From: Prolixibacter sp. NT017
GTDB taxonomy: Bacteria > Bacteroidota > Bacteroidia > Bacteroidales > Prolixibacteraceae
Length of the DNA: 64,000 nucleotides
Direction: 5' to 3'
NCBI RefSeq assembly: GCF_009617875.1
Contig: NZ_BLAV01000001.1
Location: 310,001-374,000 of the forward strand
The notes below the pieces were generated by a model. That model was given only the letters and a program-made list of their open reading frames with translations, did not search any database and was not told where the DNA came from. A program made the position numbers and the translations under genes. Positions 1 through 64,000 of the stretch are shown here, one piece after another. How positions within the stretch are numbered: position 1 is the first letter of the stretch; each line of letters starts with the position of its first letter.

Positions 1-358
1 GCTTATAGCCTTTCAGTACCGCCTCGATGTACAAACCGGTTCCGCCGCATAACACAGGAAACTTTTCGCGTTTCTGCATCTTCGCGAAGACGTCCAGAAA
101 GTCCCTTTGGTATTCGAAAACATTGTACTGGTATCCGGCATCCGCAATATCAATCAGGTGGTAGGGTACTAATTCTCCATCAATAATGTATTCCGAAAGG
201 TCTTTCCCGGTACCAATATCCATTCCCCGGTACACCTGCCGGGAATCGGCAGAGATGACTTCTCCATTCAGCGATTTGGCTAAATGGGTTGCTACGGCTG
301 TCTTTCCCGAAGCTGTCGCTCCGAGTATAGTTACCATATTGTATTTTAGTACTGACAT
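1..358 (-). CDS. miaA: tRNA dimethylallyltransferase, N-terminal part (window edge)
   Basis: MiaA transfers a dimethylallyl group from DMAPP to A37 of tRNAs that read UNN codons. The visible N-terminal ~119 residues contain a P-loop GATASGKT (residues 13-20) and then DSRQVYRGMDIGTGKD, both hallmarks of the IPPT family. The gene runs off the left edge, so the C-terminal half is not seen. I chose the ATG at 358 (MSVLKYNMVT...); a second in-frame ATG at 337 just before the P-loop strand is equally possible. No Shine-Dalgarno is visible, which is normal for Bacteroidota. It is transcribed divergently from the Yip1 gene. Identity is secure. Confidence 0.93.
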   Translation of the reverse strand, partial: MSVLKYNMVTILGATASGKTAVATHLAKSLNGEVISADSRQVYRGMDIGTGKDLSEYIIDGELVPYHLIDIADAGYQYNVFEYQRDFLDVFAKMQKREKFPVLCGGTGLYIEAVLKGYK

Positions 359-395
359 TGTATTGTGGAGGAGCCCGATTTAATGATGAAATATT

Positions 396-423
396 TTGAG
401 AATGTCAAAATAAGTTATTTTTG
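396..423 (+). promoter_or_regulatory. Bacteroidota-type promoter of the Yip1 gene
   Basis: TTG at 396-398, a 17-nt spacer and TATTTTTG at 416-423 match the primary sigma consensus TTTG / TANNTTTG of Bacteroidota. The ATG follows at 444 after a purine-rich AAAGGAAGGA stretch. This is a motif match only. Confidence 0.5.
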
Positions 424-443
424 TAGAATTAAAGGAAGGATTA

Positions 444-1028
444 ATGGATTTTAAAAAACTGGTTTCCGGAATTTATGAGCGTAGTAAGGCGCTAATTCTG
501 CAACCAAAGGACGAATGGAAAAACATCCTCGAAGAGAATGTAACCATGAACCTGGTTGTCCGGAATTTTTTGCTGCCCTTGCTTTTGTTGTCCACAGTGG
601 CTTCGTTGCTGGGGCGTATTATACAGAAAGTCAATATCGGGCTGGACGGTAACCTGTTGATGGCGGATGGCTTGCGCGAGTTCTTTGGCTTTTTGCTGTC
701 GGTATATGCCAGTACATATTTGGTCAACGAGTTGGTCAAAAGTTTTGGAGGAGCAAAGAATTTGCGGCGTTCGGCTAACCTGATTATATACTCGTCAGCA
801 CCGACATTGATTATTTCGATGGTAACCGGATTGATTCCGGCCTTGTATCCATTGGGTGTACTGGGCTTGTATTCTTTTTACATTTTTTATGTCGGAATAC
901 CTGTTTTATTCGAAGATATACCGGAACAAAAACACATTGGATTTTTTATCACATCGGTATTGTTAATGATTCTTGTTTTTGCCTTCATCCGTTATTTCCT
1001 GACAACCTTCCTGATGGCATTTGCCTAA
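444..1028 (+). CDS. Yip1-family integral membrane protein
   Basis: This 194-aa polytopic membrane protein has about five hydrophobic segments (roughly residues 35-57, 72-90, 110-130, 133-153 and 165-193) after a short polar N-terminus with the KDEWKNI motif common in Yip1/YckH-type bacterial proteins. The family has no settled bacterial function. It has its own promoter and lies 42 bp upstream of smpB, so the two could be partly co-transcribed. Assignment to the Yip1 family is fairly sure; the role is unknown. Confidence 0.75.
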   Translation: MDFKKLVSGIYERSKALILQPKDEWKNILEENVTMNLVVRNFLLPLLLLSTVASLLGRIIQKVNIGLDGNLLMADGLREFFGFLLSVYASTYLVNELVKSFGGAKNLRRSANLIIYSSAPTLIISMVTGLIPALYPLGVLGLYSFYIFYVGIPVLFEDIPEQKHIGFFITSVLLMILVFAFIRYFLTTFLMAFA

Positions 1029-1047
1029 ACATTAGGCGGTATTTTTG
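1020..1047 (+). promoter_or_regulatory. Promoter of smpB
   Basis: TTTG at 1020-1023, a 16-nt gap and TATTTTTG at 1040-1047 fit the Bacteroidota promoter. The start codon at 1071 is preceded by AAGGAG (1061-1066), an unusually good Shine-Dalgarno for this phylum. The promoter overlaps the end of the upstream gene. Confidence 0.45.
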
Positions 1048-1070
1048 CATTATACTATCAAAGGAGAACG

Positions 1071-1526
1071 ATGGCATTACAACAAAAAATAAATATCAAG
1101 AACCGCAGGGCTAGTTTCGAGTACGAGTTTATCGACAAATTCGTAGCAGGACTGGTTTTGTTGGGCACTGAAATAAAATCGATACGGCTGGGGAAAGCAG
1201 GTCTTTCAGACGCGTATTGTTACTTTTCGAGGGGCGAGTTGTATGTGAAGAACCTTCATATTGCCGAATATGCCTGGGGAACCCACTATAATCATGAAAC
1301 GAGGCGTGAGCGTAAGCTGTTGCTGAATAAGAAAGAGTTGCGTAAACTGGAGCGGAAGACCAAAGAGTCGGGTTTGACGATTATTCCCATCCGCTTGTTT
1401 ATTAACGATCGCGGTTTGGCAAAGCTGGAGATAGCTTTAGCAAAAGGTAAGAAGCTTCATGATAAGCGTGAGACGTTGAAACGAAAAGATGCGAAACGCG
1501 AAATGGATCGCATGAAGAAGATGTAA
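1071..1526 (+). CDS. smpB: SsrA-binding protein SmpB
   Basis: SmpB binds tmRNA and delivers it to stalled ribosomes for trans-translation. The 151-aa length is typical. The family signature is clear: [14 protein letters not shown] at the start, [10 protein letters not shown] in the oligonucleotide-binding barrel, [19 protein letters not shown], and the lysine/arginine-rich C-terminal tail ([19 protein letters not shown]) that becomes helical in the decoding centre. The start has a strong AAGGAG. A bidirectional terminator follows. The tmRNA gene itself was not seen in this window. Confidence 0.97.
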
Positions 1527-1547
1527 ATCTTTTTTTTAACGATATAT

Positions 1548-1580
1548 AATCCTTGGAGGAAATAACCTTCAGGGATTTTT
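1548..1580. terminator. Bidirectional terminator between smpB and the exonuclease gene
   Basis: AATCCTTGGAGG and CCTTCAGGGATT form a hairpin around AAATAA. It is followed by TTTTT on the plus strand, and an A/T-rich stretch lies on the other side. It sits exactly between two convergent genes. Confidence 0.55.
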
Positions 1581-1588
1581 TATTTCAC

Positions 1589-2320
1589 TCAGTTCGGTAA
1601 AGCGATTTCCACGGCGTCCGGTGCAATCAGCGGTTCACCTTTGTAGCGAAGCAGCAGCTGTGCTACGGCCAGCGTATCCTTTTCGCAATAGCGGGCAATC
1701 CGTTCCAGGTCTCCTTCTTCATAATAGACTGCAGCTACCTGACTTCCGTCGATATCATCTTTGGGAGTCGGAATGTCGAAAACGGCACACAACAGGTTGA
1801 GCGACGTGTAATGCTTGTAGTCACCAAACTTCCAAAGTTGCATGGTGTCGATCAGCGTATCCCGGATTTCCCAAGGCTTGGCGCCGGCAATGTCGAGTAT
1901 TTTCGGAAGCTTTAGTCCATGAATGAGCATGCGGCGGGCAATCCACGGAAAATCAAATTCCTGTCCGTTGTGGGCACAAAGTTTGTGCGTTGGTGTAGCT
2001 GTAAATTTATCCAGCATTTCGGCGAAATCAATCAGCAACTGCTTTTCATCGGCACCGTAAAACGATTTCACCCGGTACACGCGTTGCTTGCCTTTCCGGT
2101 AGATGGTTCCGGCTGAAATGCAGATGATTTTTCCGAATTCGGCGTAAATGCCGGCGCGTTGGAACAAATCTTCCGGCGAATCTTCTTCAGAACCAATGTT
2201 GGTTGCTTTTTTGGTCCATTGTTCTTGCAGCCGTTCGGGCATTTTGTCCAGCGACTGGGTCAATGGAACGGTTTCAATGTCGAGATAAAGTACGTGTTCA
2301 GGTTTGAGGTGATCAAGCAT
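1589..2320 (-). CDS. DEDD-family 3'-5' exonuclease (PolB exonuclease-like, ribonuclease H-like fold)
   Basis: This 243-aa protein is predicted to hydrolyse nucleic acid from the 3' end using two metal ions. DIE at residues 14-16 (YLDIETVPL) is the first acidic pair. AHNGQEFDFPWI provides the second aspartate and YCEKDTLAVAQL the terminal D, the set expected of the PolB-like 3'-5' exonuclease domain. No polymerase domain is present. It starts 11 bp after the udk stop on the same strand, so the two are very likely one operon. The substrate is unknown. Confidence 0.8.
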   Translation of the reverse strand: MLDHLKPEHVLYLDIETVPLTQSLDKMPERLQEQWTKKATNIGSEEDSPEDLFQRAGIYAEFGKIICISAGTIYRKGKQRVYRVKSFYGADEKQLLIDFAEMLDKFTATPTHKLCAHNGQEFDFPWIARRMLIHGLKLPKILDIAGAKPWEIRDTLIDTMQLWKFGDYKHYTSLNLLCAVFDIPTPKDDIDGSQVAAVYYEEGDLERIARYCEKDTLAVAQLLLRYKGEPLIAPDAVEIALPN

Positions 2321-2331
2321 AGGTGTTGGTT

Positions 2332-2949
2332 TTAAGCGTTGTCGTTCAGATGTTTTTCGATGTATTGAGTGATAATGTCGATAGCTACGGTGTTCTGCCC
2401 GCCCTGCGGCACAATGATGTCGGCGTAGCGTTTGGTCGGTTCGATAAACTGCAGGTGACTGGGACGAACGGTTTTCTCGTAACGCTCAAGTACCTGTGCC
2501 ACGTTTCTTCCCCGCTCAATGATATCGCGCTGGATGACGCGTGAAAGGCGCAAGTCGGCTTCGCAATCCACAAAAATCCGGATGTTCATCAAATCGCGCA
2601 GCTCTTTCGGGGCCAGACAAAGAATTCCTTCTACGATGATTACCTTTTTGGGTTTGACTGGAATGGTTTCCTCGGCACGCGTACAGGTGAGGTAGGAATA
2701 GATGGGCTGTGCAACCGTGTTTCCCGTTTTGAGTTGCCGAATATGTTCGGCGAGCAGCTCAAACTCGATGGCATCGGGATGGTCGAAATTTATTTTCTGT
2801 CGCTCCTCCAGCGGAATGTCGCTGTTGTCACGGTAGTAGGCATCCTGTGCCAAAACCTCCACATCGCCTTCCGGAAGGCTTTCAATAATTTTTTTTACCA
2901 CGGTGGTTTTTCCCGAGCCGGTTCCTCCGGCAATTCCAATAACAAGCAT
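2332..2949 (-). CDS. udk: Uridine kinase
   Basis: Udk phosphorylates uridine and cytidine to UMP/CMP in pyrimidine salvage. The 205-aa protein has the Walker A motif GGTGSGKTT near the N-terminus, DAYYRD and FDHPDAIEF typical of uridine kinase substrate binding, and the lid region RLSRVIQRDIIERGR. Length and motifs match the family well. It is the first gene of a two-gene minus-strand operon with the exonuclease. Confidence 0.95.
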   Translation of the reverse strand: MLVIGIAGGTGSGKTTVVKKIIESLPEGDVEVLAQDAYYRDNSDIPLEERQKINFDHPDAIEFELLAEHIRQLKTGNTVAQPIYSYLTCTRAEETIPVKPKKVIIVEGILCLAPKELRDLMNIRIFVDCEADLRLSRVIQRDIIERGRNVAQVLERYEKTVRPSHLQFIEPTKRYADIIVPQGGQNTVAIDIITQYIEKHLNDNA

Positions 2950-3133
2950 GTTCGCGTTTTAATTGTTCTGTAAATTGTACCAATCAGCCCTTTGCCTGAT
3001 CCGATCAAATATATCAATCTTCGTTAAATCTGCGGGATCATTTTCGGTGCCTTTTTAAAAAAACTGGCGGTAAAATTATAAAGTATTAATTTCGCAAAAG
3101 AAATTTGGAACAACAATAAAAACCATTCTCATT

Positions 3134-3436
3134 ATGATTAACCATACCGTGCTGTTCAAAATGAAAGATTTTGACTCGTCATCGGCTAAGAAAGAGGCGA
3201 TTGAAAAACTGACGGCAGCTCTTCTCAACTTAAAGAACGAAATTTCCGAATTGAAACACATCGAAGTAAATCAGCACTACACGTTGGATGCGCCGTCCTT
3301 CGACATTTGTCTGGTCACCCATTTTGAAAGTATCGACGATTTGGATGTGTATCGCGTTCATCCGGAACATCTGAAGGTGATTGATCTGGTGAAAGAACTG
3401 ACGACCGAACGGGCTGCCGTCGATTTCAATTTCTGA
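3134..3436 (+). CDS. Dabb (stress-responsive A/B barrel) domain protein
   Basis: The 100-aa single-domain protein begins with INHTVLFKMKDF, the typical first strand of the Dabb ferredoxin-like barrel, and ends with the conserved HPEHLKVIDLVKEL segment. Dabb proteins are dimeric and of mostly unknown role; some bind small hydrophobic ligands. It stands alone between udk (divergent) and manA. Family assignment is good; function is not known. Confidence 0.85.
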   Translation: MINHTVLFKMKDFDSSSAKKEAIEKLTAALLNLKNEISELKHIEVNQHYTLDAPSFDICLVTHFESIDDLDVYRVHPEHLKVIDLVKELTTERAAVDFNF

Positions 3437-3517
3437 TTTTATTCCTTTCGGGAAGGAAATCAACTTTAGACTCTTTCTACATTTAATCTAAATCATTAAC
3501 ATCCAAAAGCGTAAGAC

Positions 3518-4507
3518 GTGCAAGAATTATATCCATTTAAGTTTCAGCCAATATATAAAGACAAGATTTGGGGCGGTCAAAAGTTGAAACAACTTCTGAA
3601 CAAGGAATTTTCGCCGTTACCCAATTGCGGGGAATCATGGGAAATATCGGGCGTTCAGAACGAAATTTCGGTTGTTGCCAACGGTTTCCTGACGGGAAAT
3701 AATCTGCAGGAACTCATCGAGGTGTACATGGGTGAACTGGTTGGTGAGAAAGTGTATGAGAAGTTCGGTTTGGAATTTCCGCTGCTCATCAAATTCATCG
3801 ATGCGAATGATGATCTCTCTATTCAGGTGCATCCCAACGACGAAATGTCGAAAGAACGACACAACGCTTTCGGTAAAACCGAAATGTGGTACGTTGTTCA
3901 GGCAGATGAAGGAGCAGAACTGATTGCCGGTTTCAACCAGGAAGTCGACCAGAAAAAGTACCTCGGACACCTGGAGAAGAATACCCTGATGGAGATTCTC
4001 AATACAGAGAAAGTGAAAGCGGGGGATGTGTTCTTCATGCCAGCCGGACGTGTTCATGCCATTGGAAAAGGTATTGTGGTTGCCGAAATTCAGCAAACAT
4101 CGGATGTTACCTACCGGATTTATGATTACAACCGTAAAGACGACAAGGGCAATACCCGCGAACTTCATACCGAATTCGCGCTCGATGCCATCGATTACAC
4201 GTTCGAAAAAGAGTACGGCACGCATTATCATTCGCACAAGAATCAGTCTTCCGAGTTGGTGAGTTGCCCGTATTTTACCACGAATTTGCTCGAGTTAACA
4301 CATTCGGTGGAGCGCGATTACAACGAGCTCGATTCTTTCGTTATCTACATGTGTCTGGAAGGTAATTACGCTATCAGCTGGGGAGAAGAGAAGGCGATGG
4401 AAGTCTCGAAAGGAGAAACGATTCTGGTCCCGGCCTCGGTAGAGAATTTCATTCTGGTGCCGAAAGACGGGCAGGAAGTGAAATTACTGGAAGTTTATAT
4501 TAAGTAA
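3518..4507 (+). CDS. manA: Mannose-6-phosphate isomerase, class I (type I PMI)
   Basis: ManA interconverts mannose 6-phosphate and fructose 6-phosphate using zinc. The 329-aa protein has the N-terminal KFQPIYKDKIWGGQKL, zinc-ligand motifs SIQVHPND and GRVHAIGKG, and GKTEMWYV, in the order and spacing of the short bacterial class I enzymes. Translation starts at GTG 3518 because the conserved N-terminus begins there and no upstream ATG fits. A strong terminator follows. Confidence 0.93.
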   Translation: MQELYPFKFQPIYKDKIWGGQKLKQLLNKEFSPLPNCGESWEISGVQNEISVVANGFLTGNNLQELIEVYMGELVGEKVYEKFGLEFPLLIKFIDANDDLSIQVHPNDEMSKERHNAFGKTEMWYVVQADEGAELIAGFNQEVDQKKYLGHLEKNTLMEILNTEKVKAGDVFFMPAGRVHAIGKGIVVAEIQQTSDVTYRIYDYNRKDDKGNTRELHTEFALDAIDYTFEKEYGTHYHSHKNQSSELVSCPYFTTNLLELTHSVERDYNELDSFVIYMCLEGNYAISWGEEKAMEVSKGETILVPASVENFILVPKDGQEVKLLEVYIK

Positions 4508-4516
4508 AATATATCG

Positions 4517-4547
4517 AAGGGGAATGGCTGGCAACGTTCCCCTTTTT
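4517..4547 (+). terminator. Rho-independent terminator after manA
   Basis: AAGGGGAA (4517-4524) pairs with TTCCCCTT (4537-4544) around a 12-nt loop and runs into TTTTT. Confidence 0.8.
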
Positions 4548-4562
4548 AATCACGAATGACTT

Positions 4563-5165
4563 ATGCAGATTAATAGCGCCAAATTTGTTATCAGCAATAC
4601 CGACCCCGCGAAATGTCCGAAAAGCGATCGGCCCGAGTATGCGTTTATTGGACGCTCGAATGTAGGGAAGTCGTCGCTGATTAACATGCTGACCAATCAT
4701 AAGAAGCTGGCCAAAACATCCGGACAACCGGGGAAGACCCAGCTGATCAATCACTTTCTGATTAACAACGAATGGTACCTGGTCGATTTACCCGGCTATG
4801 GTTACGCCAAAGTGATGCGTAATCAGCGCAATAAGTGGATGAATTTTATTCGTGAATACATGCTTTCGCGGAAAAACCTTTATTGTGTGATGGTGCTGAT
4901 TGATATCCGTCTGGAGCCGCAGGAAATCGACCTGGACTTTATGAACTGGCTGGGAGTAAGCGGAATTCCATTTGCCATGGTTTTCACCAAAGCAGACAAA
5001 TTGGGAAAAACGCAGGTCGATAAAAACCTGGCGGCTTACCGGCGCGAGATGCTGAAGAGCTGGGAAGAATTGCCTCCGCACTTTGTTACATCGGCTACTT
5101 CGGAAACAGGAAGAGATGAGGTTCTGGACTTCATTCAGCAGATTAATGATGGAAGCTACGAATAA
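4563..5165 (+). CDS. engB: Ribosome biogenesis GTPase EngB (YsxC/YihA)
   Basis: EngB is an essential GTPase for 50S subunit assembly. The 200-aa protein has all G motifs: GRSNVGKSS (G1), threonine in TSGQPGKTQ (G2), DLPGYGYAK (G3), TKADK (G4) and SATS (G5). Length is standard. It begins 55 bp after manA, behind that gene's terminator, so it is probably transcribed separately. Confidence 0.96.
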
Positions 5166-5251
5166 GTAAGTAACGCTCGCCGGATGCATTCGGCTTGCTG
5201 TATTTTTGATAAAAAGTGATTTTACCCATTTAGTAGTTGAGGCATTATTGT

Positions 5252-5259
5252 TACATTTG
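5252..5259 (+). promoter_or_regulatory. -7 element of the prs promoter
   Basis: TACATTTG matches the TANNTTTG element and lies 45 bp before the prs start. No well-spaced -33 element was found, so this is tentative. Confidence 0.35.
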
Positions 5260-5303
5260 CGCACCTGAACTACATGCAACTTCAAACTTGAAAATCAGAG
5301 GAA

Positions 5304-6239
5304 ATGGCTGGAAATGCTCCCATCAAAATCTTTTCAGGAACCCAAACCCGTTATTTAGCAGAAAAAATATCCAGTAGTGCCGATTTGCACCTGGGGCGAT
5401 CGTCTTGCCCGGTTTTTTCGGACGGCGAATTTGAGCCATGCTACGAAGAGACCATTCGCGGTTCTCACTGTTTCATTGTCCAGTCGACTTTCCCGCCGGC
5501 TGATAACATTCTGGAACTGTTGCTGATGATTGACGCTGCCAAACGGGCTTCGGCTTACAAAATTATTGCGGTTATTCCTTACTTTGGATACGCCCGTCAG
5601 GACAGGAAAGACAAACCGCGCGTTTCGATTGGTGCCAAACTAATGGCCGACATGCTTTCAGCCGCCGGAATCGACCGGTTGATTACCATGGATTTGCATG
5701 CCGATCAGATTCAGGGATTCTTCGATGTACCGGTTGATCACCTGACGGCTTCAACTTTGTTTATTCCGCATATCCGGAAAATGAACCTGGAGAACCTGGT
5801 GGTAGCTTCACCGGATGTGGGTGGAACCAAACGGGCTAACACGTACGCCAAATTATTGGGAACTGACATGGTGATTTGCCATAAATCGCGCAGCCAGGCC
5901 AATGTGGTTGGTAATATGACCGTTATTGGCGACGTGAAAGGGAAAGACGTGGTGATTATCGATGACATGATAGATACTGCCGGAACCATTGCCAAGGCTG
6001 CTAATCTGATGAAAGAAAAGGGAGCTAACAGCGTACGTGCGTTCGCTACACATGCTGTTCTTTCTGGTCCGGCATACGAACGAATTGATGAATCGGATCT
6101 CGACGAGATTTATTTTACCGACTCCATCCCGTTAAGGAAAAAGTCGGAAAAGATTAAAATTATTTCGTGCTCCGGTCTGATTGCTGACGTTATTCAGAAG
6201 GTTTACAAGAACGAATCAATCAGTACTTCGTTCATTTAA
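5304..6239 (+). CDS. prs: Ribose-phosphate pyrophosphokinase (PRPP synthase)
   Basis: Prs makes PRPP from ribose 5-phosphate and ATP for nucleotide, histidine and tryptophan synthesis. The 311-aa protein shows the ATP/metal segment DLHADQIQGFFDVPVDHL, the FGYARQDRK flexible-loop motif and the PRPP-binding loop VVIIDDMIDTAGT. Length is typical of class I enzymes. It has its own upstream promoter element; the gap to engB is 138 bp. Confidence 0.97.
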   Translation: MAGNAPIKIFSGTQTRYLAEKISSSADLHLGRSSCPVFSDGEFEPCYEETIRGSHCFIVQSTFPPADNILELLLMIDAAKRASAYKIIAVIPYFGYARQDRKDKPRVSIGAKLMADMLSAAGIDRLITMDLHADQIQGFFDVPVDHLTASTLFIPHIRKMNLENLVVASPDVGGTKRANTYAKLLGTDMVICHKSRSQANVVGNMTVIGDVKGKDVVIIDDMIDTAGTIAKAANLMKEKGANSVRAFATHAVLSGPAYERIDESDLDEIYFTDSIPLRKKSEKIKIISCSGLIADVIQKVYKNESISTSFI

Positions 6240-6330
6240 TGATATTTGACAGACGTAATCCGTTGAAAGACTTTGCCGGAGATTGTGTGTGAAAATTCTC
6301 CTTACGTGAAGATTTCACCGGATTATTTGC

Positions 6331-6338
6331 TATATTTG
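6331..6338 (+). promoter_or_regulatory. -7 element of the rplY promoter
   Basis: TATATTTG exactly matches TANNTTTG and lies about 104 bp before rplY. This leaves a 5' UTR of roughly 95 nt with a purine-rich AAAAAGGAGGGAG stretch at about 6390-6403. Confidence 0.45.
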
Positions 6339-6441
6339 CGCCCGATTTTGCAGCATACCTTTACTGGTGTGATGCGGATGCCTTCCTGAAAAAGGAGGGA
6401 GATCTGAGTAAGCACTTAAAAATTAAATTAATTTATTTACG

Positions 6442-7026
6442 ATGAAAACGTTTGAAGTAAAAGGTACTGCCCGTACAGCAGTAGGAAAAAAAGAGACGAA
6501 AAAACTGCGCGCCGAAGGTAAAGTTCCTTGCGTACTTTATGGTGGCGAAGAGCCGATTCACTTTGAGGCTGAAGCAGGTGAATTCCGTCATGTAATCTAT
6601 ACACCCAATGTTTATCTGATTAACATTGAAATCGGTGGAAAGAAATACCAGGCTATCATGCAGGACATTCAGTTCCATCCGGTAACTGACGAGATTTTGC
6701 ACATCGACTTCCTTCGCATTACCGAAGACAAGCCGGTTAAAATCAACATTCCTGTTAAACTCACTGGTTTTGCAAAAGGTATCCAGAAAGGTGGACGTCT
6801 GAAAACCAACCTCCGCGTATTGCGTGTAAAAGGTTTGGCAAAAGACCTGCCCGATACAATCAATATCGATGTAACTGCACTGGAATTAGGTGAAAGTATT
6901 CGTGTAGGTGATGTTCAGGCTGCAGGTCTGGAAATCCTGAATAACAAGTCTGTTCCGGTAGCCAGCGTAGTAATCACCCGTGCAGCACGTGCGGCAATGA
7001 CTGCAGCTGCCAAAGGCGGAAACTAA
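6442..7026 (+). CDS. rplY: 50S ribosomal protein L25/general stress protein Ctc
   Basis: This protein binds 5S rRNA in the central protuberance. The 194-aa length indicates the long CTC/TL5 form: an N-terminal L25 barrel (about residues 1-90, with TARTAVGKKETKKLRAEGKVP and VLYGGEEP) followed by a TL5-type C-terminal domain (DKPVKINIPVKLTG onward). It is followed after 15 bp by pth, an arrangement conserved widely in bacteria, suggesting co-transcription. Confidence 0.95.
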   Translation: MKTFEVKGTARTAVGKKETKKLRAEGKVPCVLYGGEEPIHFEAEAGEFRHVIYTPNVYLINIEIGGKKYQAIMQDIQFHPVTDEILHIDFLRITEDKPVKINIPVKLTGFAKGIQKGGRLKTNLRVLRVKGLAKDLPDTINIDVTALELGESIRVGDVQAAGLEILNNKSVPVASVVITRAARAAMTAAAKGGN

Positions 7027-7041
7027 TAAAGCAATTGTGTT

Positions 7042-7605
7042 TTGAAGTACCTGATAGTAGGTTTAGGAAATATCGGGGAAGAATATCAAAATACCCGACA
7101 CAATATCGGATTTAAAATATTGGATGCTCTTGCCGGAGCGTCCAATATTTCTTTTAGCGATAAGCGTTATGGCGCTGTCGCTGAAATGAAACATGCCGGG
7201 CGCACCTTCATTCTCCTGAAACCTTCCACGTATATGAACTTGAGTGGAAGGGCGGTGCATTACTGGATGCAGAAGGAGAAAATCCCGGTCGACAAGGTTC
7301 TGATTCTGGTGGATGACCTGGCTTTGCCGCTGGGAAAAATCCGTCTGCGGGCCAAAGGGAGCGATGCCGGTCACAATGGTTTGAAGAACATTAACCAGGT
7401 GTTGGGCCGCCAGGACTACGCCCGTTTGCGGTTTGGTATCGGTGACGATTTCCCGAAAGGATACCAAATTGACCATGTACTTGGAAAGTGGTCGCCGGAA
7501 GAGGAAGATGTCCTTCCCGAACGAATCGAGCTTTGTATCGATATCATCAAGGCTTTTGGAACCATCGGCGTTCACCGGGCCATGAGCCAGTTCAATAACA
7601 AATGA
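7042..7605 (+). CDS. pth: Peptidyl-tRNA hydrolase
   Basis: Pth releases peptides from peptidyl-tRNAs that drop off the ribosome. The 187-aa protein begins [14 protein letters not shown] and contains RHNIGF with the catalytic histidine, [19 protein letters not shown] and [12 protein letters not shown], all family hallmarks. The start is TTG at 7042, because the conserved KYLIVGLGN begins immediately after it. It lies 15 bp behind rplY, likely in the same operon, with the S4 gene 38 bp downstream. Confidence 0.96.
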
Positions 7606-7643
7606 CCTTTGTTGTTGCCATCTCCGTTTTATAATTTTGCATC

Positions 7644-8024
7644 ATGGAAGATCAGGTTCGTGTAGATAAATGGCTGTGGGCTGTGCGGGTTTTCAAAACC
7701 AGGAGCATTGCTACGGATGCCTGCAAGAAAGGACGGGTAACCATTGATGGACAATCGGTGAAACCTTCGCGGACGTTAAAACCCGGTGAGGTGATCGAAG
7801 TGCGGAAAAATCCGGTGAGGTATTCGTACAAAGTGAAGCAGCTTATCCAGAAGCGGGTGGGAGCTAAACTGGTTCCGGAATATATGGAAGACGTCACACC
7901 GGCCTCGGAACTGGAAATTCTGGAAATGCAGAAGAACATGAGCTGGTTCGAACGCGAACGGGGAACGGGGCGCCCAACCAAAAAAGAGCGCCGCGATATC
8001 GACCGGTTCAAAGGAGACTGGTAA
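7644..8024 (+). CDS. S4-domain RNA-binding protein (Hsp15-like)
   Basis: This 126-aa basic protein has an N-terminal S4 domain: RVDKWLWAVRVFKTRSIA, then KGRVTIDGQSVKPSR and LKPGEVIEV. Hsp15/RqcP relatives bind 50S subunits carrying stalled peptidyl-tRNA, which fits its position just behind pth. The C-terminal ~45 residues are highly charged (RGTGRPTKKERRD). Family is clear; the exact role is inferred. Confidence 0.85.
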   Translation: MEDQVRVDKWLWAVRVFKTRSIATDACKKGRVTIDGQSVKPSRTLKPGEVIEVRKNPVRYSYKVKQLIQKRVGAKLVPEYMEDVTPASELEILEMQKNMSWFERERGTGRPTKKERRDIDRFKGDW

Positions 8025-8080
8025 TCTCTCCATCTTTTCATCGCTTTTCAAATTCAAATCAACACTAAAATTTTTGTTCG

Positions 8081-8623
8081 ATGTTAATTGCTCGTCAAAA
8101 ACGGAAAGAGAATATTGTTGAGTACATCCTCTACATGTGGCAGTTGGAAGATCTGATTCGGGCCAACCAGTTCGATATGGAGCGCATCCGCAAAAATATT
8201 GTGGACAAGTTTGACAGTAAGGACGGAGAACGGGAGGAGATAGCCCGTTGGTATGAAAACCTGGTTCTGATGATGGAGCGTGAGAATATCAAGGAGAAAG
8301 GACATCTGCAAATCAATAAGAACCAGGTGAATGATTTGTATGAATTCCATTTGTTGGTGACGAAAAGCGGCCAGCTTCCGCAGTACGATATGCTGTTCCG
8401 TCAGGCCAAGCCGTTTATCGATGAGTTTTCCGTGAAAGCGGGAGGTGCCGGAGAAAATGATATTGAAACAAGCCTAAATGCTCTGTATGGGGTGTTGCTG
8501 TTAAAACTGAAAGGCGAAGATGTATCTCCGGGTACGTTGGCTTCGGTGAAGATGTTCAGCCAGTTCTTGGCGCACCTGGCGCAATATTACAAGCAATACG
8601 AAAGCGGAAAACTGGAGTTGTAG
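8081..8623 (+). CDS. DUF4924 family protein
   Basis: This 180-aa all-helical protein begins MLIARQKRKENIVEYILYMWQ, the signature of DUF4924, a family known from Bacteroidota. The sequence is soluble and charged, with no signal peptide or membrane segment. It may be co-transcribed with the pth/S4 block. No function is known. Confidence 0.8.
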   Translation: MLIARQKRKENIVEYILYMWQLEDLIRANQFDMERIRKNIVDKFDSKDGEREEIARWYENLVLMMERENIKEKGHLQINKNQVNDLYEFHLLVTKSGQLPQYDMLFRQAKPFIDEFSVKAGGAGENDIETSLNALYGVLLLKLKGEDVSPGTLASVKMFSQFLAHLAQYYKQYESGKLEL

Positions 8624-8635
8624 CCATTACGATTT

Positions 8636-9058
8636 TCAGTCGAGAAAGCGGTGCGCAATTTCCGGTGACGGAATTTCGCAAACCTCTTTCTTGCCAAACC
8701 AACGATACCGGTTTCGGGCTATCCAGTGATAAACTTTATCCCGGAAGGAAACCGGCAAAACGTTAAAGATAACCAGCCAGTTCCACGGAGCTTTCAGGTG
8801 ACGGGCAATCCGCAAGGCAGCTGTCGAAGCGGTAAAAACCTGGTTCTTCTCGATAAGAACGACGCTGTCTGCATCTTCCGGAAGAGCATATTGGTAGCGA
8901 ACTTCAGAGGCAAATTTCCCTTGCAACGGAGCAAAGCGGTAGCGCGGACTCTTCTCATATTTCAGAATAAACCGAACAGATGCGTTGCATAGGTTACATA
9001 CGCCGTCGAAAAGGATGACGGGCCCTATTCCTTCCTTATTTCTATCTCCGGAATTCAT
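8636..9058 (-). CDS. DCC1-like thiol-disulfide oxidoreductase (DUF393)
   Basis: The 140-aa protein has a thioredoxin-like motif in ILFDGVCNLCNASVRF (CNLC = CxxC), then the FAPLQG segment and a C-terminal RYRWFGKKE typical of DUF393. The start at 9058 is preferred over the upstream in-frame ATG at 9100 because it gives an ATGA overlap with the stop of the amidase gene, so the two are translationally coupled. It is predicted to be redox active; the substrate is unknown. Confidence 0.85.
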   Translation of the reverse strand: MNSGDRNKEGIGPVILFDGVCNLCNASVRFILKYEKSPRYRFAPLQGKFASEVRYQYALPEDADSVVLIEKNQVFTASTAALRIARHLKAPWNWLVIFNVLPVSFRDKVYHWIARNRYRWFGKKEVCEIPSPEIAHRFLD

Positions 9059-10068
9059 TGACGCGATTGATAGTCTTTGACGATTCCTTCGGTCAGCCAA
9101 TCCGCCAGTGCCTGTCGATTATCGGGGTAGATGAGTCGCTGCTGATCGCGTGTGTGGTTGATGTTCCCCATTTCGATGTAAACCGCCGTGGGGTTGGTTC
9201 GTGTGAGCATGTATAGCCGCCTGCTCGTTACGGTGCCGTTGTATCCACGATTCGGTTGGTTCTCCTTATAATTTACTTTCATGGAATGGCGCATCGCTTC
9301 GGCCAGTTGTTCACCGCTCTTGCTTTTTTCGAAGTGATAGAAGAAAAGGTCGATGTTTCGGTGCCGGTTCCGCGCATCCACATGGATGACGATGCATCGT
9401 TTATATTTGGATGACGGGTCTCGCTTGTACAGCTCATTCACCGTGGCCGCCCGTTGACGAAGCCGTTCGTTTTGGTCGAGCGGTATTTTCTGGTGTGGGT
9501 AACAATATTCATCCGAACGATTCTCTAAATAATATTCGTCGCGGATTCCGTCTTTCGGGTCACGAATAATGAAATATACTTTGGCTCCGTGTTGAATCAG
9601 CGCTCTGCCCAGTCGCAATGTGACGTCGTAGGCATATTCGTCTTCGGTTAACCGGTGCTTACCAATTTTCCCCATCGCTCCCGGATCAGGACCTCCGTGT
9701 CCGCTTACGAGGTAAAATACAGCGCCTTCCAGTTTTCGGTCCTGAATCCGCACCTTCTCGTACTCTTTACCAAACAGTGGTTCTTCGGCATACAATGTGG
9801 CTACCGGAAGCAGATAGCTTTGTCCCTCATATAAAGTATTGTTCGGCCCCAGCTTCGACTTATTCAGTTCGATGAATTTATTCAGATATTCGCCGGCAGG
9901 AAGACCATTTCTTTCCAGTAAGTTATAAATACCGTCGCCTCTTTTCGCTTTTACTTCCGGGTGGTCTGAATTCTGCGCAAAGCTATTCCCAAACCAAAAG
10001 AGAATAAAAATGGTGTGGATGGTAATACGGATGAGAATGGAGGGAGATTCGGGAATCTTTTTGTGCAT
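9055..10068 (-). CDS. N-acetylmuramoyl-L-alanine amidase (Amidase_3), exported
   Basis: The enzyme is predicted to cleave the amide bond between MurNAc and the stem peptide. The 337-aa protein has an N-terminal signal/membrane segment (about residues 10-30), a LysM-like segment (RGDGIYNLLERNGL to YEGQSYLLPV), then the zinc amidase domain: SGHGGPDPGAMG (Zn His), the following glutamate in EDEYAYDV, VIHVDARN (Zn His) and VYIEMGNINH (catalytic Glu). It is the first gene of a two-gene unit with the DCC1-like gene. Confidence 0.85.
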   Translation of the reverse strand: MHKKIPESPSILIRITIHTIFILFWFGNSFAQNSDHPEVKAKRGDGIYNLLERNGLPAGEYLNKFIELNKSKLGPNNTLYEGQSYLLPVATLYAEEPLFGKEYEKVRIQDRKLEGAVFYLVSGHGGPDPGAMGKIGKHRLTEDEYAYDVTLRLGRALIQHGAKVYFIIRDPKDGIRDEYYLENRSDEYCYPHQKIPLDQNERLRQRAATVNELYKRDPSSKYKRCIVIHVDARNRHRNIDLFFYHFEKSKSGEQLAEAMRHSMKVNYKENQPNRGYNGTVTSRRLYMLTRTNPTAVYIEMGNINHTRDQQRLIYPDNRQALADWLTEGIVKDYQSRQ

Positions 10069-10246
10069 TAGGTTGGTGCCTTTTTTAATCCTACTTCACT
10101 TTTTTGCTAAAATAACCTCAGTTTCAGACAAAATCAATACTTCTGAAGAGGTATTTACCAATTAACCTTGTTCCGTCATAAATAGTTTAGGGAATGTTTT
10201 GTTATTTTCAACCATTACAAAAATGAATAGACTTTTGTTTCCACTG

Positions 10247-11026
10247 ATGAAAATTGAACGAATGCGGAAGTTTTTCCTGTTGCTGGTATTGGCATCGGCC
10301 CTGGCATCGTGTCAGCAGCATACTGCAACTGTTGGCCAGGCACAGTATCAGAACATCAAACTGGATTCCACACTGAAGGTGTCGGCCGACCCTAAAATTC
10401 AAGCCCAAATACAACCTTATCGCGATAGCCTGGAGGCACAGATGTCCCAAAAACTTTGTGTTGCTCAGGAGGCGCTGCTTGCCGGAAGACCGGAAAGTCT
10501 GCTGGGAAATTTTGTGTCCGATTTGGTTTTGGCTGAAGGGAAAGCAATCTGTCAAGAGAAATATCCGGATGTCCATCCTGCGGTGAGCTACATGAACCGG
10601 GGAGGTTTTCGGGCACCCATCCCGAAAGGAGAAGTGACGGTAAAAAATATCTTTGAACTGATGCCTTTCGAAAATGAAGTGGTTTTGCTGAAGTTGAAAG
10701 GCAGTGATTTGCGTCGTTTGATGAATCACATGGCTTCGCGGGGCGGAGAAGGTGTTGCCGGAATGCGTTTCGGTATCCGGAAAGACAAAGCCATCAAATG
10801 TCGCGTTGACGGAGAGCCGCTGGATAACGACAAAACGTACTGGATGGTAACGAGTGATTATTTGGCCGATGGCGGTGATGGTAGCAAGACGTTATCGAAG
10901 AATCTGCAGCGGATAAATACCGGTGTGAAGCTGCGTGATCTGATTATCGCTCATATGCGGAAGCTGGGTGAAGAAGGAAAGATGGCAACAGCAAAACTCG
11001 ATGGGAGGATTTATCATGCAAAATAG
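10247..11026 (+). CDS. Lipoprotein with 5'-nucleotidase C-terminal (substrate-binding) domain
   Basis: The domain corresponds to the C-terminal, substrate-specificity half of UshA-type 5'-nucleotidases: SYMNRGGFRAPIPKGEVT, FELMPFENEV and TSDYLADGGDG. It starts with a lipoprotein signal (MRKFFLLLVLASALASC), so it should be anchored to a membrane. I chose the ATG at 10247; 10262 is also possible, and longer starts would push the signal peptide inward. It lacks the metal-binding catalytic domain, which is encoded by the next gene overlapping it by 11 bp. Confidence 0.85.
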   Translation: MKIERMRKFFLLLVLASALASCQQHTATVGQAQYQNIKLDSTLKVSADPKIQAQIQPYRDSLEAQMSQKLCVAQEALLAGRPESLLGNFVSDLVLAEGKAICQEKYPDVHPAVSYMNRGGFRAPIPKGEVTVKNIFELMPFENEVVLLKLKGSDLRRLMNHMASRGGEGVAGMRFGIRKDKAIKCRVDGEPLDNDKTYWMVTSDYLADGGDGSKTLSKNLQRINTGVKLRDLIIAHMRKLGEEGKMATAKLDGRIYHAK

Positions 11027-11936
11027 GAGAACGTTTATCAAGAACCTGGCGGCCGGCTCGGTTGGTGTAGGCTTGTTGGGAAAAGCTGCCGTTTCGCTGG
11101 CTGCTAAGAGTGATGACTACACCAAATTGAGCATTCTGCATACCAATGATTGGCACTCGCATATCGATCCGTTTCCGGCCGATGCGCCCCGTCATGCAAA
11201 CGAAGGGGGAATGGCTCGTCGTAGTGCGTTGATCAATCAAATACGAAAAGAAGAAAAGAATATTCTGCTGCTTGATGCCGGCGATGTTTTCCAGGGAACT
11301 CCCTATTTCAACTTCTATAAAGGAAAGCTGGAGTTTGAACTGATGAGCGAAGTCGGTTATGATGCAGCCACCATTGGAAACCACGAGTTCGACAATGGTT
11401 TGGAAGGAATTGACAAGCAATTGCCGCATGCGAAATTCCCGTTTATCTGCTCCAATTACGATTTTTCCGATACCATCCTTGCCGGGAAGACGATGAAGAA
11501 CAAAGTATTCGAGCGGGGAGGAATCAGGATTGGAGTATACGGACTCGGTGTTGAACTGAACGGTCTGGTGGCACCCAACAACTTTGGGAAAACCCGTTAC
11601 CTCGACCCGTTGAAGGTGGCGTTGGAACAGGAGAAATACTTACGTGAAGAACAGGGAGCGGACATGGTTGTCTGCCTCTCGCATCTGGGATACAAATACC
11701 GGGACGACAAAGTGAGCGACCAGGTGATCGCAGATAATACCTATGCTACCGATCTGATTATTGGCGGTCATACGCATACGTTCCTCGAACGTCCGGAAAT
11801 GCATACCAACAAAGCTGGCAAGCAGATTTTGGTGAACCAGGTAGGATGGGCCGGTTTGCTCCTCGGACGTATCGACTTTTACGTAACGCGCAAAGGAGAT
11901 ACCAAACCGGAATATACGGCAATCCCAATCAAGTAA
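11016..11936 (+). CDS. Metallophosphatase/5'-nucleotidase catalytic subunit, Tat-type signal
   Basis: This 306-aa protein has the calcineurin-like phosphatase domain of 5'-nucleotidases: LHTNDWHSHIDP (metal-binding D and H), LLDAGDVFQGTP, IGNHEFDNGLEG, VCLSHLGYK and IGGHTHTFLERP. The N-terminus NRRTFIKNLAAGSVG is a twin-arginine-like signal. The start at 11016 is set by GGGAGG at 11003-11008; it overlaps the upstream gene by 11 bp. Together the two genes equal one UshA, with the domain order reversed. A terminator follows. Confidence 0.88.
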   Translation: MQNRRTFIKNLAAGSVGVGLLGKAAVSLAAKSDDYTKLSILHTNDWHSHIDPFPADAPRHANEGGMARRSALINQIRKEEKNILLLDAGDVFQGTPYFNFYKGKLEFELMSEVGYDAATIGNHEFDNGLEGIDKQLPHAKFPFICSNYDFSDTILAGKTMKNKVFERGGIRIGVYGLGVELNGLVAPNNFGKTRYLDPLKVALEQEKYLREEQGADMVVCLSHLGYKYRDDKVSDQVIADNTYATDLIIGGHTHTFLERPEMHTNKAGKQILVNQVGWAGLLLGRIDFYVTRKGDTKPEYTAIPIK

Positions 11937-11962
11937 ATACAACAAAGACTGTTAAAAGATAT

Positions 11963-11991
11963 TCCCCGGCCGGAAATGGTTGGGGATTTTT
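11963..11991 (+). terminator. Terminator after the 5'-nucleotidase pair
   Basis: TCCCCGGCC pairs with GGTTGGGGA across a short loop, followed by TTTTT. Confidence 0.75.
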
Positions 11992-12038
11992 GTATGGCAA
12001 AAAGGAAGTGAGAGCGATATTCGTTTTGAAGAAGACAT

Positions 12039-12229
12039 AAAAAAACCGCATTAACCCCTAGTTGTGTAAAACCCCGATGAAACAGGATTTGAGTGCCTGA
12101 CTGGTCAGACTTCCAATGGCAGTAAAACTGCCTCCACCCGAAAGTGGAGTAAGGCCTGTCTTAGCAATCATAAGCTTACTCGGTACTATTAATAACGTTG
12201 AGTTTACCAATATACAGGAATTAATGCGG
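12039..12229 (-). ncRNA. Candidate structured non-coding RNA (~190 nt)
   Basis: No coding sequence fits here. Read on the minus strand, CCGCATTAA (12229-12221) pairs perfectly with TTAATGCGG (12054-12046), which runs straight into seven U (12045-12039), as at the end of a folded, terminated RNA. Inside, ACAGG and CCTGT (12159-12155 with 12086-12082) close a junction containing three consecutive hairpins: CTCCAC/GTGGAG (12149-12132), GGCAGT/ACTGCC (12132-12118) and CTGAC/GTCAG (12108-12097). GTAAAC and GTTTTAC could extend the outer helix. I could not match it to a named RNA family; 6S-like RNA is one possibility. The promoter was not identified. Confidence 0.45.
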
Positions 12230-12302
12230 AAACATTATTTCGTTTTCAATGAACGTTCTTAACTATCACTACATCGAAAGTACACCGCATCTCCCAATTT
12301 TC

Positions 12303-12323
12303 CAAGCGTTCGGGCGCTTTTTT
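12303..12323 (+). terminator. Terminator-like hairpin
   Basis: AAGCG-TTCGGG-CGCTT followed by a T run. No plus-strand gene ends here, so what it terminates is unclear. The rest of 12230-12500 shows nothing else. Confidence 0.45.
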
Positions 12324-12501
12324 ATGCTCATGTTCCATATTCGGAGGTAAACCTCTCTGATTCTTAAATCATTGAGAAAACCTGTTTTGCAATATTTAAC
12401 GTTTATGTTAATATGCGTACTGTAATGTACATAAAATCAACATGATGTGTTGTGATGTTAAGTTAAAGTGCAGGTGGCCGTTATTTTTTGTAAAAATTAT
12501 T

Positions 12502-12531
12502 TTGAGCAAGTGAAAATCATTTCTACATTTG
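12502..12531 (+). promoter_or_regulatory. Promoter of the tRNA-Ser/tRNA-Pro unit
   Basis: TTG at 12502-12504, a 19-nt spacer and TACATTTG at 12524-12531, 17 bp upstream of tRNA-Ser, fit the Bacteroidota promoter very well. Confidence 0.6.
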
Positions 12532-12548
12532 CAGCACCCAAAATCAAC

Positions 12549-12638
<90 letters not shown>

Positions 12639-12675
12639 CATCAGCGGATTCCTCCGGGAGTCTTTTTTTACGATT

Positions 12676-12750
12676 CGGGGTGTAGCGCAGTCCGGTTAGC
12701 GCACCTGCTTTGGGAGCAGGGGGTCCCAGGTTCGAATCCTGGTACCCCGA
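12676..12750 (+). tRNA. tRNA-Pro (anticodon TGG)
   Basis: CGGGGTG pairs with TACCCCG in the acceptor stem. The anticodon arm CCTGC-TTTGGGA-GCAGG gives TGG, and CCAGG-TTCGAAT-CCTGG is the T arm. CCA is not encoded, unlike in the neighbouring tRNA-Ser. The truncated integrase lies about 300 bp downstream, making the 3' end of this tRNA a plausible attachment site. Confidence 0.95.
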
Positions 12751-12775
12751 CGAATCAAGATTCATTCTGAATCAA

Positions 12776-12816
12776 AAGCCTGTTAATCGTATGATTAGCA
12801 GGCTTTCTTATTTTTT
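12776..12816 (+). terminator. Terminator after the tRNA pair
   Basis: AAGCCTGTTAATC pairs with GATTAGCAGGCTT around GTAT and runs into a T-rich tract. Confidence 0.8.
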
Positions 12817-13056
12817 GTCATATCAATTCAAACCATTAAAAACCGGTTGCCGTGTGAACTATAAGGTGACCTTTTTTTTGTGATTAATTTTGGTTCATCG
12901 TTGGCGCTGCATGGCTAGTAAATACTGGGTGTTTGAAAGGTTGTCGTTTGACCCGGTTTAGGTGGTTTAGATGCAGAATAGAGCGATTTAGGACACTTTT
13001 AGGTGACCTATTAGGTGACCATCCAAGTGATTTCATCTTTTTTAAAACGAATTGAT

Positions 13057-13446
13057 ATGAAAAGGAAAGTAATGACTGCTACTTTGGGCGTTCATTTTGT
13101 CATACGGAAGAGCAAGCTCATAGGGGGCAAAGCGCCTATTTATGCCCGTGTTACAGTGAATAAAGAGCGCTGTGAAATTTCTATCAAAAAATTTGTTGAT
13201 GTCAAAGTCTGGAATCCACAAAAAGGGAGGGGGCGAATCCTTGCGGATGAATACAAAAACCTTACTTTTCATCTGTCACGCCACACATTTGCCACCACCA
13301 TAACTTTATGTAATGGTGTTCCGATTGAATCGGTCGGCAAAATGCTGGGGCATTCCAAATTGAGTACAACTCAGATTTATGCAAAAGTGGTAGAGACAAA
13401 ATTGGGCAAGGAGATGAGTAAATTGAGGGATAAGCTGGGCGAATAA
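13057..13446 (+). pseudogene. Tyrosine recombinase (Bacteroidota integrase) with large internal deletion
   Basis: The 129-aa reading frame joins the N-terminal arm-binding region of a Bacteroidota integrase (MKRKVMTATLGVHFVIRKSK ... CEISIKKFVDVKVWNPQKGRG) directly to the C-terminal catalytic end (LTFHLSRHTFATTITLCNG, ESVGKMLGHSKLSTTQIYAKV with the tyrosine). A full-length integrase is about 400 aa, so roughly 250 residues, including the core-binding domain and first catalytic arginine, are missing while the frame is kept. It cannot be a working recombinase. GGTGACC motifs at about 12867, 13002 and 13014 may be attachment-site remains. Confidence 0.8.
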
Positions 13447-13600
13447 GTATTGAATTTAAAGAATGATTTTTCTTCATATAGAAGAAGGACTCTGCAATGA
13501 ATGTCAGCCGATGACGATTATGGTTTTGATGACTTTTTGAGCTGTTTTTTGTTGACTTGTAACTGTCGGTTTTTGTTTCCTTTTTTTCGGTACAATTTCT

Positions 13601-13849
13601 TTAGTGAACCATTGGCGCTTTTGAAATTGGAATCTCAATTGGAAGATTACACCGTCTTTTGGTGGGTGAGGGATATGTTTTGGAATTTTTCCCGGGAAGT
13701 GACGTCTTCTTTGAAACCTGACTTTCACTAGGCTCACCCCCGCATGGTTTAGAGTTGGACAGCTTAAATAACATGCAGAAAACACATATCATGGTAACTA
13801 GCAAAATAATATGGAGAACTAATTTTTTGAATCGGATTTGTTCTTTCAT
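13601..13849 (-). CDS. Small hypothetical membrane protein
   Basis: The 82-aa frame has one strong hydrophobic helix (LVLHIILLVTMICVFCMLF, about residues 10-28) after a basic N-terminus, then a polar tail. A second frame overlapping its 3' end continues with basic residues to 13504, so it may be a frameshifted longer gene. No family recognised. The rest of 13447-13989 shows nothing else. Confidence 0.3.
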   Translation of the reverse strand: MKEQIRFKKLVLHIILLVTMICVFCMLFKLSNSKPCGGEPSESQVSKKTSLPGKNSKTYPSPTKRRCNLPIEIPISKAPMVH

Positions 13850-13989
13850 TGCGGTAATTCCAATTCGAAATATGGATATAGAGTCATAACTCCACTTGAT
13901 GTGAGTCAAGAATTAGACGGGGTGATTAATAATTGAAATTAAAATGCGGGATGCGGATATAAAAGAATCTCTTTTTAATATTCTGCTTG

Positions 13990-14598
13990 CTAGCGGATAA
14001 TCGTGCGAAATGTCAGATTTATTCTGGGTTGATGAACCTTTCTCATTTTAGGTAAACTGTGTAACCAGTGAGTCTGAGTCTCATCTTTCATGATTAAAAG
14101 ACTACCATGCGCTAAAGCGAAGGAGAGTTTTTCTTTTGTGTGTTTGTGTTTTAAGCTGAATTTGCGTTCAGCGCCGAAGCTCAAAGAAGCAATGGTGCCG
14201 TTCTTTTTTAAATCTTTTTCAGCATCACTGTGCCAGGCCATCCCTTCTTCACCTGAGTGATACAGATTTAGTAAACAAGAATTGAATTTCTCGTTTATTT
14301 TATTCTCAACAAGAGCTTTGAGTTCCAGTAGTTCGTTTGTCCAGGACAAAGCCCGGCGTGTTACACCGGAGTAAGCATAGTCATAATTTTCATCTCCATA
14401 CCATGCTACTTCTCTTTTTGTCAGAAGGTGTTTCCCATATACTATAGCTTCATCATGCTTCCACTGAATTGAGGTCAGCAGATATCGCAGGTAATCGTCG
14501 GCCTTCTGCTTTGACAGTATTCTACCAAAGTAATTCACGGTTCCGTCTTTGGGCAGAAGGTTTTTATTCTCGTTGATCAGTGTGTTGAACAAATCCAT
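13990..14598 (-). CDS. alkB: AlkB-like 2OG-Fe(II) dioxygenase (DNA/RNA dealkylation)
   Basis: AlkB oxidatively removes methyl groups from 1-methyladenine and 3-methylcytosine using Fe(II) and 2-oxoglutarate. The 202-aa protein has NLYHSGEEGMAWHSDAE (HxD iron ligands), the later histidine in HWLHSLPK and the 2OG-binding arginines in RINLTFR, as in ALKBH2/3-type enzymes. The start at 14598 (MDLFNTLINEN) is preferred over the upstream ATG; it overlaps the preceding Ada-like gene by 22 bp, indicating a tight operon. It is the last gene of the alkylation-repair cluster. Confidence 0.9.
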   Translation of the reverse strand: MDLFNTLINENKNLLPKDGTVNYFGRILSKQKADDYLRYLLTSIQWKHDEAIVYGKHLLTKREVAWYGDENYDYAYSGVTRRALSWTNELLELKALVENKINEKFNSCLLNLYHSGEEGMAWHSDAEKDLKKNGTIASLSFGAERKFSLKHKHTKEKLSFALAHGSLLIMKDETQTHWLHSLPKMRKVHQPRINLTFRTIIR

Positions 14599-14822
14599 TT
14601 GTGATATTCTTTCTTCATGCAATTTCCACAAGGCCTGTACCCCCTTTCGAGGGCTTCCTGTTCGGAAGTAAAAAACAGACGATTTTCCTGTTTCATCTTT
14701 TTACCAGAGGAACAGGAAAGTGTTCCGTAGATTTTTAATTTTCCGTTACCGGCAAATGTGAGTTCATGATGTCTAATCTTTGAGTGCAAACTGGCCTTGT
14801 CTATTTCTGTGTGCCGGATCAT
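14577..14822 (-). CDS. Stand-alone Ada metal-binding-domain protein
   Basis: The 81-aa protein matches the zinc domain at the N-terminus of Ada (KLKIYGTLSCSSGKKMKQEN, ALERGYRPCGNCMKK). Ada normally uses four cysteines; here RPCGNC supplies two and LSC a third, but the position of the methyl-accepting Cys38 (IxC in Ada) is occupied by Gly in IYG. It is therefore unlikely to accept methyl groups from phosphotriesters in the Ada manner. It sits between the 2OG oxygenase (4 bp) and alkB (overlap), so it belongs to the repair operon. Confidence 0.75.
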   Translation of the reverse strand: MIRHTEIDKASLHSKIRHHELTFAGNGKLKIYGTLSCSSGKKMKQENRLFFTSEQEALERGYRPCGNCMKKEYHKWICSTH

Positions 14823-14825
14823 GAG

Positions 14826-15539
14826 CTAAGACTGTGCATCATGAAATATGATTCCTAATGTATGTCTTTTCCCTGAATGTAATTCACTGACACCGTGTTT
14901 CATTGCAGCCCTGTAATATCCGTTGTTCCCCTTCGCCGGACGGAAATTGGTCGGAAATATCAGCATATCGCCTTTTCGAGGCGTTAAAACAATCGCCTTT
15001 GATTGAGCTCTGGGAGTTTGTTGGATCAATACGAATTCACCTCCTTCGTAATCCATACCTGGTTCATTAAGGAATAAGACCAGCTGCATCGGAAAGTAAA
15101 CTTCACCGTATAAATCCTGATGCATGGTATTGAATCCGCCTTTTTCGTAGCGCAATATTAGCGGAGTTGGCTTGTCCTGACGATTGTCGAGACAAAGCTT
15201 CCGTAAATCGTCTAATGCTGACGGGAAAGATTTCCCGGTCCGGAGAACTCGCATCCAGGAATTGGCAATAGGAGCAAGATAGGGATATACCTTGCTTCTG
15301 ATTGTTTCGATTAAATCGGGCAGTGGATAATCGAAGTATTTGTATTCACCTAGACCAAACCGGTGACGGGCCATTACTACTTTTTTACGATAGCCTTCGG
15401 GTTGGTCATAAAGAGCCAGCAATGTTTTACAGGATTCTTTGGATAAGAATTTTGAAATAATTGCGTATCCTTTCTGATGAAGTTCTTCGCCAACAGTCGG
15501 CCAGTCGATTTTGTCTATTCTTTTTTCAATCGGTTTCAT
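14826..15539 (-). CDS. 2OG-Fe(II) oxygenase
   Basis: The 237-aa protein has TMHQDLYGEVYFPMQLVLFL, with the HxD iron ligands, followed by the distal histidine in MKHGVSEL and the 2OG-binding arginine in GKRHTLGI. It is a prolyl-hydroxylase-like double-stranded beta-helix enzyme. Its place directly after the Ada methyltransferase and before the Ada zinc-domain and alkB genes suggests a role in alkylation repair, but the substrate is unknown. Start chosen at MKPIEKRIDK (15539); an ATG at 15560 is possible. Confidence 0.8.
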   Translation of the reverse strand: MKPIEKRIDKIDWPTVGEELHQKGYAIISKFLSKESCKTLLALYDQPEGYRKKVVMARHRFGLGEYKYFDYPLPDLIETIRSKVYPYLAPIANSWMRVLRTGKSFPSALDDLRKLCLDNRQDKPTPLILRYEKGGFNTMHQDLYGEVYFPMQLVLFLNEPGMDYEGGEFVLIQQTPRAQSKAIVLTPRKGDMLIFPTNFRPAKGNNGYYRAAMKHGVSELHSGKRHTLGIIFHDAQS

Positions 15540-15620
15540 TATATCCCTTTTTATCGACAAGAATTTGATGGTGTAAAGGCGAGACGAAATAATTGTTATG
15601 GAAATCCGAATCTTACTCGA

Positions 15621-16463
15621 TTAATCATTTAGTTTGGCTGCCTCCCAGCCAATAATCGCCGATTTTCGCGCTGTTCCCCAGCGGTAACCGCTTAGCATTC
15701 CCGTGGATTGAATTACTCTGTGGCATGGGATCAAGTAGGCTACGGGATTTTTCCCAATTGCAGAGCCGACACCTCTGGAGGCTGTAGGCTGCTCGATCTC
15801 GCGGGCTATATTCCCATACGTGGACAATCTTCCCAACGGAATTTTCAGTAACGACTCCCATACTTTTAACTGGAACTTCGTTCCTTTCAGATGGAGTTTG
15901 ACCTCGTTCAGTTTACTCCAGTCACGAGTGAAAATATTCAGTGCATTTTCCTGAATTAAATCAGTATTTTGCCGGAATAGCGCATTGGGAAACTGATTTT
16001 GTAAAATCGCAAATGCGCCTGTCTGCTTTTCATAAAATGATAGATGACAAATACCCTTGGGGGTTGAAGCAACCAGGATATTACCAAAAGGGCTTTCGGC
16101 AAAACTGTAATTAATATGAAGTTTCTCTCCGCCATTTTTATATTCAGCAGGCGTCATACCTTCAATCGAAACAAAAAGATCATGAAGTCTACCGGTTCCT
16201 GAAAGGCCTGTTTCAAAAGCCGTATCGAACAGCGTAGCCCGATTTTCTCTCAATAGTTTTTTAGCATACTCAACGCTCGTGTATTGTAGGAACTTCTTTG
16301 GGGTCGTCCCCGCCCATTCAGCGAAAAGCCGTTGAAAATGAAAGGGGCTGAGATGAACTTGCTCTGCAATTTCTTCGAGGCTGGGTTGTTTCCTGAAATT
16401 ATTTCTTAAGAAATGAATGGCCTCTTCAATTCGGGCGTAATTGTAGGTTTCTTGCTTTTCCAT
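15621..16463 (-). CDS. ada: AraC-type regulator fused to O6-methylguanine-DNA methyltransferase (Ada lacking the zinc domain)
   Basis: The 280-aa protein combines an N-terminal AraC helix-turn-helix pair (about residues 5-105, SLEEIAEQVHLSPFHFQRLF) with a C-terminal MGMT domain carrying the active site PCHRV (in AYLIPCHRVIQ) and GYRWGTARK. It repairs O6-methylguanine by transferring the methyl group to its own cysteine and probably activates the operon. The usual N-terminal Ada zinc domain is absent; a separate gene two positions downstream encodes one. Start at MEKQETYNYA. Confidence 0.9.
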   Translation of the reverse strand: MEKQETYNYARIEEAIHFLRNNFRKQPSLEEIAEQVHLSPFHFQRLFAEWAGTTPKKFLQYTSVEYAKKLLRENRATLFDTAFETGLSGTGRLHDLFVSIEGMTPAEYKNGGEKLHINYSFAESPFGNILVASTPKGICHLSFYEKQTGAFAILQNQFPNALFRQNTDLIQENALNIFTRDWSKLNEVKLHLKGTKFQLKVWESLLKIPLGRLSTYGNIAREIEQPTASRGVGSAIGKNPVAYLIPCHRVIQSTGMLSGYRWGTARKSAIIGWEAAKLND

Positions 16464-16513
16464 GATTTTATTATTTGCCAGTTTCTGATACAAACATCGG
16501 AAAGCTCAAATCG

Positions 16514-16699
16514 TCATACTACCCGAATCTTGCTATTATTCACCTTTCTCACAAACAACCAGTTTTTGGTAGATAAAACCTTTGCGGGGCTTACCTGGTT
16601 ATCCGGAATTTCTGTAAATTTCCAGGAAACTCCTTCCGGGACATCGGAATAGGAAGAAATGCTCGGCGCTTTCTTTAATGAAGTTTCAGAACGGAAAAT
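16514..16699 (-). pseudogene. C-terminal remnant of an unidentified protein
   Basis: A minus-strand frame without a start codon encodes about 61 residues of normal composition (for example SSYSDVPEGVSWKFTEIP and KNWLFVRKVNNSKIRVV) ending in TGA at 16514. It sits between the ada and doxX genes and looks like the tail of a deleted gene. I do not recognise the family. Confidence 0.3.
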
Positions 16700-16708
16700 T
16701 ATGTTCCT

Positions 16709-17092
16709 TTAGATGCTCATTGGCCATGGCTGTGGTACGAAAAGGAGCATTGTCAAGCATCCTGCAAGCGCCAGATTTTTGGTGAAATTTATTCTCTCGG
16801 TCATTCTGGTCATCGGGTCCTTGAATCTCCAGAATGTATGTACAGTTAACGTTACGGGCAGGAGGAACATGATTAATGAAACCACGCCGAAGTCTGGTTC
16901 AAAACCTGTAAGAATGCTTGAGCCGCCCAACAATAATAACACACCTCCTGCGATGACCGCTGTTCCCGCCATTGGTACTCCCCTCGATTTAGCAAAATTG
17001 CTAACCATATTGAACTGAAAAAAATGATGACTTGCATTTTCCAAAAAGTAGATGCCTACAACTACTCTTGCGACTAAAAACAGTATTTCCAT
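16709..17092 (-). CDS. DoxX family membrane protein
   Basis: The 127-aa protein has four hydrophobic segments and the DoxX pattern: VVGIYFLENASHHFF, GVPMAGTAVIAGGVLLLLGG, SLIMFLLPVTLTVHTFW and NFTKNLALAGCLTMLL. DoxX-like proteins are associated with membrane redox or thiol metabolism. An inverted repeat lies 50 bp upstream. Family assignment good, role unknown. Confidence 0.82.
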   Translation of the reverse strand: MEILFLVARVVVGIYFLENASHHFFQFNMVSNFAKSRGVPMAGTAVIAGGVLLLLGGSSILTGFEPDFGVVSLIMFLLPVTLTVHTFWRFKDPMTRMTERINFTKNLALAGCLTMLLFVPQPWPMSI

Positions 17093-17142
17093 CTTGAATT
17101 TCTCGGTTTAACAGTGAAAATTTTGATGATATTTTTTGCGTC

Positions 17143-17159
17143 ATTGCCTTTCAGGCAAT
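17143..17159 (-). promoter_or_regulatory. Inverted repeat upstream of doxX
   Basis: ATTGCCT-TTC-AGGCAAT is a perfect 7-bp inverted repeat about 50 bp before doxX. A regulator site is possible; no promoter could be placed relative to it. Nothing else is seen in 17160-17412. Confidence 0.3.
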
Positions 17160-17412
17160 ATTTATGATTGATGAGGTGTTATTCTATCTATTATCACGAA
17201 GTTGGGTATTGGTTCCAGTGTTTCAATTAGAGGTTGAACCTGTGGGTATCGTTCTTGCTTGGTGTTATATGGGAAATGTGTGTCCCACATGACGCACACT
17301 AAAACATACACTTTTAATCTTTATGGATAGCACAACTTTTTGTTTCATTTTTTATGTGAAATTTGTTTAATGCCAAATAAAATTTTGTCAATCCTTTTTT
17401 GAGTCTATGAAG

Positions 17413-18345
17413 TCATTGTTTTCTTAACCTTAAAATGACCTCGTTACCCAACGTTTTGGTGTTGACAAGGAATACTCCGCCCAGAATTACCGAAAACCAC
17501 ACAAAAAAGAAGGAGGAAAGTTGTTCCCCGTCCAGCAGACCCCATGCTATTGCAACTGCAGGAATCAGATAAGTAACCGATGATGCAAAAACGGCGGTCG
17601 TTATTTTTATCAGATAATTATGGATAATCAACGCAAGGCCGGTTCCAGCGACTGCTAAAATTGCAATATAACCTATACCGTTCCATGCCTCAGGATGCAA
17701 TGCCAATTTGTGAATAACAGGTGTAAAAATTAAAGTATAGATTAATGTTGGAATGCCTGTAAAGAAAAATGACATGACAACAATGTCCAATGCATTGATT
17801 CCTTTAAAGAAATGCTTTATAAAGTTTATGTTGACTCCATAAAGTATTGTTGCAAAAACCACCAGTGAAGCATAAAATGTATCTCCTTGCAGTTTCCCTT
17901 TGCTGTTAGAGAGAATTAGGCCAATGGCTCCTAATAGCCCAATGAGTACTCCAAGAACATTAAACCAATTTGTTTTTTGCTTGAAAAAAAGAAGTCCGAT
18001 TATCAGTGTGAACAATGGAGTTAATGAATTTAAAGTTCCTGCCAAGGCACTATCTATTCTGGTTTCTGAAGTGGCAAATAGTATGGCAGGCGCCAAACTT
18101 CCTATAGTTCCCGAAATGGTCAGAAAAAGAAAGTATTTTCGTTCAATGATCCTAAGCCTTTTTATAGCAAAGGGCAATAAAACCATAAAAGCTATGCTGA
18201 TACGAAGCAAACCAACTTCCCTACCAGTAAAATAAATCAATCCCTTTTTCATCAAAATGAAAGAGCTTCCCCATACCAACATCAGAGCGAAGAGTAAAAT
18301 CCATGAAAGAGGACCTTGGCTTGTTACTTTATAGTTCCTAATCAT
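17413..18345 (-). CDS. EamA/DMT-family transporter
   Basis: The 310-aa protein has ten hydrophobic helices in two EamA repeats; the first begins LLFALMLVWGSSFILMKKGL, the classical WGSSF motif. DMT proteins export metabolites or amino acids. I chose the start at 18345 (MIRNYKV); 18378 is in frame. It is monocistronic, with no terminator visible. The 335-bp gap to the next upstream feature (18346-18680) shows nothing recognisable. Confidence 0.85.
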   Translation of the reverse strand: MIRNYKVTSQGPLSWILLFALMLVWGSSFILMKKGLIYFTGREVGLLRISIAFMVLLPFAIKRLRIIERKYFLFLTISGTIGSLAPAILFATSETRIDSALAGTLNSLTPLFTLIIGLLFFKQKTNWFNVLGVLIGLLGAIGLILSNSKGKLQGDTFYASLVVFATILYGVNINFIKHFFKGINALDIVVMSFFFTGIPTLIYTLIFTPVIHKLALHPEAWNGIGYIAILAVAGTGLALIIHNYLIKITTAVFASSVTYLIPAVAIAWGLLDGEQLSSFFFVWFSVILGGVFLVNTKTLGNEVILRLRKQ

Positions 18346-18680
18346 AAGTTGATAGATTATTGGATTATGGGATCTCATTCGTATCCTCTCTTACTTGCTT
18401 TTACTATACAAATTGTCGTTTTCTGTTTTGTAAAACCTTAAATAAAACTTGGTGATCGGCCTTTATTTGTAGTCAGTTTACTTCTTGCATTGTTGTTTTT
18501 TTAATTTTCTTCAAGTTATATGTCGTTTCAAGAGCTTATATCCGTCAAATGGACGGTGACTGGGAGTGACAACCCGGACTTTTGGAAACTTTTGACGGTC
18601 GACTAGTCGGTTTCCACATCGCTTTCGACTATTGTTCCAACGGTTAATCGAAACCAGTAATACGCTCATTTGTTTATTTC

Positions 18681-19105
18681 TTACCAAGAAATCTCTTTTT
18701 TATCATGGAAGAATTTCCCTGATGGTTCTTGATTTACTGAAAATGGTTCAAAAGCACCGAAGAAATTAGTCTCAAGTGTCTCTCTGATAGTTGACTCTTT
18801 GGAATCAAGTGTGGAAACTCCTTTATCCAACAAAACTCCGGCATTGTTAACTAAAATGTCTATCCGACCGTATTGCTTTTCGACGAACGCAACGGCGGAG
18901 AATATGCTCACTGGATTTGCGATATCCAGTTCCAATATATCGATATGCAGATTCTCATGCTGAAATTCGGTTTTCAAACGAATCCCTTTAGGGAAATCCC
19001 GGACGTCGACTATCACTTTTAAGCTTCTTTTGCCTAATCGTCTGACAACCTCTTTCCCTATCCTTCGGTTGGACGGTTACCAGGGCGATCTTGCTCTTTT
19101 TTCCA
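18681..19105 (-). pseudogene. Short-chain dehydrogenase/reductase, broken and truncated
   Basis: The central part VIVDVRDFPKG ... RIDILVNNAGVLLDKG ... ETNFFGAF is clearly SDR (NNAG motif). Upstream, ATG at 19105 starts an N-terminus (KIALVT) that needs several frameshifts to reach it, and the glycine-rich cofactor motif is destroyed. The C-terminal half with the YxxxK catalytic site is missing. The gene is not functional. It lies next to the HMA-SnoaL gene. Confidence 0.75.
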
Positions 19106-19141
19106 TGCTTTTGCAGATTTGTAAAACTTCGGTTTTTGTGA

Positions 19142-19756
19142 TTAGGCACTTTGAATTGCTGCTATCAACTTCTCCATCTTCGGACGTTCAAACTTCATTT
19201 TTGTGGATTTCAACTTTTTATTCTCAAAAACGAGTTGTTCCATAAAAGTCACGGGGGGAACAGATTTGTTCGTGTGCATATCATAAATCACACAAGCTTC
19301 ATCTCCATCTAAAAAAATGGCCCGGATTTCATTTTTCAGGATACCAGCATGTCCGGAAGAAGCGTGTTCAGCCAACATATTAATGAAATCGCTTGCTGAG
19401 TTTGTTTTCATACCACCATCAAATTCAAAATTTGGGTGAAGGCAACTTCTGAGTTTTTCATCGTCAAATTGTCCAATCGCTGTAACGTAATCAATAACAA
19501 GCTTTCGGTACTGCTCTGAACGAGTTTCCCCTGTTTCTTCTGCCTCGTCTTCCGCTTCAGATATTTTGTACAGAGTATTTGACAACGCGCGCTGTAAAAC
19601 CGCTATTTGAACTATGTTTTTCGAGTCGATTGTGCCTTGACCACTTTCGAGATCAATATCAACCTTATCTACGCCATCAACTTTTATTAGGCTGTCATGC
19701 ACCAGTTTTTTACAGCCCTCGCAAGTCATTCCTGTAATTTGATACGATTTTTTCAT
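19142..19756 (-). CDS. Heavy-metal-associated (HMA) domain fused to a SnoaL-like NTF2 domain
   Basis: Residues 1-67 form an HMA metallochaperone domain with GMTCEGC (CxxC). After an acidic linker (ISEAEDEAEETGE), residues ~80-204 resemble a SnoaL/NTF2-like fold (VIDYVTAIGQFDDEKLRSCL, EFDGGMKT, ASDFINMLAEH). There is no signal peptide. The fusion suggests a soluble copper-binding protein with a ligand pocket, but no function is known. Confidence 0.7.
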   Translation of the reverse strand: MKKSYQITGMTCEGCKKLVHDSLIKVDGVDKVDIDLESGQGTIDSKNIVQIAVLQRALSNTLYKISEAEDEAEETGETRSEQYRKLVIDYVTAIGQFDDEKLRSCLHPNFEFDGGMKTNSASDFINMLAEHASSGHAGILKNEIRAIFLDGDEACVIYDMHTNKSVPPVTFMEQLVFENKKLKSTKMKFERPKMEKLIAAIQSA

Positions 19757-20048
19757 TTTAAATATGTTTTAGAATTGATAAAATGGGTTATTCCCGATTC
19801 TGATAAGAGCAACTGTTCTAGCAGTCAAAGTCGTTTGATTCGGGTTCGAATGGTTTCTTTTATTTTTTGCCTGTCATATTCAACTGAGTACGCTTTCCTG
19901 TTTCCGGGGAAAGCCGCAAAGTACCGTTCACTTCAAACAGAGAAACCATTGGGTAAATTGGTTGGGAGGCGAAAAATCCTATGCCGGACGATTATTGAAG
20001 GTTCGGAAATATAATAGATGTTTCCCCAGTTGACCTTTCTTTTTGTTG

Positions 20049-20729
20049 TTATGTAATTTTCAAGGACGAATTCGCTCGTGACCAGTTGGAGTAGTCTGGA
20101 GCGACTGATTCCTGAACAATATGCAGCAATTCGTTAACCGACCATTGGTCATCGGCGTGTTCACCATACTTACAGTCGATTAACCAACCGTCTTTGTCAA
20201 TCAGAAAATCGGCCGGGAGGCCAAAGCTTCCGCCATCCGGATTGACAGGAGGTACAACACTCTGTTTTTGGATGATCTCTCCCACACTGTGGAGGACGGC
20301 ACGAAGAATTGGCCACCAGGCCCTCGGATTGAGCAAAGCCTTTGGTGATGATTCGACTCCAAATTTGGTATAGAGTAGTTTGTTCGGGTCTGCAACAACC
20401 GCAAATGGTAGCTTGTCTGCATAAACTAGCAAATCATCAACCGATGAATGGAAGATAACCACTTCCTGAATACCTGCTGAAACAATATCCCGATATCTGC
20501 GGACATAGGTTTGTAAATGTAAATTGCAAACCGGACATCCGGCAAATCGCCTGAACTGCAGATGAACCAGTTGCTTTTTCGAGGGAATTCGAATCGGAAC
20601 TCCTCTAATGGTAACAAGTTCCTGAAGGGGGATGTATTCCCCGGGATGTATCTTGTTGATTAACAATTTAGACGGTCCTGATTTTTTGTCTCCTTTGCGA
20701 TCCCTTTTTCTTTTAGTTTCTGCTCTCAT
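20049..20729 (-). CDS. Peroxiredoxin-like (AhpC/TSA) protein
   Basis: The 226-aa protein has a thioredoxin fold with FAGCPVCNLHLQTY near residue 65-80, placing a CxxC where AhpC-type enzymes have the peroxidatic cysteine, and ends with GGSFGLPADFLIDKDG and the KYGEHADDQW tail. The N-terminus is very basic (KRKRDRKGDKKSG), with no signal peptide. It is likely a thiol peroxidase or thioredoxin-like reductase. It stands alone between the HMA fusion and the AraC regulator. Confidence 0.75.
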   Translation of the reverse strand: MRAETKRKRDRKGDKKSGPSKLLINKIHPGEYIPLQELVTIRGVPIRIPSKKQLVHLQFRRFAGCPVCNLHLQTYVRRYRDIVSAGIQEVVIFHSSVDDLLVYADKLPFAVVADPNKLLYTKFGVESSPKALLNPRAWWPILRAVLHSVGEIIQKQSVVPPVNPDGGSFGLPADFLIDKDGWLIDCKYGEHADDQWSVNELLHIVQESVAPDYSNWSRANSSLKIT

Positions 20730-20844
20730 CTTCGTTATTGATTTCCAAACAAAAATATCGCGAAGAGATATTCATGCATTGTAAAAAATTTACATGCCAC
20801 TATGTAAAATATAAATGTTACAGCGCCGAAATTAGCCGGCGACT

Positions 20845-22035
20845 TCAATAAAGGACTTTGGAATGGAGAAATGTTGTACAGGTGGGTGCCGAATCAATAA
20901 AAGCCTGAGGTTGTATGTTGGCAAAGTGCTTAAATTCTTTGATCAGATGCGATTGATCGTAAAAGCCATTTTTGTAAACGATGCCCGACCAGTCAATACT
21001 ATCGGAGGCCGTCGTTTGTAAATCATTTAAAACCTGATTGAATCGTTTGATGCGCTGAAAGTATTTTGGTGTAACCCCAATGTGCTTTTTGAACAGCTGG
21101 ATTAGATGTTTTTGAGAATAACCGGTCTTTTTAATGAGTACCGGAAGTGGATGGTCAATGTAATTTGTGACGTAGCCGACGACTTGAGCGGCAAGGTTCA
21201 GTTGCCCATTGATTCGATTTAAGAAGAACTGCTCAATTTTCATGAAAATATCCGGAATTGCCGAACAATCATGAAGCTCCTCCCAAAGCCGTGAAATTGA
21301 ATTCCCCAACAGTAATTCAGCATCAATAATTTCGTCCTCAAGTTCCCACTGTGGAATTTGTGTTAAAGCGTGAAAGCCGCCCGGTCGAAACCGAATATAC
21401 ACAATCGTTTCATTTCCCCTCAGCCGGTAAATATGCTGCCTTCTTTGTATGCCCGATACCCAGGCTTTTTTTGTTCGCCGGGTTGCTGCATCCGAGATTA
21501 TCGTCCGTTCTTCGCCATCCAGATGAATCAATAGTTGTACCGTTCCATCCGGTATGATCTTTTCAAAGGGATAATCCAGGTTATGGCCCCTGCAATAGGT
21601 TATGGAATCGATGTATTGGCTGAGCGACGCAGATGGTTCGTGTGGTATTATCGTTAGTTTGCTTTCGTGTAGTTTATTCATGTACTCCAGCATGTTCTGA
21701 AATCTTTTTGAAGCGCCAATGCCTCGTATTCCGACTGGAAACTGTATTGATTCACCGGACAGGTTTATTTGAAGGTCGTTCTTATCTGTAGTTTCTGATA
21801 ATAATCTTCCGTATTGGTAATGAATAAGCAGATCTTTTACAGGCTGATTAAAATATAGTGAAAGTTTGTAAATATGGTCCCGGGTAATCTGCGTTCTGCC
21901 CCTTACAATATTCTCCCAACGGGCGGGTGAGAGTTCTAACATCGAGGCGATTTCTTGCGACGAACTTCCTTTTTCGAGTTGAAGTTTTTGTATATATGAA
22001 CCAATTATTTGCATACATTGTTGAATTCTGCTCAA
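20845..22035 (-). CDS. Transcriptional regulator with N-terminal XRE-type and C-terminal AraC-type HTH
   Basis: The 396-aa protein starts with a Cro/XRE-like helix-turn-helix (residues ~10-70, SSSQEIASMLELSPARWENI), continues with a sensor region (~110-260: PHEPSASLSQYIDSITYCRG, IIPDGTVQLLIHL) like that of AraC regulators with a DUF6597-type domain, and ends with an AraC DNA-binding domain (~290-385, VLIKKTGYSQKHLIQLFKK). Two DNA-binding modules in one chain are uncommon. Targets are unknown; the divergent neighbour space is empty. Confidence 0.75.
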   Translation of the reverse strand: MSRIQQCMQIIGSYIQKLQLEKGSSSQEIASMLELSPARWENIVRGRTQITRDHIYKLSLYFNQPVKDLLIHYQYGRLLSETTDKNDLQINLSGESIQFPVGIRGIGASKRFQNMLEYMNKLHESKLTIIPHEPSASLSQYIDSITYCRGHNLDYPFEKIIPDGTVQLLIHLDGEERTIISDAATRRTKKAWVSGIQRRQHIYRLRGNETIVYIRFRPGGFHALTQIPQWELEDEIIDAELLLGNSISRLWEELHDCSAIPDIFMKIEQFFLNRINGQLNLAAQVVGYVTNYIDHPLPVLIKKTGYSQKHLIQLFKKHIGVTPKYFQRIKRFNQVLNDLQTTASDSIDWSGIVYKNGFYDQSHLIKEFKHFANIQPQAFIDSAPTCTTFLHSKVLY

Positions 22036-22420
22036 ATTCTTATTTCTCTTGAACGAAGACTATAGGCTATTGTTTCAGACTCCTGGTTTGGGCTAATATA
22101 GAACCAGTGAATGGACTTGTCTTGTAAAAAATTTACCTTAATCCGCGAGCTGTGATTTTTGGGGTTGACAAATAGGAAGAAAGGTCGTTTTATCAGGATT
22201 TCCATACATACTCTATAATTCCGCAACCGCCTGCATGTTTTGCCGGCAATGCCCGGTGTTGCTTCATTTTTCACACCTGCTATGGCCTTAGACGCCATCA
22301 TAACTTTTCTACCGATTGGTCCCCGGATACTAAAAAAACATTGAATTCTCATAAGAAAAGGGAGAGGCCAGGGGGCGTTGTTACTTAGATGTCAGGCGGT
22401 CTTGTTTTTCTGTCCAAAGT

Positions 22421-22512
22421 AAAGGCGGGAAAGGACCGATGAGAAATACTTAATTAATTGCAAAAACAAAGAGTTAATATATAATCACTGTTGATGTAAT
22501 TTTCCCGCCTTT
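22421..22512. repeat. 12-bp perfect inverted repeat flanking ~70 bp
   Basis: AAAGGCGGGAAA (22421-22432) and TTTCCCGCCTTT (22501-22512) are perfect inverted copies around an A/T-rich centre with no gene. A small MITE-like element or a long-loop hairpin is possible. The gap 22036-23036 holds no convincing gene. Confidence 0.4.
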
Positions 22513-22750
22513 GAGCTAATGTATAAAGGAATAGCGGGAAACAACAGTGTATGTACTTATATCTGTATTTTTCCAGGAAACTGTAAAGAGACTGTCGCAA
22601 TATTAAATTTATCATCTACAATCCCGTCATTCTTACGAAATATTTTGTGCGGTTCTGATGAATGAACACCACAATGTCAGTAAATTAAACTCTTGTTTAG
22701 ATTGACTCTTAACGATATAATGATTAAGTTAGGCTATCATTTTGGTTCAA

Positions 22751-22766
22751 CCGGGCGATCGCCCGG
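22751..22766. repeat. 16-bp perfect palindrome
   Basis: CCGGGCGATCGCCCGG is a perfect, fully GC-rich palindrome in an A/T-rich intergenic region. It may be a protein-binding site or an element boundary. Confidence 0.4.
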
Positions 22767-23036
22767 CTAGCCACAGACAGAAAACAATAGCATCAGTTTA
22801 CGGGGGAAAAAAGAAAACAACCGGAATCAACGGGTGATTCCCGGCTGAAAGTGACAAGTATAATCTTAAACTGAGACTGATGAAACGACTGACGAACAAC
22901 CTTTTGACCCGACAGGGAAATCTCACTCCGGAGGTAACCGGTTCCCGTGTTTATCCTATCAATGAGAAAAATAGCCTGCTCGCTCAGGGGCGGAGAGACT
23001 AAGCCGATCAATCATTTACCTACCAATCCTATACAC

Positions 23037-23264
23037 ATGAAAAAAGACAAGAAAAGCGGCCTGCGAAAGTTGGGCGAAACCTTGCTCAAAAAAGGCCTTC
23101 CCCTGTTAGGAAGCATTGTTACCGGCGGTGCATCCGACCGGATTATTAACCTCCTCAAAGGCGCAACCGGCATTCTCGACGATGACCCGGAAGCCATCGA
23201 ACAACACGACGGCTGGTCCCGCATCCACGTCGAAGGGTGTGTGAGCGGTAGGTATTTGGGGTGA
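23037..23264 (+). CDS. Small hypothetical protein, probably truncated
   Basis: The 75-aa frame is basic at the start (KKDKKSGLRKLGETLLKKG), then GLPLLGSIVTGGASDRIINLL, then acidic (DDDPEAIEQ). It stops just before a cluster of CCCCGTCAG repeats, and the last ~20 residues (VEGCVSGRYLG) look like read-through into non-native sequence, so the gene may have lost its end. No family recognised; a small phage- or element-related protein is possible. Confidence 0.4.
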   Translation: MKKDKKSGLRKLGETLLKKGLPLLGSIVTGGASDRIINLLKGATGILDDDPEAIEQHDGWSRIHVEGCVSGRYLG

Positions 23265-23272
23265 GTTTTCCC

Positions 23273-23338
23273 ACCCCGTCAGTGGTTGTTAAACCCTGAC
23301 GGTGGTATATGGGGAGAAGATCAAACCACTGTCGGGGT
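23273..23338. repeat. Cluster of three CCCCGTCAG-type palindromic repeats
   Basis: ACCCCGTCAGTGGT (23273), ACCCTGACGGTGGT (23293) and ACCACTGTCGGGGT (23325) are copies of one 14-bp unit in alternating orientation. Related copies occur at 24828-24964 on both sides of the end of cas6. They resemble REP units. Confidence 0.55.
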
Positions 23339-23383
23339 CTCTGAGCACCAACAGGAATTCGGATCCATAAAAAACACGAACAG

Positions 23384-23734
23384 ATGAAAAACAAAGAAGA
23401 GAACAACGATGATAAAATTTCCGGCGCTTTAAAGCTCATTGGCGATAAACTGCCTCAAATTACTGCCGAGATCATGCGCCTGGCCCAACTTCCGGTTCTC
23501 ACACCTGAAGAGGAAGTAGAGTTGACCCGGTTGCTCGCGATTATAAAGCAATTGAAACCGTTGCTGGAGAGTGCAAAGGAGTACCTGGACCGGAAGCTCC
23601 TGGGTAACTCCATCAGCTTTTACTATGCGGTGAAGGAGAAGGCCGAACAAGGCAATCCCGACGCCCAAAAAATTATTGCCGATTTGGGACCGCTATACCA
23701 GCAAATGCTTCTTGACGACATCGAAGAGAATTAG
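23384..23734 (+). CDS. Hypothetical helical protein
   Basis: The 116-aa soluble protein is charged and predicted all-helical, with ISGALKLIGDKLPQITAEIM, TPEEEVELTRLLAIIKQLK and YYAVKEKAEQGNPDAQKII. Codon use and composition look genuine. It lies in the same small-gene group as the 75-aa gene upstream, ahead of cas6. I do not recognise the family. Confidence 0.5.
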   Translation: MKNKEENNDDKISGALKLIGDKLPQITAEIMRLAQLPVLTPEEEVELTRLLAIIKQLKPLLESAKEYLDRKLLGNSISFYYAVKEKAEQGNPDAQKIIADLGPLYQQMLLDDIEEN

Positions 23735-23847
23735 CTGTTCGCTCCCATCCCTTTCAGTTGTTGTAGACCTGATGATAGTTAAAAAAACAGGAAAAGGACA
23801 CAGATTAACGATATGGTGAAAAAGCGGTCAAGTTATTTTTTGCAAAA

Positions 23848-24022
23848 TTACATTTTATTGATAAATTCAATCTTCCAAACGCTTTGCTTTTTACCTACCC
23901 ATTTTACTAAGATTGCTGTTGAGGAGTTGCCCTCTTCAAAGCAAAGGCCTAAGCATATAGGATGTTTTTGAATGTCTGATAAGGATGTAAACTCCGAAAT
24001 GTTGTAACTAAACAAGACCAAC
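23848..24022 (-). pseudogene. C-terminal gene remnant at the left edge of the cas operon
   Basis: A minus-strand frame without ATG encodes ~58 residues of protein-like sequence (SEFTSLSDIQKHPICLGLCF, STAILVKWVGKKQSVWKIEF) ending at TAA 23848. Its 5' side is cut off close to the cas6 start, suggesting that insertion of the cas operon removed the rest. Family not recognised. No clear cas operon promoter is visible in 23735-24049. Confidence 0.35.
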
Positions 24023-24049
24023 AAATGAATAAACTAACGTCAAACCGAA

Positions 24050-24874
24050 ATGAGATTCCAACTTACATTTCATCGTACAGGTAAGCAACGAATGTTACCC
24101 ATGGATTACCAGTATTTCATAGGAGCGTGGGTGTATAAAGTATTGAGGCGTGCTGACGGAGAATTTGCTGAGTTTCTTCATGCTGAGGGATATAAAACCG
24201 AAAAGAAACGTTTCAAGTTATTTAGTTATTCTCCTTTAGAACTGGGGCGTCCAAAAGTTTGGAAAGAGAAAGCCCTTTTTGAATTGCAGCGTGATATGCT
24301 AATTCTGAAGGTCGCCTTTCACCTGAGCGAGGCTGCAGAGAGATTCATTATCGGCCTGTTCAATCAACAGGAATTCTTCCTGGGTGACCGTTTTAACGGA
24401 ATCGACCTAACAGTGTCGGGCGTTGAACGTCTTTCGGAACCCATGGTTGCATTAAAAAGCAAATACCGGGCAACATCGCCTGTCGTAATCAGCACCTGGG
24501 AGGAAGGCGATAAATATGCACAGTACCTTTCGCCTAAGGACAAACGATACGAAGAGCTCCTGAAACAGCATCTGGTGCATAAATACGATTCAGTACCCGG
24601 GGTGGAACCTTTGCCCCATGATTTTCCTTTTCGGTTTACACTAACCAGCACTCCCAAATCGAAACTCACTACGATTAAACCTTATTCACCCGGCGAAAGC
24701 AAAGTGCGGGGCTTTAAATACCATTTCGAGCTGACAGCTCCGGCTCAGCTGCATCAATTGATTTTATCGGCCGGCATGGGCGAGAAAAATGCCACCGGCT
24801 TCGGCTGGGTGGAGCCCTCCCCGTCAGTGGTCTCAGCCCCTCACAGTGCTAAACAACCGACAAACATAAAATAA
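24050..24874 (+). CDS. cas6: CRISPR-associated endoribonuclease Cas6
   Basis: Cas6 cuts the array transcript within each repeat to give crRNAs with an 8-nt 5' handle (here ATTGAAAT). The 274-aa protein begins MRFQLTFHRTGKQRMLPMDY and has a second ferredoxin-like domain ending in the glycine-rich signature SAGMGEKNATGFGWVE. The last ~25 residues after this signature are encoded by a CCCCGTCAG-type repeat (24828-24860), so the natural stop appears to have been lost by repeat insertion. It is the first gene of the cas operon. Confidence 0.88.
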   Translation: MRFQLTFHRTGKQRMLPMDYQYFIGAWVYKVLRRADGEFAEFLHAEGYKTEKKRFKLFSYSPLELGRPKVWKEKALFELQRDMLILKVAFHLSEAAERFIIGLFNQQEFFLGDRFNGIDLTVSGVERLSEPMVALKSKYRATSPVVISTWEEGDKYAQYLSPKDKRYEELLKQHLVHKYDSVPGVEPLPHDFPFRFTLTSTPKSKLTTIKPYSPGESKVRGFKYHFELTAPAQLHQLILSAGMGEKNATGFGWVEPSPSVVSAPHSAKQPTNIK

Positions 24875-24964
24875 CAAACCAAAACGAAAAACCATGAAAA
24901 AAGCAACAGACCCGGAACCGCCGGAAATCGGACCCCGTCAGCAGTGATAACCCCTTACAGTACG
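24828..24964 (+). repeat. Two CCCCGTCAG-type repeats at and after the end of cas6
   Basis: CCCCGTCAGTGGT...CCCCTCACAGTGCT (24828-24860) and CCCCGTCAGCAGT...CCCCTTACAGTACG (24931-24964) are two diverged copies of the unit seen at 23273-23338. The first lies inside the cas6 reading frame. Confidence 0.6.
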
Positions 24965-25072
24965 TATCGAAATAATCGCACCTCCTTCCGGAAAACAGAC
25001 GTTTCGGAAAGGACATCAACCCCAAAGGGAATTGCACCGGTTAGGAATGTTAAACCATAAAATTTTAGGCCT

Positions 25073-25459
25073 ATGGCTATAAAATTTAATGTCATTGAAA
25101 GAGGAGAACCCGGCGTTGTGGGTGGTGGTACCAAGAAGTACTATGCCAGTCCGCAAATGAACGGCGAACTCGACCTGGAGGATCTGACCAAGGCTATTGA
25201 GAAGATCAGTACAGTAAGTGGTGCTGATATTCGGGCGGTGGTATATGCCATGGTAGATGTAATGAAGGATTCACTGGCTAATGGACGGATTGTGCGGTTG
25301 GGCGATTTGGGGAGTTTGCGCGTCAGCATCAGCAGTGAAGGTAAAGCTACAGCCGAGGAAGTAAACGCCTCCACCATCAAGGGTGCGAGAGTTCTGTTTT
25401 CCCCGGGTAAAGAACTCAAGGATATGCTGAAAACGGTAACCTATACCAGAGAAAGCTGA
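25073..25459 (+). CDS. HU/IHF-like DNA-binding protein
   Basis: The 128-aa protein belongs to the Bacteroidota HU-like family: IKFNVIERGEPGVVGGGTKKYYASP, then an HU helix pair with DLTKAIEKISTVSGADI, the beta segment GRIVRLGDLGSLRVSIS and FSPGKELKDMLKTV. It should bend or wrap DNA. It lies inside the cas operon between cas6 and cas8, all on one strand. Whether it assists CRISPR adaptation, as IHF does in type I-E, is only a guess. Confidence 0.85.
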   Translation: MAIKFNVIERGEPGVVGGGTKKYYASPQMNGELDLEDLTKAIEKISTVSGADIRAVVYAMVDVMKDSLANGRIVRLGDLGSLRVSISSEGKATAEEVNASTIKGARVLFSPGKELKDMLKTVTYTRES

Positions 25460-25470
25460 TCCTTCCAAAA

Positions 25471-25507
25471 TTTTGTGCCGTGAAGATTTTTTTTTCACGG
25501 CACAAAA
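25471..25507. repeat. 14-bp perfect inverted repeat with T/A tracts between the two HU-like genes
   Basis: TTTTGTGCCGTGAA (25471-25484) pairs perfectly with TTCACGGCACAAAA (25494-25507) around a T-rich loop. Partial copies of CACGGCA/ACGGCATAAAA follow to 25555. It may act as terminator or attenuator between genes, or be a protein site; the T run is inside the loop, not after the stem. Confidence 0.6.
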
Positions 25508-25608
25508 AAAAATTCTTACGGCATAAAAATTTTTTTTCACAGCATAAAATTTTGACCCTCTGCAATGCCTTAAAAAACTGGGGGTTCAAAATTCAAAGAA
25601 ATAGCTCA

Positions 25609-25998
25609 ATGTGTATCCGATTTAAAGCAGAACGAAAGTCAAAACCCGGCCGAAGAAATGATGATTCGGCACATTACTACCCCAGGATAGCCGGCCAGCC
25701 AAAAATAACCCTGGATGAAGTGTCGGCAGACCTTGAATTTGAAACATCTCTGAATAAACTAACGGTGTATCACGTTGTGAAGGCGCTGGAGTTTTACCTG
25801 TCCAGGAAGCTGGCACAGGGATATCGCATTGAACTGGATGGATTAGGCACCTTCTGGACCTCCATACAGGGACTTCCGGCCGAAAGCGAAGAGGCTGTAT
25901 CGGCCGGTCATATTAAAAAGGTCAACATTCAGTTTCATCCCGGAAAACGCCTCCACGAAGCAATCAAAAGCGCGGTGTTCGAAAAAGTGAAGGAGTAA
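25609..25998 (+). CDS. Second HU/IHF-like DNA-binding protein
   Basis: The 129-aa protein resembles the preceding HU-like protein: CIRFKAERKSKPGRRNDDSA, YYPRIAGQPKITLDEVSADL, HVVKALEFYLSRKLAQGYRI, ELDGLGTFWTS and IQFHPGKRLHEAIKSA. An in-frame upstream extension is A/T-rich repeat sequence, so I start at ATG 25609. The two HU-like proteins are clearly diverged paralogues and could form a heterodimer. Confidence 0.8.
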   Translation: MCIRFKAERKSKPGRRNDDSAHYYPRIAGQPKITLDEVSADLEFETSLNKLTVYHVVKALEFYLSRKLAQGYRIELDGLGTFWTSIQGLPAESEEAVSAGHIKKVNIQFHPGKRLHEAIKSAVFEKVKE

Positions 25999-26015
25999 AA
26001 CAAAAGGTTACGAAT

Positions 26016-26117
26016 ATGAAGGAAACCTGTAAAATTATTGACTACGAATGGCTGACAAGGCCAACAGACGCTCCGTTTGCGGGTGCTAATCTGAAACCCA
26101 AAATGATTGTAACATGA
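26016..26117 (+). pseudogene. Fragment of a second cas8 5' end
   Basis: ATG at 26016 opens a 33-codon frame (ETCKIIDYEWLTRPTDAPFA...) closely matching the first ~24 residues of the intact Cas8 at 26933 (QTYKTIDYEWLIRPTGDPFA), in both protein and DNA. It then diverges and stops at 26117. The RAYT gene lies between the two copies. It is a relic of a duplicated or replaced cas8. Confidence 0.8.
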
Positions 26118-26215
26118 TACGGGAACGAACCAATTTTGTCGACGACCTGGAACGAGAGTCTTCGATATTATAAAAGCCTGTCAGGATTAGTAATAAGCGA
26201 ATTAAAGCAAGAACG

Positions 26216-26899
26216 ATGCAACAGTTTGAGCCCTTAATATACGGACAGTTTTATCACATCTACAATCATGCGGTTGGCGGACGCAATTTGTTTTGCGAAG
26301 CTAATAACTACGAGTACTTTTTGAGTTTGTATGACAAGTATATTGAACCAATAGCCGATACCTATGCGTGGGTGTTGATGAAGAATCATTTTCATACGTT
26401 GGTGAGGGTGAAGGAAAAAGAAAAGATTGGTTACTACAAAAAATTAAACTCTGACAGGTCTGACGACTCTGTCAGGTTTCAAACGACGACTGACCTTTCA
26501 GAGTTCGGAGAACCTGAAAGAGTCGACATTAATAATTTAAAACGTCCGGAGCCTGTAAAACATTTTTCGCATCTGTTTAATGCATACGGTAAATATTTGA
26601 ATAAACGTAACGAAACCCGCGGTGCCTTGTTCGAGCGCCCGTTTAAACGCAAACTGATTGACAACGAAAATTATTTGAAACAGGTTATTCTTTACATACA
26701 CAATAACCCCATACATCATGGTTTTTGTGAACATCCGATAGAATATCCGTGGAGCAGCTATCTGAGCTGCATTTCGATAAAGTCCACAAAGCTGCACCGC
26801 GATGCAGTCATCGGCTGGTTCGACAGTGAAGCTAATTTTAGGGCAATGCACAACCAAAAGGTGGAGGTGATGAAAATTGAAGAGTGGTTGGAGATGTAA
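26216..26899 (+). CDS. REP-associated tyrosine transposase (RAYT, Y1/HUH family)
   Basis: RAYTs are domesticated IS200-like single-strand transposases linked to REP repeats. The 227-aa protein has YGQFYHIYNHAVGGRNLF, MKNHFHTLVRV with the HUH pair (HFH), LFERPFKRKLIDNENYLKQV, then YIHNNPIHHGF and YPWSSYLS. Residues ~79-108 are a polar insert encoded by palindromic CTGACAG/CTGTCAG sequence. It sits alone inside the cas operon between a cas8 fragment and intact cas8, in operon orientation. Full length, so probably intact. Confidence 0.9.
   Translation: MQQFEPLIYGQFYHIYNHAVGGRNLFCEANNYEYFLSLYDKYIEPIADTYAWVLMKNHFHTLVRVKEKEKIGYYKKLNSDRSDDSVRFQTTTDLSEFGEPERVDINNLKRPEPVKHFSHLFNAYGKYLNKRNETRGALFERPFKRKLIDNENYLKQVILYIHNNPIHHGFCEHPIEYPWSSYLSCISIKSTKLHRDAVIGWFDSEANFRAMHNQKVEVMKIEEWLEM
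26449..26527 (+). repeat. REP-like palindromes inside the RAYT coding sequence
   Basis: CTCTGACAGG and CTCTGTCAGG occur as an inverted pair (26450-26476), followed by related TGACCTTTCAGAG and AACCTGAAAGAG pieces. CCTGTCAGG also occurs 31 bp before the RAYT start (26177-26185), after the array (42706-42714) and at 43477-43485. Confidence 0.5.
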
Positions 26900-26932
26900 A
26901 ATAACGAAATGAAAAAATTAAAACCTCTCAAT

Positions 26933-28345
26933 ATGAAACAAACCTACAAAACCATTGACTACGAATGGCTGATAAGGCCAACAGGCGATCCGTTTGCCGA
27001 TGCCGGTGGATTTGCTATTGAATATCTTTCGAAGCGATTCCCCGAAAAGGATATTCTGGAACTGATTGACTATGTAACAAAGATCTATGTCGAGAAATGG
27101 AAGGGGAAGATTAATGCTTTCTTTCTGAATTCGAAAATCACTCAGCCGGCTTTTAAGGGTCCGAAGAAAATAGATGAGACTTTAAAATATTTTAAGGGAC
27201 TGATTAGTGAGACAGAATTGTCGGAAATTGGTTACTGCCGCATTACCGGGCGTGAAACAAAATTATTCCCTGGGGGCAGGGATAATTCGGTAATGACCGG
27301 TTCGGGCACTTTGATTAATTTTCATCATTTTTTTCAAAAAGGAATTGCGCTTTCGAGAGAGGCTCTTATTCGGATCCATTTTGTCCCATTTGCCTGTCAA
27401 CAACTACAAGGCAAGATTATGCTATTGCAAAGCAGCGAGAAAGAATTGAGTAAACTCTTTGTTAGGCATACAGTAGAACAGAATCTTCATGAGATTGGCT
27501 TGGGGCTTTCCGACGGTGTGGCTAAATCGAATTTGAATAAACCTGCCAATGCCATTTTCGGATTTGTTGATCAGGCACTTTCTCAATTGGCAAAATTTGG
27601 TGAAGGTCATGTTTTGCCTTCGCTGACCCTTTATCATTTTACTAACTTCGGTGCTACTCCGGAAATTCAATTATACCAACTCCCCGCTAATGCATTCCTG
27701 TTTTACAGAACCTGTATGCAAGCCAGATTTAGTGAAGACTGGCAGTTATTTGTACGCTCTCATTACTTTGATGGAAAACATAAAGGGGCCAGGTATAATA
27801 GTGTGTCCGGAAAATTTGAATTGGTTAAGTCAAAGGAAACCGAAATTGTCGAACCAGGAGAATACAAAAAGTGGACGAACCCTATTTACGATAAGCTTCT
27901 GAACGCGGAAAATATTCGGAGAGACATACTTCGCTGGTCACGCAAACATCCATTTAAATTTGAAATAGTATCTATTTATCAACAAAATATTATTGGTATG
28001 AAAAAAGAAACCATTGCAAAAATCAAAGAACTGGCAGCTTTTTTGGTCAGGGAAGAAGATATTGAGAAAGCTAAAAAACGGATAAAGGCACTAGACGGAG
28101 CAAAGAATGCATCTGAGTTGCGCCGTTTTCTATTAAAGCAGGCAATTTCGCCAAACTATCAGGAAGGCAATAAGAACCCGATTATCTCAGTAAATGATTA
28201 TGTGGATTATTTGTTCCCCGATGGCTCTTATTGGGCTGAAATAAGGGACATTTTATTAATTGCTGTTTATCAGGAACTCCATGAAAAGGACTTGCTATCA
28301 GATGATTTAGAACTCGAACCGGAAAATGAAGCTATTAACGAATAA
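26933..28345 (+). CDS. cas8b1: Type I-B Cascade large subunit Cas8b1/Cst1
   Basis: The 470-aa protein is the expected large subunit of Cascade, which recognises the PAM and recruits Cas3. Evidence is position (between cas6 and cas7) and similarity to the Cst1-type: TGSGTLINFHHFFQKGIALS, LYHFTNFGATPEIQLYQLP, YRTCMQARFSEDWQLFVRSH. The start at 26933 (MKQTYKTIDYEW) is preferred over 26909 because the duplicated copy at 26016 starts at the same residue. cas7 follows after 13 bp. Subtype naming is moderately certain. Confidence 0.82.
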   Translation: MKQTYKTIDYEWLIRPTGDPFADAGGFAIEYLSKRFPEKDILELIDYVTKIYVEKWKGKINAFFLNSKITQPAFKGPKKIDETLKYFKGLISETELSEIGYCRITGRETKLFPGGRDNSVMTGSGTLINFHHFFQKGIALSREALIRIHFVPFACQQLQGKIMLLQSSEKELSKLFVRHTVEQNLHEIGLGLSDGVAKSNLNKPANAIFGFVDQALSQLAKFGEGHVLPSLTLYHFTNFGATPEIQLYQLPANAFLFYRTCMQARFSEDWQLFVRSHYFDGKHKGARYNSVSGKFELVKSKETEIVEPGEYKKWTNPIYDKLLNAENIRRDILRWSRKHPFKFEIVSIYQQNIIGMKKETIAKIKELAAFLVREEDIEKAKKRIKALDGAKNASELRRFLLKQAISPNYQEGNKNPIISVNDYVDYLFPDGSYWAEIRDILLIAVYQELHEKDLLSDDLELEPENEAINE

Positions 28346-28358
28346 AATATCTCAAAGT

Positions 28359-29456
28359 ATGAAAAATATCAAAACACAAGGATTTGTATTAATCGACGTA
28401 GATGTTGTGGCATTAAATAATGCCGGGAAAAATACGCAAAGCAATAATGATAATGCAATTGCTACCAAATCAATTCGTAAAAACGGTCGTAATTATGTAT
28501 ACGTTTCTGGGCAAGCCTGGCGCTACTGGTGGCGTGAAGCTCTGCAAAAGAACGCAAAGTGGAAGTTATCTCCGATTGTTCGTGATGGAAAAATAGCCTA
28601 TACCCATGCAAATCCATTGGAATTTCCTGATGATGATGTTTTTGGCTATATGCGCGCAGCCAAAGATGCTGAATTGGATGAAAACGGTGAACCGAAAAAG
28701 GATAAAAAGGGAAATGTGAAGATGACGAATGTAACAGTAACCCGCGTTTCGCCATTAAAGAATTCGGCTATTATATCTGCGACAAGTGTAGCTCCTGCAC
28801 AAAATTGGTCAAGTATGGCCCGTCAGGAAGGGGACGCAGTTCCTTACGAGAAACAGGAGTATTCTGCAATTATGAAAGGTATGTTTAGTCTAGATCTTTC
28901 CATGGTTGGAACCTTCTCAAATTATGATAGAACCGGGTATAAGAATTTGTCGGTATTGCTACAGGAAGAAGCGCTAAAAAGCGGAGCAAAGGAAATTGAC
29001 GATCCTTTTGTTGTTGATGCAAAGGGAAAGCCGAAAAAGCTCATTCGTCTTTCGAAAGATATGCGAATACAAAGAGCCGGGGATACAATCCAGGCGCTTA
29101 AAGTCATTAACGGTGGGGCGATGCAAACGAATAACATGGGAGATGTTACTCCAAAGTTCATCATTCTGGCTACAACAACTACCGGGAATCATCCATTCAG
29201 CCACGTGGTCAGCAACCGTGGCCAGCGCGATGAAGAAATGGTATTCAATATAGATGGTTTGATTGAGGTTTTAAAAGATTACCGGGACACCTTTGAAGGG
29301 ACAGTGTTTATCGGTCGCAGAAGCGGATTTATGGATGAAATTGCAGGGCAATTGAAAAACCTCGAAACGATGACAGATATACCTAAGGTAAAAGTGTTGC
29401 CAGTAAATGAGGCGATCGATCAGTATTGTGAGCAAATGAAATCCCAGATTGACTGA
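28359..29456 (+). CDS. cas7: Type I-B Cascade backbone protein Cas7 (Cst2/DevR)
   Basis: Cas7 forms the helical backbone on the crRNA. The 365-aa protein has the DevR/Cst2 start GFVLIDVDVVALNNAGK, the SIRKNGRNYVYVSGQAWRYW signature, YEKQEYSAIMKGMFSLDLS and GNHPFSHVVSNRG. The ATG at 28359 avoids overlap with cas8 and fits the family N-terminus. It overlaps cas5 at its stop (ATGA). Confidence 0.92.
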   Translation: MKNIKTQGFVLIDVDVVALNNAGKNTQSNNDNAIATKSIRKNGRNYVYVSGQAWRYWWREALQKNAKWKLSPIVRDGKIAYTHANPLEFPDDDVFGYMRAAKDAELDENGEPKKDKKGNVKMTNVTVTRVSPLKNSAIISATSVAPAQNWSSMARQEGDAVPYEKQEYSAIMKGMFSLDLSMVGTFSNYDRTGYKNLSVLLQEEALKSGAKEIDDPFVVDAKGKPKKLIRLSKDMRIQRAGDTIQALKVINGGAMQTNNMGDVTPKFIILATTTTGNHPFSHVVSNRGQRDEEMVFNIDGLIEVLKDYRDTFEGTVFIGRRSGFMDEIAGQLKNLETMTDIPKVKVLPVNEAIDQYCEQMKSQID

Positions 29457-30115
29457 TGAAAGCATTCCGTATTAAAATAAGCTCGTGGACATCAAGCTTC
29501 AGGTATCCGAATCTAATTTCGGGTTTCCAACCGACGCTTGAAGTTCCGCCGGTGAGTACAGTAATGGGCTTAATTAATGCAGCATCGGGGAGATATTGGG
29601 AGAACAGGGAAATAACGTTGGGATACTACTTCAGCTTTAAAATAAAGACTGTTGATTTGGAAACCATTTACCAGATAAAGGCAAACGATAAGAATTATCC
29701 GGAGGCAACAGTTAAACCGAATGTTATTCAGCGCGAGTTCCTTTATGATTGTAAGTTGTTTCTTTACCTAACCAATGAAGATTTGATTGCTGCTTTCCGG
29801 CAACCTGCTTATCAACTATTATTGGGACGTAGTGGCGATTTAGCGGGAATCGAAAGCATTGAAAAGGTGGAATTGAATGAAGTAAACAATGCCCGATTTG
29901 CAGGACAGGTTGTTCCGTTTAACGGAAACTATTTGGCTGGTCAGATTCAGGCCTTGCCTAAATACTTTTCCAACACCATTCCCAGGAGAAATCTTGGGAC
30001 GGAACCGTACTCTGTTATCTCCTGCTATAATCCGGTTCAGTCACCGTTAACCGGATATCGGCCTGACTTGGAAGAATTCGATAGTGACATTTTCTTGCAT
30101 AAATTCGAAGTATGA
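29456..30115 (+). CDS. cas5: Type I-B Cascade protein Cas5
   Basis: Cas5 holds the 5' handle of the crRNA. The 219-aa protein starts KAFRIKISSWTSSFRYPNL and contains TLEVPPVSTVMGLINAASGR, the conserved Cas5 N-terminal motif, and LLLGRSGDLAGIESIEKVEL. It is translationally coupled to cas7 (ATGA at 29456) and to cas3 (4-bp overlap at 30112). Confidence 0.93.
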   Translation: MKAFRIKISSWTSSFRYPNLISGFQPTLEVPPVSTVMGLINAASGRYWENREITLGYYFSFKIKTVDLETIYQIKANDKNYPEATVKPNVIQREFLYDCKLFLYLTNEDLIAAFRQPAYQLLLGRSGDLAGIESIEKVELNEVNNARFAGQVVPFNGNYLAGQIQALPKYFSNTIPRRNLGTEPYSVISCYNPVQSPLTGYRPDLEEFDSDIFLHKFEV

Positions 30116-32397
30116 TGTTAAGCAATCAGGAGGTTCTGGCAAAATCAGAACCTCCCGTTTTACTGAAACAGCACATTGACGAATGCTTAAATGTGTACGA
30201 ATCGCTTAGAAAAGCATTTGGGCGTTTACCAGTGGGTGATTTAAACCATTTCTGGGAGCTTGTACGTTTAGGCATCGTTTTTCACGATTTGGGAAAATCG
30301 CATTTGGGATTTCAAAAAATGCTAAAAGGAAATTCCAGAGATTGGTATCATCAGCGGCATGAGTTGTTTTCAACGCCATTTATTGATCGCTTGGATTTGC
30401 TGGAAGAGGATAAATTGCTTTTGAAACTAATTGTTGCCGGGCATCACAAAGATTTCAGTTTTCTGTTTGACCATATTCAAAAGGGGTATAAAACAGGTGA
30501 AGATATATTTTCGCTAAGCGAAGACGGGAAATTGGATTGGGAGGAAGAAACTCAAAAGTTGAATGAACGATTTATCCAATCATTCCTGAAAGAATACGAT
30601 GTATCCTTGAAACCAAGTTCGCTGGCTCTACCCATGAAATTGGTAAAGGATTATACGCGCGAGCCGATTAATTCAAACAAAACGAACTTTCAGGAATTGT
30701 TATTGGCTGCCGGCGCTTTAAAACAATGCGATCATTTGGCATCGGCCGGGATTTTTAACGTAAATGTTTTAGAAGAAAGGCATTTCGATTTTTTGTATAA
30801 TACGAATTGGGCTCCTTACTCTCACCAGAAAAAAGCATCGGAAACAAACGGAGACGTCGTCCTTACTGCTCCTACCGGTTCAGGAAAAACAGAAGCTTCG
30901 TTCATGTGGCTGCACAAACAAATGAAAGAGAACGGACAAGGACGGACTTTTTATATTCTACCATTTACGGCATCAATCAATGCCATGTTTGAGCGGCTGG
31001 ATAAAAAGATGCAAGGGCATAACGAGATTGTGGGCGTCTTACACGGGAAGTTATCGGAATATATCGAGAGTAGATTCGGCGAAGAAGAATATAGTGCAAA
31101 AAACGAGAAGTTAAAGCATGAATTAAAGGAAAGTTTTCGTGCACTGGTGCCTCCTTTAAAAGTGGCAACTCCTTTTCAGTTGTTGAAATCGATATTCGGG
31201 TTAAAAGGATTTGAGAAAGGTATTTTTGAAATGGCTGGGGGCTATTTCATATTCGATGAGATTCACGCATACGACCCCGAAGTAACTGCACAAATAAAAA
31301 TACTGATTGAATTTGCTGCTCGTTTCTTGAATGTAAAGGTTTGTTTAATGACAGCTACCTTGCCAACATTTTTAAAAAAAGAGTTTGCCGAAGCTATTGG
31401 AGAATACACCGAAATCAAAGCAGATGAAGGACTTTATCAGTCGTTCACCCGTCATCGGATTAATGTTGCCGGAGGGCTGCTTTCAGAACACATTGACGAT
31501 ATTCAAAAACGGATAGATACCGGTGATAAGGTCTTGGTGGTTTGCAATACAATAAAACAAGCACAGAATATTTACAATGATTTGCATGCCTCAAAAAAAG
31601 TGTTGCTGCATAGTGCTTTTAACGGAGTTGATCGGAATAAGAAAGAAGTAGAACTGACGTCTGACGAAGTGGAACTTCTGGTTGGAACCCAGGCTATTGA
31701 AGTGAGCCTGGATATTGATTACGATGTAATTTTTACCGAACTCGCTCCACTTGATGCCTTGTTACAACGGTTTGGACGGGTTAATCGTCACCGGGTAAAC
31801 GGATATTACCGTCCGCCATGTGATTGCATTGTTTTTTCAGAACGAAATGAAGTCGACAATTACATTTATAAAAATAAGGAAGTAATAACCAGGACACTTA
31901 GTGCATTAAGGGATATTGAATCGGGTAATTCAGGGATAATCGCAGAGGATAAACTTCAATATTATATTGATAAGGTTTATCCTAGTTGGTCGGTAAAGGA
32001 TAAGGATGATTTTGACAGGGTTTACTTCAACTTAAAAATCGCGGTTGAAGAAAATCTGGCACCCTTTATTTACGATTCACACCGGGAGGAAGAGTTCGAG
32101 AAGCAATTTGATGGAGTGAAAGTATTGCCATCAATTCTTGAGAAGGAATATCGGGAATTACTTGAATCAAACCAATTCATAAAAGCTGAATCTTTAAAAG
32201 TTTCCGTTTCAAAACGGCGGTTTATGGCGCTGAGTAACGGAGATGGTATTCGTCGGAATGTATCTGCATTTCAGTTAAAGTATAAGGATGAATTGAAAGA
32301 ACAATCTTATTACATCATAGAAAGAAAATATGATTCGGAATTAGGGTTGCAATTGGATATTGAAGAAAGAATATTATCAGATGATGTTTTTATGTGA
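30112..32397 (+). CDS. cas3: CRISPR-associated helicase-nuclease Cas3
   Basis: Cas3 unwinds and degrades the target after Cascade binding. The 761-aa protein has an N-terminal HD nuclease (VFHDLGKSHLGFQ, H57-D58; VAGHHKDFSF), Walker A APTGSGKTE (~residue 253), DEIHAYDP (~382), the LMTATLPTF motif and QRFGRVNRH as motif VI. HD and helicase are fused, as in standard type I systems. No frameshift; the effector appears intact. Confidence 0.95.
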   Translation: MMLSNQEVLAKSEPPVLLKQHIDECLNVYESLRKAFGRLPVGDLNHFWELVRLGIVFHDLGKSHLGFQKMLKGNSRDWYHQRHELFSTPFIDRLDLLEEDKLLLKLIVAGHHKDFSFLFDHIQKGYKTGEDIFSLSEDGKLDWEEETQKLNERFIQSFLKEYDVSLKPSSLALPMKLVKDYTREPINSNKTNFQELLLAAGALKQCDHLASAGIFNVNVLEERHFDFLYNTNWAPYSHQKKASETNGDVVLTAPTGSGKTEASFMWLHKQMKENGQGRTFYILPFTASINAMFERLDKKMQGHNEIVGVLHGKLSEYIESRFGEEEYSAKNEKLKHELKESFRALVPPLKVATPFQLLKSIFGLKGFEKGIFEMAGGYFIFDEIHAYDPEVTAQIKILIEFAARFLNVKVCLMTATLPTFLKKEFAEAIGEYTEIKADEGLYQSFTRHRINVAGGLLSEHIDDIQKRIDTGDKVLVVCNTIKQAQNIYNDLHASKKVLLHSAFNGVDRNKKEVELTSDEVELLVGTQAIEVSLDIDYDVIFTELAPLDALLQRFGRVNRHRVNGYYRPPCDCIVFSERNEVDNYIYKNKEVITRTLSALRDIESGNSGIIAEDKLQYYIDKVYPSWSVKDKDDFDRVYFNLKIAVEENLAPFIYDSHREEEFEKQFDGVKVLPSILEKEYRELLESNQFIKAESLKVSVSKRRFMALSNGDGIRRNVSAFQLKYKDELKEQSYYIIERKYDSELGLQLDIEERILSDDVFM

Positions 32398-32438
32398 AGT
32401 TGATCTGTATTGTGTGTCGCACCTCCGGCGCTCATGTT

Positions 32439-32479
32439 GTCAGGATGTGCCGTTGGGCTACTATCCCGTTGCTCCTGAC
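32439..32479. repeat. Inverted repeat between cas3 and the 198-aa gene
   Basis: GTCAGGA (32439-32445) and TCCTGAC (32473-32479) flank two CCGTTG motifs. An overlapping frame encoding a Cys-rich peptide exists across it but looks accidental. It is probably an intergenic repeat of the kind scattered through Bacteroidota genomes. Confidence 0.4.
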
Positions 32480-32519
32480 GAAATTTGTTTCGAAGAAATA
32501 ACCCTAACCAATAGCACCA

Positions 32520-33116
32520 ATGGAATCGAGAGAAGAAAAATACCAGTTCTATAAACGGATGGGCGAAGAGCTGGAAGCCATGAAGGAGCGGGCAGAAGCT
32601 TTTCATCTGAAGCTTTCGCAGGAACTCTTTGATTTGGTTTTTGCGTACTGGCCCGAAATGGAAGTTTACCGGACTAACCTTACTGAACCCTTGAAACAGC
32701 TGGCCGAGGAATACGCCAACGAAACAATGGAATACCTGAATACGGCCGAGGGCTATTGGTACACGGGAAGGCCGGTTGAAGGGGTAAATCCTGTGCCCAA
32801 ACCGTTGACAGAAGAGGATGCGGAAGAAAGAGTAAAAGAATATGTCCGTGAGCGTCCCGATATTACCCCTGAGGTGTTTCGGAAACTTATTTGGGAAGAT
32901 TTTGAAGAGGAAATGCGGGGAGACCATTTTGTCCATCAGGTTCACCATAAAATGAAAGAAGCGCTGACCGAATTTTATTCCGAAAACATTCTGAATCTGG
33001 AAGCCGACCATCTCCTGTTGCTCGATGACTACTTATATGTCCTGGGGGCGGGTCTCTTTGTTCAGGACTATTACAAACTGAAAGCAAAAACAAAAAAAGA
33101 CAATAACCAGACATGA
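32520..33116 (+). CDS. Uncharacterised protein in the cas operon
   Basis: The 198-aa protein lies between cas3 and cas4 on the same strand, so it is likely co-transcribed. It is strongly charged and probably helical (EEKYQFYKRMGEELEAMKER, DEERVKEYV-like acidic stretch, FRKLIWEDFEEEMRGDHFVH, HHKMKEALTEFYSENI), with no signal peptide or membrane helix. I recognise no nuclease, helicase or CARF motif. Candidate roles include a Cascade small subunit or an accessory factor, but nothing in the sequence proves it. Its reading frame is clean and the composition matches its neighbours. Confidence 0.6.
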   Translation: MESREEKYQFYKRMGEELEAMKERAEAFHLKLSQELFDLVFAYWPEMEVYRTNLTEPLKQLAEEYANETMEYLNTAEGYWYTGRPVEGVNPVPKPLTEEDAEERVKEYVRERPDITPEVFRKLIWEDFEEEMRGDHFVHQVHHKMKEALTEFYSENILNLEADHLLLLDDYLYVLGAGLFVQDYYKLKAKTKKDNNQT

Positions 33117-33171
33117 TGCATCCATTCATTCCCTCATTCCTTCATTCAATAATTCATTCATTTCATCACTT

Positions 33172-33684
33172 ATGACCATCACCGGAACCCAACTAAGTTA
33201 CTTTTTTACCTGTCACCGCAAATTGTGGCTGTTCAGTAATGGAATCAATATGGAATCGAACTCCGATTTGGTGTACGAGGGGAAATTGATTCACGAGACC
33301 AGCTATGCCCAGCGGACTGAACGCTTCAAAGAGGTGGACCTCGGCCCCGTAAAGATTGATTATTACGATACGCGCGATAAGGTTATTCATGAGGTGAAGA
33401 AATCCGACCGGTTGGAAGACACGCATGTGTGGCAGGTAAAATATTACATCTGGCTGATGGAGCAGGCAGGTATTGACGGTGTGACCGGTTTGCTGGAATA
33501 CCCCCGATTGCGACAAACGCAGGAGGTGTTGCTGAGTGAACGCGACCGGGAAGAACTGAAGAGCATTCTGACGGAAACTGAAGCCATTGCCACCGCCGAT
33601 AAATGCCCTGAGAGAATCGAACTACCCATCTGCCGGAAATGCAGCTACTACGATTTTTGTTACAGCGGAGAAGAGGGGGGATGA
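33172..33684 (+). CDS. cas4: CRISPR-associated exonuclease Cas4
   Basis: Cas4 trims prespacer ends and selects PAM-proximal fragments. The 170-aa protein has the first iron-sulfur cysteine in YFFTCHRKLW and three more in LPICRKCSYYDFCYSGE, plus RecB-like motifs DLVYEGKLIHE, KIDYYD and HEVKKSDRLEDTHVWQVKYY. It sits 55 bp after the unknown gene, behind a run of ATTCATTC-type short tandem repeats (33117-33165). Confidence 0.94.
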   Translation: MTITGTQLSYFFTCHRKLWLFSNGINMESNSDLVYEGKLIHETSYAQRTERFKEVDLGPVKIDYYDTRDKVIHEVKKSDRLEDTHVWQVKYYIWLMEQAGIDGVTGLLEYPRLRQTQEVLLSERDREELKSILTETEAIATADKCPERIELPICRKCSYYDFCYSGEEGG

Positions 33685-33686
33685 TG

Positions 33687-33738
33687 TGCTAATGGGTTAA
33701 TGTGCTAATATGCTGATGGGTTAATATGCTGATTTTAC
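33687..33738 (+). repeat. Short tandem repeats left of the four-helix-bundle gene, inverted partner at 34105-34166
   Basis: Left: degenerate tandem TGCTAATGGGTTAA / TGCTGATGGGTTAA units. Right (34105-34166): CATTAGCAAATCAGCA / CATATTAGCAAATTAA units, which are largely the reverse complement. Together they would let the intervening gene be looped out between stems. Confidence 0.6.
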
Positions 33739-33754
33739 GAATAAAGGTAATGAA

Positions 33755-34108
33755 ATGGAAAATAGAAATGTGATAGTTGAAAAGAGTGTAGATTTTGCTC
33801 TGGCAGTAATCGAATTCAGTGAAGAATTGGAACAGCGAAATAAATATGTTATTGCCAGGCAATTGTTGCGCTCAGGAACATCAATCGGTGCAAATATTCA
33901 TGAAGCGCAGTCATCGGAAAGTAGAGTTGATTTTATTCATAAACTAAAAATAGCAGCCAAAGAGGCTTGTGAAACCGAATACTGGTTAACACTATGCGAA
34001 AAAAGTCAGCATTATCCTTCATCAAAAGAACTTTATGCGCAACTACTACCGATACAAAAGCTACTAAGCAAAATAATAAGCACCGCCAAAAATAAGCGCC
34101 CCAATTAA
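33755..34108 (+). CDS. Four-helix-bundle protein (23S rRNA intervening-sequence family)
   Basis: The 117-aa protein has the S23/IVP signature: IVEKSVDFALAVIEFSEEL, YVIARQLLRSGTSIGANIHE, SSESRVDFIHKLKIAAKEAC and ETEYWLTLCEK. These small pentameric proteins occur within 23S rRNA intervening sequences and scattered in intergenic regions; function unknown. Here the gene is wedged between cas4 and cas1 and bracketed by inverted short tandem repeats, which suggests insertion as a unit rather than a cas role. Confidence 0.88.
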   Translation: MENRNVIVEKSVDFALAVIEFSEELEQRNKYVIARQLLRSGTSIGANIHEAQSSESRVDFIHKLKIAAKEACETEYWLTLCEKSQHYPSSKELYAQLLPIQKLLSKIISTAKNKRPN

Positions 34109-34169
34109 CCCATTAGCAAATCAGCAAATCAGCATATTAGCAAATTAACTCATCAGCAAATTAATTTAT

Positions 34170-35174
34170 ATGAAACGCACCTACTACCTATTCAATCCCG
34201 GCCGGCTGCAACGTCGTGACAATACACTGAAGTTTACGCCGTATGATGAGGACGGAAACGAACAGAAACCACGTTTTCTTCCGGTGGAGAATGTGGAAGA
34301 GCTGTACTGTTTTGGCAATCTCGATGCGAATGCTGCACTCTACAATTTCCTGGGACAGCAGCAAATTCCCATCCATTTTTTCGATTACTACGAAAATTAC
34401 ACGGGTTCGTTTATGCCGCGCGAAGCTCTTCTTTCGGGTAAGATGCTGATTGCGCAAGTTAAGGTGCAACAGAGTAAGCTGAAACGGCAGGTGATTGCCC
34501 AGAAAATTTTAACCGGAGCGGCCCATAACATGTTGAAGAACCTGCGCTATTACAACAGCCGGGGCAAAGATTTGGAGCCGATTATCGGGATAATTGAAGG
34601 ATACGCTGCCCGTATTCCTCAAACCACGGCCATCGATGAGCTGATGGGAGTGGAAGGGAACATCCGGAAAACCTATTACGAAGCCTTCGAGTTAATCATC
34701 AACGATTTTAGTATGAGCGGACGTACCTACCGGCCACCGCAAAATGAAGTGAATGCGCTGATATCGTTCGGTAACATGATGTGCTACAGCCAGGCATTGC
34801 GGGCCATTCATCAAACACAGCTTAACCCAACGGTGAGCTTTTTGCATCAGCCGGGCGACCGCCGCTTTTCTCTGTCGCTTGATTTAGCCGAGATTTTTAA
34901 GCCGTTGCTGGTCGACCGTGTTATTTTTAAACTGCTGAATAAAAAAGAGCTGCAGCCCCGTCACTTTGAAGATGCCGTTAACAGGGTGGTATTGAAACCT
35001 AACGGGAAGAAGATTTTTGTGAAAGCTTTTGAAGAGCGTTTACAGGAAACCATCAGGCATCGGACGCTGAACCGCTCGGTTAGCTATAAACATTTGGTAA
35101 AACTCGAATGCTACAAGCTGCAGAAACACATTTTGGGTATTGAAGATTATCAGCCGTTTAAGATGTGGTGGTGA
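34170..35174 (+). CDS. cas1: CRISPR integrase Cas1 (type I-B)
   Basis: Cas1 catalyses spacer integration with Cas2. The 334-aa protein begins KRTYYLFNPGRLQRRDNTLK and has the helical catalytic domain: LMGVEGNIRKTYYEAFE (catalytic Glu), NALISFGNMMCYSQALRAI, SFLHQPGDRRFSLSLDLAEIF (His and Asp). Length and motifs match type I-B Cas1. It is separated from cas4 and cas2 by four-helix-bundle insertions. Confidence 0.95.
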   Translation: MKRTYYLFNPGRLQRRDNTLKFTPYDEDGNEQKPRFLPVENVEELYCFGNLDANAALYNFLGQQQIPIHFFDYYENYTGSFMPREALLSGKMLIAQVKVQQSKLKRQVIAQKILTGAAHNMLKNLRYYNSRGKDLEPIIGIIEGYAARIPQTTAIDELMGVEGNIRKTYYEAFELIINDFSMSGRTYRPPQNEVNALISFGNMMCYSQALRAIHQTQLNPTVSFLHQPGDRRFSLSLDLAEIFKPLLVDRVIFKLLNKKELQPRHFEDAVNRVVLKPNGKKIFVKAFEERLQETIRHRTLNRSVSYKHLVKLECYKLQKHILGIEDYQPFKMWW

Positions 35175-35217
35175 TGAGCAATGATTGAATGATTAAATGA
35201 GAGAATGATTGAATAGA
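35175..35217 (+). repeat. Short tandem repeats left of the broken four-helix gene, partner at 35608-35634
   Basis: Left: GATTGAATGATT / GAATGATTGAAT units. Right: TTCATTCACTCATTCACTCATT, roughly the reverse complement. This repeats the arrangement seen around the first four-helix gene. Confidence 0.5.
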
Positions 35218-35241
35218 AGAGTTGCTGAAAAAAATATAGTT

Positions 35242-35601
35242 ATGACTGAAAAAGAGCTTTTGATACAAAAGATGAAGGTTCGAACCAAGCAGTTTGCTTT
35301 GGATATTATTGCTTTTTGTTCGCAGCTGCCTAAAAATCATGTTGGTTACCGGATCGGTGATCAATTGCTACGCCCGGGAACCTCGGTTGGAGCTAATTAC
35401 CGGGCATCGTGCAGGGCACGTTCACAGGCTTAGTTTTACAGTAAATATCGATTGTAATCGAAGAAGGAGATGAAAGTGGCTTCCTGCTTGAACTTTTAAT
35501 CAAATTAAACAAACACCGATGGGGCTCACCGGTTATTAAATGAGGCCAATGAAATTACTTCGATGATGGCTAAGGCCCGCAAAACACTAAGCCGGAAATG
35601 A
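35242..35601 (+). pseudogene. Four-helix-bundle (S23/IVP) gene, frameshifted
   Basis: The N-terminal part is normal (MTEKELLIQKMKVRTKQFAL, IGDQLLRPGTSVGANYRASC), but the frame stops at 35433. The family C-terminus is found in other frames up to 35601 (EITSMMAKARKTLSRK). It is a paralogue of the gene at 33755, inserted between cas1 and cas2. Confidence 0.75.
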
Positions 35602-35636
35602 TGACCGCTTCATTCACTCATTCACTCATTATTAAT

Positions 35637-35897
35637 ATGTATGTAATACTTGTATACGACATTGGGGAAAAGCGGGTAGGCAAGATGCTGAAACTTTGCC
35701 GCCGCTACCTTTGCTGGATTCAGAATTCGGTATTCGAGGGCGAAATCACCGAAGTGAAGCTCGAAGAGCTGAAAATAAGAGCGAACCGTTTGATGGAAGA
35801 TAAAGACAGTTTGATTATCTTTCGTTCACGCAATGAACGGTGGCTTGAAAAAGAGATTGTAGGCGAGGAACGTTCTTCTGTCGATAATTTCTTATAG
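35637..35897 (+). CDS. cas2: CRISPR-associated protein Cas2
   Basis: Cas2 bridges Cas1 dimers during spacer integration. The 86-aa protein starts YVILVYDIGEKRVGKMLKLC (the VYD aspartate) and continues RRYLCWIQNSVFEGEIT and IFRSRNERWLEKE. Start at ATG 35637; the longer in-frame start is within tandem repeat DNA. Last gene before the leader. Confidence 0.95.
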   Translation: MYVILVYDIGEKRVGKMLKLCRRYLCWIQNSVFEGEITEVKLEELKIRANRLMEDKDSLIIFRSRNERWLEKEIVGEERSSVDNFL

Positions 35898-36073
35898 GCT
35901 GATTTATATTGGTTTTGGTCAACTTCCAGTTGTCGGTGCCGACTAAAGCACCTGGTGGAGAGTTGACCCGAGGCCGGTGTAAAGGCCTCAACGTTCATTG
36001 ACGTATTGAAAATGTGTACACTAACTATTGTTGTCGGTTCCCCGGCGAAATTTTGTTATTGTGGGTCGACAAC

Positions 36074-36100
36074 TTGAAAGGGAAATATTACATATATTTG
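36074..36100 (+). promoter_or_regulatory. Promoter of the CRISPR array
   Basis: TTG at 36074-36076, a 16-nt spacer and TATATTTG at 36093-36100 match the Bacteroidota promoter. Transcription would start near 36107, about 44 nt before the first repeat. Confidence 0.55.
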
Positions 36101-36111
36101 AATCGCTGAAC

Positions 36112-36134
36112 CGCCTGAAAACAGGCGTTTTTTT
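36112..36134 (+). terminator. Terminator-like hairpin inside the CRISPR leader
   Basis: CGCCTG-AAAA-CAGGCG followed by seven T is a textbook intrinsic terminator. It ends 16 bp before the first repeat and lies downstream of the predicted array promoter. It could stop read-through from cas2 or attenuate array transcription. Confidence 0.6.
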
Positions 36135-36150
36135 ACGAGTCGTCGAACGG

Positions 36151-39100
36151 CTCCCAATCGCACCATACTGGAATTGAAATGCCGTTAGAGGAACATGCCG
36201 AAACGGACGGCATTACTCCCAATCGCACCATACTGGAATTGAAATTGCTTAAAAGACCTCTATCTTTGGAAACTCCTTTTGTCTCCCAATCGCACCATAC
36301 TGGAATTGAAATTAATTAAAAAAGTGAGGGATGTTCTTTCGATATTACTCCCAATCGCACCATACTGGAATTGAAATGTTGTATCAGTAGAGGAAATAAA
36401 TAGAGTTAATTCGGGCTCCCAATCGCACCATACTGGAATTGAAATAAGCATAAATAAAACCTTCCGTGTTTGCAAATGAATCTCCCAATCGCACCATACT
36501 GGAATTGAAATACCGGAGGGATTCAAGAAGAACTTCTTCAAGTTCCTCCCAATCGCACCATACTGGAATTGAAATATTTTTGAACTACGGAAAAAAAGAT
36601 TTTCGATTTTCTCCCAATCGCACCATACTGGAATTGAAATTATTCAAAAGGCCAGCTATTCGAGTCTGAAACTGCTCCCAATCGCACCATACTGGAATTG
36701 AAATTTTCAAAACGTAAAGTAGGAAAGGTATTGACAGCCTCCCAATCGCACCATACTGGAATTGAAATAAAACAAAACTATTTGATCGGTATCCATAATT
36801 CCCTGCTCCCAATCGCACCATACTGGAATTGAAATTTTTTAATAGTAATATCATTGGTATTAACAACTACTCCCAATCGCACCATACTGGAATTGAAATT
36901 TTCGTAAATCTTCATTGCACTTTCACTTCTCGTGCCTCTCCCAATCGCACCATACTGGAATTGAAATAACAATGACGGAAAGATTCAGATTGATAATGAA
37001 AATCTCCCAATCGCACCATACTGGAATTGAAATCGAGATACAAAAAATGAGAAATTGCATCCAACTCCTCCCAATCGCACCATACTGGAATTGAAATCGG
37101 AAAGAATCAATTTTTTTCTTGAATTCTTTTCTGTCACTCCCAATCGCACCATACTGGAATTGAAATAGCATTTTGAAGTGTCAGCCTGCCGTTTCTAAAC
37201 ATGCCTCCCAATCGCACCATACTGGAATTGAAATTCAGGTTCAACGGCTTCGATTTTGTCTCAAAATACACTCCCAATCGCACCATACTGGAATTGAAAT
37301 TTTATCAACGGGGGAGGCTTTATTCCTAATTGCACTCCCAATCGCACCATACTGGAATTGAAATACTTTGTAAAGTCGCTTCATTAATTCTAGGACAGAC
37401 TCCCAATCGCACCATACTGGAATTGAAATGGTTTATCCCAACACTTCATTAACGAAGTCTTCTTTCTCCCAATCGCACCATACTGGAATTGAAATCAAAA
37501 TGGTTTTCATTGAAGATTGTCCCGAATGCGCTCCCAATCGCACCATACTGGAATTGAAATACTCAAAAACCTGTCGAACTGCTTGAAAATTTGATCTCCC
37601 AATCGCACCATACTGGAATTGAAATTTATTTGAGCTACTTCCAAAACATCGCAATTTGCTCTCCCAATCGCACCATACTGGAATTGAAATAAACGAATTG
37701 CGCTTTTTTCTGAATATCCTACCAACTCCCAATCGCACCATACTGGAATTGAAATGAAAGGAAAGAATCAAGTTCGTTTGTGGTAAATAAGCTCCCAATC
37801 GCACCATACTGGAATTGAAATCTAAAACCTACTGATATAGTAGAAGGTAGAGAGCAGCTCCCAATCGCACCATACTGGAATTGAAATTCAGGAACCGGAT
37901 TACCGTTCATCGTGGCCGCATCCTCCCAATCGCACCATACTGGAATTGAAATCTGTTCAGCAATAGCCTTTGCAATGCCTGGGTAACTCCCAATCGCACC
38001 ATACTGGAATTGAAATTGCTGAAATCTTGCGATCGGTTGTTTTATTTGATCTCCCAATCGCACCATACTGGAATTGAAATAGATTTTCGGCAGCTATTAA
38101 TGTCGATCCACTACCTCCCAATCGCACCATACTGGAATTGAAATATATGAAGAAAGAATTGAGCATGTTTAGCCCATTCTCCCAATCGCACCATACTGGA
38201 ATTGAAATTTAGCAAACATTAAAAAGGAAGTTCAGCGGGTATCCTCCCAATCGCACCATACTGGAATTGAAATCGTGGTTTTAGAAACAACTTCGCTCCG
38301 GTCATGTACTCCCAATCGCACCATACTGGAATTGAAATAAAGAAAAAGGACAAGCCCCCGCAATGCTTTTGTTCTCCCAATCGCACCATACTGGAATTGA
38401 AATATAACAATATATATAGCAAAGCAGGGGCATGTTCCTCCCAATCGCACCATACTGGAATTGAAATTCCGTTATAGGGCATTTAATGAAGCCGTATAAA
38501 TACTCCCAATCGCACCATACTGGAATTGAAATGAGAAAAGCGGCGTACTTTCCGCAAAATGGTTTTCACTCCCAATCGCACCATACTGGAATTGAAATAC
38601 TCAAAAACCTGTCGAACTGCTTGAAAATTTGATCTCCCAATCGCACCATACTGGAATTGAAATTTCGAATCCTGAAGCGTTAATTCTGCTTTAACATCTC
38701 CCAATCGCACCATACTGGAATTGAAATTTGCAGTACAAGGTGGGTGTAATATAATCAAGTCCCACTCCCAATCGCACCATACTGGAATTGAAATCACCTG
38801 AGTCATCAGTCCAAAGAAGGTCGAGAACTCTCCCAATCGCACCATACTGGAATTGAAATCACTCAAACGTCACTATATACCGCTGTGTCCCGAATCTCCC
38901 AATCGCACCATACTGGAATTGAAATATGGTCTCTATCTGGAAATGGGAAAGGGAAAACCACTCCCAATCGCACCATACTGGAATTGAAATAGGCATTCGA
39001 GCGCCTGAACCCCAAGCGCCCCATCTCCCAATCGCACCATACTGGAATTGAAATCAATTATATGAACCGTTACGGCCACATCCCGGCCAACTCCCAATCG

Positions 39101-42100
39101 CACCATACTGGAATTGAAATTTTGGAGAGGAAAAATCGACGTCTTGTCCGGAGGATTCTCCCAATCGCACCATACTGGAATTGAAATATACAAGGACTTT
39201 GACAACTACGAAGCATTATACATTCTCCCAATCGCACCATACTGGAATTGAAATCAATCATCGAAACCTTCTGTTGCTTCAAATATCCTGCCTCCCAATC
39301 GCACCATACTGGAATTGAAATAAAACAAAGAGGTTTTACTGGTGGAAGCTACCAGTCTCCCAATCGCACCATACTGGAATTGAAATGGCAGTTTTGCTTT
39401 CGCTGTGCTTTACCTCTGTCTCTCCCAATCGCACCATACTGGAATTGAAATATCGGTTAATACATGCATTCTCGAATCAAAGGTTTGCTCCCAATCGCAC
39501 CATACTGGAATTGAAATTGGAAAAAGCGTCGTTAACGTCAATGTCCAGGTATTCTCCCAATCGCACCATACTGGAATTGAAATAATTGTTCGAGCCAGCG
39601 GGGCCTCGACACTTTTATCTCCCAATCGCACCATACTGGAATTGAAATACTTTACGCAAGTCTATTGAGTTTCCTGAGCAAATTCCTCCCAATCGCACCA
39701 TACTGGAATTGAAATATGGATGCGAACCCGCTTTCTAATGCTCCCTGAACTCCCAATCGCACCATACTGGAATTGAAATTAAACGCATACATCGCCTTCA
39801 GGCGTCCCAACTGGCTCCCAATCGCACCAAAGTGGAATTGAAATTAACTTTAATTTTACGTTTTGGCATTTCAATTTCTTCTCCCAATCGCACCAAAGTG
39901 GAATTGAAATACTGCATACTATATTCGAACGCACACACCAGGCCCTCCCAATCGCACCAAAGTGGAATTGAAATACAGTTCGCTCATGAACTTGTCGAGC
40001 TCGTCGATGCCAACTCCCAATCGCACCAAAGTGGAATTGAAATGCATAATTAAGCCAGTCTATTGAAAGATTTAATGTTCCCTCCCAATCGCACCAAAGT
40101 GGAATTGAAATGAACAACCTGCTCCTGTTTCGCTTTTTTCGGCCCGGGCTCCCAATCGCACCAAAGTGGAATTGAAATCTGTTGGCAGTGCTACCACGTT
40201 GACAGCAACGGTATCTCCCAATCGCACCAAAGTGGAATTGAAATTTCCAGAATACCTTTATCAATCATGCGTTGCACATCGCTCCCAATCGCACCAAAGT
40301 GGAATTGAAATTTGATTATTTGGTAATTTACTATAGAACTTTTCAACACCTCCCAATCGCACCAAAGTGGAATTGAAATTTTGTATGGTCGACCACGGCA
40401 TTAGTGCTGTAATACTCCCAATCGCACCAAAGTGGAATTGAAATATAATATCTGTTCTCCTGAAATTTGAATCAGGGAAGCTCCCAATCGCACCAAAGTG
40501 GAATTGAAATAGCGCATACATCGGTTCTCCAGCCGCATCGCCATTGTCTCCCAATCGCACCAAAGTGGAATTGAAATACTTGATCATGCAGTAAACATCA
40601 TAGGCCGAACCGGCTCCCAATCGCACCAAAGTGGAATTGAAATTTACAGCTTTATCCACTAGTTCACCGTCACCCCAGGCTCCCAATCGCACCAAAGTGG
40701 AATTGAAATTGAGTTGATATACAAATGTGTATAAAAGTGAAAGGTCTCCCAATCGCACCAAAGTGGAATTGAAATAGGTAAAAGGCATTCCTAATCCTGT
40801 CCTCAGTTCCTCCCAATCGCACCAAAGTGGAATTGAAATATGCAATGAAGGGAAGGAGAGCACACCCAACGTGCCCTCCCAATCGCACCAAAGTGGAATT
40901 GAAATTGGTTTGAAGGCTTCGTGGTCAGGTTGGCCGAAAAGCTCCCAATCGCACCAAAGTGGAATTGAAATAAGTTTATTCCCGGCAGAAGCTGCTTGTG
41001 AAACAATCTCCCAATCGCACCAAAGTGGAATTGAAATATCAATCTTATTCCTACTAGTATTACGGATATACTTCTCCCAATCGCACCAAAGTGGAATTGA
41101 AATTCACGTTCACGAATGAAGAGAATGAAATCATTCGTCTCCCAATCGCACCAAAGTGGAATTGAAATTTATTCCCGTCGTTGAACACAAAACCATCCTT
41201 GTTCTCCCAATCGCACCAAAGTGGAATTGAAATGGTGATACATGCATCGATAACCTACCTGGTGCCATCCCTCCCAATCGCACCAAAGTGGAATTGAAAT
41301 TGATCCAGAAGTACTCTGATGTTTCTCCTGTGAACTCCCAATCGCACCAAAGTGGAATTGAAATTAGGGACGATTAATTACATCGAGTTTCAGTATTCGA
41401 CTCCCAATCGCACCAAAGTGGAATTGAAATTCGATGAAACGCTGCGATTCGTTTTCGATTTCGACGCTCCCAATCGCACCATACTGGAATTGAAATTAAG
41501 AACAATGCAGTTTCGCCGAAAGCGGTTGAAACTCCCAATCGCACCATACTGGAATTGAAATACTGTCAACATTGCGTAGTGCAATCCCATACGAGACTCC
41601 CAATCGCACCATACTGGAATTGAAATAAGCGTAAAGACGATGAGCAAGGTCATGTGTTTCTCTCCCAATCGCACCATACTGGAATTGAAATGTGTAATTT
41701 ACCTGCTCGGCATTCTGGGCAGTAACCCTCCCAATCGCACCATACTGGAATTGAAATCGGTGACCAACGACTCCATTTATTTACATTCGATCTCCCAATC
41801 GCACCATACTGGAATTGAAATTTCAGTTGATCAACCTGTATAAACTCACCACTATTCCTCCCAATCGCACCATACTGGAATTGAAATATACAACGGTTTG
41901 CGAAGATGCTCACTTCTGTTACCTCCCAATCGCACCATACTGGAATTGAAATTTGAAAGAAGTTGTTCATCTTATCAACGTGTGAACCGCTCCCAATCGC
42001 ACCATACTGGAATTGAAATCAGGAAATAGTGGTGAAGGGTAAAAAGGATATGCCCTCCCAATCGCACCATACTGGAATTGAAATTGGTAAACGAACGCAG

Positions 42101-42328
42101 AAAACATAAAAAGAGAAACTCCCAATCGCACCATACTGGAATTGAAATTAATACCGTCAACCCATACCATGATAGGCTTTGTACTCCCAATCGCACCATA
42201 CTGGAAAGCCTTTAGGCTTCGCGACCGGGTGGTGTTACGGATGTGCGAGGGAGCAATTGAAATGAACCAGATTGCTTCACTGTCGTTCGCAATGACACCT
42301 CCCAGTCGTACTATGTTGGAATTGAAAT
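36151..42328 (+). CRISPR. Type I-B CRISPR array, 92 intact repeats plus decayed distal units
   Basis: The repeat is 30 bp, starting CTCCCAATCG and ending GGAATTGAAAT; the last 8 nt ATTGAAAT fit the crRNA 5' handle of type I-B. By direct reading I count 92 intact repeats (first 36151-36180, last 42119-42148) and 92 spacers of 34-39 bp, mostly 35-36. A 93rd repeat (42184) is interrupted and a degenerate one lies at 42299-42328. Repeats 1-56 and 82-92 carry CACCATACTGG; repeats 57-81 carry CACCAAAGTGG. The spacer at 37561-37595 is identical to that at 38599-38633. Orientation is set by the leader, cas2 and repeat direction. Confidence 0.98.
39815..41430 (+). repeat. Sub-array of 25 variant repeats within the CRISPR array
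   Basis: All repeats from 39815 to 41430 read CACCAAAGTGG in place of CACCATACTGG (two substitutions, T to A and C to G). Boundaries are sharp on both sides: 39750-39779 and 41467-41496 are standard. Confidence 0.95.
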
Positions 42329-42516
42329 AATGTAGGAGAAACTACGCCGGACAAATCGCTCATCTCCGAGCGTACCAATCCCGAAGTGTCGGGAGGAAAG
42401 CCTTCAGGTTTCGCGACCGGGTTGCGTTTCGGTTGTGGTAGGGAGCAATTGAAATAGGAAATTGCTTTACTGCCGTTCGCAATGACAACTTCTAATCGTA
42501 CCAATGTGGAATTAGT
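42203..42516 (+). repeat. Repeated element in the decayed distal end of the array
   Basis: Two ~120-bp copies (42203-42328 and 42395-42516) share GGAAAGCCTT, TTCGCGACCGGGT, GGGAGCAATTGAAAT and GTTCGCAATGACA. Each is followed by a degenerate CRISPR repeat (CCCAGTCGTACTATGTTGG and TTCTAATCGTACCAATGTGG). The first copy splits the 93rd repeat after CTGGAA. A hairpin TCCCGA-AGTG-TCGGGA precedes the second. No gene is seen in 42517-42764. Confidence 0.75.
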
Positions 42517-42764
42517 GTTGTAATAATACTGGCTTTCGGAGTAGTATTTTTTGAGTCGAATAATACTTTTAATTTGGCTGCCGGCGCGTTGTATCCTGCT
42601 TTATGAACGCTTGCTAGCAGTCAAAAAGGACAAAGTGGTGATGATGGAGAAGTTGATGGAAGGGAAAAAGGACTAAACTCCTTTCCACGATTTCATAGCG
42701 TTTAGACCTGTCAGGTTTTTCTTTGGTGATGGTTTTATGTAAGGGGCAAAGATCATAGACCGGA

Positions 42765-43409
42765 CTACCGTCGGGTTGTTGTTTTCTTCCTTCGTTGTCT
42801 GGCCATATAAATCGTTGCAATGACAAAGATGGGTACTTTGGTAAATAATAGGATAAAGGCGAGTACGGGGAAAAAGAAGGACAGCACGACTGCAATAACT
42901 CCGTTTATTATATCCAGTTGACACATAATTTGAAAACGTCTTCTGACTTCATCACTGATGCTGTCTTCATTTGAGAAGTTTTCCCGCATCATCGCGTATT
43001 CCCAAATAAAGAATTGGACGAGCGTTATCAATAAAATATTCAGACTATAGAGGAAAATGGCCGGGCTGTTGCTAAAATGCAAGCTCAGTACGGTGGTCGA
43101 GAAGGGAAGTGTGACGATGAAAAACAACCACATGATATGTAACGTGAGAAGTCTGTCGTCCATCTTGTGGATGTAGGCAAAGAAATCGTGATGGGTTTTC
43201 CAAAATCCAGCTATATTGATAAAGGATAATGTAAAGGCAAGGATACTCTTCCAGGGAAGCACCAAGTCTGTAAATGTCAGGTCCTCGGTCGCAGGCACAT
43301 CCAGTTTGAGGTTCAGCGCAAGTATAGTAATCGCAATAGCTACGATGGCATCACCAAAAAATAATACTCGCTCGAAAGCGATTTCTTTTTTGAACGAGCT
43401 CTTTTTCAT
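42765..43409 (-). CDS. TMEM175-family (DUF1211) potassium channel-like membrane protein
   Basis: The 214-aa protein starts with ERVLFFGDAIVAIAITILAL, the TMEM175 pore-helix signature (FSD-like motif, here FGD), and has about six hydrophobic segments. Bacterial TMEM175 proteins form K+-permeable channels. It is the first gene beyond the CRISPR array, on the opposite strand. The C-terminus is basic (RQRRKKTTTRR). Confidence 0.82.
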   Translation of the reverse strand: MKKSSFKKEIAFERVLFFGDAIVAIAITILALNLKLDVPATEDLTFTDLVLPWKSILAFTLSFINIAGFWKTHHDFFAYIHKMDDRLLTLHIMWLFFIVTLPFSTTVLSLHFSNSPAIFLYSLNILLITLVQFFIWEYAMMRENFSNEDSISDEVRRRFQIMCQLDIINGVIAVVLSFFFPVLAFILLFTKVPIFVIATIYMARQRRKKTTTRR

Positions 43410-43455
43410 AAGCGCGGTTTAATGCCGAAAAGATATGAAAATTAGAAGTATTTCC

Positions 43456-43491
43456 AACCTGATAGGTTTCTGAAACCTGTCAGGTTTTTTT
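43456..43491. repeat. Double palindrome AACCTGATAGGTT / AAACCTGTCAGGTTT with T run
   Basis: Two related palindromes also pair with each other and end in T7, so the element can act as a terminator. The CCTGTCAGG core is the same as in copies near and inside the RAYT gene. Confidence 0.55.
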
Positions 43492-43638
43492 GCATATAAA
43501 TATCTGAAGCGTTTGCCTTGAATGGTTTGTTCGTTCAGAGGGACTGAGCTTTTAAGGACTCAACATCATAGGTGCACAATACATTCCTATTCGGAGGTAT
43601 AAGAACAATGGATTTACACTCTGGTTAGTGGTTAATGT
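43484..43638 (+). repeat. ~150-bp imperfect direct repeat, second copy at 44432-44586
   Basis: Both copies contain GCGTTT-C-TGGAATGGTTTGTT-like, GTTCAGAGGG, ATAGGTGC-CAAT and GAATTTACAC-like blocks in the same order, upstream of the SRPBCC gene and of the Crp/Fnr gene. The remainder of the 44162-44620 gap holds a cassette-like junction at 44188-44217 and nothing coding. Confidence 0.65.
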
Positions 43639-43693
43639 AGGAGAAAACCCTGGCAATGAAATAAGAAAATGCGAATTTTAAAGAGATAGTAAA

Positions 43694-44161
43694 ATGACGA
43701 AAAAGCAAATTCCGACAGTAGAAACTCAAATGCTAATCAGAAAACCTGTCTCAACAGTTTTTCAAGCATTCATTGACCCAAAAATCACGGCCAACTTTTG
43801 GTTTACAAAATCAAGCAGTCAATTAGAAATCGGTAAAACAGTTACCTGGAAGTGGGAAATGTATGGTGCGTCAGTAAATGTGTTTGTAAAAGATATTATC
43901 CCAAACAAAAAAATTTCAATCGAGTGGGGTGACCCGGTAACGACAGTTGACTTCGAGTTTACTTCATTGACAAATGACAAGACTTATGTAGTAATCAAAA
44001 ATTACGGGTTCAAAGAAACAGGAGACGATTTAATTCAAACAATCAAGGACAGCACAGGTGGTTTTACGACAGTGTTGGACGGGCTAAAGGCATACTTAGA
44101 ACATAACATTCATTTGAACTTAATCGGTGACAAATACCCGAAAGAAGTTAGTAATCACTGA
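43694..44161 (+). CDS. SRPBCC (AHSA1/START-like) domain protein
   Basis: The 155-aa single-domain protein has the helix-grip start TVETQMLIRKPVSTVFQAFI, KITANFWFTKSS, TWKWEMYGASVNV and GGFTTVLDGLKAYLEHN, as in AHSA1-like proteins. These bind hydrophobic ligands in a large cavity; no specific role can be given. It is preceded by the duplicated ~150-bp segment. Confidence 0.83.
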   Translation: MTKKQIPTVETQMLIRKPVSTVFQAFIDPKITANFWFTKSSSQLEIGKTVTWKWEMYGASVNVFVKDIIPNKKISIEWGDPVTTVDFEFTSLTNDKTYVVIKNYGFKETGDDLIQTIKDSTGGFTTVLDGLKAYLEHNIHLNLIGDKYPKEVSNH

Positions 44162-44620
44162 CAATAAATTGACAAAAAAACAGTGAACCACTAACAACGT
44201 GTAAATTTTATAAGTGGATTCGACGGTGTACAGAGTGCGGATTCTCGCATTGATTTCTGCTCTGCCGGACTGGAGTAGCACCAAGTATTACTTGACATAC
44301 ATTACATGAATGGCGAAAGTGGTTAGTCTACAGGTGCTTGTTTTTTGCCAAATTGTTTCTTGCGAATGGTTGAGGGCGCAATAAATTTTTCAAGCGTACG
44401 AATCTGAAGTATCGATAGACATACTAACCTGTTATTTTTTATGTAAAATACCTGGGGCGTTTACCTGGAATGGTTTGTTGGTTCAGAGGGGCTGACTTTT
44501 AAGAATTCAACATTATAGGTGCGCAATGTATTTATATTCAGGGGATAAGCACGGTGAATTTACACACTGGGTAGCGGTCATTGCAGAACCAGGCAGAAAG
44601 ACAATACACAGAAATTTGAA

Positions 44621-45214
44621 ATGGTAATAAGAGATTTGTCAAATAGAACTTTGCAACACATTTATTGCGACAACGGTTTAACAGACAAAATACTTGAAGA
44701 AGTTTTTCAGGCACATACCGAAGTAGTATTTCAGAAAAACGAATTTCTTTTAAGACAAGGCGAAACATCTAAAGAATATTATTGTCTTGAAAGCGGATTA
44801 GTTCGTGCGTTTGTTCACGACTATAAGGGTAACGACATTACCACACAGTTTTTCTGTAACAATGAAATTGTGATTGAAGCAAACTCGCTATTCATGCAAA
44901 TTCCTGCCAAAGAAAACATTCAAGCACTAACACCATGTAAATGTTGGAAAATTACTTTTGATGATTTTCAACGTCTATACCAAAATATTCCAGAAGTTGC
45001 TGAGTGGGGGCGTATGTGGATGTCGCAACAGTTGTTCTTATTAAAAAAACATTCTGTTTCAATAATTGCTGATTCAGCGACTGACAGGTATCTTTCTTTA
45101 ATAAAAGAAAGACCGCAAATTTTGAAAGAAGCGCCAATTAAGCATATTGCCTCATATCTTGGAATTACAGATACTTCCCTAAGCAGAATTAGAAATAAAG
45201 TGTCAAAAATGTAA
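44621..45214 (+). CDS. Crp/Fnr-family transcriptional regulator
   Basis: The 197-aa protein has a cyclic-nucleotide-binding fold (FQKNEFLLRQGETSKEYYCL, GLVRAFVHDYKGNDITTQFF, EANSLFMQIPAKENIQAL) and a C-terminal winged helix (PIKHIASYLGITDTSLSRIR). It lacks the cysteines of Fnr. It resembles the many Crp-like regulators of Bacteroidota with unknown effectors. Confidence 0.85.
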   Translation: MVIRDLSNRTLQHIYCDNGLTDKILEEVFQAHTEVVFQKNEFLLRQGETSKEYYCLESGLVRAFVHDYKGNDITTQFFCNNEIVIEANSLFMQIPAKENIQALTPCKCWKITFDDFQRLYQNIPEVAEWGRMWMSQQLFLLKKHSVSIIADSATDRYLSLIKERPQILKEAPIKHIASYLGITDTSLSRIRNKVSKM

Positions 45215-45316
45215 TTCATTTTTTGACACTTCATTTACTGTCCTATGACAAGTTTGGTTCATCAACTCTTTGATACTTTAGTGCAGTAGAACAAACAAAT
45301 AGTTAAACAGGGGAAA

Positions 45317-45868
45317 ATGAGAAAAGTAATTGCTGCAATCAATATGACACTTGATGGGGTTTGCGACCATACTGCTGGAATACCTGATGCAGAAATACAT
45401 CAACACTATACCGAACTATTAGGCCAGGGAGGTGGGATTCTATATGGCAGGACTACATATCAGCTTATGGAGTTTTGGCGAACCCTGCTGGAAAATCCTT
45501 CCAAGGAAAAATCAATGAATGACTTTGCTACGGCTATCGACAAAATTCCGAAAATAGTTTTCTCCCGGACAATTAAAAGTGTAGACTGGGAGAGTGCTAC
45601 ATTAGCAAAACGTGATTTAGAAGATGAAGTTTCGGAACTCAGGAAACAACCCGGTAAAAATATTTTTGTTGGTAGTCGCAGCTTAATTATACAACTACTG
45701 AAACTTAACTTGATTGATGAATTGCAACTTTGCATTCATCCAATGGTTGAAGGTAAGGGATTGCCATTATTCGAAGACATAAACGACAGGATTATTTTTA
45801 AGCTCGTTAGGAATAAAACCTTTAATAATGGAGCTGTAATTCTTTATTATCAACCCGAAAAGGAATGA
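45317..45868 (+). CDS. Dihydrofolate reductase family protein (RibD C-terminal-like)
   Basis: The 183-aa protein starts RKVIAAINMTLDGVCDH, then GGGILYGRTTYQLMEFW, KIVFSRTIKSVDWESA, GKNIFVGSRSLIIQLLKLNL and HPMVEGKGLPLFEDI: the standard pattern of DHFR-like reductases of the RibD_C type. It should bind NADPH; the substrate is unknown. It is a single-gene unit. Confidence 0.87.
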   Translation: MRKVIAAINMTLDGVCDHTAGIPDAEIHQHYTELLGQGGGILYGRTTYQLMEFWRTLLENPSKEKSMNDFATAIDKIPKIVFSRTIKSVDWESATLAKRDLEDEVSELRKQPGKNIFVGSRSLIIQLLKLNLIDELQLCIHPMVEGKGLPLFEDINDRIIFKLVRNKTFNNGAVILYYQPEKE

Positions 45869-46028
45869 CAAAACAACGAACCGGCAACGCAAGAATTTTA
45901 TAGTGCAAAAGCTTTATTTTAAAGATGACTCGGGAAAATCGGCTTAAAAAACTTTGGCGGTAGTAGTTCGATACGGGAAGCAATTTATTTATAGGTTTTA
46001 CGGTGGATTTGCTTAGCGAAATAATATT

Positions 46029-46826
46029 ATGGACAAAAGAAATATGAAATATGTTACGTCTAAAGATGGTACAAAAATCGCATATGATATTAGCGGTTCG
46101 GGACCTGTTTTAATAAATATTACAGGGGCGAGTGTGTTTCGAAATTTTTCCCCGGTACTACAGGCTGTGAAAACCTTTTCACAAAGTTTTACTATGTACA
46201 ACTATGATCGTCGCGGTCGGGGAAATAGTTCTGATACGAAACCTTATTCAACAGAAAAAGAAGTTGACGATATAGAAGCACTAATCGATGCTGCCGGAGG
46301 AAAAGCAAATTTGTACGGACACTCCTCGGGAGCGGTTTTAGCACTTGAGACTGCTTTGAAACTTGGTAAAAAAGTAGAAAAAGTGGTGATATATGACGCA
46401 CCCTATGTTCATAACGAGGCTGGAAAGGAAAAATATAAAAAACTGGCAAATAAAGTATTGACACTACTTTCAGAGGGGAGTAACAAACGAGCCATGAAAA
46501 CATTTTTGAGCGGTATCGGTATGCCAAAATTCTTCGTATGGTTATTGCCGCTTTCTCCAGGATGGAAGATAATGCATACACTTGCGCCAACACTCGCATA
46601 TGATATAGAACTTACAAAAGACTTTCCTCCACTGGAGCGATTTAAGGGCATCAAAACACCGACACGCATATTTGTGGGAAGTAAAAGTCCAGAAAACATT
46701 CGTACCGTCGGCCCACAAATAGCGGAAGTAGTACCTAACGCAGTTTTTGAGGAGATTGATGGCCAAGACCATATGGTCAGTGCAAAAGTGTTATTACCAA
46801 AGTTCAAGACCTTTTTTGACAAGTGA
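46029..46826 (+). CDS. Alpha/beta hydrolase
   Basis: The 265-aa protein has the alpha/beta hydrolase order: DISGSGPVLINITGA, NYDRRGRGNSSD, the nucleophile elbow YGHSSGAVLALE (GHSSG), PTRIFVGSKSPENI and the late histidine in GQDHMVSAKVL. The substrate is not predictable. The surrounding region consists of similar single genes. Confidence 0.85.
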   Translation: MDKRNMKYVTSKDGTKIAYDISGSGPVLINITGASVFRNFSPVLQAVKTFSQSFTMYNYDRRGRGNSSDTKPYSTEKEVDDIEALIDAAGGKANLYGHSSGAVLALETALKLGKKVEKVVIYDAPYVHNEAGKEKYKKLANKVLTLLSEGSNKRAMKTFLSGIGMPKFFVWLLPLSPGWKIMHTLAPTLAYDIELTKDFPPLERFKGIKTPTRIFVGSKSPENIRTVGPQIAEVVPNAVFEEIDGQDHMVSAKVLLPKFKTFFDK

Positions 46827-46962
46827 ATTAAACCGTATCTAAGAGGACTTATTATAACAACAGGTGATAATTTAATTCCTGCCGAACACTTTCTCCGGTA
46901 GCAATAAGCTGAAAAACAGACTAATATTAGAATCTTTTCAAAACGACAAAAGTTGTCCAATA

Positions 46963-47332
46963 ATGGCAGTTCAGGATGTGGACAGCAGTGCAAAATGGTA
47001 TGAAAGAATATTAGGACTCAGAAATACATCCGGAAGGACACGGTTTTGCAGTTCTGAAATCTGAAACAAATGAGATCGTTCTATGCCTTCATCAATGGGA
47101 AATGGACAATCACCCAACAATGACAAATCCAGGTATTACCTCAGGGAATGGCTTTATGCTTTACTTTAGGACAGAGAATATGGATGCAATATACAAAAGC
47201 GCTTTAGGGGAAGGTTGGAAAATAGAAGAAGATATTCAGTTGAATCCCGGACCAATGAAGAGAGAATTCTCTCTTCGTGACCCCGACGGATATTTTTTAA
47301 CGACAAGCGAATTTCACGAATTTGAAAAATGA
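46963..47332 (+). pseudogene. VOC/glyoxalase-like protein, frameshifted
   Basis: ATG at 46963 starts AVQDVDSSAKWYERILGLRN, a typical VOC opening. The continuation HPEGHGFAVLKSE ... FRTENMDAIYKSALGEGW ... SLRDPDGYFLTTSE is in another frame, with the shift near 47025-47031. One small indel restores a full ~122-aa VOC protein, so it is a recent pseudogene, or a sequencing error. Confidence 0.8.
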
Positions 47333-47344
47333 AACAAATATAAT

Positions 47345-47908
47345 ATGACCGGGCATGTGTTATTTATACAAGGTGGAGGCGACGGAGGATATGAAGCTGA
47401 TACAAAGCTGGTAGCTTCATTGTGCGAAGCTCTTGGAGAAACTTACAGTGTGTATTACCCTCGGATGTTTATTGAAGATAAGCCTGATTTTGGGTGGTGC
47501 CAACAAATAGGTGATGAAATCGTAGGGATTAAGAAAGACGTTATCTTGGTGGGGCATTCACTGGGAGCATCACTCCTGATGAAGTATCTGTCTGAAAATG
47601 AGATGAAAAATCGGATCGTTGGGGTTTTTCTTATCTCAACACCTTTCTGGAGCGGTGGCGAGGAGTGGGTGCAGGGACTTAAACTGGACGAAGCATTTGA
47701 TAATAGACTGCCTCAAGATGTTCCCATCTTTTTTTACCACTGTCATGATGACGAAGTGGTATCATTTGACCAATTTTTGCTTTATCGACAAAAGTTGCCC
47801 TGGGCAACTTTTCGTGAAATAAACAGCGGTGGACATCAACTTAATAATGATTTGACTCCGGTCGCAATGGATATAAAGGCACTAAGAAAACCAGTATTTA
47901 TGAGATAG
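47345..47908 (+). CDS. Small serine hydrolase (alpha/beta fold, RBBP9/YdeN-like)
   Basis: The 187-aa protein has HVLFIQGGGDGGYE, the nucleophile motif ILVGHSLGASLLMKYL, IFFYHCHDDEVVSFDQF (acid) and SGGHQLNN (His). This is the compact RBBP9-like type. It starts 12 bp after the VOC pseudogene and may be co-transcribed with it. Confidence 0.83.
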   Translation: MTGHVLFIQGGGDGGYEADTKLVASLCEALGETYSVYYPRMFIEDKPDFGWCQQIGDEIVGIKKDVILVGHSLGASLLMKYLSENEMKNRIVGVFLISTPFWSGGEEWVQGLKLDEAFDNRLPQDVPIFFYHCHDDEVVSFDQFLLYRQKLPWATFREINSGGHQLNNDLTPVAMDIKALRKPVFMR

Positions 47909-47917
47909 GGGAGAAAA

Positions 47918-48449
47918 ATGAAGTCTTATCAACAAAAGATATGTTCTCGGTTGTGGCCTGAACGAAGAAGTGAAATGGATGCATCTCTGTTATACCCACC
48001 AGAACAGCAACCTGGTATTGATACAAGGCTTTAAGGAATACTGTGTACTGCTGTTTTTCAAAGGTTCTTTACTGAAAGACACCAACGGCATTTTCATTTA
48101 GCAAACGGAGAATGTGCAGGCAGGACGCCAGATCCGGTTCACCAGCCTGCAGGAAATCGTTGAACTGGAAGCGACCAGCAAAGCCTATATCTTCGAAGCC
48201 GTTGAGGTAGAGAAAGCCGGCCTGAAAGTGGAGATGAAAAGACGAAAGATTATCCTGTTCCGGAAAAATTTCAAACAAAACTGAATGAAAGTCCGGCGCT
48301 GAAAACTGCTTTCGAGGCCCTAACTCCCGGACGACAACGGGCTTTTCTTTTTTCATTTCGGCCAGCTTAAACAATCGAAAACCCGCACGTCGTGGGTGGG
48401 AAAATGTATCCTACAGATTATGGATGGGAAGGGGTTGAATGATAGGTAA
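47918..48449 (+). pseudogene. YdeI/OmpD-associated (DUF1801-type) gene, multiply broken
   Basis: Pieces in different frames follow the family order: LNEEVKWMHLCYT, GFKEYCVLLFFKGSLLKDTN, an in-frame stop, QAGRQIRFTSLQEIVELEA, YIFEAVEVEKAGLKVEMK, FQTKLNESPALKTAFEALTP, and the end KCILQIMDGKGLND at 48449. At least two frameshifts and one stop are needed. Not functional. Confidence 0.7.
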
Positions 48450-48813
48450 ATTCTTTCCTGACCGAGAACCGAGAATGTATGTAGGGAGGTGATTGTAGTG
48501 GGATATCAGGTTTAGTCCTTAATTTGGCTTAAAAACAACATTGTGGAATTAGGTATTTGTTGATTTGTTTGCTCGTTTCACTATTGGTAACATAGTCTAC
48601 AATTGCGGATTTACAAACGAACTGATGAATGGAAATGTAGATAGGAAGCAAACCTTCAATGTCAGTTTTTGCAGGTATAGCTAGTCGCTGTCGGCGATAA
48701 TATCAGAAAAGGATTTGTTTCATCTTTCATCGAAAATCATCAGATGAGAGCGGATTAAATGCAAATGTAGTATAGTATTAACAAAATCAATCCGTTAATT
48801 TTTGTGTATTTTT

Positions 48814-48835
48814 AATACTACCTGATAGTAGTATT
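48814..48835. promoter_or_regulatory. Putative operator upstream of the Rrf2 gene
   Basis: AATACTAC (48814-48821) and GTAGTATT (48828-48835) form a perfect 8-bp inverted repeat with a 6-bp centre, overlapping the expected -33 region of the promoter at 48850. The same half-site GTAGTAT occurs at 48767-48773 and GTAGTATT at 49567-49574. Confidence 0.6.
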
Positions 48836-48849
48836 TAAGGGGAAATTTC

Positions 48850-48857
48850 TATATTTG
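48850..48857 (+). promoter_or_regulatory. -7 element of the Rrf2 gene promoter
   Basis: TATATTTG lies 32 bp before the start codon and 15 bp after the inverted repeat. Confidence 0.5.
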
Positions 48858-48888
48858 TTCGGAAATAGTAAAAGTTTTTTGAGTTCGC

Positions 48889-49305
48889 ATGAATTTAACC
48901 AATACATCACGCTATGCCATTCGCATTTTGAGCTATATGGCTCTGCAGGGGGAGCAGTTGTTCTCAGCCAAGCAACTGGTGGAGCGATTGAAAATCTCTG
49001 ATAAGTATTTGCGGGGGCTGATGACCAATCTTGCCCGGAAGGGATTGGTAAAGTCTGTTCAGGGGCGTGAAGGAGGCTATGAAATCAGTAAGCCGCACAC
49101 CGAATTGTACCTGATTGATATCATCAGCGCCGTAGAAGATATTAGTAAATACACTGGCTGTGTACTAGGATTTGGAGAGTGTTCCAATGCGAATCCCTGT
49201 GCTTTGCACGATCAATGGAATGAGATTAAAACGGACACGGTTCGGTTTTTACAGACAACCACCCTGGCGGATATTGTAAAAAGTAAGCACGTCATGAAGT
49301 TTTGA
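48889..49305 (+). CDS. Rrf2-family regulator with iron-sulfur-type cysteines (NsrR/IscR-like)
   Basis: The 138-aa protein has the Rrf2 winged helix (TSRYAIRILSYMALQ, SDKYLRGLMTNLARKGLV, REGGYEISKP) and three cysteines, Cys91, Cys98 and Cys104 (CVLGFGECSNANPC), in the spacing used by NsrR and IscR for a 2Fe-2S or 4Fe-4S cluster. Together with the hemerythrin genes downstream this points to an NO- or iron-sulfur-sensing repressor. A palindrome next to its promoter suggests autoregulation. Confidence 0.85.
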   Translation: MNLTNTSRYAIRILSYMALQGEQLFSAKQLVERLKISDKYLRGLMTNLARKGLVKSVQGREGGYEISKPHTELYLIDIISAVEDISKYTGCVLGFGECSNANPCALHDQWNEIKTDTVRFLQTTTLADIVKSKHVMKF

Positions 49306-49324
49306 TTTTTTTTACACATATATA

Positions 49325-49334
49325 CTACATGTAG
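49325..49334. promoter_or_regulatory. Second putative regulator site
   Basis: CTACATGTAG is a perfect 10-bp palindrome within ATACTAC-AT-GTAGGTAG, sharing the CTAC/GTAG core of the site upstream of the Rrf2 gene, and it lies between the regulator and the following genes. Confidence 0.4.
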
Positions 49335-49366
49335 GTAGCATTAAAAGCTGATTAAATTTTTTCAGA

Positions 49367-49560
49367 ATGAAAGAGACACTACCGGACAAGTTCACGAGCC
49401 GGGAAAGGATATTTTTATACTCGCCAGCACAGTATTGTCGAGCCGCTGAAGGATCGGATGTGATTCAGCACTTTACCCGATGGGTTAATGATCCTTGGCG
49501 GTCTGATCATTTTTTATGACCTGGTACACAAAACATACTTCGCCAAGAAATTGGCAGATT
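49367..49560 (+). pseudogene. Remnant of a membrane protein gene
   Basis: ATG at 49367 opens MKETLPDKFTSRERIFLYS. In other frames the end GLMILGGLIIFYDLVHKTYF-AKK is a convincing last transmembrane helix and tail, ending at TGA 49560. Only the two ends of the gene seem to remain. A haem-copper NO reductase/oxidase subunit would fit the NO-stress context, but the remnant is too short to prove it. Confidence 0.4.
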
Positions 49561-49626
49561 GAACAGGTAGTATTCAGAAACAGTCCCTGACTAGTGAGCA
49601 GGGGCTGTTTTCAAAATCTAACGCGA

Positions 49627-50817
49627 ATGTCGGAATTTACACAGAAATCGGAGAAGAGAGTTGCAGCTTTAGCGGCTTACTTGGCGGGTATCCTGAACCG
49701 GGAGAAGGGCAGGGAACTGGTGGAAGCGTATGGTATACAGACTACCCGATTTATTCCCGCTGACATCTTGTTGGCTTTCGACCGGGTAATGGAACAGGGA
49801 CCGGACATGGACGAGCTGAAAATGGCCTCCAACAAGCTGTTCAATATCCTGTACAAGACCCTTTGTCAGTATCCCTCCATTGAGCCGCCGGCAAACTCGT
49901 TCATCGATTACCTGGTACGAGATAACGGTGGTGTTTCTCTTCTAATGGAGGAAACCAAACCCCTGATCAAGTCACTGAACAGGGAGGTGACGGAAGGAAT
50001 ACGTACGGCTTTGCACAGCCGTTTTGAAGCACTTCAACGTTTCGAGAGCCATTATGTGATCAAGGAAAATATCCTGTTCCCCTTTATCGAAAAGAAGTGG
50101 AGCCACCATCAATGCCTGAGGCTGATGTGGAGTTTTCATGATGATATTCGAAGAAATATCAAGACGGCACTTAAGCTGTTACAGGCAAAATCTTTTGATT
50201 TGCAAGCGTTCAACCGGGTCAGTGGCCTGGTTTGGTTCAACATCCATACCATTATCTTCCGGGAAGAGAAAGTGCTTTTTCCCCTCCTGCTGGAGCAGGC
50301 TGATTCAGCAGAGTTGGATGATATGCTGGTCCAGGCGGCCGGGATTGGATTCTCTTTTACCGAAGTGGAAATGCCTGCTTTGCCGGAGAAACAGAGCAGA
50401 AAAACCCATCAGCAGATACACTTCAAAACCGGACAGCTCACCGTCGAACAAACAGAATTGCTGTTGAATCACCTTCCGGTGGATATCACTTTCGTGGACG
50501 AATCTGATACCGTAGCTTACTTCTCGTCACCCAAACACCGGATCTTCCCCAGGGCGACTGGTATTATTGGTCGGAAGGTACAAAACTGCCATCCTGCCGA
50601 AAGCGTGGATGTCGTCAACCGGATCGTAGATTCCTTCAGGAGGGGGGAAAAGGATGAAGCTTCTTTCCGGATCCATATGGGGTCTCAATATATACTTATT
50701 CGGTACTACGCTGTACGTGATGAGCAAGGCAGGTTTAAAGGGACACTGGAGGTCACTCAGGAAATATCAGGTATTCAGAAGATGACTGGTGACCGACGAC
50801 TGCTGGATTGGGATTGA
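49627..50817 (+). CDS. DUF438 protein: hemerythrin-like domain with C-terminal PAS domain
   Basis: The 396-aa protein has an N-terminal DUF438 helical domain (~1-90), a hemerythrin-like region with histidines and acids (RFESHYVIKENILFPFIEKK, WSFHDDIRR, FNIHTIIFREEKVLFPLL), and a PAS-like C-terminus (VDITFVDESDTVAYFSSPKH, NCHPAESVDVVNRIV, RYYAVRDEQGRFKGTLEV). This architecture is known in anaerobes and proposed to sense or bind O2/NO via a diiron site and haem. Start at MSEFTQKSEKR. A GTAGTATT half-site lies 52 bp upstream. Confidence 0.88.
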   Translation: MSEFTQKSEKRVAALAAYLAGILNREKGRELVEAYGIQTTRFIPADILLAFDRVMEQGPDMDELKMASNKLFNILYKTLCQYPSIEPPANSFIDYLVRDNGGVSLLMEETKPLIKSLNREVTEGIRTALHSRFEALQRFESHYVIKENILFPFIEKKWSHHQCLRLMWSFHDDIRRNIKTALKLLQAKSFDLQAFNRVSGLVWFNIHTIIFREEKVLFPLLLEQADSAELDDMLVQAAGIGFSFTEVEMPALPEKQSRKTHQQIHFKTGQLTVEQTELLLNHLPVDITFVDESDTVAYFSSPKHRIFPRATGIIGRKVQNCHPAESVDVVNRIVDSFRRGEKDEASFRIHMGSQYILIRYYAVRDEQGRFKGTLEVTQEISGIQKMTGDRRLLDWD

Positions 50818-50867
50818 TGATGGAACACGGGAGAATGCCTCAAATAGAACCATTAAATCAGGATAAC

Positions 50868-51386
50868 ATGAAAAACGTAACAGAACAATTAACAGCGGAA
50901 CATCGAAACATTTTACGGGTGATAGACGAGGTGCTGGAGGAGTGCCAAAGGCTGGAATGCGGAGGGATTCTGAATCCGAAGTTTATTGAACAAACCATCG
51001 ATTTCATCCGGAATTATGCCGATAAATACCATCATGCCAAAGAGGAAAAGATTCTTTTTGAGGCGATGCTCGAGAACCAGGATTGCCTGCATTGCAACCC
51101 GATTCCGGTGATGCTGTATGAGCACGAGGAGAGCCGCGGGTTTGTGCGGAACATGGAGAAGGCCCTCGACGAGAAGGATGTACCCGCCGTGATAGCCAAT
51201 GCGCATAATTATTGCCGGTTATTGCAGGGACACATCTATAAGGAGGACCATATCCTCTATCCCATGGCCGAAGAGGCGCTGGACGAGCTCCGGAAAGAGA
51301 CGGTTTTGCAGCGTTACCGGGAAGCCGATTCTGTAACGCTGACCGCAGAGACAGTGAAAAGGTATGAAACTTTATTTGCTGACTAA
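50868..51386 (+). CDS. Hemerythrin-domain protein
   Basis: The 172-aa protein carries the diiron hemerythrin ligands: TAEHRNILRVIDEV, YADKYHHAKEEKILFEAM, YEHEESRGFVRNM and QGHIYKEDHILYPMAEE. Relatives store or sense O2, or repair iron-sulfur clusters after NO stress. The start at 50868 (MKNVTEQLTAEHRN) is chosen over 50820 because family members begin near this motif. It lies 50 bp behind the DUF438 gene. Confidence 0.88.
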   Translation: MKNVTEQLTAEHRNILRVIDEVLEECQRLECGGILNPKFIEQTIDFIRNYADKYHHAKEEKILFEAMLENQDCLHCNPIPVMLYEHEESRGFVRNMEKALDEKDVPAVIANAHNYCRLLQGHIYKEDHILYPMAEEALDELRKETVLQRYREADSVTLTAETVKRYETLFAD

Positions 51387-51416
51387 ATGAATGGATGATA
51401 AAAGGGATTTGGGGTG

Positions 51417-52937
51417 ATGGGAGCAGTCAGATCGCGTTGGAAGAAACTACACCGGTGGCCGGGAGTAATCGTATCTTTTTTGTTACTGTACTATGGTATT
51501 ACCGGCATATTTATGAATCACCGGCAGTTTTTTTCCGGTCTGGATGTAGACCGGAGTAATTTGCCGGACAACTTTCAGTATCATCACTGGAACAACAGTG
51601 CTTTGAAGGGGAATTTAATTATCCACCCGGATAGCATCATGGTATACGGAAATATCGGCATTTGGGTGACCGATTCCACATTCGAAAACTATCGGTCGCT
51701 TAATGCCGGTTTTCCTTATGGTGCAGACAACCGGAAGATATTTGATCTTCACCGGGCAGCAGATGGGCATCTGTATGCAGCCACACAGTTTGGCTTGTAT
51801 GCTTTTGATACGTCTGAAGGGCAATGGGTGAAATTTCCACTTGATGTACAGATCAACCGGTTTGTTGCTGTTCAAAGTATCAACGATACCATCTATGCCC
51901 TTAACCGTTCCTGGCTATTTAAAGGAAAATCAGCTGGCATTCATACTCGGTTTCAAAAGATTGAACTGAACGAACCTGTCGGATACCGAAATACTGTTCC
52001 TTTGTTTTTAACCATTTGGCAGATTCACTCGGGGGAGATCTTCGGATTGCCGGGCCAGCTTTTTGTTGACTTCCTGGGGTTGGTGACTGTTTTTCTTTCG
52101 GTTACCGGGCTTATCTATTTCTTTTTCCCGGGATGGATCAAACGAAGGAAAAGGAAAAAGAAGACGATCCAATACCCGTCTAACGTGAACCGATGGTCCC
52201 TCAAATGGCATAACAAAATCGGGGCCTGGTTTTTCATCTTTCTCTTCATTCTCTTCTTTACCGGGATGTTTCTGCGGCCACCGGCATTGATTGCTGTGGC
52301 GAATGCCAAGATATCTCCTGTCAAATATTCGAAAATGGACCAGCCCAATCCGTGGCATGATAAACTTCGGGCCCTCCGTTTCGACGAGCGTGAAAAACGT
52401 TGGATGCTATCGACTTCCGAAGGAATGTTTCATATGAATCAAGGGACACTTACACCTGTGCCTTTCCAGATACAACCACCAGTGAGCGTTATGGGTATCA
52501 ACGCGTTGGAATGTACTGGTGACAGTGCATTTCTGGTCGGTTCGTTCACCGGTTTATTTCGCTGGCAACCCGGTCATCCCGACATTTTTGATTATACCAA
52601 CGGGAAGCTATACAAGGGAAATCCGTCGGGACGCCCCATCGGGAACTACAAGGTGACAGGGATGATCACCAAACCCAACGGGGAACAATATCTGGTTGAT
52701 TACGACCGGGGCATCATTCCGCTTCACCATGCGCCACCATTTCCTGAGATGCCTGAGCAGATCGTCACGGAATCACGTATGTCGTTGTGGAGTCTGTCAC
52801 TGGAAATTCATACCGGACGTTTCTTTCACTTTCTGTTGGGAGATTTTTATATTCTGTTGGTCCCGTTGGTCAGTTTAATATCTGCCATGGTAGTGATTAG
52901 TGGATATATAGTATATCGAAAAAAATTCAAACACTAA
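51417..52937 (+). CDS. PepSY-associated transmembrane protein
   Basis: The 506-aa protein begins with WKKLHRWPGVIVSFLLLYYG, the PepSY TM signature, and has further membrane helices near residues 215-240 (VDFLGLVTVFLSVTGLIYFF), 265-285 and 480-500. Large extracytoplasmic regions have beta-propeller-like stretches (GNIGIWVTDSTFENYRSL, LYAATQFGLYAFD). Such proteins are often tied to iron uptake or periplasmic ferric reduction. It is the fourth gene of the putative NO/iron module. ATG 51417 preferred over GTG 51414. Confidence 0.82.
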   Translation: MGAVRSRWKKLHRWPGVIVSFLLLYYGITGIFMNHRQFFSGLDVDRSNLPDNFQYHHWNNSALKGNLIIHPDSIMVYGNIGIWVTDSTFENYRSLNAGFPYGADNRKIFDLHRAADGHLYAATQFGLYAFDTSEGQWVKFPLDVQINRFVAVQSINDTIYALNRSWLFKGKSAGIHTRFQKIELNEPVGYRNTVPLFLTIWQIHSGEIFGLPGQLFVDFLGLVTVFLSVTGLIYFFFPGWIKRRKRKKKTIQYPSNVNRWSLKWHNKIGAWFFIFLFILFFTGMFLRPPALIAVANAKISPVKYSKMDQPNPWHDKLRALRFDEREKRWMLSTSEGMFHMNQGTLTPVPFQIQPPVSVMGINALECTGDSAFLVGSFTGLFRWQPGHPDIFDYTNGKLYKGNPSGRPIGNYKVTGMITKPNGEQYLVDYDRGIIPLHHAPPFPEMPEQIVTESRMSLWSLSLEIHTGRFFHFLLGDFYILLVPLVSLISAMVVISGYIVYRKKFKH

Positions 52938-52950
52938 AAATAATAAAGAT

Positions 52951-53298
52951 ATGATTGCAAGAACGATTCAGTCAGCTCCTAAAAAGGAGAATCCGCATGG
53001 AGTAGAAGTACACAAGATGTATGATGATCCCTCTGCGCAGATCATGCACATGACCCTGCAGCCAGGAGAGGGATTAAAACCTCACGCTACTCCGGTCGAC
53101 GTTACTTTTTATGTTCTGGAGGGAAAACTGACCGTATTGATAGGCGACGAGTCGGAACGTTTTGATGAAGGGACCTTAATTGAGAGTCCGGCAAACATTG
53201 TTCATTCATTACTTAACGAATCTGAACGAGTTGCCCGCGTTCTGGTTACTAAAGCACCCCGACCGTCTGGTCCGGGAAAGATAAAGTCGTCAGAATAG
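52951..53298 (+). CDS. Cupin-domain protein
   Basis: The 115-aa single cupin has MHMTLQPGEGLKPHATPVDVTF-like motif 1 (LKPHATPVD) and ESPANIVHSLLNE as motif 2. It starts 13 bp after the PepSY gene, so it belongs to the same transcript. Substrate or ligand unknown. Confidence 0.85.
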   Translation: MIARTIQSAPKKENPHGVEVHKMYDDPSAQIMHMTLQPGEGLKPHATPVDVTFYVLEGKLTVLIGDESERFDEGTLIESPANIVHSLLNESERVARVLVTKAPRPSGPGKIKSSE

Positions 53299-53646
53299 GC
53301 AGGTATAGGAAAGCTGCTTTCCCATACGTTTTTTTTTGCAAGCTTCTCTCAGTTTTTCGAGACATTAGCTGAAGATAAATGCGTAAAGCCCTTGTTGGTC
53401 ACAATAGGGGCTTTTATGCATGAATTGGTACCTATCTATACCATCCGGTAAACCTCTTCATTGGAATCTTTTGCGTTGGTATATCGTTTTTGGTTAAATT
53501 CGAAAATCAGAATTAACGCTCTCCAGTTGGTCCCATAACGAAAAGAATGGTTTCTGTATGAATAGAAACCAATTAGTATGCAGCCGCTGAAGGGCAAGTT
53601 TAAAACAGAAAGAATCAATTTCTGATACAATTGTAAAATTAAAAAT

Positions 53647-54048
53647 ATGGCAATTCATCCTGTAAAGAATATTAGTATTTCGATTGAACGAGCTGTAGAT
53701 GAAGTGTATAGATTTACTTCTAATCCTGCGAATTTTCCTATGTGGGTTGAATTTATTGATTCAATAACCAAAAAGAACAGTATTTGGTTAGCTGGAACGG
53801 ACCTTGGAAACTTAAAAATAGAAATTACGCCACAGAATGAATTCGGGATTTTGGATCATCAGGTTGCACTCCCTGACGGAACAATAGTCGATAATCCCAT
53901 GAGAGTGATGGCAAATGGCGAAGGCTGCGAATTGATCTTTACATTGTTTTGGATGCCTGGACGGTCAGAAGAGGAGTTCAAGCAAGATGCGAAAGCTGTT
54001 GAACGAGACTTAAAGCGATTGAAGAAACTCATGGAAGAGGAATCGTGA
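53647..54048 (+). CDS. SRPBCC-family protein (polyketide cyclase-like)
   Basis: The 133-aa protein starts VKNISISIERAVDEVYRFTS with FPMWVEFIDSI and ends in ELIFTLFWMPGRSEEEFKQD, the helix-grip fold pattern. It is likely a small hydrophobic-ligand-binding protein with no assignable role. The 348-bp gap before it contains no convincing gene. Confidence 0.75.
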   Translation: MAIHPVKNISISIERAVDEVYRFTSNPANFPMWVEFIDSITKKNSIWLAGTDLGNLKIEITPQNEFGILDHQVALPDGTIVDNPMRVMANGEGCELIFTLFWMPGRSEEEFKQDAKAVERDLKRLKKLMEEES

Positions 54049-54241
54049 GATACAGAATTTAGGGCATCCCCGTAAGGATATTTGTTGAGTGATGATTCAT
54101 TTGAAACAAAGGACTTGTTAGGTAGGTCATTACAAAAAATAGTCCTGTAGTTAGATTCCTGTCTGGTCTGTAAAATAATACGGTTCATCGTTGTATGTGG
54201 AGAAATAATCAGGTTTAACCGTTTCACTTAAATGTTATAGA

Positions 54242-55078
54242 ATGGTACAAAATGAGACAGCTAAACAAACAGTTCTGATCACCGGAGCGTCTTCGGGTAT
54301 TGGAAAGATAACCGCTCAGGTATTCGCGAACCAAGGTTTTCGTGTTTTAGGTACCAGCCGACGTAAAGTCCCGGATGCAGAAGGTGTTGAAATGCTGGAA
54401 CTAAACGTATGTTCCGATGAGTCTGTCAGACAATGTGTAGCAGAAGTATTGGCAAAGGTAGAACGCATCGATATACTAGTTAACAATGCTGGTGTCGAAC
54501 ATCTGGGTATAGTTGAAGAGACTACAATGAAGGAGGTGTACTCGGTATTTGAAACCAACTTTTTTGGTGTTGTTCGAGTGACCAATGCTATCTTGCCCTT
54601 TATGAGAAAACACAGAAATGGGAGAATAATCAATATAGGCTCCTTAGCCGCTTGGGTTGGTGAACCGGGGGAGGCTTTTTATTCTGCTTCTAAACATGCG
54701 CTCTCCGGATATACAGAGGCTTTACGACACGAGGTCTGGCCTTTTGGCATCGATGTTTCTCTGGTTGAACCTGCGGCGTTTAAAACCAATGTCATCAACG
54801 CAGCATCGATATCAAAGGAGACTAATCCTGAGTATAATGCAGTACGATCGGCTGCCCGTCAGACATTGCAGGATAGCATGGGCAAAGGAGGTGATCCAAT
54901 GAAAGTGGCAAGGCTCATCCTGAAAATAGCACGAACCCGTTCACCTCGTTTTCGTTATGGAGTAGGGGCTGGAGCCCGTTGGATACCTTATCTCAGGATA
55001 TTGTTACCGCAGCGAACATTTGATAAGCTTTTAAGGCGCGGTTTTGGTTTGAGAAAGATTGAGGATATGAATAGGTGA
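54242..55078 (+). CDS. Short-chain dehydrogenase/reductase
   Basis: The 278-aa enzyme has the NAD(P) motif LITGASSGIGK (TGxxxGxG), a basic SRRK after beta-2 suggesting NADPH, ILVNNAGVEH (NNAG), NIGSLAAWVG and the catalytic YSASKHALSG (YxxxK). It is a complete classical SDR, in contrast to the broken copy at 18681. The substrate cannot be predicted. Confidence 0.9.
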   Translation: MVQNETAKQTVLITGASSGIGKITAQVFANQGFRVLGTSRRKVPDAEGVEMLELNVCSDESVRQCVAEVLAKVERIDILVNNAGVEHLGIVEETTMKEVYSVFETNFFGVVRVTNAILPFMRKHRNGRIINIGSLAAWVGEPGEAFYSASKHALSGYTEALRHEVWPFGIDVSLVEPAAFKTNVINAASISKETNPEYNAVRSAARQTLQDSMGKGGDPMKVARLILKIARTRSPRFRYGVGAGARWIPYLRILLPQRTFDKLLRRGFGLRKIEDMNR

Positions 55079-55296
55079 TCTTATTTTGTACAACAGGACA
55101 TTAACACCTATTTTATTTGCTATCAACTGCCTGAATAGTTGGACCAGGTACATACACGGTTCGGCGTCCTGTCGACACCTGAAACTTTTTCTTTATCTTC
55201 GGGTAGTCCCAATAGAGATACTTTGTAATAAAATTAGAAATACCTTAAGCGCTGTTTGGCCTTTTGTTATTGAAGGGGCTTGGATGATTTAACAAA

Positions 55297-55767
55297 ATGA
55301 ATTCAAGTATGAAAATATTTCGTGAACCCGATCTTTCGGGGCGGCCTTATTCGCTAACTGTTGAAAAGGAAATGGACCTGGAAGCAGAAATACTGTTTAG
55401 GGCTTGGACCAAAGAATTCGATACCTGGTTTGCAGCACCGGGGTCTGTTTTAATGACGGGACAGGTTAATACTCCTTTTTTCTTTGAAACCGAATTTCAA
55501 CCGGATGAAAATTCCGAGCTTTTCAGATATCCGCATTACGGGCGTTTTCTGCAGGTTGTACCAAGCGAGTTGGTACAAATCACCTGGATAACAGGCGAGG
55601 GAGGTACATCAGGTGCCGAAACGGTAGTCACTGTGGAATTCATCCCTAAAGGGGACAAGACATTGTTGAGATTGAGTCATTCGGGTTTTCCTGATGAAGA
55701 TTCCAGAAACGGACATGAGCAGGCCTGGCCCATGGCATTGGAACAGCTCGCCTGGCAATACCAATAG
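55297..55767 (+). CDS. SRPBCC/AHSA1 domain protein
   Basis: The 156-aa protein has YSLTVEKEMDLEAEILFRAW, FDTWFAAPGSVLM, VPSELVQITWITGEGGTSG, TLLRLSHSGFPDEDSR and WPMALEQLAWQYQ, typical of AHSA1-like proteins. Starts at 55297 or 55309 are both possible. Followed after 30 bp by the methyltransferase, likely the same operon. Confidence 0.82.
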   Translation: MNSSMKIFREPDLSGRPYSLTVEKEMDLEAEILFRAWTKEFDTWFAAPGSVLMTGQVNTPFFFETEFQPDENSELFRYPHYGRFLQVVPSELVQITWITGEGGTSGAETVVTVEFIPKGDKTLLRLSHSGFPDEDSRNGHEQAWPMALEQLAWQYQ

Positions 55768-55797
55768 AATACGACTAAATTAAGACAAGACGGAGTC

Positions 55798-56643
55798 ATG
55801 GAGAGACCGGATAATACGGCCGTAAGAACGGCGTTATGGAGAGCTTTGCACGTTCAGGTGGATGCAGAACCTTATATTCTGGAAGATGAAATCGGTTTGA
55901 AACTGGTAGCTCCATCCGATGACTGGCAGCAACGTCCTGATATGCGATTCACTCAGCGACTTCGGGCGTCGGTTGTAGGCAGGGCCCGCTTTGTTGAGGA
56001 TTTCATTGTTGATCAAAGCAAACGGGGAATTAGTCAGTTGGTTGTTCTTGGGGCAGGACTTGATACATTTGCTCAACGGAAGACAGGCATTGCCTCCAAA
56101 CTTCAAATATACGAAATTGACCGTACGGCAACTTTGGATTGGAAGCGACAGCGATTAACTGAACTTGGTTTTCGCATTCCGAAATTTCTACATTACGTTG
56201 GGGTTAATTTTGAGATGTCTTCGTGGTGGGACCGATTGTTGAAAGCGGGATTTGATGTCAATCAACCGACAGTTTTAACCTGCACGGGCGTTAGTTTATA
56301 CCTGACCAGAGAAGCCAATGTTGCCATGTTAAATCAAGTGGCTGAATTGGCCCCCGGTTCGAAAGTTGCTATCTCATTTTATTTGCCGGTGGATTTACTG
56401 GATGAAGAAGACCGGGCGATGCAGAATTTGGCCGAAAAAGGTGCGCAGGAAGCCGGAACACCTATGATGAGTTTTTTCTCTCCTGATGAGCTATTGGCAT
56501 TGGGAACTGAAGCAGGTATAAACGATGTGAGATTGGTGACAACGAAGGATTTGGAATATTCTTATTTTTCTAACAGAACTGACAACCTTCTACCTGCCAG
56601 CGGAGAGATATTTCTGTTGGGAACTACGTCTAAATCGGATTAG
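55798..56643 (+). CDS. Class I SAM-dependent methyltransferase (leucine carboxyl methyltransferase-like)
   Basis: The 281-aa protein has RFVEDFIVDQSKRGISQLVV followed by LGAGLDTFAQRK (SAM motif I), YEIDRTATLDWKRQRL (motif II) and TCTGVSLYLTREAN. This is the PPM/LCMT-like family related to secondary-metabolite O-methyltransferases. Substrate unknown. Good family confidence. Confidence 0.85.
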   Translation: MERPDNTAVRTALWRALHVQVDAEPYILEDEIGLKLVAPSDDWQQRPDMRFTQRLRASVVGRARFVEDFIVDQSKRGISQLVVLGAGLDTFAQRKTGIASKLQIYEIDRTATLDWKRQRLTELGFRIPKFLHYVGVNFEMSSWWDRLLKAGFDVNQPTVLTCTGVSLYLTREANVAMLNQVAELAPGSKVAISFYLPVDLLDEEDRAMQNLAEKGAQEAGTPMMSFFSPDELLALGTEAGINDVRLVTTKDLEYSYFSNRTDNLLPASGEIFLLGTTSKSD

Positions 56644-56862
56644 GGATTAGCTAGTTGGGAAGGTGATTATGGAAACAATGAAAAGAAATTTGAGAATAAC
56701 GAAAGCTACCCTAGAGAACCTTCATCATGCTTATATCATACATACAGCTTTGAAAGTAAGGTGAACTCCGGGAGATATGGTTTGAGAGACAATCATTAAC
56801 TTAAAGGCATTGATTGAAGATGGAGAAAGCAACTCATTCCTGTTAAAACAAAAAGAAAAATG

Positions 56863-57471
56863 ATGAAAATTGGCAGAGTTTTTTTTGGAAAAGACAACAA
56901 ATACGGGATTCTGAATTTATTAATCGCTTCTGTTGTTTTTTTTCCATCAACTCTTGTCGGTCAGGAGTCGGTGAGAAGTTATAAAACGGTGGCCCGGAAT
57001 GAAACACCGAACTATGCTGAATTCTCGCCTGATGGGAAATGTATTGCCGCCGGCGTTTTGGGGGCCGTAAGGGTTTGGAGGAGTCAGTCCAATGAATTTA
57101 AAGATTATCCGACCAAACTGAAGAATGAAACACCGGCTTTCGTCCGCTTCTCATCGGATGGAAATTATATTGCTGCCGGAGTATTCGGTGCTGTAAGAGT
57201 TTGGGAGCTGCAGTCGAATGAATACAGGGACTTTCCGACAAAATTGAAGAATGAAACCCCGAAGTATGTCTGTTTTTCTCCTGCCGGAAAGCATATGGCC
57301 GCTGGTGTGTTTGGAGCAGTCAGGGTCTGGAATGTAAGATCGGGTAAATTTGCAGATTATCCTACCAAACTAAGAAACGAGACACCTAAATTTGTGCGAT
57401 TTTCTCCGGATGGAAGATACATAGTGGCTGGCTCTTATGGTACTGTCAGGATTTGGGAACTGGCAGAATAA
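56863..57471 (+). CDS. Exported WD40-like repeat protein
   Basis: After an N-terminal hydrophobic signal (about residues 18-38, LLIASVVFFPSTLVGQ), four near-identical ~41-aa units follow, each with NETP, FSPDGKxIAAGV and a GAVRVW blade end, then DYPTKLK. High similarity between units indicates recent internal duplication. Four blades would be short for a closed propeller, so it may oligomerise or be incomplete. Function unknown. Confidence 0.75.
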   Translation: MKIGRVFFGKDNKYGILNLLIASVVFFPSTLVGQESVRSYKTVARNETPNYAEFSPDGKCIAAGVLGAVRVWRSQSNEFKDYPTKLKNETPAFVRFSSDGNYIAAGVFGAVRVWELQSNEYRDFPTKLKNETPKYVCFSPAGKHMAAGVFGAVRVWNVRSGKFADYPTKLRNETPKFVRFSPDGRYIVAGSYGTVRIWELAE

Positions 57472-57576
57472 GATCAGGGTTAGTGGAATTAAGAGAAATT
57501 TTTAGTCCAGGGAGTGAAGATTTAATTGATTCGTTTTCGTCTTTGTTAGTGTGAACCATAAAAAGTCCTTTTCAAG

Positions 57577-58143
57577 ATGGGGTATCTTAGAGAATATTAT
57601 GAACGGATTGTCAAATTGAGAGAATCGGAATGGGATTTTATTGCCGCTCACTTCCAGAAAAGAGTGTTTGACAAAAAAGAAATCATCACCGGGAAAGGAG
57701 ATACGGAAAATTACTTGTCATTTATTGAGTCCGGGACCGTTCGGTTTTACATTCCGGATATGGAAAATGAGTTAACATTCAATTTCAGTTTTGGCAAGGA
57801 GTTTACTTGTGCCTATGATTCATTTCTGACGCAGACCCCCTCGGAATACGCGTTGCAAGCGTTGACCGAAACAATTGCCTGGCAGATTTCTTACGCTGAT
57901 TTACAAGAGGTATACAGTCAAACCCAAGTCGGAAACTATCTGGGACGTTTTGCATCCGAGAAGCTTTTTCTGGCAAAAAGCAGAAGAGAATTGTCGCTGC
58001 TTAGGTACAATGCAAAAGAGAGGTATTTGCGATTGTTTCGTGAACAACCTGACATTCTGAAACTCGTACCGTTAAAATATATTGCCTCTTATATCGGAAT
58101 AACGCCACAAGGATTAAGCAGGATAAGACGGCAAATAAGTTAA
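57577..58143 (+). CDS. Crp/Fnr-family transcriptional regulator
   Basis: The 188-aa protein has a cyclic-nucleotide-binding fold (FDKKEIITGKGDTENYLSFI, GTVRFYIPDMENELTFNF) and a C-terminal HTH (PLKYIASYIGITPQGLSRIR). It is a paralogue of the regulator at 44621 (the same IASYxGIT recognition region). Effector unknown. Confidence 0.86.
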   Translation: MGYLREYYERIVKLRESEWDFIAAHFQKRVFDKKEIITGKGDTENYLSFIESGTVRFYIPDMENELTFNFSFGKEFTCAYDSFLTQTPSEYALQALTETIAWQISYADLQEVYSQTQVGNYLGRFASEKLFLAKSRRELSLLRYNAKERYLRLFREQPDILKLVPLKYIASYIGITPQGLSRIRRQIS

Positions 58144-58205
58144 CATAGGTTCATTGCCTGTTCCGATGGTTCTTCAGAATTTTGAAGTACAAAAATGGAC
58201 CGAAT

Positions 58206-58802
58206 ATGAGAATCCCCATCCTGGCCATCGGGCACAGAATGCTAAAAGAAAAATCTCAAGAATTGTCTGCTGATTATCCTGAGCTCGACAGATTGATTGA
58301 CAACATGTGGGAGACTATGCAAAACGCCAATGGGAGCGGGTTGGCCGCGCCACAAGTGGGTGTACCCATCCGGTTGTTCATTGTTGACAGCAAATCGACT
58401 TTTGAGAGTCTTGATGAATCAGACCGGGCGACATACTACCAAAGTGAGGACAGAGGTATTAAGGAAGCTTTTATTAACGCCCGAATTACTAAACGTTCCG
58501 AACAGTACTGGGAAGACGAAGAGGGATGCCTGAGTATTCCCGGGTTATCACAACCAGTTAGAAGACCATGGTCGATTACAGTTGAATATTACAACTCTGA
58601 TTTCATAAAACAAACCCAAACATTTAGCGGAACTACAGCCAGAATAATTCAACATGAATACGATCATGTTGAGGGAATATTGTATATCGACCATTTGAAA
58701 CCGATTACAAAAAGACTGATACAGTCCAGGCTGAAGAGGATCATTAACGGTCGGGTTGAAACTAACTATCCAATGAATTTTCCGAAAGGAAACAGATCCT
58801 GA
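58206..58802 (+). CDS. def: Peptide deformylase
   Basis: Def removes the N-formyl group from nascent proteins. The 198-aa protein contains all three motifs: GSGLAAPQVGVP (GxGxAAxQ), EEGCLSIPG (EGCLS, metal Cys) and QHEYDHVEGILY (HExxH). The start MRIPILAIGH is at 58206; the frame extends upstream to a TTG, but the family begins here. The C-terminus is longer than usual. It is probably an accessory copy. Confidence 0.93.
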   Translation: MRIPILAIGHRMLKEKSQELSADYPELDRLIDNMWETMQNANGSGLAAPQVGVPIRLFIVDSKSTFESLDESDRATYYQSEDRGIKEAFINARITKRSEQYWEDEEGCLSIPGLSQPVRRPWSITVEYYNSDFIKQTQTFSGTTARIIQHEYDHVEGILYIDHLKPITKRLIQSRLKRIINGRVETNYPMNFPKGNRS

Positions 58803-59019
58803 ATCGAATAAGTCAAAATCAGTTGGTACGGAATGTACCAATCAAGATGTGTTTTTCGGATGCGGATACTATTTTCCGGTTTTTCAGGAAAAATCAAACG
58901 CAAATCGCCGGGATAAGTGAAAATGCTGTTGGTTTCATATACCATGCTTTGACAGAAGTCCATCTGTTCCTGCCTTGGTGATCCGGGTGATCGGGTTTCA
59001 CTTTGGAAACTTTGCAGTG

Positions 59020-59520
59020 TCGGTCGGCGAGGAGCTAGAGCACTTTTTCAACAGTTGGATAGGAGCACCAATCCGGTGGAAGCTGTTGCCAGAATGAACA
59101 TCCCGGTCCAGAATCCGAGAACCATGTGTAAGCTCATGTAAATAAAATTCTTCGGATCCCGAAACGGAATAACCGACGTACATTTTTGCGTTCAGGCCAC
59201 CAGATGATATAGCCTGAAATTACCAAAACAATGAAACTGATGCAAAAAATTCCGGTAATTACTTTTCCTGTTTTTCCGAATAATAGGTAGCGCTGCGACA
59301 TAGAAAAAACGCGTGCGTTTGCTTGCATCGCGCACGACTTCGCCAGCATACGGATTGAACACCAGGTTTCGGTGTAAATCGGCCGTGGTTTCGTAGCGGA
59401 ACCATACCTTGCGTTTGGGATTGTGAAACAGGTAAATTTGTCTGACTTTGGCTTCGGGGCGTGTAGTCGCAAAATTCGAGAATAGGTCATCCAGTGGTCA
59501 TAGTTGCCAACGGGTACGAT
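59020..59520 (-). pseudogene. PepSY-associated TM protein, broken remnant
   Basis: The minus strand carries VGNYDHWMTYSRILRLH, RYLLFGKTGKVITGIFCISF, VISGYIIWWPERK and, in another frame, MSLHMVLGFWTGMFILATAS: successive PepSY TM pieces. Frameshifts and stops separate them, and both ends are missing. It may derive from a siderophore-linked reductase. The rest of 58803-59892 holds no gene. Confidence 0.65.
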
Positions 59521-59892
59521 AGCAGGTCTATTGGTCGACAGAGAATTTATGAACGAGAGCTTCGAAAAACGAGCAAAGAATTTGATTCGTTGTTAGGCAT
59601 TGGTCCCAGTAATGCCTACTTTTATTGCACAAAATCAAATGACTCGTATTTTGGGAACAACTCTTAAATTTATAGGAGCTTAGTATTAGCCTCATAACCA
59701 CAGGCTAATCATTCTTTTTGTTTGGGTGCTTCTACCTGAACAGGTTTTCGATTGATCATATTATTCGCGACGTTGCTTCTATGAGCAATAGCATCTGCAA
59801 TGGCGGTTTCTGACCTTTACGCAGGTTGGAAATGGTTATGTCGTGGATAATACCGGAAAATTTAAAAAGAATATTAAGCACGACTATAAATT

Positions 59893-60507
59893 ATGAGTAT
59901 AGAATATACCTGGGAGGTAAAGGCTGCAAACCTCCCTCTTTTAAAAAGAAAATGCAATCATTGTGAAAGTGACCGATTTTACTGCAGCGAGAAATTCAGA
60001 ATGAACGCCCAAAAAAAGAACATTGATATATGGTTAGTCTACAGGTGTATAAAATGCGATAATACCTATAACATGTCCCTGTTTTCCCGAACCAAGCCAG
60101 AGCTGATTTCCAAAAATCTGTTCAACAATTTTTTGGAAAATAATACGGAAACTGTCTGGGCGTATGCATTCTCCCATGAAGTAAGCCGACGCAATAATGT
60201 TGAACTTGACTTTGATAGCGTTGAGTACGATGTGAAGCACGAAAACGTCTCAATTGAGGACATTTTGAATTTCTATACGGAAGCTGTGGCGTTCAAGATT
60301 AAATGTCCTTTTGATTTTCGTCTTAAATTGTCGTCCGTTCTCAGGGTATGTTTGGAGCTATCGGCCAGTAGATTAAATAAATTGATTGAAGAAGGAGTGA
60401 TATCTGTTCAGGAAAAACATTTGGAAAAGAGGCACAAGGTTAAAGACGGCGACATTGTTCAGATAAACAGTGAAAAATTGAGAAGCGTATACCATACCTG
60501 GGGATAA
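59893..60507 (+). CDS. DUF1062 protein (zinc-ribbon, S4-like end)
   Basis: The 204-aa protein begins YTWEVKAANLPLLKRKCNHC with CNHC and later CIKC (two CxxC pairs, likely zinc ribbon), then DIWLVYRCIKCDNTYNMSLF, and ends with an S4-like helix-turn (SASRLNKLIEEGVI). This matches DUF1062, a family of unknown function with a possible RNA-binding end. No partner gene. Confidence 0.8.
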   Translation: MSIEYTWEVKAANLPLLKRKCNHCESDRFYCSEKFRMNAQKKNIDIWLVYRCIKCDNTYNMSLFSRTKPELISKNLFNNFLENNTETVWAYAFSHEVSRRNNVELDFDSVEYDVKHENVSIEDILNFYTEAVAFKIKCPFDFRLKLSSVLRVCLELSASRLNKLIEEGVISVQEKHLEKRHKVKDGDIVQINSEKLRSVYHTWG

Positions 60508-60675
60508 GAATAATGGAGCGAATCGTTTTGATCCGACCATAAAATGGTAATTTAAACCTTGAAAGGAGAAAGATATCCCCGGCTATAGGCTACGGTGTAC
60601 ACACATCTTGGTCACCCATAAGAATCATGAATCCCTGGAAGATATCTTCAAAGCGATCCATTCCTTCTTTTAATG

Positions 60676-61525
60676 TTATCTATCCCGGGGGCTTTGAGAC
60701 TGATAGGCTTTCCATCCTCCAATCCGGGCAATTATCCATGCCGCCCAGGCCAGGGTTTCAGGACTATATGGATTTCTTTGTTTTTCTGTTTTCCCCTGGT
60801 ATTTTTCGTTCAGCAGTTTCAGGCATTTTATCTGTCCGGAAGAAAAACTCTGTTTGGCAGGCATCTGCTCACTTTGTTGCAAGGCGAATTTCAGCTGTAA
60901 AATAGTTAAGGCACTTTGCATGGCCATGATGGTTAGTTTGCGGATAGCCCACCCGCTTTCCAGTTCACTGTGCTCTAGCTGGAATCCTTTTCTTTTTAGC
61001 AGACGAAACAATTGCTCAATATACCACCGTTGGGAATACCAACGTACTATCTGAAGGGCGTCCGCTACTGAATTAACCGGATGAGTAGTCAACAGCTTCC
61101 AGTTTACCTGTTGCGACGCCTCCGGATAATTAACTTCGGAAACATCGACTACTGAAAGGGATACCCGTTCAGGTGATTCGTCTCTAAGCCGGCCAGGCTT
61201 CAGCAGGGTAACCCGGTCAAAACGGACCTGCATCCGGGCTTGCGTTTTTGATATCCCGATGGAGTTGACTGCACAATATCCATTTCGTAGCTTCCCTGCA
61301 CGGGTAGTTCCTTTAAATGGGCATGCAGCCTTTTCCCGTTATCCAACTTACGATTCTGGCTGTCGCGAACCAAAAGGTGAACCGTTCCACCAGGCGCATC
61401 ACTAAATTGTTTATAAATATCTTCTTCCCGGTCTTCGATAATGGTTACCATGTCTGCCGCCTGGAGAGACAACCGGCTTTTTATTGAGCTCTTCAGCCAT
61501 TGTATCTTTTTCCTATGAAACTTGA
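60676..61525 (-). pseudogene. IS4-family transposase remnant
   Basis: Two overlapping frames make up most of a Tn5-type transposase: KIQWLKSSIKSRLSLQAADM and TIIEDREEDIYKQF (catalytic D), then after a frameshift near 61200-61233 VRWYSQRWYIEQLFRLLKRK (YREK-type motif with the catalytic E) to GGWKAYQSQSPRDR. The N-terminal part and first aspartate are lost or decayed in 61526-61890, where no intact frame is seen. TACGGTGTACACACATCTTG at 60591-60610 may be the remaining end repeat. Inactive. Confidence 0.75.
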
Positions 61526-61958
61526 GTCAGGAAATTCGTTTCAGCAATATCATTACGCGCAATTGTGTAGAGGAAGTAAAAAAAGGAACGGAGCAATTAT
61601 CTACAGTGTGGTTGTTCCTGCGAGATACCACATTCCATCTGTATTTGCCAACTAGACTGAAGTGTCTTCGACAACAAATAAGAGAATTGTCGGAAAGAAA
61701 GTTCTGATAGAGGTACTTGCGAACAGTCTGCGGATGACTATCGAACATTGCTTAACGAAGAATACACGTTTTTTACAACTTGAAAGAGAGGGCAGTGGTT
61801 GAAAGTGGGATTGCATCTGTTGTGGGCATCTTAGGTTTATCGGTGAGAAGTTAGGTTTGGAGGGCGAACGAATACTTGGTCTTCCAGGCAACTGCTATTG
61901 AGCAATTTTTTGTTGCATTAATACAAAATTCTATTTTTAGAGATTAATTTTGTATCCT

Positions 61959-62567
61959 ATGAATAATTATCCAGATCATACAAATCGAAAAAGAGATTAT
62001 TGGGAATTGGTTTGGAATAAATTCAGGGAGGGAGATCGGAGAGCTTTTGAAACTATTTATAACGAGTTTTCAGATGTGCTTTTTGCTTATGGCTCAAAAG
62101 TTACATCGGACCATGAGATGTTAAAAGACTGCATTCAGGATGTTTTTATTGACATTTATAAATACGGTACAGAATTAAGAAATCCTGGTTCACTTGAGTT
62201 TTACCTGTTTAAAACATTGAAAAGAAATATATTCAGGAAACTTAAAGAACAAAGCGGAATAAAACTGGCAGATATTCAATCCAATAGTTTTTATTTGAAG
62301 TTCGAACTTGAAGAACGAAATGAGCAGGAGGAGATGTTGGATGAAGGATTGTTGAAGCTTCAGGCTCATTTAAAAAGTTTAAATCCCGTACAACGGGAAC
62401 TTTTGTACCTGAAGTTCAACAGTGGACTTTCCTACGTTGAGATCGGCCGTATTCTCGACATTAAGCCCGATACAGTAAAAAAGCAAGTATACCGTTTACT
62501 GGATGGTTTACGCAGTCAATTGTCGAAGAATCCGCTCGAATTGCTTTTCATTTACTTCGCAGAATAG
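61959..62567 (+). CDS. ECF RNA polymerase sigma factor (Bacteroidota FecI-like)
   Basis: The 202-aa protein has sigma region 2 (FREGDRRAFETIYNEFSDVL, DHEMLKDCIQDVFIDIYKYG) and region 4 (LNPVQRELLYLKFNSGLSYV, EIGRILDIKPDTVKKQVYRL). It pairs with the FecR gene that starts 188 bp downstream. Such pairs switch on TonB-dependent (SusC-like) transporters, which would lie beyond the window. ATG at 61959 preferred over an upstream in-frame codon. Confidence 0.9.
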   Translation: MNNYPDHTNRKRDYWELVWNKFREGDRRAFETIYNEFSDVLFAYGSKVTSDHEMLKDCIQDVFIDIYKYGTELRNPGSLEFYLFKTLKRNIFRKLKEQSGIKLADIQSNSFYLKFELEERNEQEEMLDEGLLKLQAHLKSLNPVQRELLYLKFNSGLSYVEIGRILDIKPDTVKKQVYRLLDGLRSQLSKNPLELLFIYFAE

Positions 62568-62755
62568 AAACCTTTCTTTAGTCTATTTCCTTAATCAACT
62601 CCCGGATTTAACAGAAAAGTTCGTTTTTTAACTTTTTTTTGTGATCAAATCATCTCACAGTCACTATGTTTGGTTGATTTATGTTTTTCAACATGTAATA
62701 TTTTTGTCCCGTTTTGGGAGATTCTTACTCTTGTTTGTGAATAAATGTTAAACGG

Positions 62756-63943
62756 ATGAATATATACGAGAGGCTCATAGAGAACCCCTTATTTTTCAAG
62801 TGGATTTATCATCCTTCACCGGAGTTGGAAGACTACTGGCAAAAATATATGCAGTTAAATCCGGACGAAGCCCGATATATTGACGATCTGAAAAGACAAT
62901 TTGATCAGATGCGGTATTCGGAGAGCGAGTTTTCGTTGATAGAAAAGAAGACCATTGCCAAACGAATTTTGGAGCAGTTGGATTTGATTGACCGAAAAGA
63001 AAAGAGAATTCGTTTACTCAAATCCATTTCACAATATGCAGCGATCGCCCTTTTGTTTTTTACGGTTGGAGGCGGTTCTGTCTATTTCTGGCTAAAGCCG
63101 AATCAGCCTGATTTTTTTGCGGAACAAACAGCAATCCCTGTTAATAGCAGCGAGCCTGTTTTGATTTTGAACAATAAAGACAAGATTGACCTAAAAGGTA
63201 AGGAATCGGTGTTGGATTATTCAAAGCGGGATACCATTATGCTCAATGGGGGACATGTGGTCAATGCAGATAAGGACAACAATAATCCGGTAATGAATCA
63301 GCTGATTATTCCTTATGGCAGTCATTCAAAAGTTTGTTTGTCTGATGGAACCGTTGTTTGGTTGAATGCTGGAAGCCGATTAGTTTATCCCTCGCGTTTT
63401 ATTAAAAAAACAAGAGAAGTATATTTGATTGGGGAGGCTTTCTTCCATGTTCATAAAAATCCTGATCAGCCATTTATCGTTCGGGCCGGAGGACAGGATA
63501 TAAAAGTTTTGGGGACTAAATTTAACGTTTCGGCATACCCCGAGGATGATATCATTCAGACTGTTCTTGCCGAAGGATCGGTGAGTTTACATACGGAGGG
63601 AGCCGGATTCTTTTCAAAGGATTTAAAGCTTGAACCGAATCAGATGGCATCTTTCAATAAGAACAGTCGAAATACAAAGATAAAATCTGTCGTTGCCAGT
63701 AATTATACTTCCTGGACAAAAGGTTTACTCAGTTTTCATGGAGCTGACTTGAGCCGGATTACAAAGAAGTTAGAACGTTATTACAATATTCATATCAACT
63801 ATCAGAATCCGTTACAATCTACTATTCCAATTACCGGGAAGCTTGATCTTAGTCAGGGACGTGATAATGCTTTCAAATATCTGGAACAAGCAGCCGGAGT
63901 AATATTTGTTAAACTAAACGAGAATAATTATGAGGTAAAATGA
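62756..63943 (+). CDS. FecR-family anti-sigma factor (DUF4974)
   Basis: The 395-aa protein has a cytoplasmic N-terminal region (~1-85), one membrane helix (ISQYAAIALLFFTVGGGSVY, ~90-112), the periplasmic FecR domain (LIIPYGSHSKVCLSDGTVVW, LNAGSRLVYPSRF, VYLIGEAFFHVHKNPDQPFI, VLGTKFNVSAYPED) and a C-terminal DUF4974 domain (HGADLSRITKKLERYYNIHI). It transmits a signal from an outer-membrane transporter to the adjacent sigma factor. Confidence 0.93.
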   Translation: MNIYERLIENPLFFKWIYHPSPELEDYWQKYMQLNPDEARYIDDLKRQFDQMRYSESEFSLIEKKTIAKRILEQLDLIDRKEKRIRLLKSISQYAAIALLFFTVGGGSVYFWLKPNQPDFFAEQTAIPVNSSEPVLILNNKDKIDLKGKESVLDYSKRDTIMLNGGHVVNADKDNNNPVMNQLIIPYGSHSKVCLSDGTVVWLNAGSRLVYPSRFIKKTREVYLIGEAFFHVHKNPDQPFIVRAGGQDIKVLGTKFNVSAYPEDDIIQTVLAEGSVSLHTEGAGFFSKDLKLEPNQMASFNKNSRNTKIKSVVASNYTSWTKGLLSFHGADLSRITKKLERYYNIHINYQNPLQSTIPITGKLDLSQGRDNAFKYLEQAAGVIFVKLNENNYEVK

Positions 63944-63946
63944 AAA

Positions 63947-63974
63947 ACCGGAAAATGGTGACGCATTTCCCGGT
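63947..63974. other. Hairpin after the FecR gene
   Basis: ACCGGAAAATG and CATTTCCCGGT form an 11-bp stem with one mismatch around GTGACG. No T run follows, so it may be an attenuator or processing site before the next gene, which is outside the window. Confidence 0.35.
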
Positions 63975-64000
63975 CTAATTAAATACCAATTAAAATCAGC

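Follow-up and report, generated by a model that had tools for sequence, protein, structure and literature searches.

Repeated capture from a phage lineage as a probable origin of a duplicated spacer and its overlapping neighbors in a type I-B CRISPR array of Prolixibacter

The CRISPR array of Prolixibacter sp. NT017 holds one spacer twice, and each copy has on its leader side one of two spacers whose protospacers overlap. This arrangement raises the question of whether the array took up DNA repeatedly from the same target, as the original prediction proposed, or whether it arose in some other way. We favor repeated capture from a phage lineage at CCN sites as the explanation of both pairs, with a probability of about 0.75.

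The array and its cas locus

The array was analyzed in a window of 64,000 nucleotides (the whole stretch of DNA under study, whose positions are used throughout), which contains the following components:

24050..24874, forward strand: cas6 (NCBIfam/PADLOC profile matches)
26909..28345, forward strand: cas8b (PADLOC Cas8b, E 1.8e-25)
28326..29456, forward strand: cas7 (Cst2/DevR)
29456..30115, forward strand: cas5b
30112..32397, forward strand: cas3 (helicase with HD nuclease)
33172..33684, forward strand: cas4 (Cas4b)
34170..35174, forward strand: cas1 (type I-B)
35640..35897, forward strand: cas2
35898..36150, forward strand: presumed leader, 253 nt, between cas2 and the first repeat
36151..42183, forward strand: CRISPR array, 92 spacers, 30-nt repeat CTCCCAATCGCACCATACTGGAATTGAAAT, with AAG replacing TAC in units 57-81

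The cas genes lie upstream of the array on the same strand, and one locus encodes Cas8b, Cas7 (Cst2/DevR), Cas5b, Cas3, Cas6, Cas4, Cas1b, and Cas2 (NCBIfam, PADLOC, and Pfam profiles), the gene set of a type I-B system; for cas8b the NCBIfam and Pfam profiles gave no match, and PADLOC is the sole support. The array adjoins cas2, and its repeats of about 30 nt end in ATTGAAA(T/C), an ending typical of type I-B. Spacers are 34-39 nt long (n = 92; tolerant repeat search of the window), and a search for the repeat at up to three mismatches gave 92 matches in the whole genome (a single contig of 5.14 Mb), equal to the number in this array. Since the cas2 side is intact, while the far end runs out in a truncated repeat (42184) followed by degenerate ones, we infer that the array grows from the leader side and that low-numbered spacers are the newest.

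Several other features of the locus were recorded. At 39815-41430, 25 successive repeats (units 57-81) carry AAG for TAC, with TAC repeats on both sides; this double change, which later reverts, suggests an exchange with another array; the sister species (genome G003) uses the AAG form. The truncated and degenerate repeats at 42184-42513 lie inside a unit of about 190 nt that is present twice, perhaps a decayed old array end mixed with another repeat element. Between cas4 and cas1 (33755-34108) there is a gene of the 23S rRNA intervening-sequence protein family (PF05635), and a gene with a TMEM175 potassium channel domain adjoins the array (42765-43409, reverse strand).

A duplicated spacer beside overlapping neighbors

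Four spacers make up the arrangement in question:

37496..37530, forward strand: spacer 21, protospacer overlapping that of spacer 37 by 14 nt; 5′ flank CCG
37561..37595, forward strand: spacer 22, identical to spacer 38; methyltransferase motif TQKPVELLENL
38533..38568, forward strand: spacer 37, overlapping spacer 21
38599..38633, forward strand: spacer 38, presumably the older copy of spacer 22

Our parse of the array confirmed that spacers 22 and 38 are identical (35/35 nt, with the coordinates correct) and that, as had been predicted, the first 14 nt of spacer 21 are the last 14 nt of spacer 37 on the same strand; the union of the two is 57 nt long and shows ...TTTCCG as the 5′ flank of the spacer 21 protospacer. 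All other pairs among the 92 spacers share stretches of at most 12 nt on either strand, and a shared 14-mer on either strand arose in a fraction of 0.0275 of 2000 first-order Markov simulations of such a spacer set. When one duplicate and one overlapping pair were placed randomly (permutation), the overlapping pair fell on the same side of both duplicate copies with a chance of 0.0006, or on either side with a chance of 0.001.

Exact same-strand duplicates, some of them adjacent, are found in 7 of 29 other array entries (L165, L169, L170, L180, L185, L187, and L194; some are metagenome bins), so duplication as such is not rare, and these duplicates suggest that recombination can make them; an offset overlap is found in one of the 29 (L175). 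The array of the sister species, whose cas1 is 96% identical and which has the same system and repeat family, is a further source of comparison (L159; of its 286 repeats, 285 are identical, and T at position 11 and the AAG form set them apart from the repeats studied here). It contains three collinear block duplications (231-237 with 259-265; 214-217 with 238 and 241-243; 154/157/158 with 190-192), which we read as recombination, so the 22/38 duplicate alone could have this origin too. In the same array, the 64th repeat interval from the leader side holds a 1008-nt stretch in the place of a spacer, possibly a mobile element inside the array.

If spacer 22 were a recombination copy of repeat-spacer unit 38, the adjoining overlap of spacers 21 and 37 would be a coincidence. 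Such copying fits the block duplications and exact duplicates just described, and is favored by repeats 1-56, which are all identical in the array parse. We consider it improbable, however, because a copied block would have brought spacer 37 along, whereas spacer 21 is a different, shifted capture; spacers 23 and 39, on the other side of each copy, also differ from each other; and the overlapping pair stands beside both copies, with the chance of 0.0006 given above. The sister array also speaks against it. We tabulated 15 same-register pairs outside its blocks (pairs 165/248 and 202/247 left out): two are fully identical, two differ in length only, and 11 have point changes. As the repeats of this array are almost without drift, separate captures are the simplest account of the 13 differing pairs (11 sites), and independent recapture appears to be common in this type I-B system. 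Most of these recaptured copies show point changes or another length, in contrast to the identical spacers 22 and 38. Identical pairs such as 22/38 are ambiguous alone, but neither of the shifted neighbors 21 and 37 can be a copy of the other, which leaves at least two captures from one target region. This part of the original prediction is supported; that the 57-nt site and the duplicate lie in one genome is a presumption, the 57-nt site having been found nowhere in the searches described below. That capture and not recombination made spacer 22 is our inference from the arrangement as a whole.

A phage methyltransferase gene and its CCN flanks

Exact protospacers were sought for the duplicated spacer and the 57-nt site. 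Spacer 22 had no exact match in IMG/VR or in genome contigs; the first 25 nt of spacer 21 had none in IMG/VR; and back-translated patterns of three readings of the 57-nt site (KWFSLKIVPNA, FIEDCPEC, and IFNENHFA) had none each in IMG/VR. At up to three mismatches, spacer 21 was found in 1 of 393 genomes of the order, its own. The whole array matched 21 phage records, none of them at spacers 21, 22, 37, or 38, and four plasmid records, whose best places among the matches listed are elsewhere than these four spacers (two multi-piece plasmid matches are probably CRISPR repeats); for any spacer, the phage and plasmid collections gave near matches at most. Compared with 53 pieces of 24 phage contigs, the 57-nt site had 23/57 mismatches at best, and a translated score of 40 vs. 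controls of up to 43. Since the 57-nt site was found nowhere in these searches, the placing of 21/37 and 22/38 in the same phage draws on their adjacency.

A target could be assigned to the duplicated spacer, by near and translated matches. Its frame-1 reading is TQKPVELLENL, which we take to be a DNA methyltransferase motif. The back-translated pattern of this peptide led to two IMG/VR contigs with 5/35 and 6/35 mismatches (flanks CCG and CCT), and the matched gene encodes a 265-aa PF01555 protein, in which spacer peptides align in frame on phage contigs; these alignments place the duplicated spacer at HP-TQKPVELLENL, a motif of a phage N6/N4 DNA methyltransferase. We kept 80 IMG/VR methyltransferase loci and scanned all 92 spacers against them, which added three spacers to the same gene:

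37034..37067, forward strand: spacer 14, same methyltransferase gene as 22/38, RDTKNEKLHPT; site overlapping that of spacer 22 by 4 nt
38081..38114, forward strand: spacer 30, same gene, opposite strand, SGSTLIAAEN
38339..38373, forward strand: spacer 34, same gene, KEKGQAPAMLL; 4/35 mismatches to contig L027

The best mismatches in the 80 loci were 4/35 for spacer 34, 5/34 for spacer 14, 5/35 for spacer 22/38, and 5/34 for spacer 30, and the reversed-spacer controls (n = 92) reached 24% mismatch at the lowest and 29% next (on whole contigs, the three lowest of 93 were 24, 26, and 29%). Nucleotide matches of spacers 3, 7, 24, 36, 57, and 77 were dropped, having nine mismatches (25-26%), near the lowest control. 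A translated comparison of 1416 stretches from 33 array entries with 42 of the 80 genes (4751 peptides; one 1008-nt insert was skipped, and 79 spacers of L195/L196 repeat those of G016) gave scores of 59 for spacer 14, 54 for spacers 22 and 38, and 51 for spacers 30 and 34, against 44 for the best reversed control. Spacers 131, 183, and 152 of the sister array scored 65, 56, and 51, and the best score in the other arrays (44, spacer 65 of L187) equaled the best reversed control.

On the L027 gene, spacer 34 maps to 247-281, spacer 14 to 502-535, spacer 22/38 to 532-566, and spacer 30 to 614-647 on the other strand, so that the four sites span about 400 nt of one gene on both strands. Spacers 14, 30, and 34 are thus near the 22/38 site by homology; 21/37 has no place on this map, and proximity covers the methyltransferase sites only. 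The sites of spacers 14 and 22 overlap by 4 nt in this mapping: spacer 14 is the sole spacer among the 92 that ends in ACTC, with which spacer 22 begins, but four shared letters alone are meaningless, and the putative overlap is taken from the homology. The mismatches to L027 are 4/35 for spacer 34, 8/34 for spacer 14, 9/35 for spacer 22, and 6 for spacer 30; with so many at the sites of spacers 22 and 14, L027 is only a relative of the target phage. Contig G042 (L108, the record of L027) encodes a primase/helicase, this methyltransferase, a terminase, and head proteins, which makes the methyltransferase a phage gene. A target in the host genome was set aside for spacers 21, 22, and 37, since the best-scoring own-genome match outside the array has 9/35 mismatches to spacer 22, a GTC flank, and no methyltransferase motif in frame, and since a search with the methyltransferase matched one of four genomes of the genus (G003, distantly, with 46% identity over 86 residues; none in G000).

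The predicted CCN PAM is supported: CCN lies 5′ of all six sites used, namely those of spacers 14, 22, 30, and 34 in L027, that of spacer 21, and that of spacer 28 (CCA; see below). The four distinct methyltransferase sites in L027 have CCG (spacer 14), CCT (22), CCT (30), and CCA (34), at a CC background of about 0.036 of positions in the phage contigs; the CCG flank of spacer 21 is read from the overlapping spacer 37, and a CCA flank of spacer 22 can be read from spacer 14, if both come from the same allele. Across aligned loci (best placement, up to 12 mismatches), CCN was found at 70/70 for spacer 22, 28/34 for spacer 34, 39/60 for spacer 14, and 13/65 for spacer 30; the last has a TTN flank in 47/65 loci, and its support for CCN across homologues is weaker. 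Spacer 46 was not counted as a PAM site (11/37 mismatches, flank GAA). In the sister array, the overlaps among its own spacers give TCA and TCG flanks (93/143 and 45/58), and the L027 flank at the site of its spacer 131 is TCA, so the PAM there may be YCN. In the type I-B system of Clostridioides difficile, CCN is reported as the acquisition PAM, 5′ as here, and YCN as the interference PAM (PMC8406132), and a survey gives 11 PAMs for type I-B, CCN included (PMC8482600). C. difficile belongs to another phylum, and in Prolixibacter the PAM is derived from overlapping spacers and homologous phage genes.

At the L027 methyltransferase sites, the CC of the PAM occupies bases 1-2 of a proline codon or, on the other strand, pairs with a glycine codon (3 CC, 1 GG), so no synonymous change can remove these PAMs. 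The chance of such a codon-fixed arrangement is 0.023, in a test made after seeing the data and biased towards conserved motifs. Among the 120 protein relatives listed (7999 scored), proline precedes the best match in 120/120 for spacer 22, 107 for spacer 34, and 82 for spacer 14, and glycine (GR) follows the spacer 30 peptide in 68; the best of these relatives (P0015) differs from the spacer-encoded peptides in 3/44 residues. Neither for codon-fixed PAMs nor for this bacterial family did a search of part of the open-access literature give a paper, and we do not claim their absence from print.

Methyltransferases of other kinds appear as well. One further spacer matches a different gene:

37953..37986, forward strand: spacer 28, different phage DNA methyltransferase (phrog_757; no match in Pfam), 5/34 mismatches, flank CCA

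This match is a Desulfofustis phage methyltransferase, and spacer 34 also matches methyltransferase genes of Lactococcus and Streptococcus phages (flanks CCA and CCG). Spacers 28, 40 (38728-38764), and 46 (39121-39157) resemble methyltransferase-type peptides of other families. Spacers 40 and 46 were left out of the target assignment (translated scores 57 and 42, reversed controls up to 45; no clean nucleotide match), and spacers 72, 78, and 47 (52, 49, and 47, slightly above the same controls) were set aside, as their frames are not interpretable. Phage methyltransferases may be a frequent target, or merely the best conserved one.

This abundance bears on the possibility that a common methyltransferase gene was sampled by naive captures, independent of one another, in many unrelated phages, without a single lineage behind the spacers. 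The gene is indeed very common (methyltransferase relatives make up 583 of the 600 candidate stretches among the matches listed), and a separate methyltransferase family, in another phage, is the source of spacer 28. On the other hand, five methyltransferase spacers fall within 25 array positions (14-38) and one gene of about 800 nt, for which the chance is 0.015; their peptides are close to one allele (P0015); and 22/38 is repeatedly paired with 21/37. We therefore regard many unrelated phages as an unlikely source.

Repeated capture from one phage lineage would instead proceed as follows. Spacers would be taken next to CCN, and since the PAM sets the start of a spacer, the HP|TQKPVELLENL site of the phage N6/N4 methyltransferase gene would be taken twice in identical register, as spacer 38 and later as spacer 22. 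After each of these, the next spacer inserted would come from a second site, as spacer 37 and later spacer 21, with starts 22 nt apart; further captures from the same methyltransferase gene, on both strands, would have given spacers 34, 30, and 14. The time order is presumed from array position, and 21/37 would lie in the same phage as the methyltransferase site; since the methyltransferase is widespread in phages, the captures may have come from more than one phage.

Within this explanation, interference or priming by older spacers may have helped later captures: spacer 38, and later spacers 34 and 30, would have led Cas3 to the phage and so driven captures nearby. On both strands the sites lie within about 400 nt of each other, and this clustering, like the presumed temporal order of the spacers, is consistent with the mechanism, to which we give somewhat less than even odds, because naive hot spots could produce the same order and clustering. 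A precedent is the type I-F system of Pectobacterium atrosepticum, in which new spacers cluster round the targeted protospacer in a positive feedback (PMC5059440); interference-driven acquisition was shown there experimentally, whereas here, in type I-B, it is read from order and clustering.

Recapture in the sister species

The sister array resembles the array studied here not only in its repeat family and recaptured sites, but also in having two spacers at the equivalent methyltransferase motif. Spacers 152 and 183 have their first base at the place in the TQKP motif that is equivalent to the start of spacer 22, and position 1 alone distinguishes the two. At the DNA level both are distant from L027 (14 and 13 mismatches over 36 nt), and their peptide, TQKPVPLLKRLI, matches L033 in 11/12 residues; since TQKP is common to several methyltransferases, their target may be another methyltransferase. 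In C. difficile, interference is reported to be weaker when the first protospacer position is altered (PMC8406132), so spacer 152 may, by analogy, be the recapture of an escape mutant.

We counted where recaptured versions differ, using 11 of 14 near-identical pairs (36/60 and 249/251, redundant, and 165/248, too diverged, were out, as was 202/247, an offset pair shifted by one and not among the 14; in two groups, pairs share a member). Among 22 differences over the 11 pairs, 4 are at position 1 (p 0.002), 8 at positions 1-3 (p ~0.0001), and 10 at positions 1-8 (p 0.011), all p values being uncorrected over five cut-offs. Without position 1 the excess is weaker: 4/18 at positions 2-3 (p 0.014), 5/18 at 2-5 (p 0.042), 6/18 at 2-8 (p 0.13), and 9/18 at 2-10 (p 0.022). 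That the recaptured versions differ mostly near the PAM is as expected if escape mutants were captured anew. Together with the codon-fixed PAMs of the methyltransferase sites, it is the ground for a speculative and rather doubtful proposal, that CRISPR memory in this genus follows escaping phages at sites where the PAM is hard to lose.

Repeat capture, clustering, and CCN are already known and are ordinary behavior of these immune systems; the record in the sister species is a more interesting lead than the 22/38 finding itself. Even without the exact phage, the Prolixibacter array discloses some of its PAM and target, and successive captures from one phage gene are preserved in it in order. 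Together with the sister species it forms a natural record of recapture, perhaps after escape, which would open the question whether type I-B systems refresh their memories at sites where mutation is not easy for the phage.
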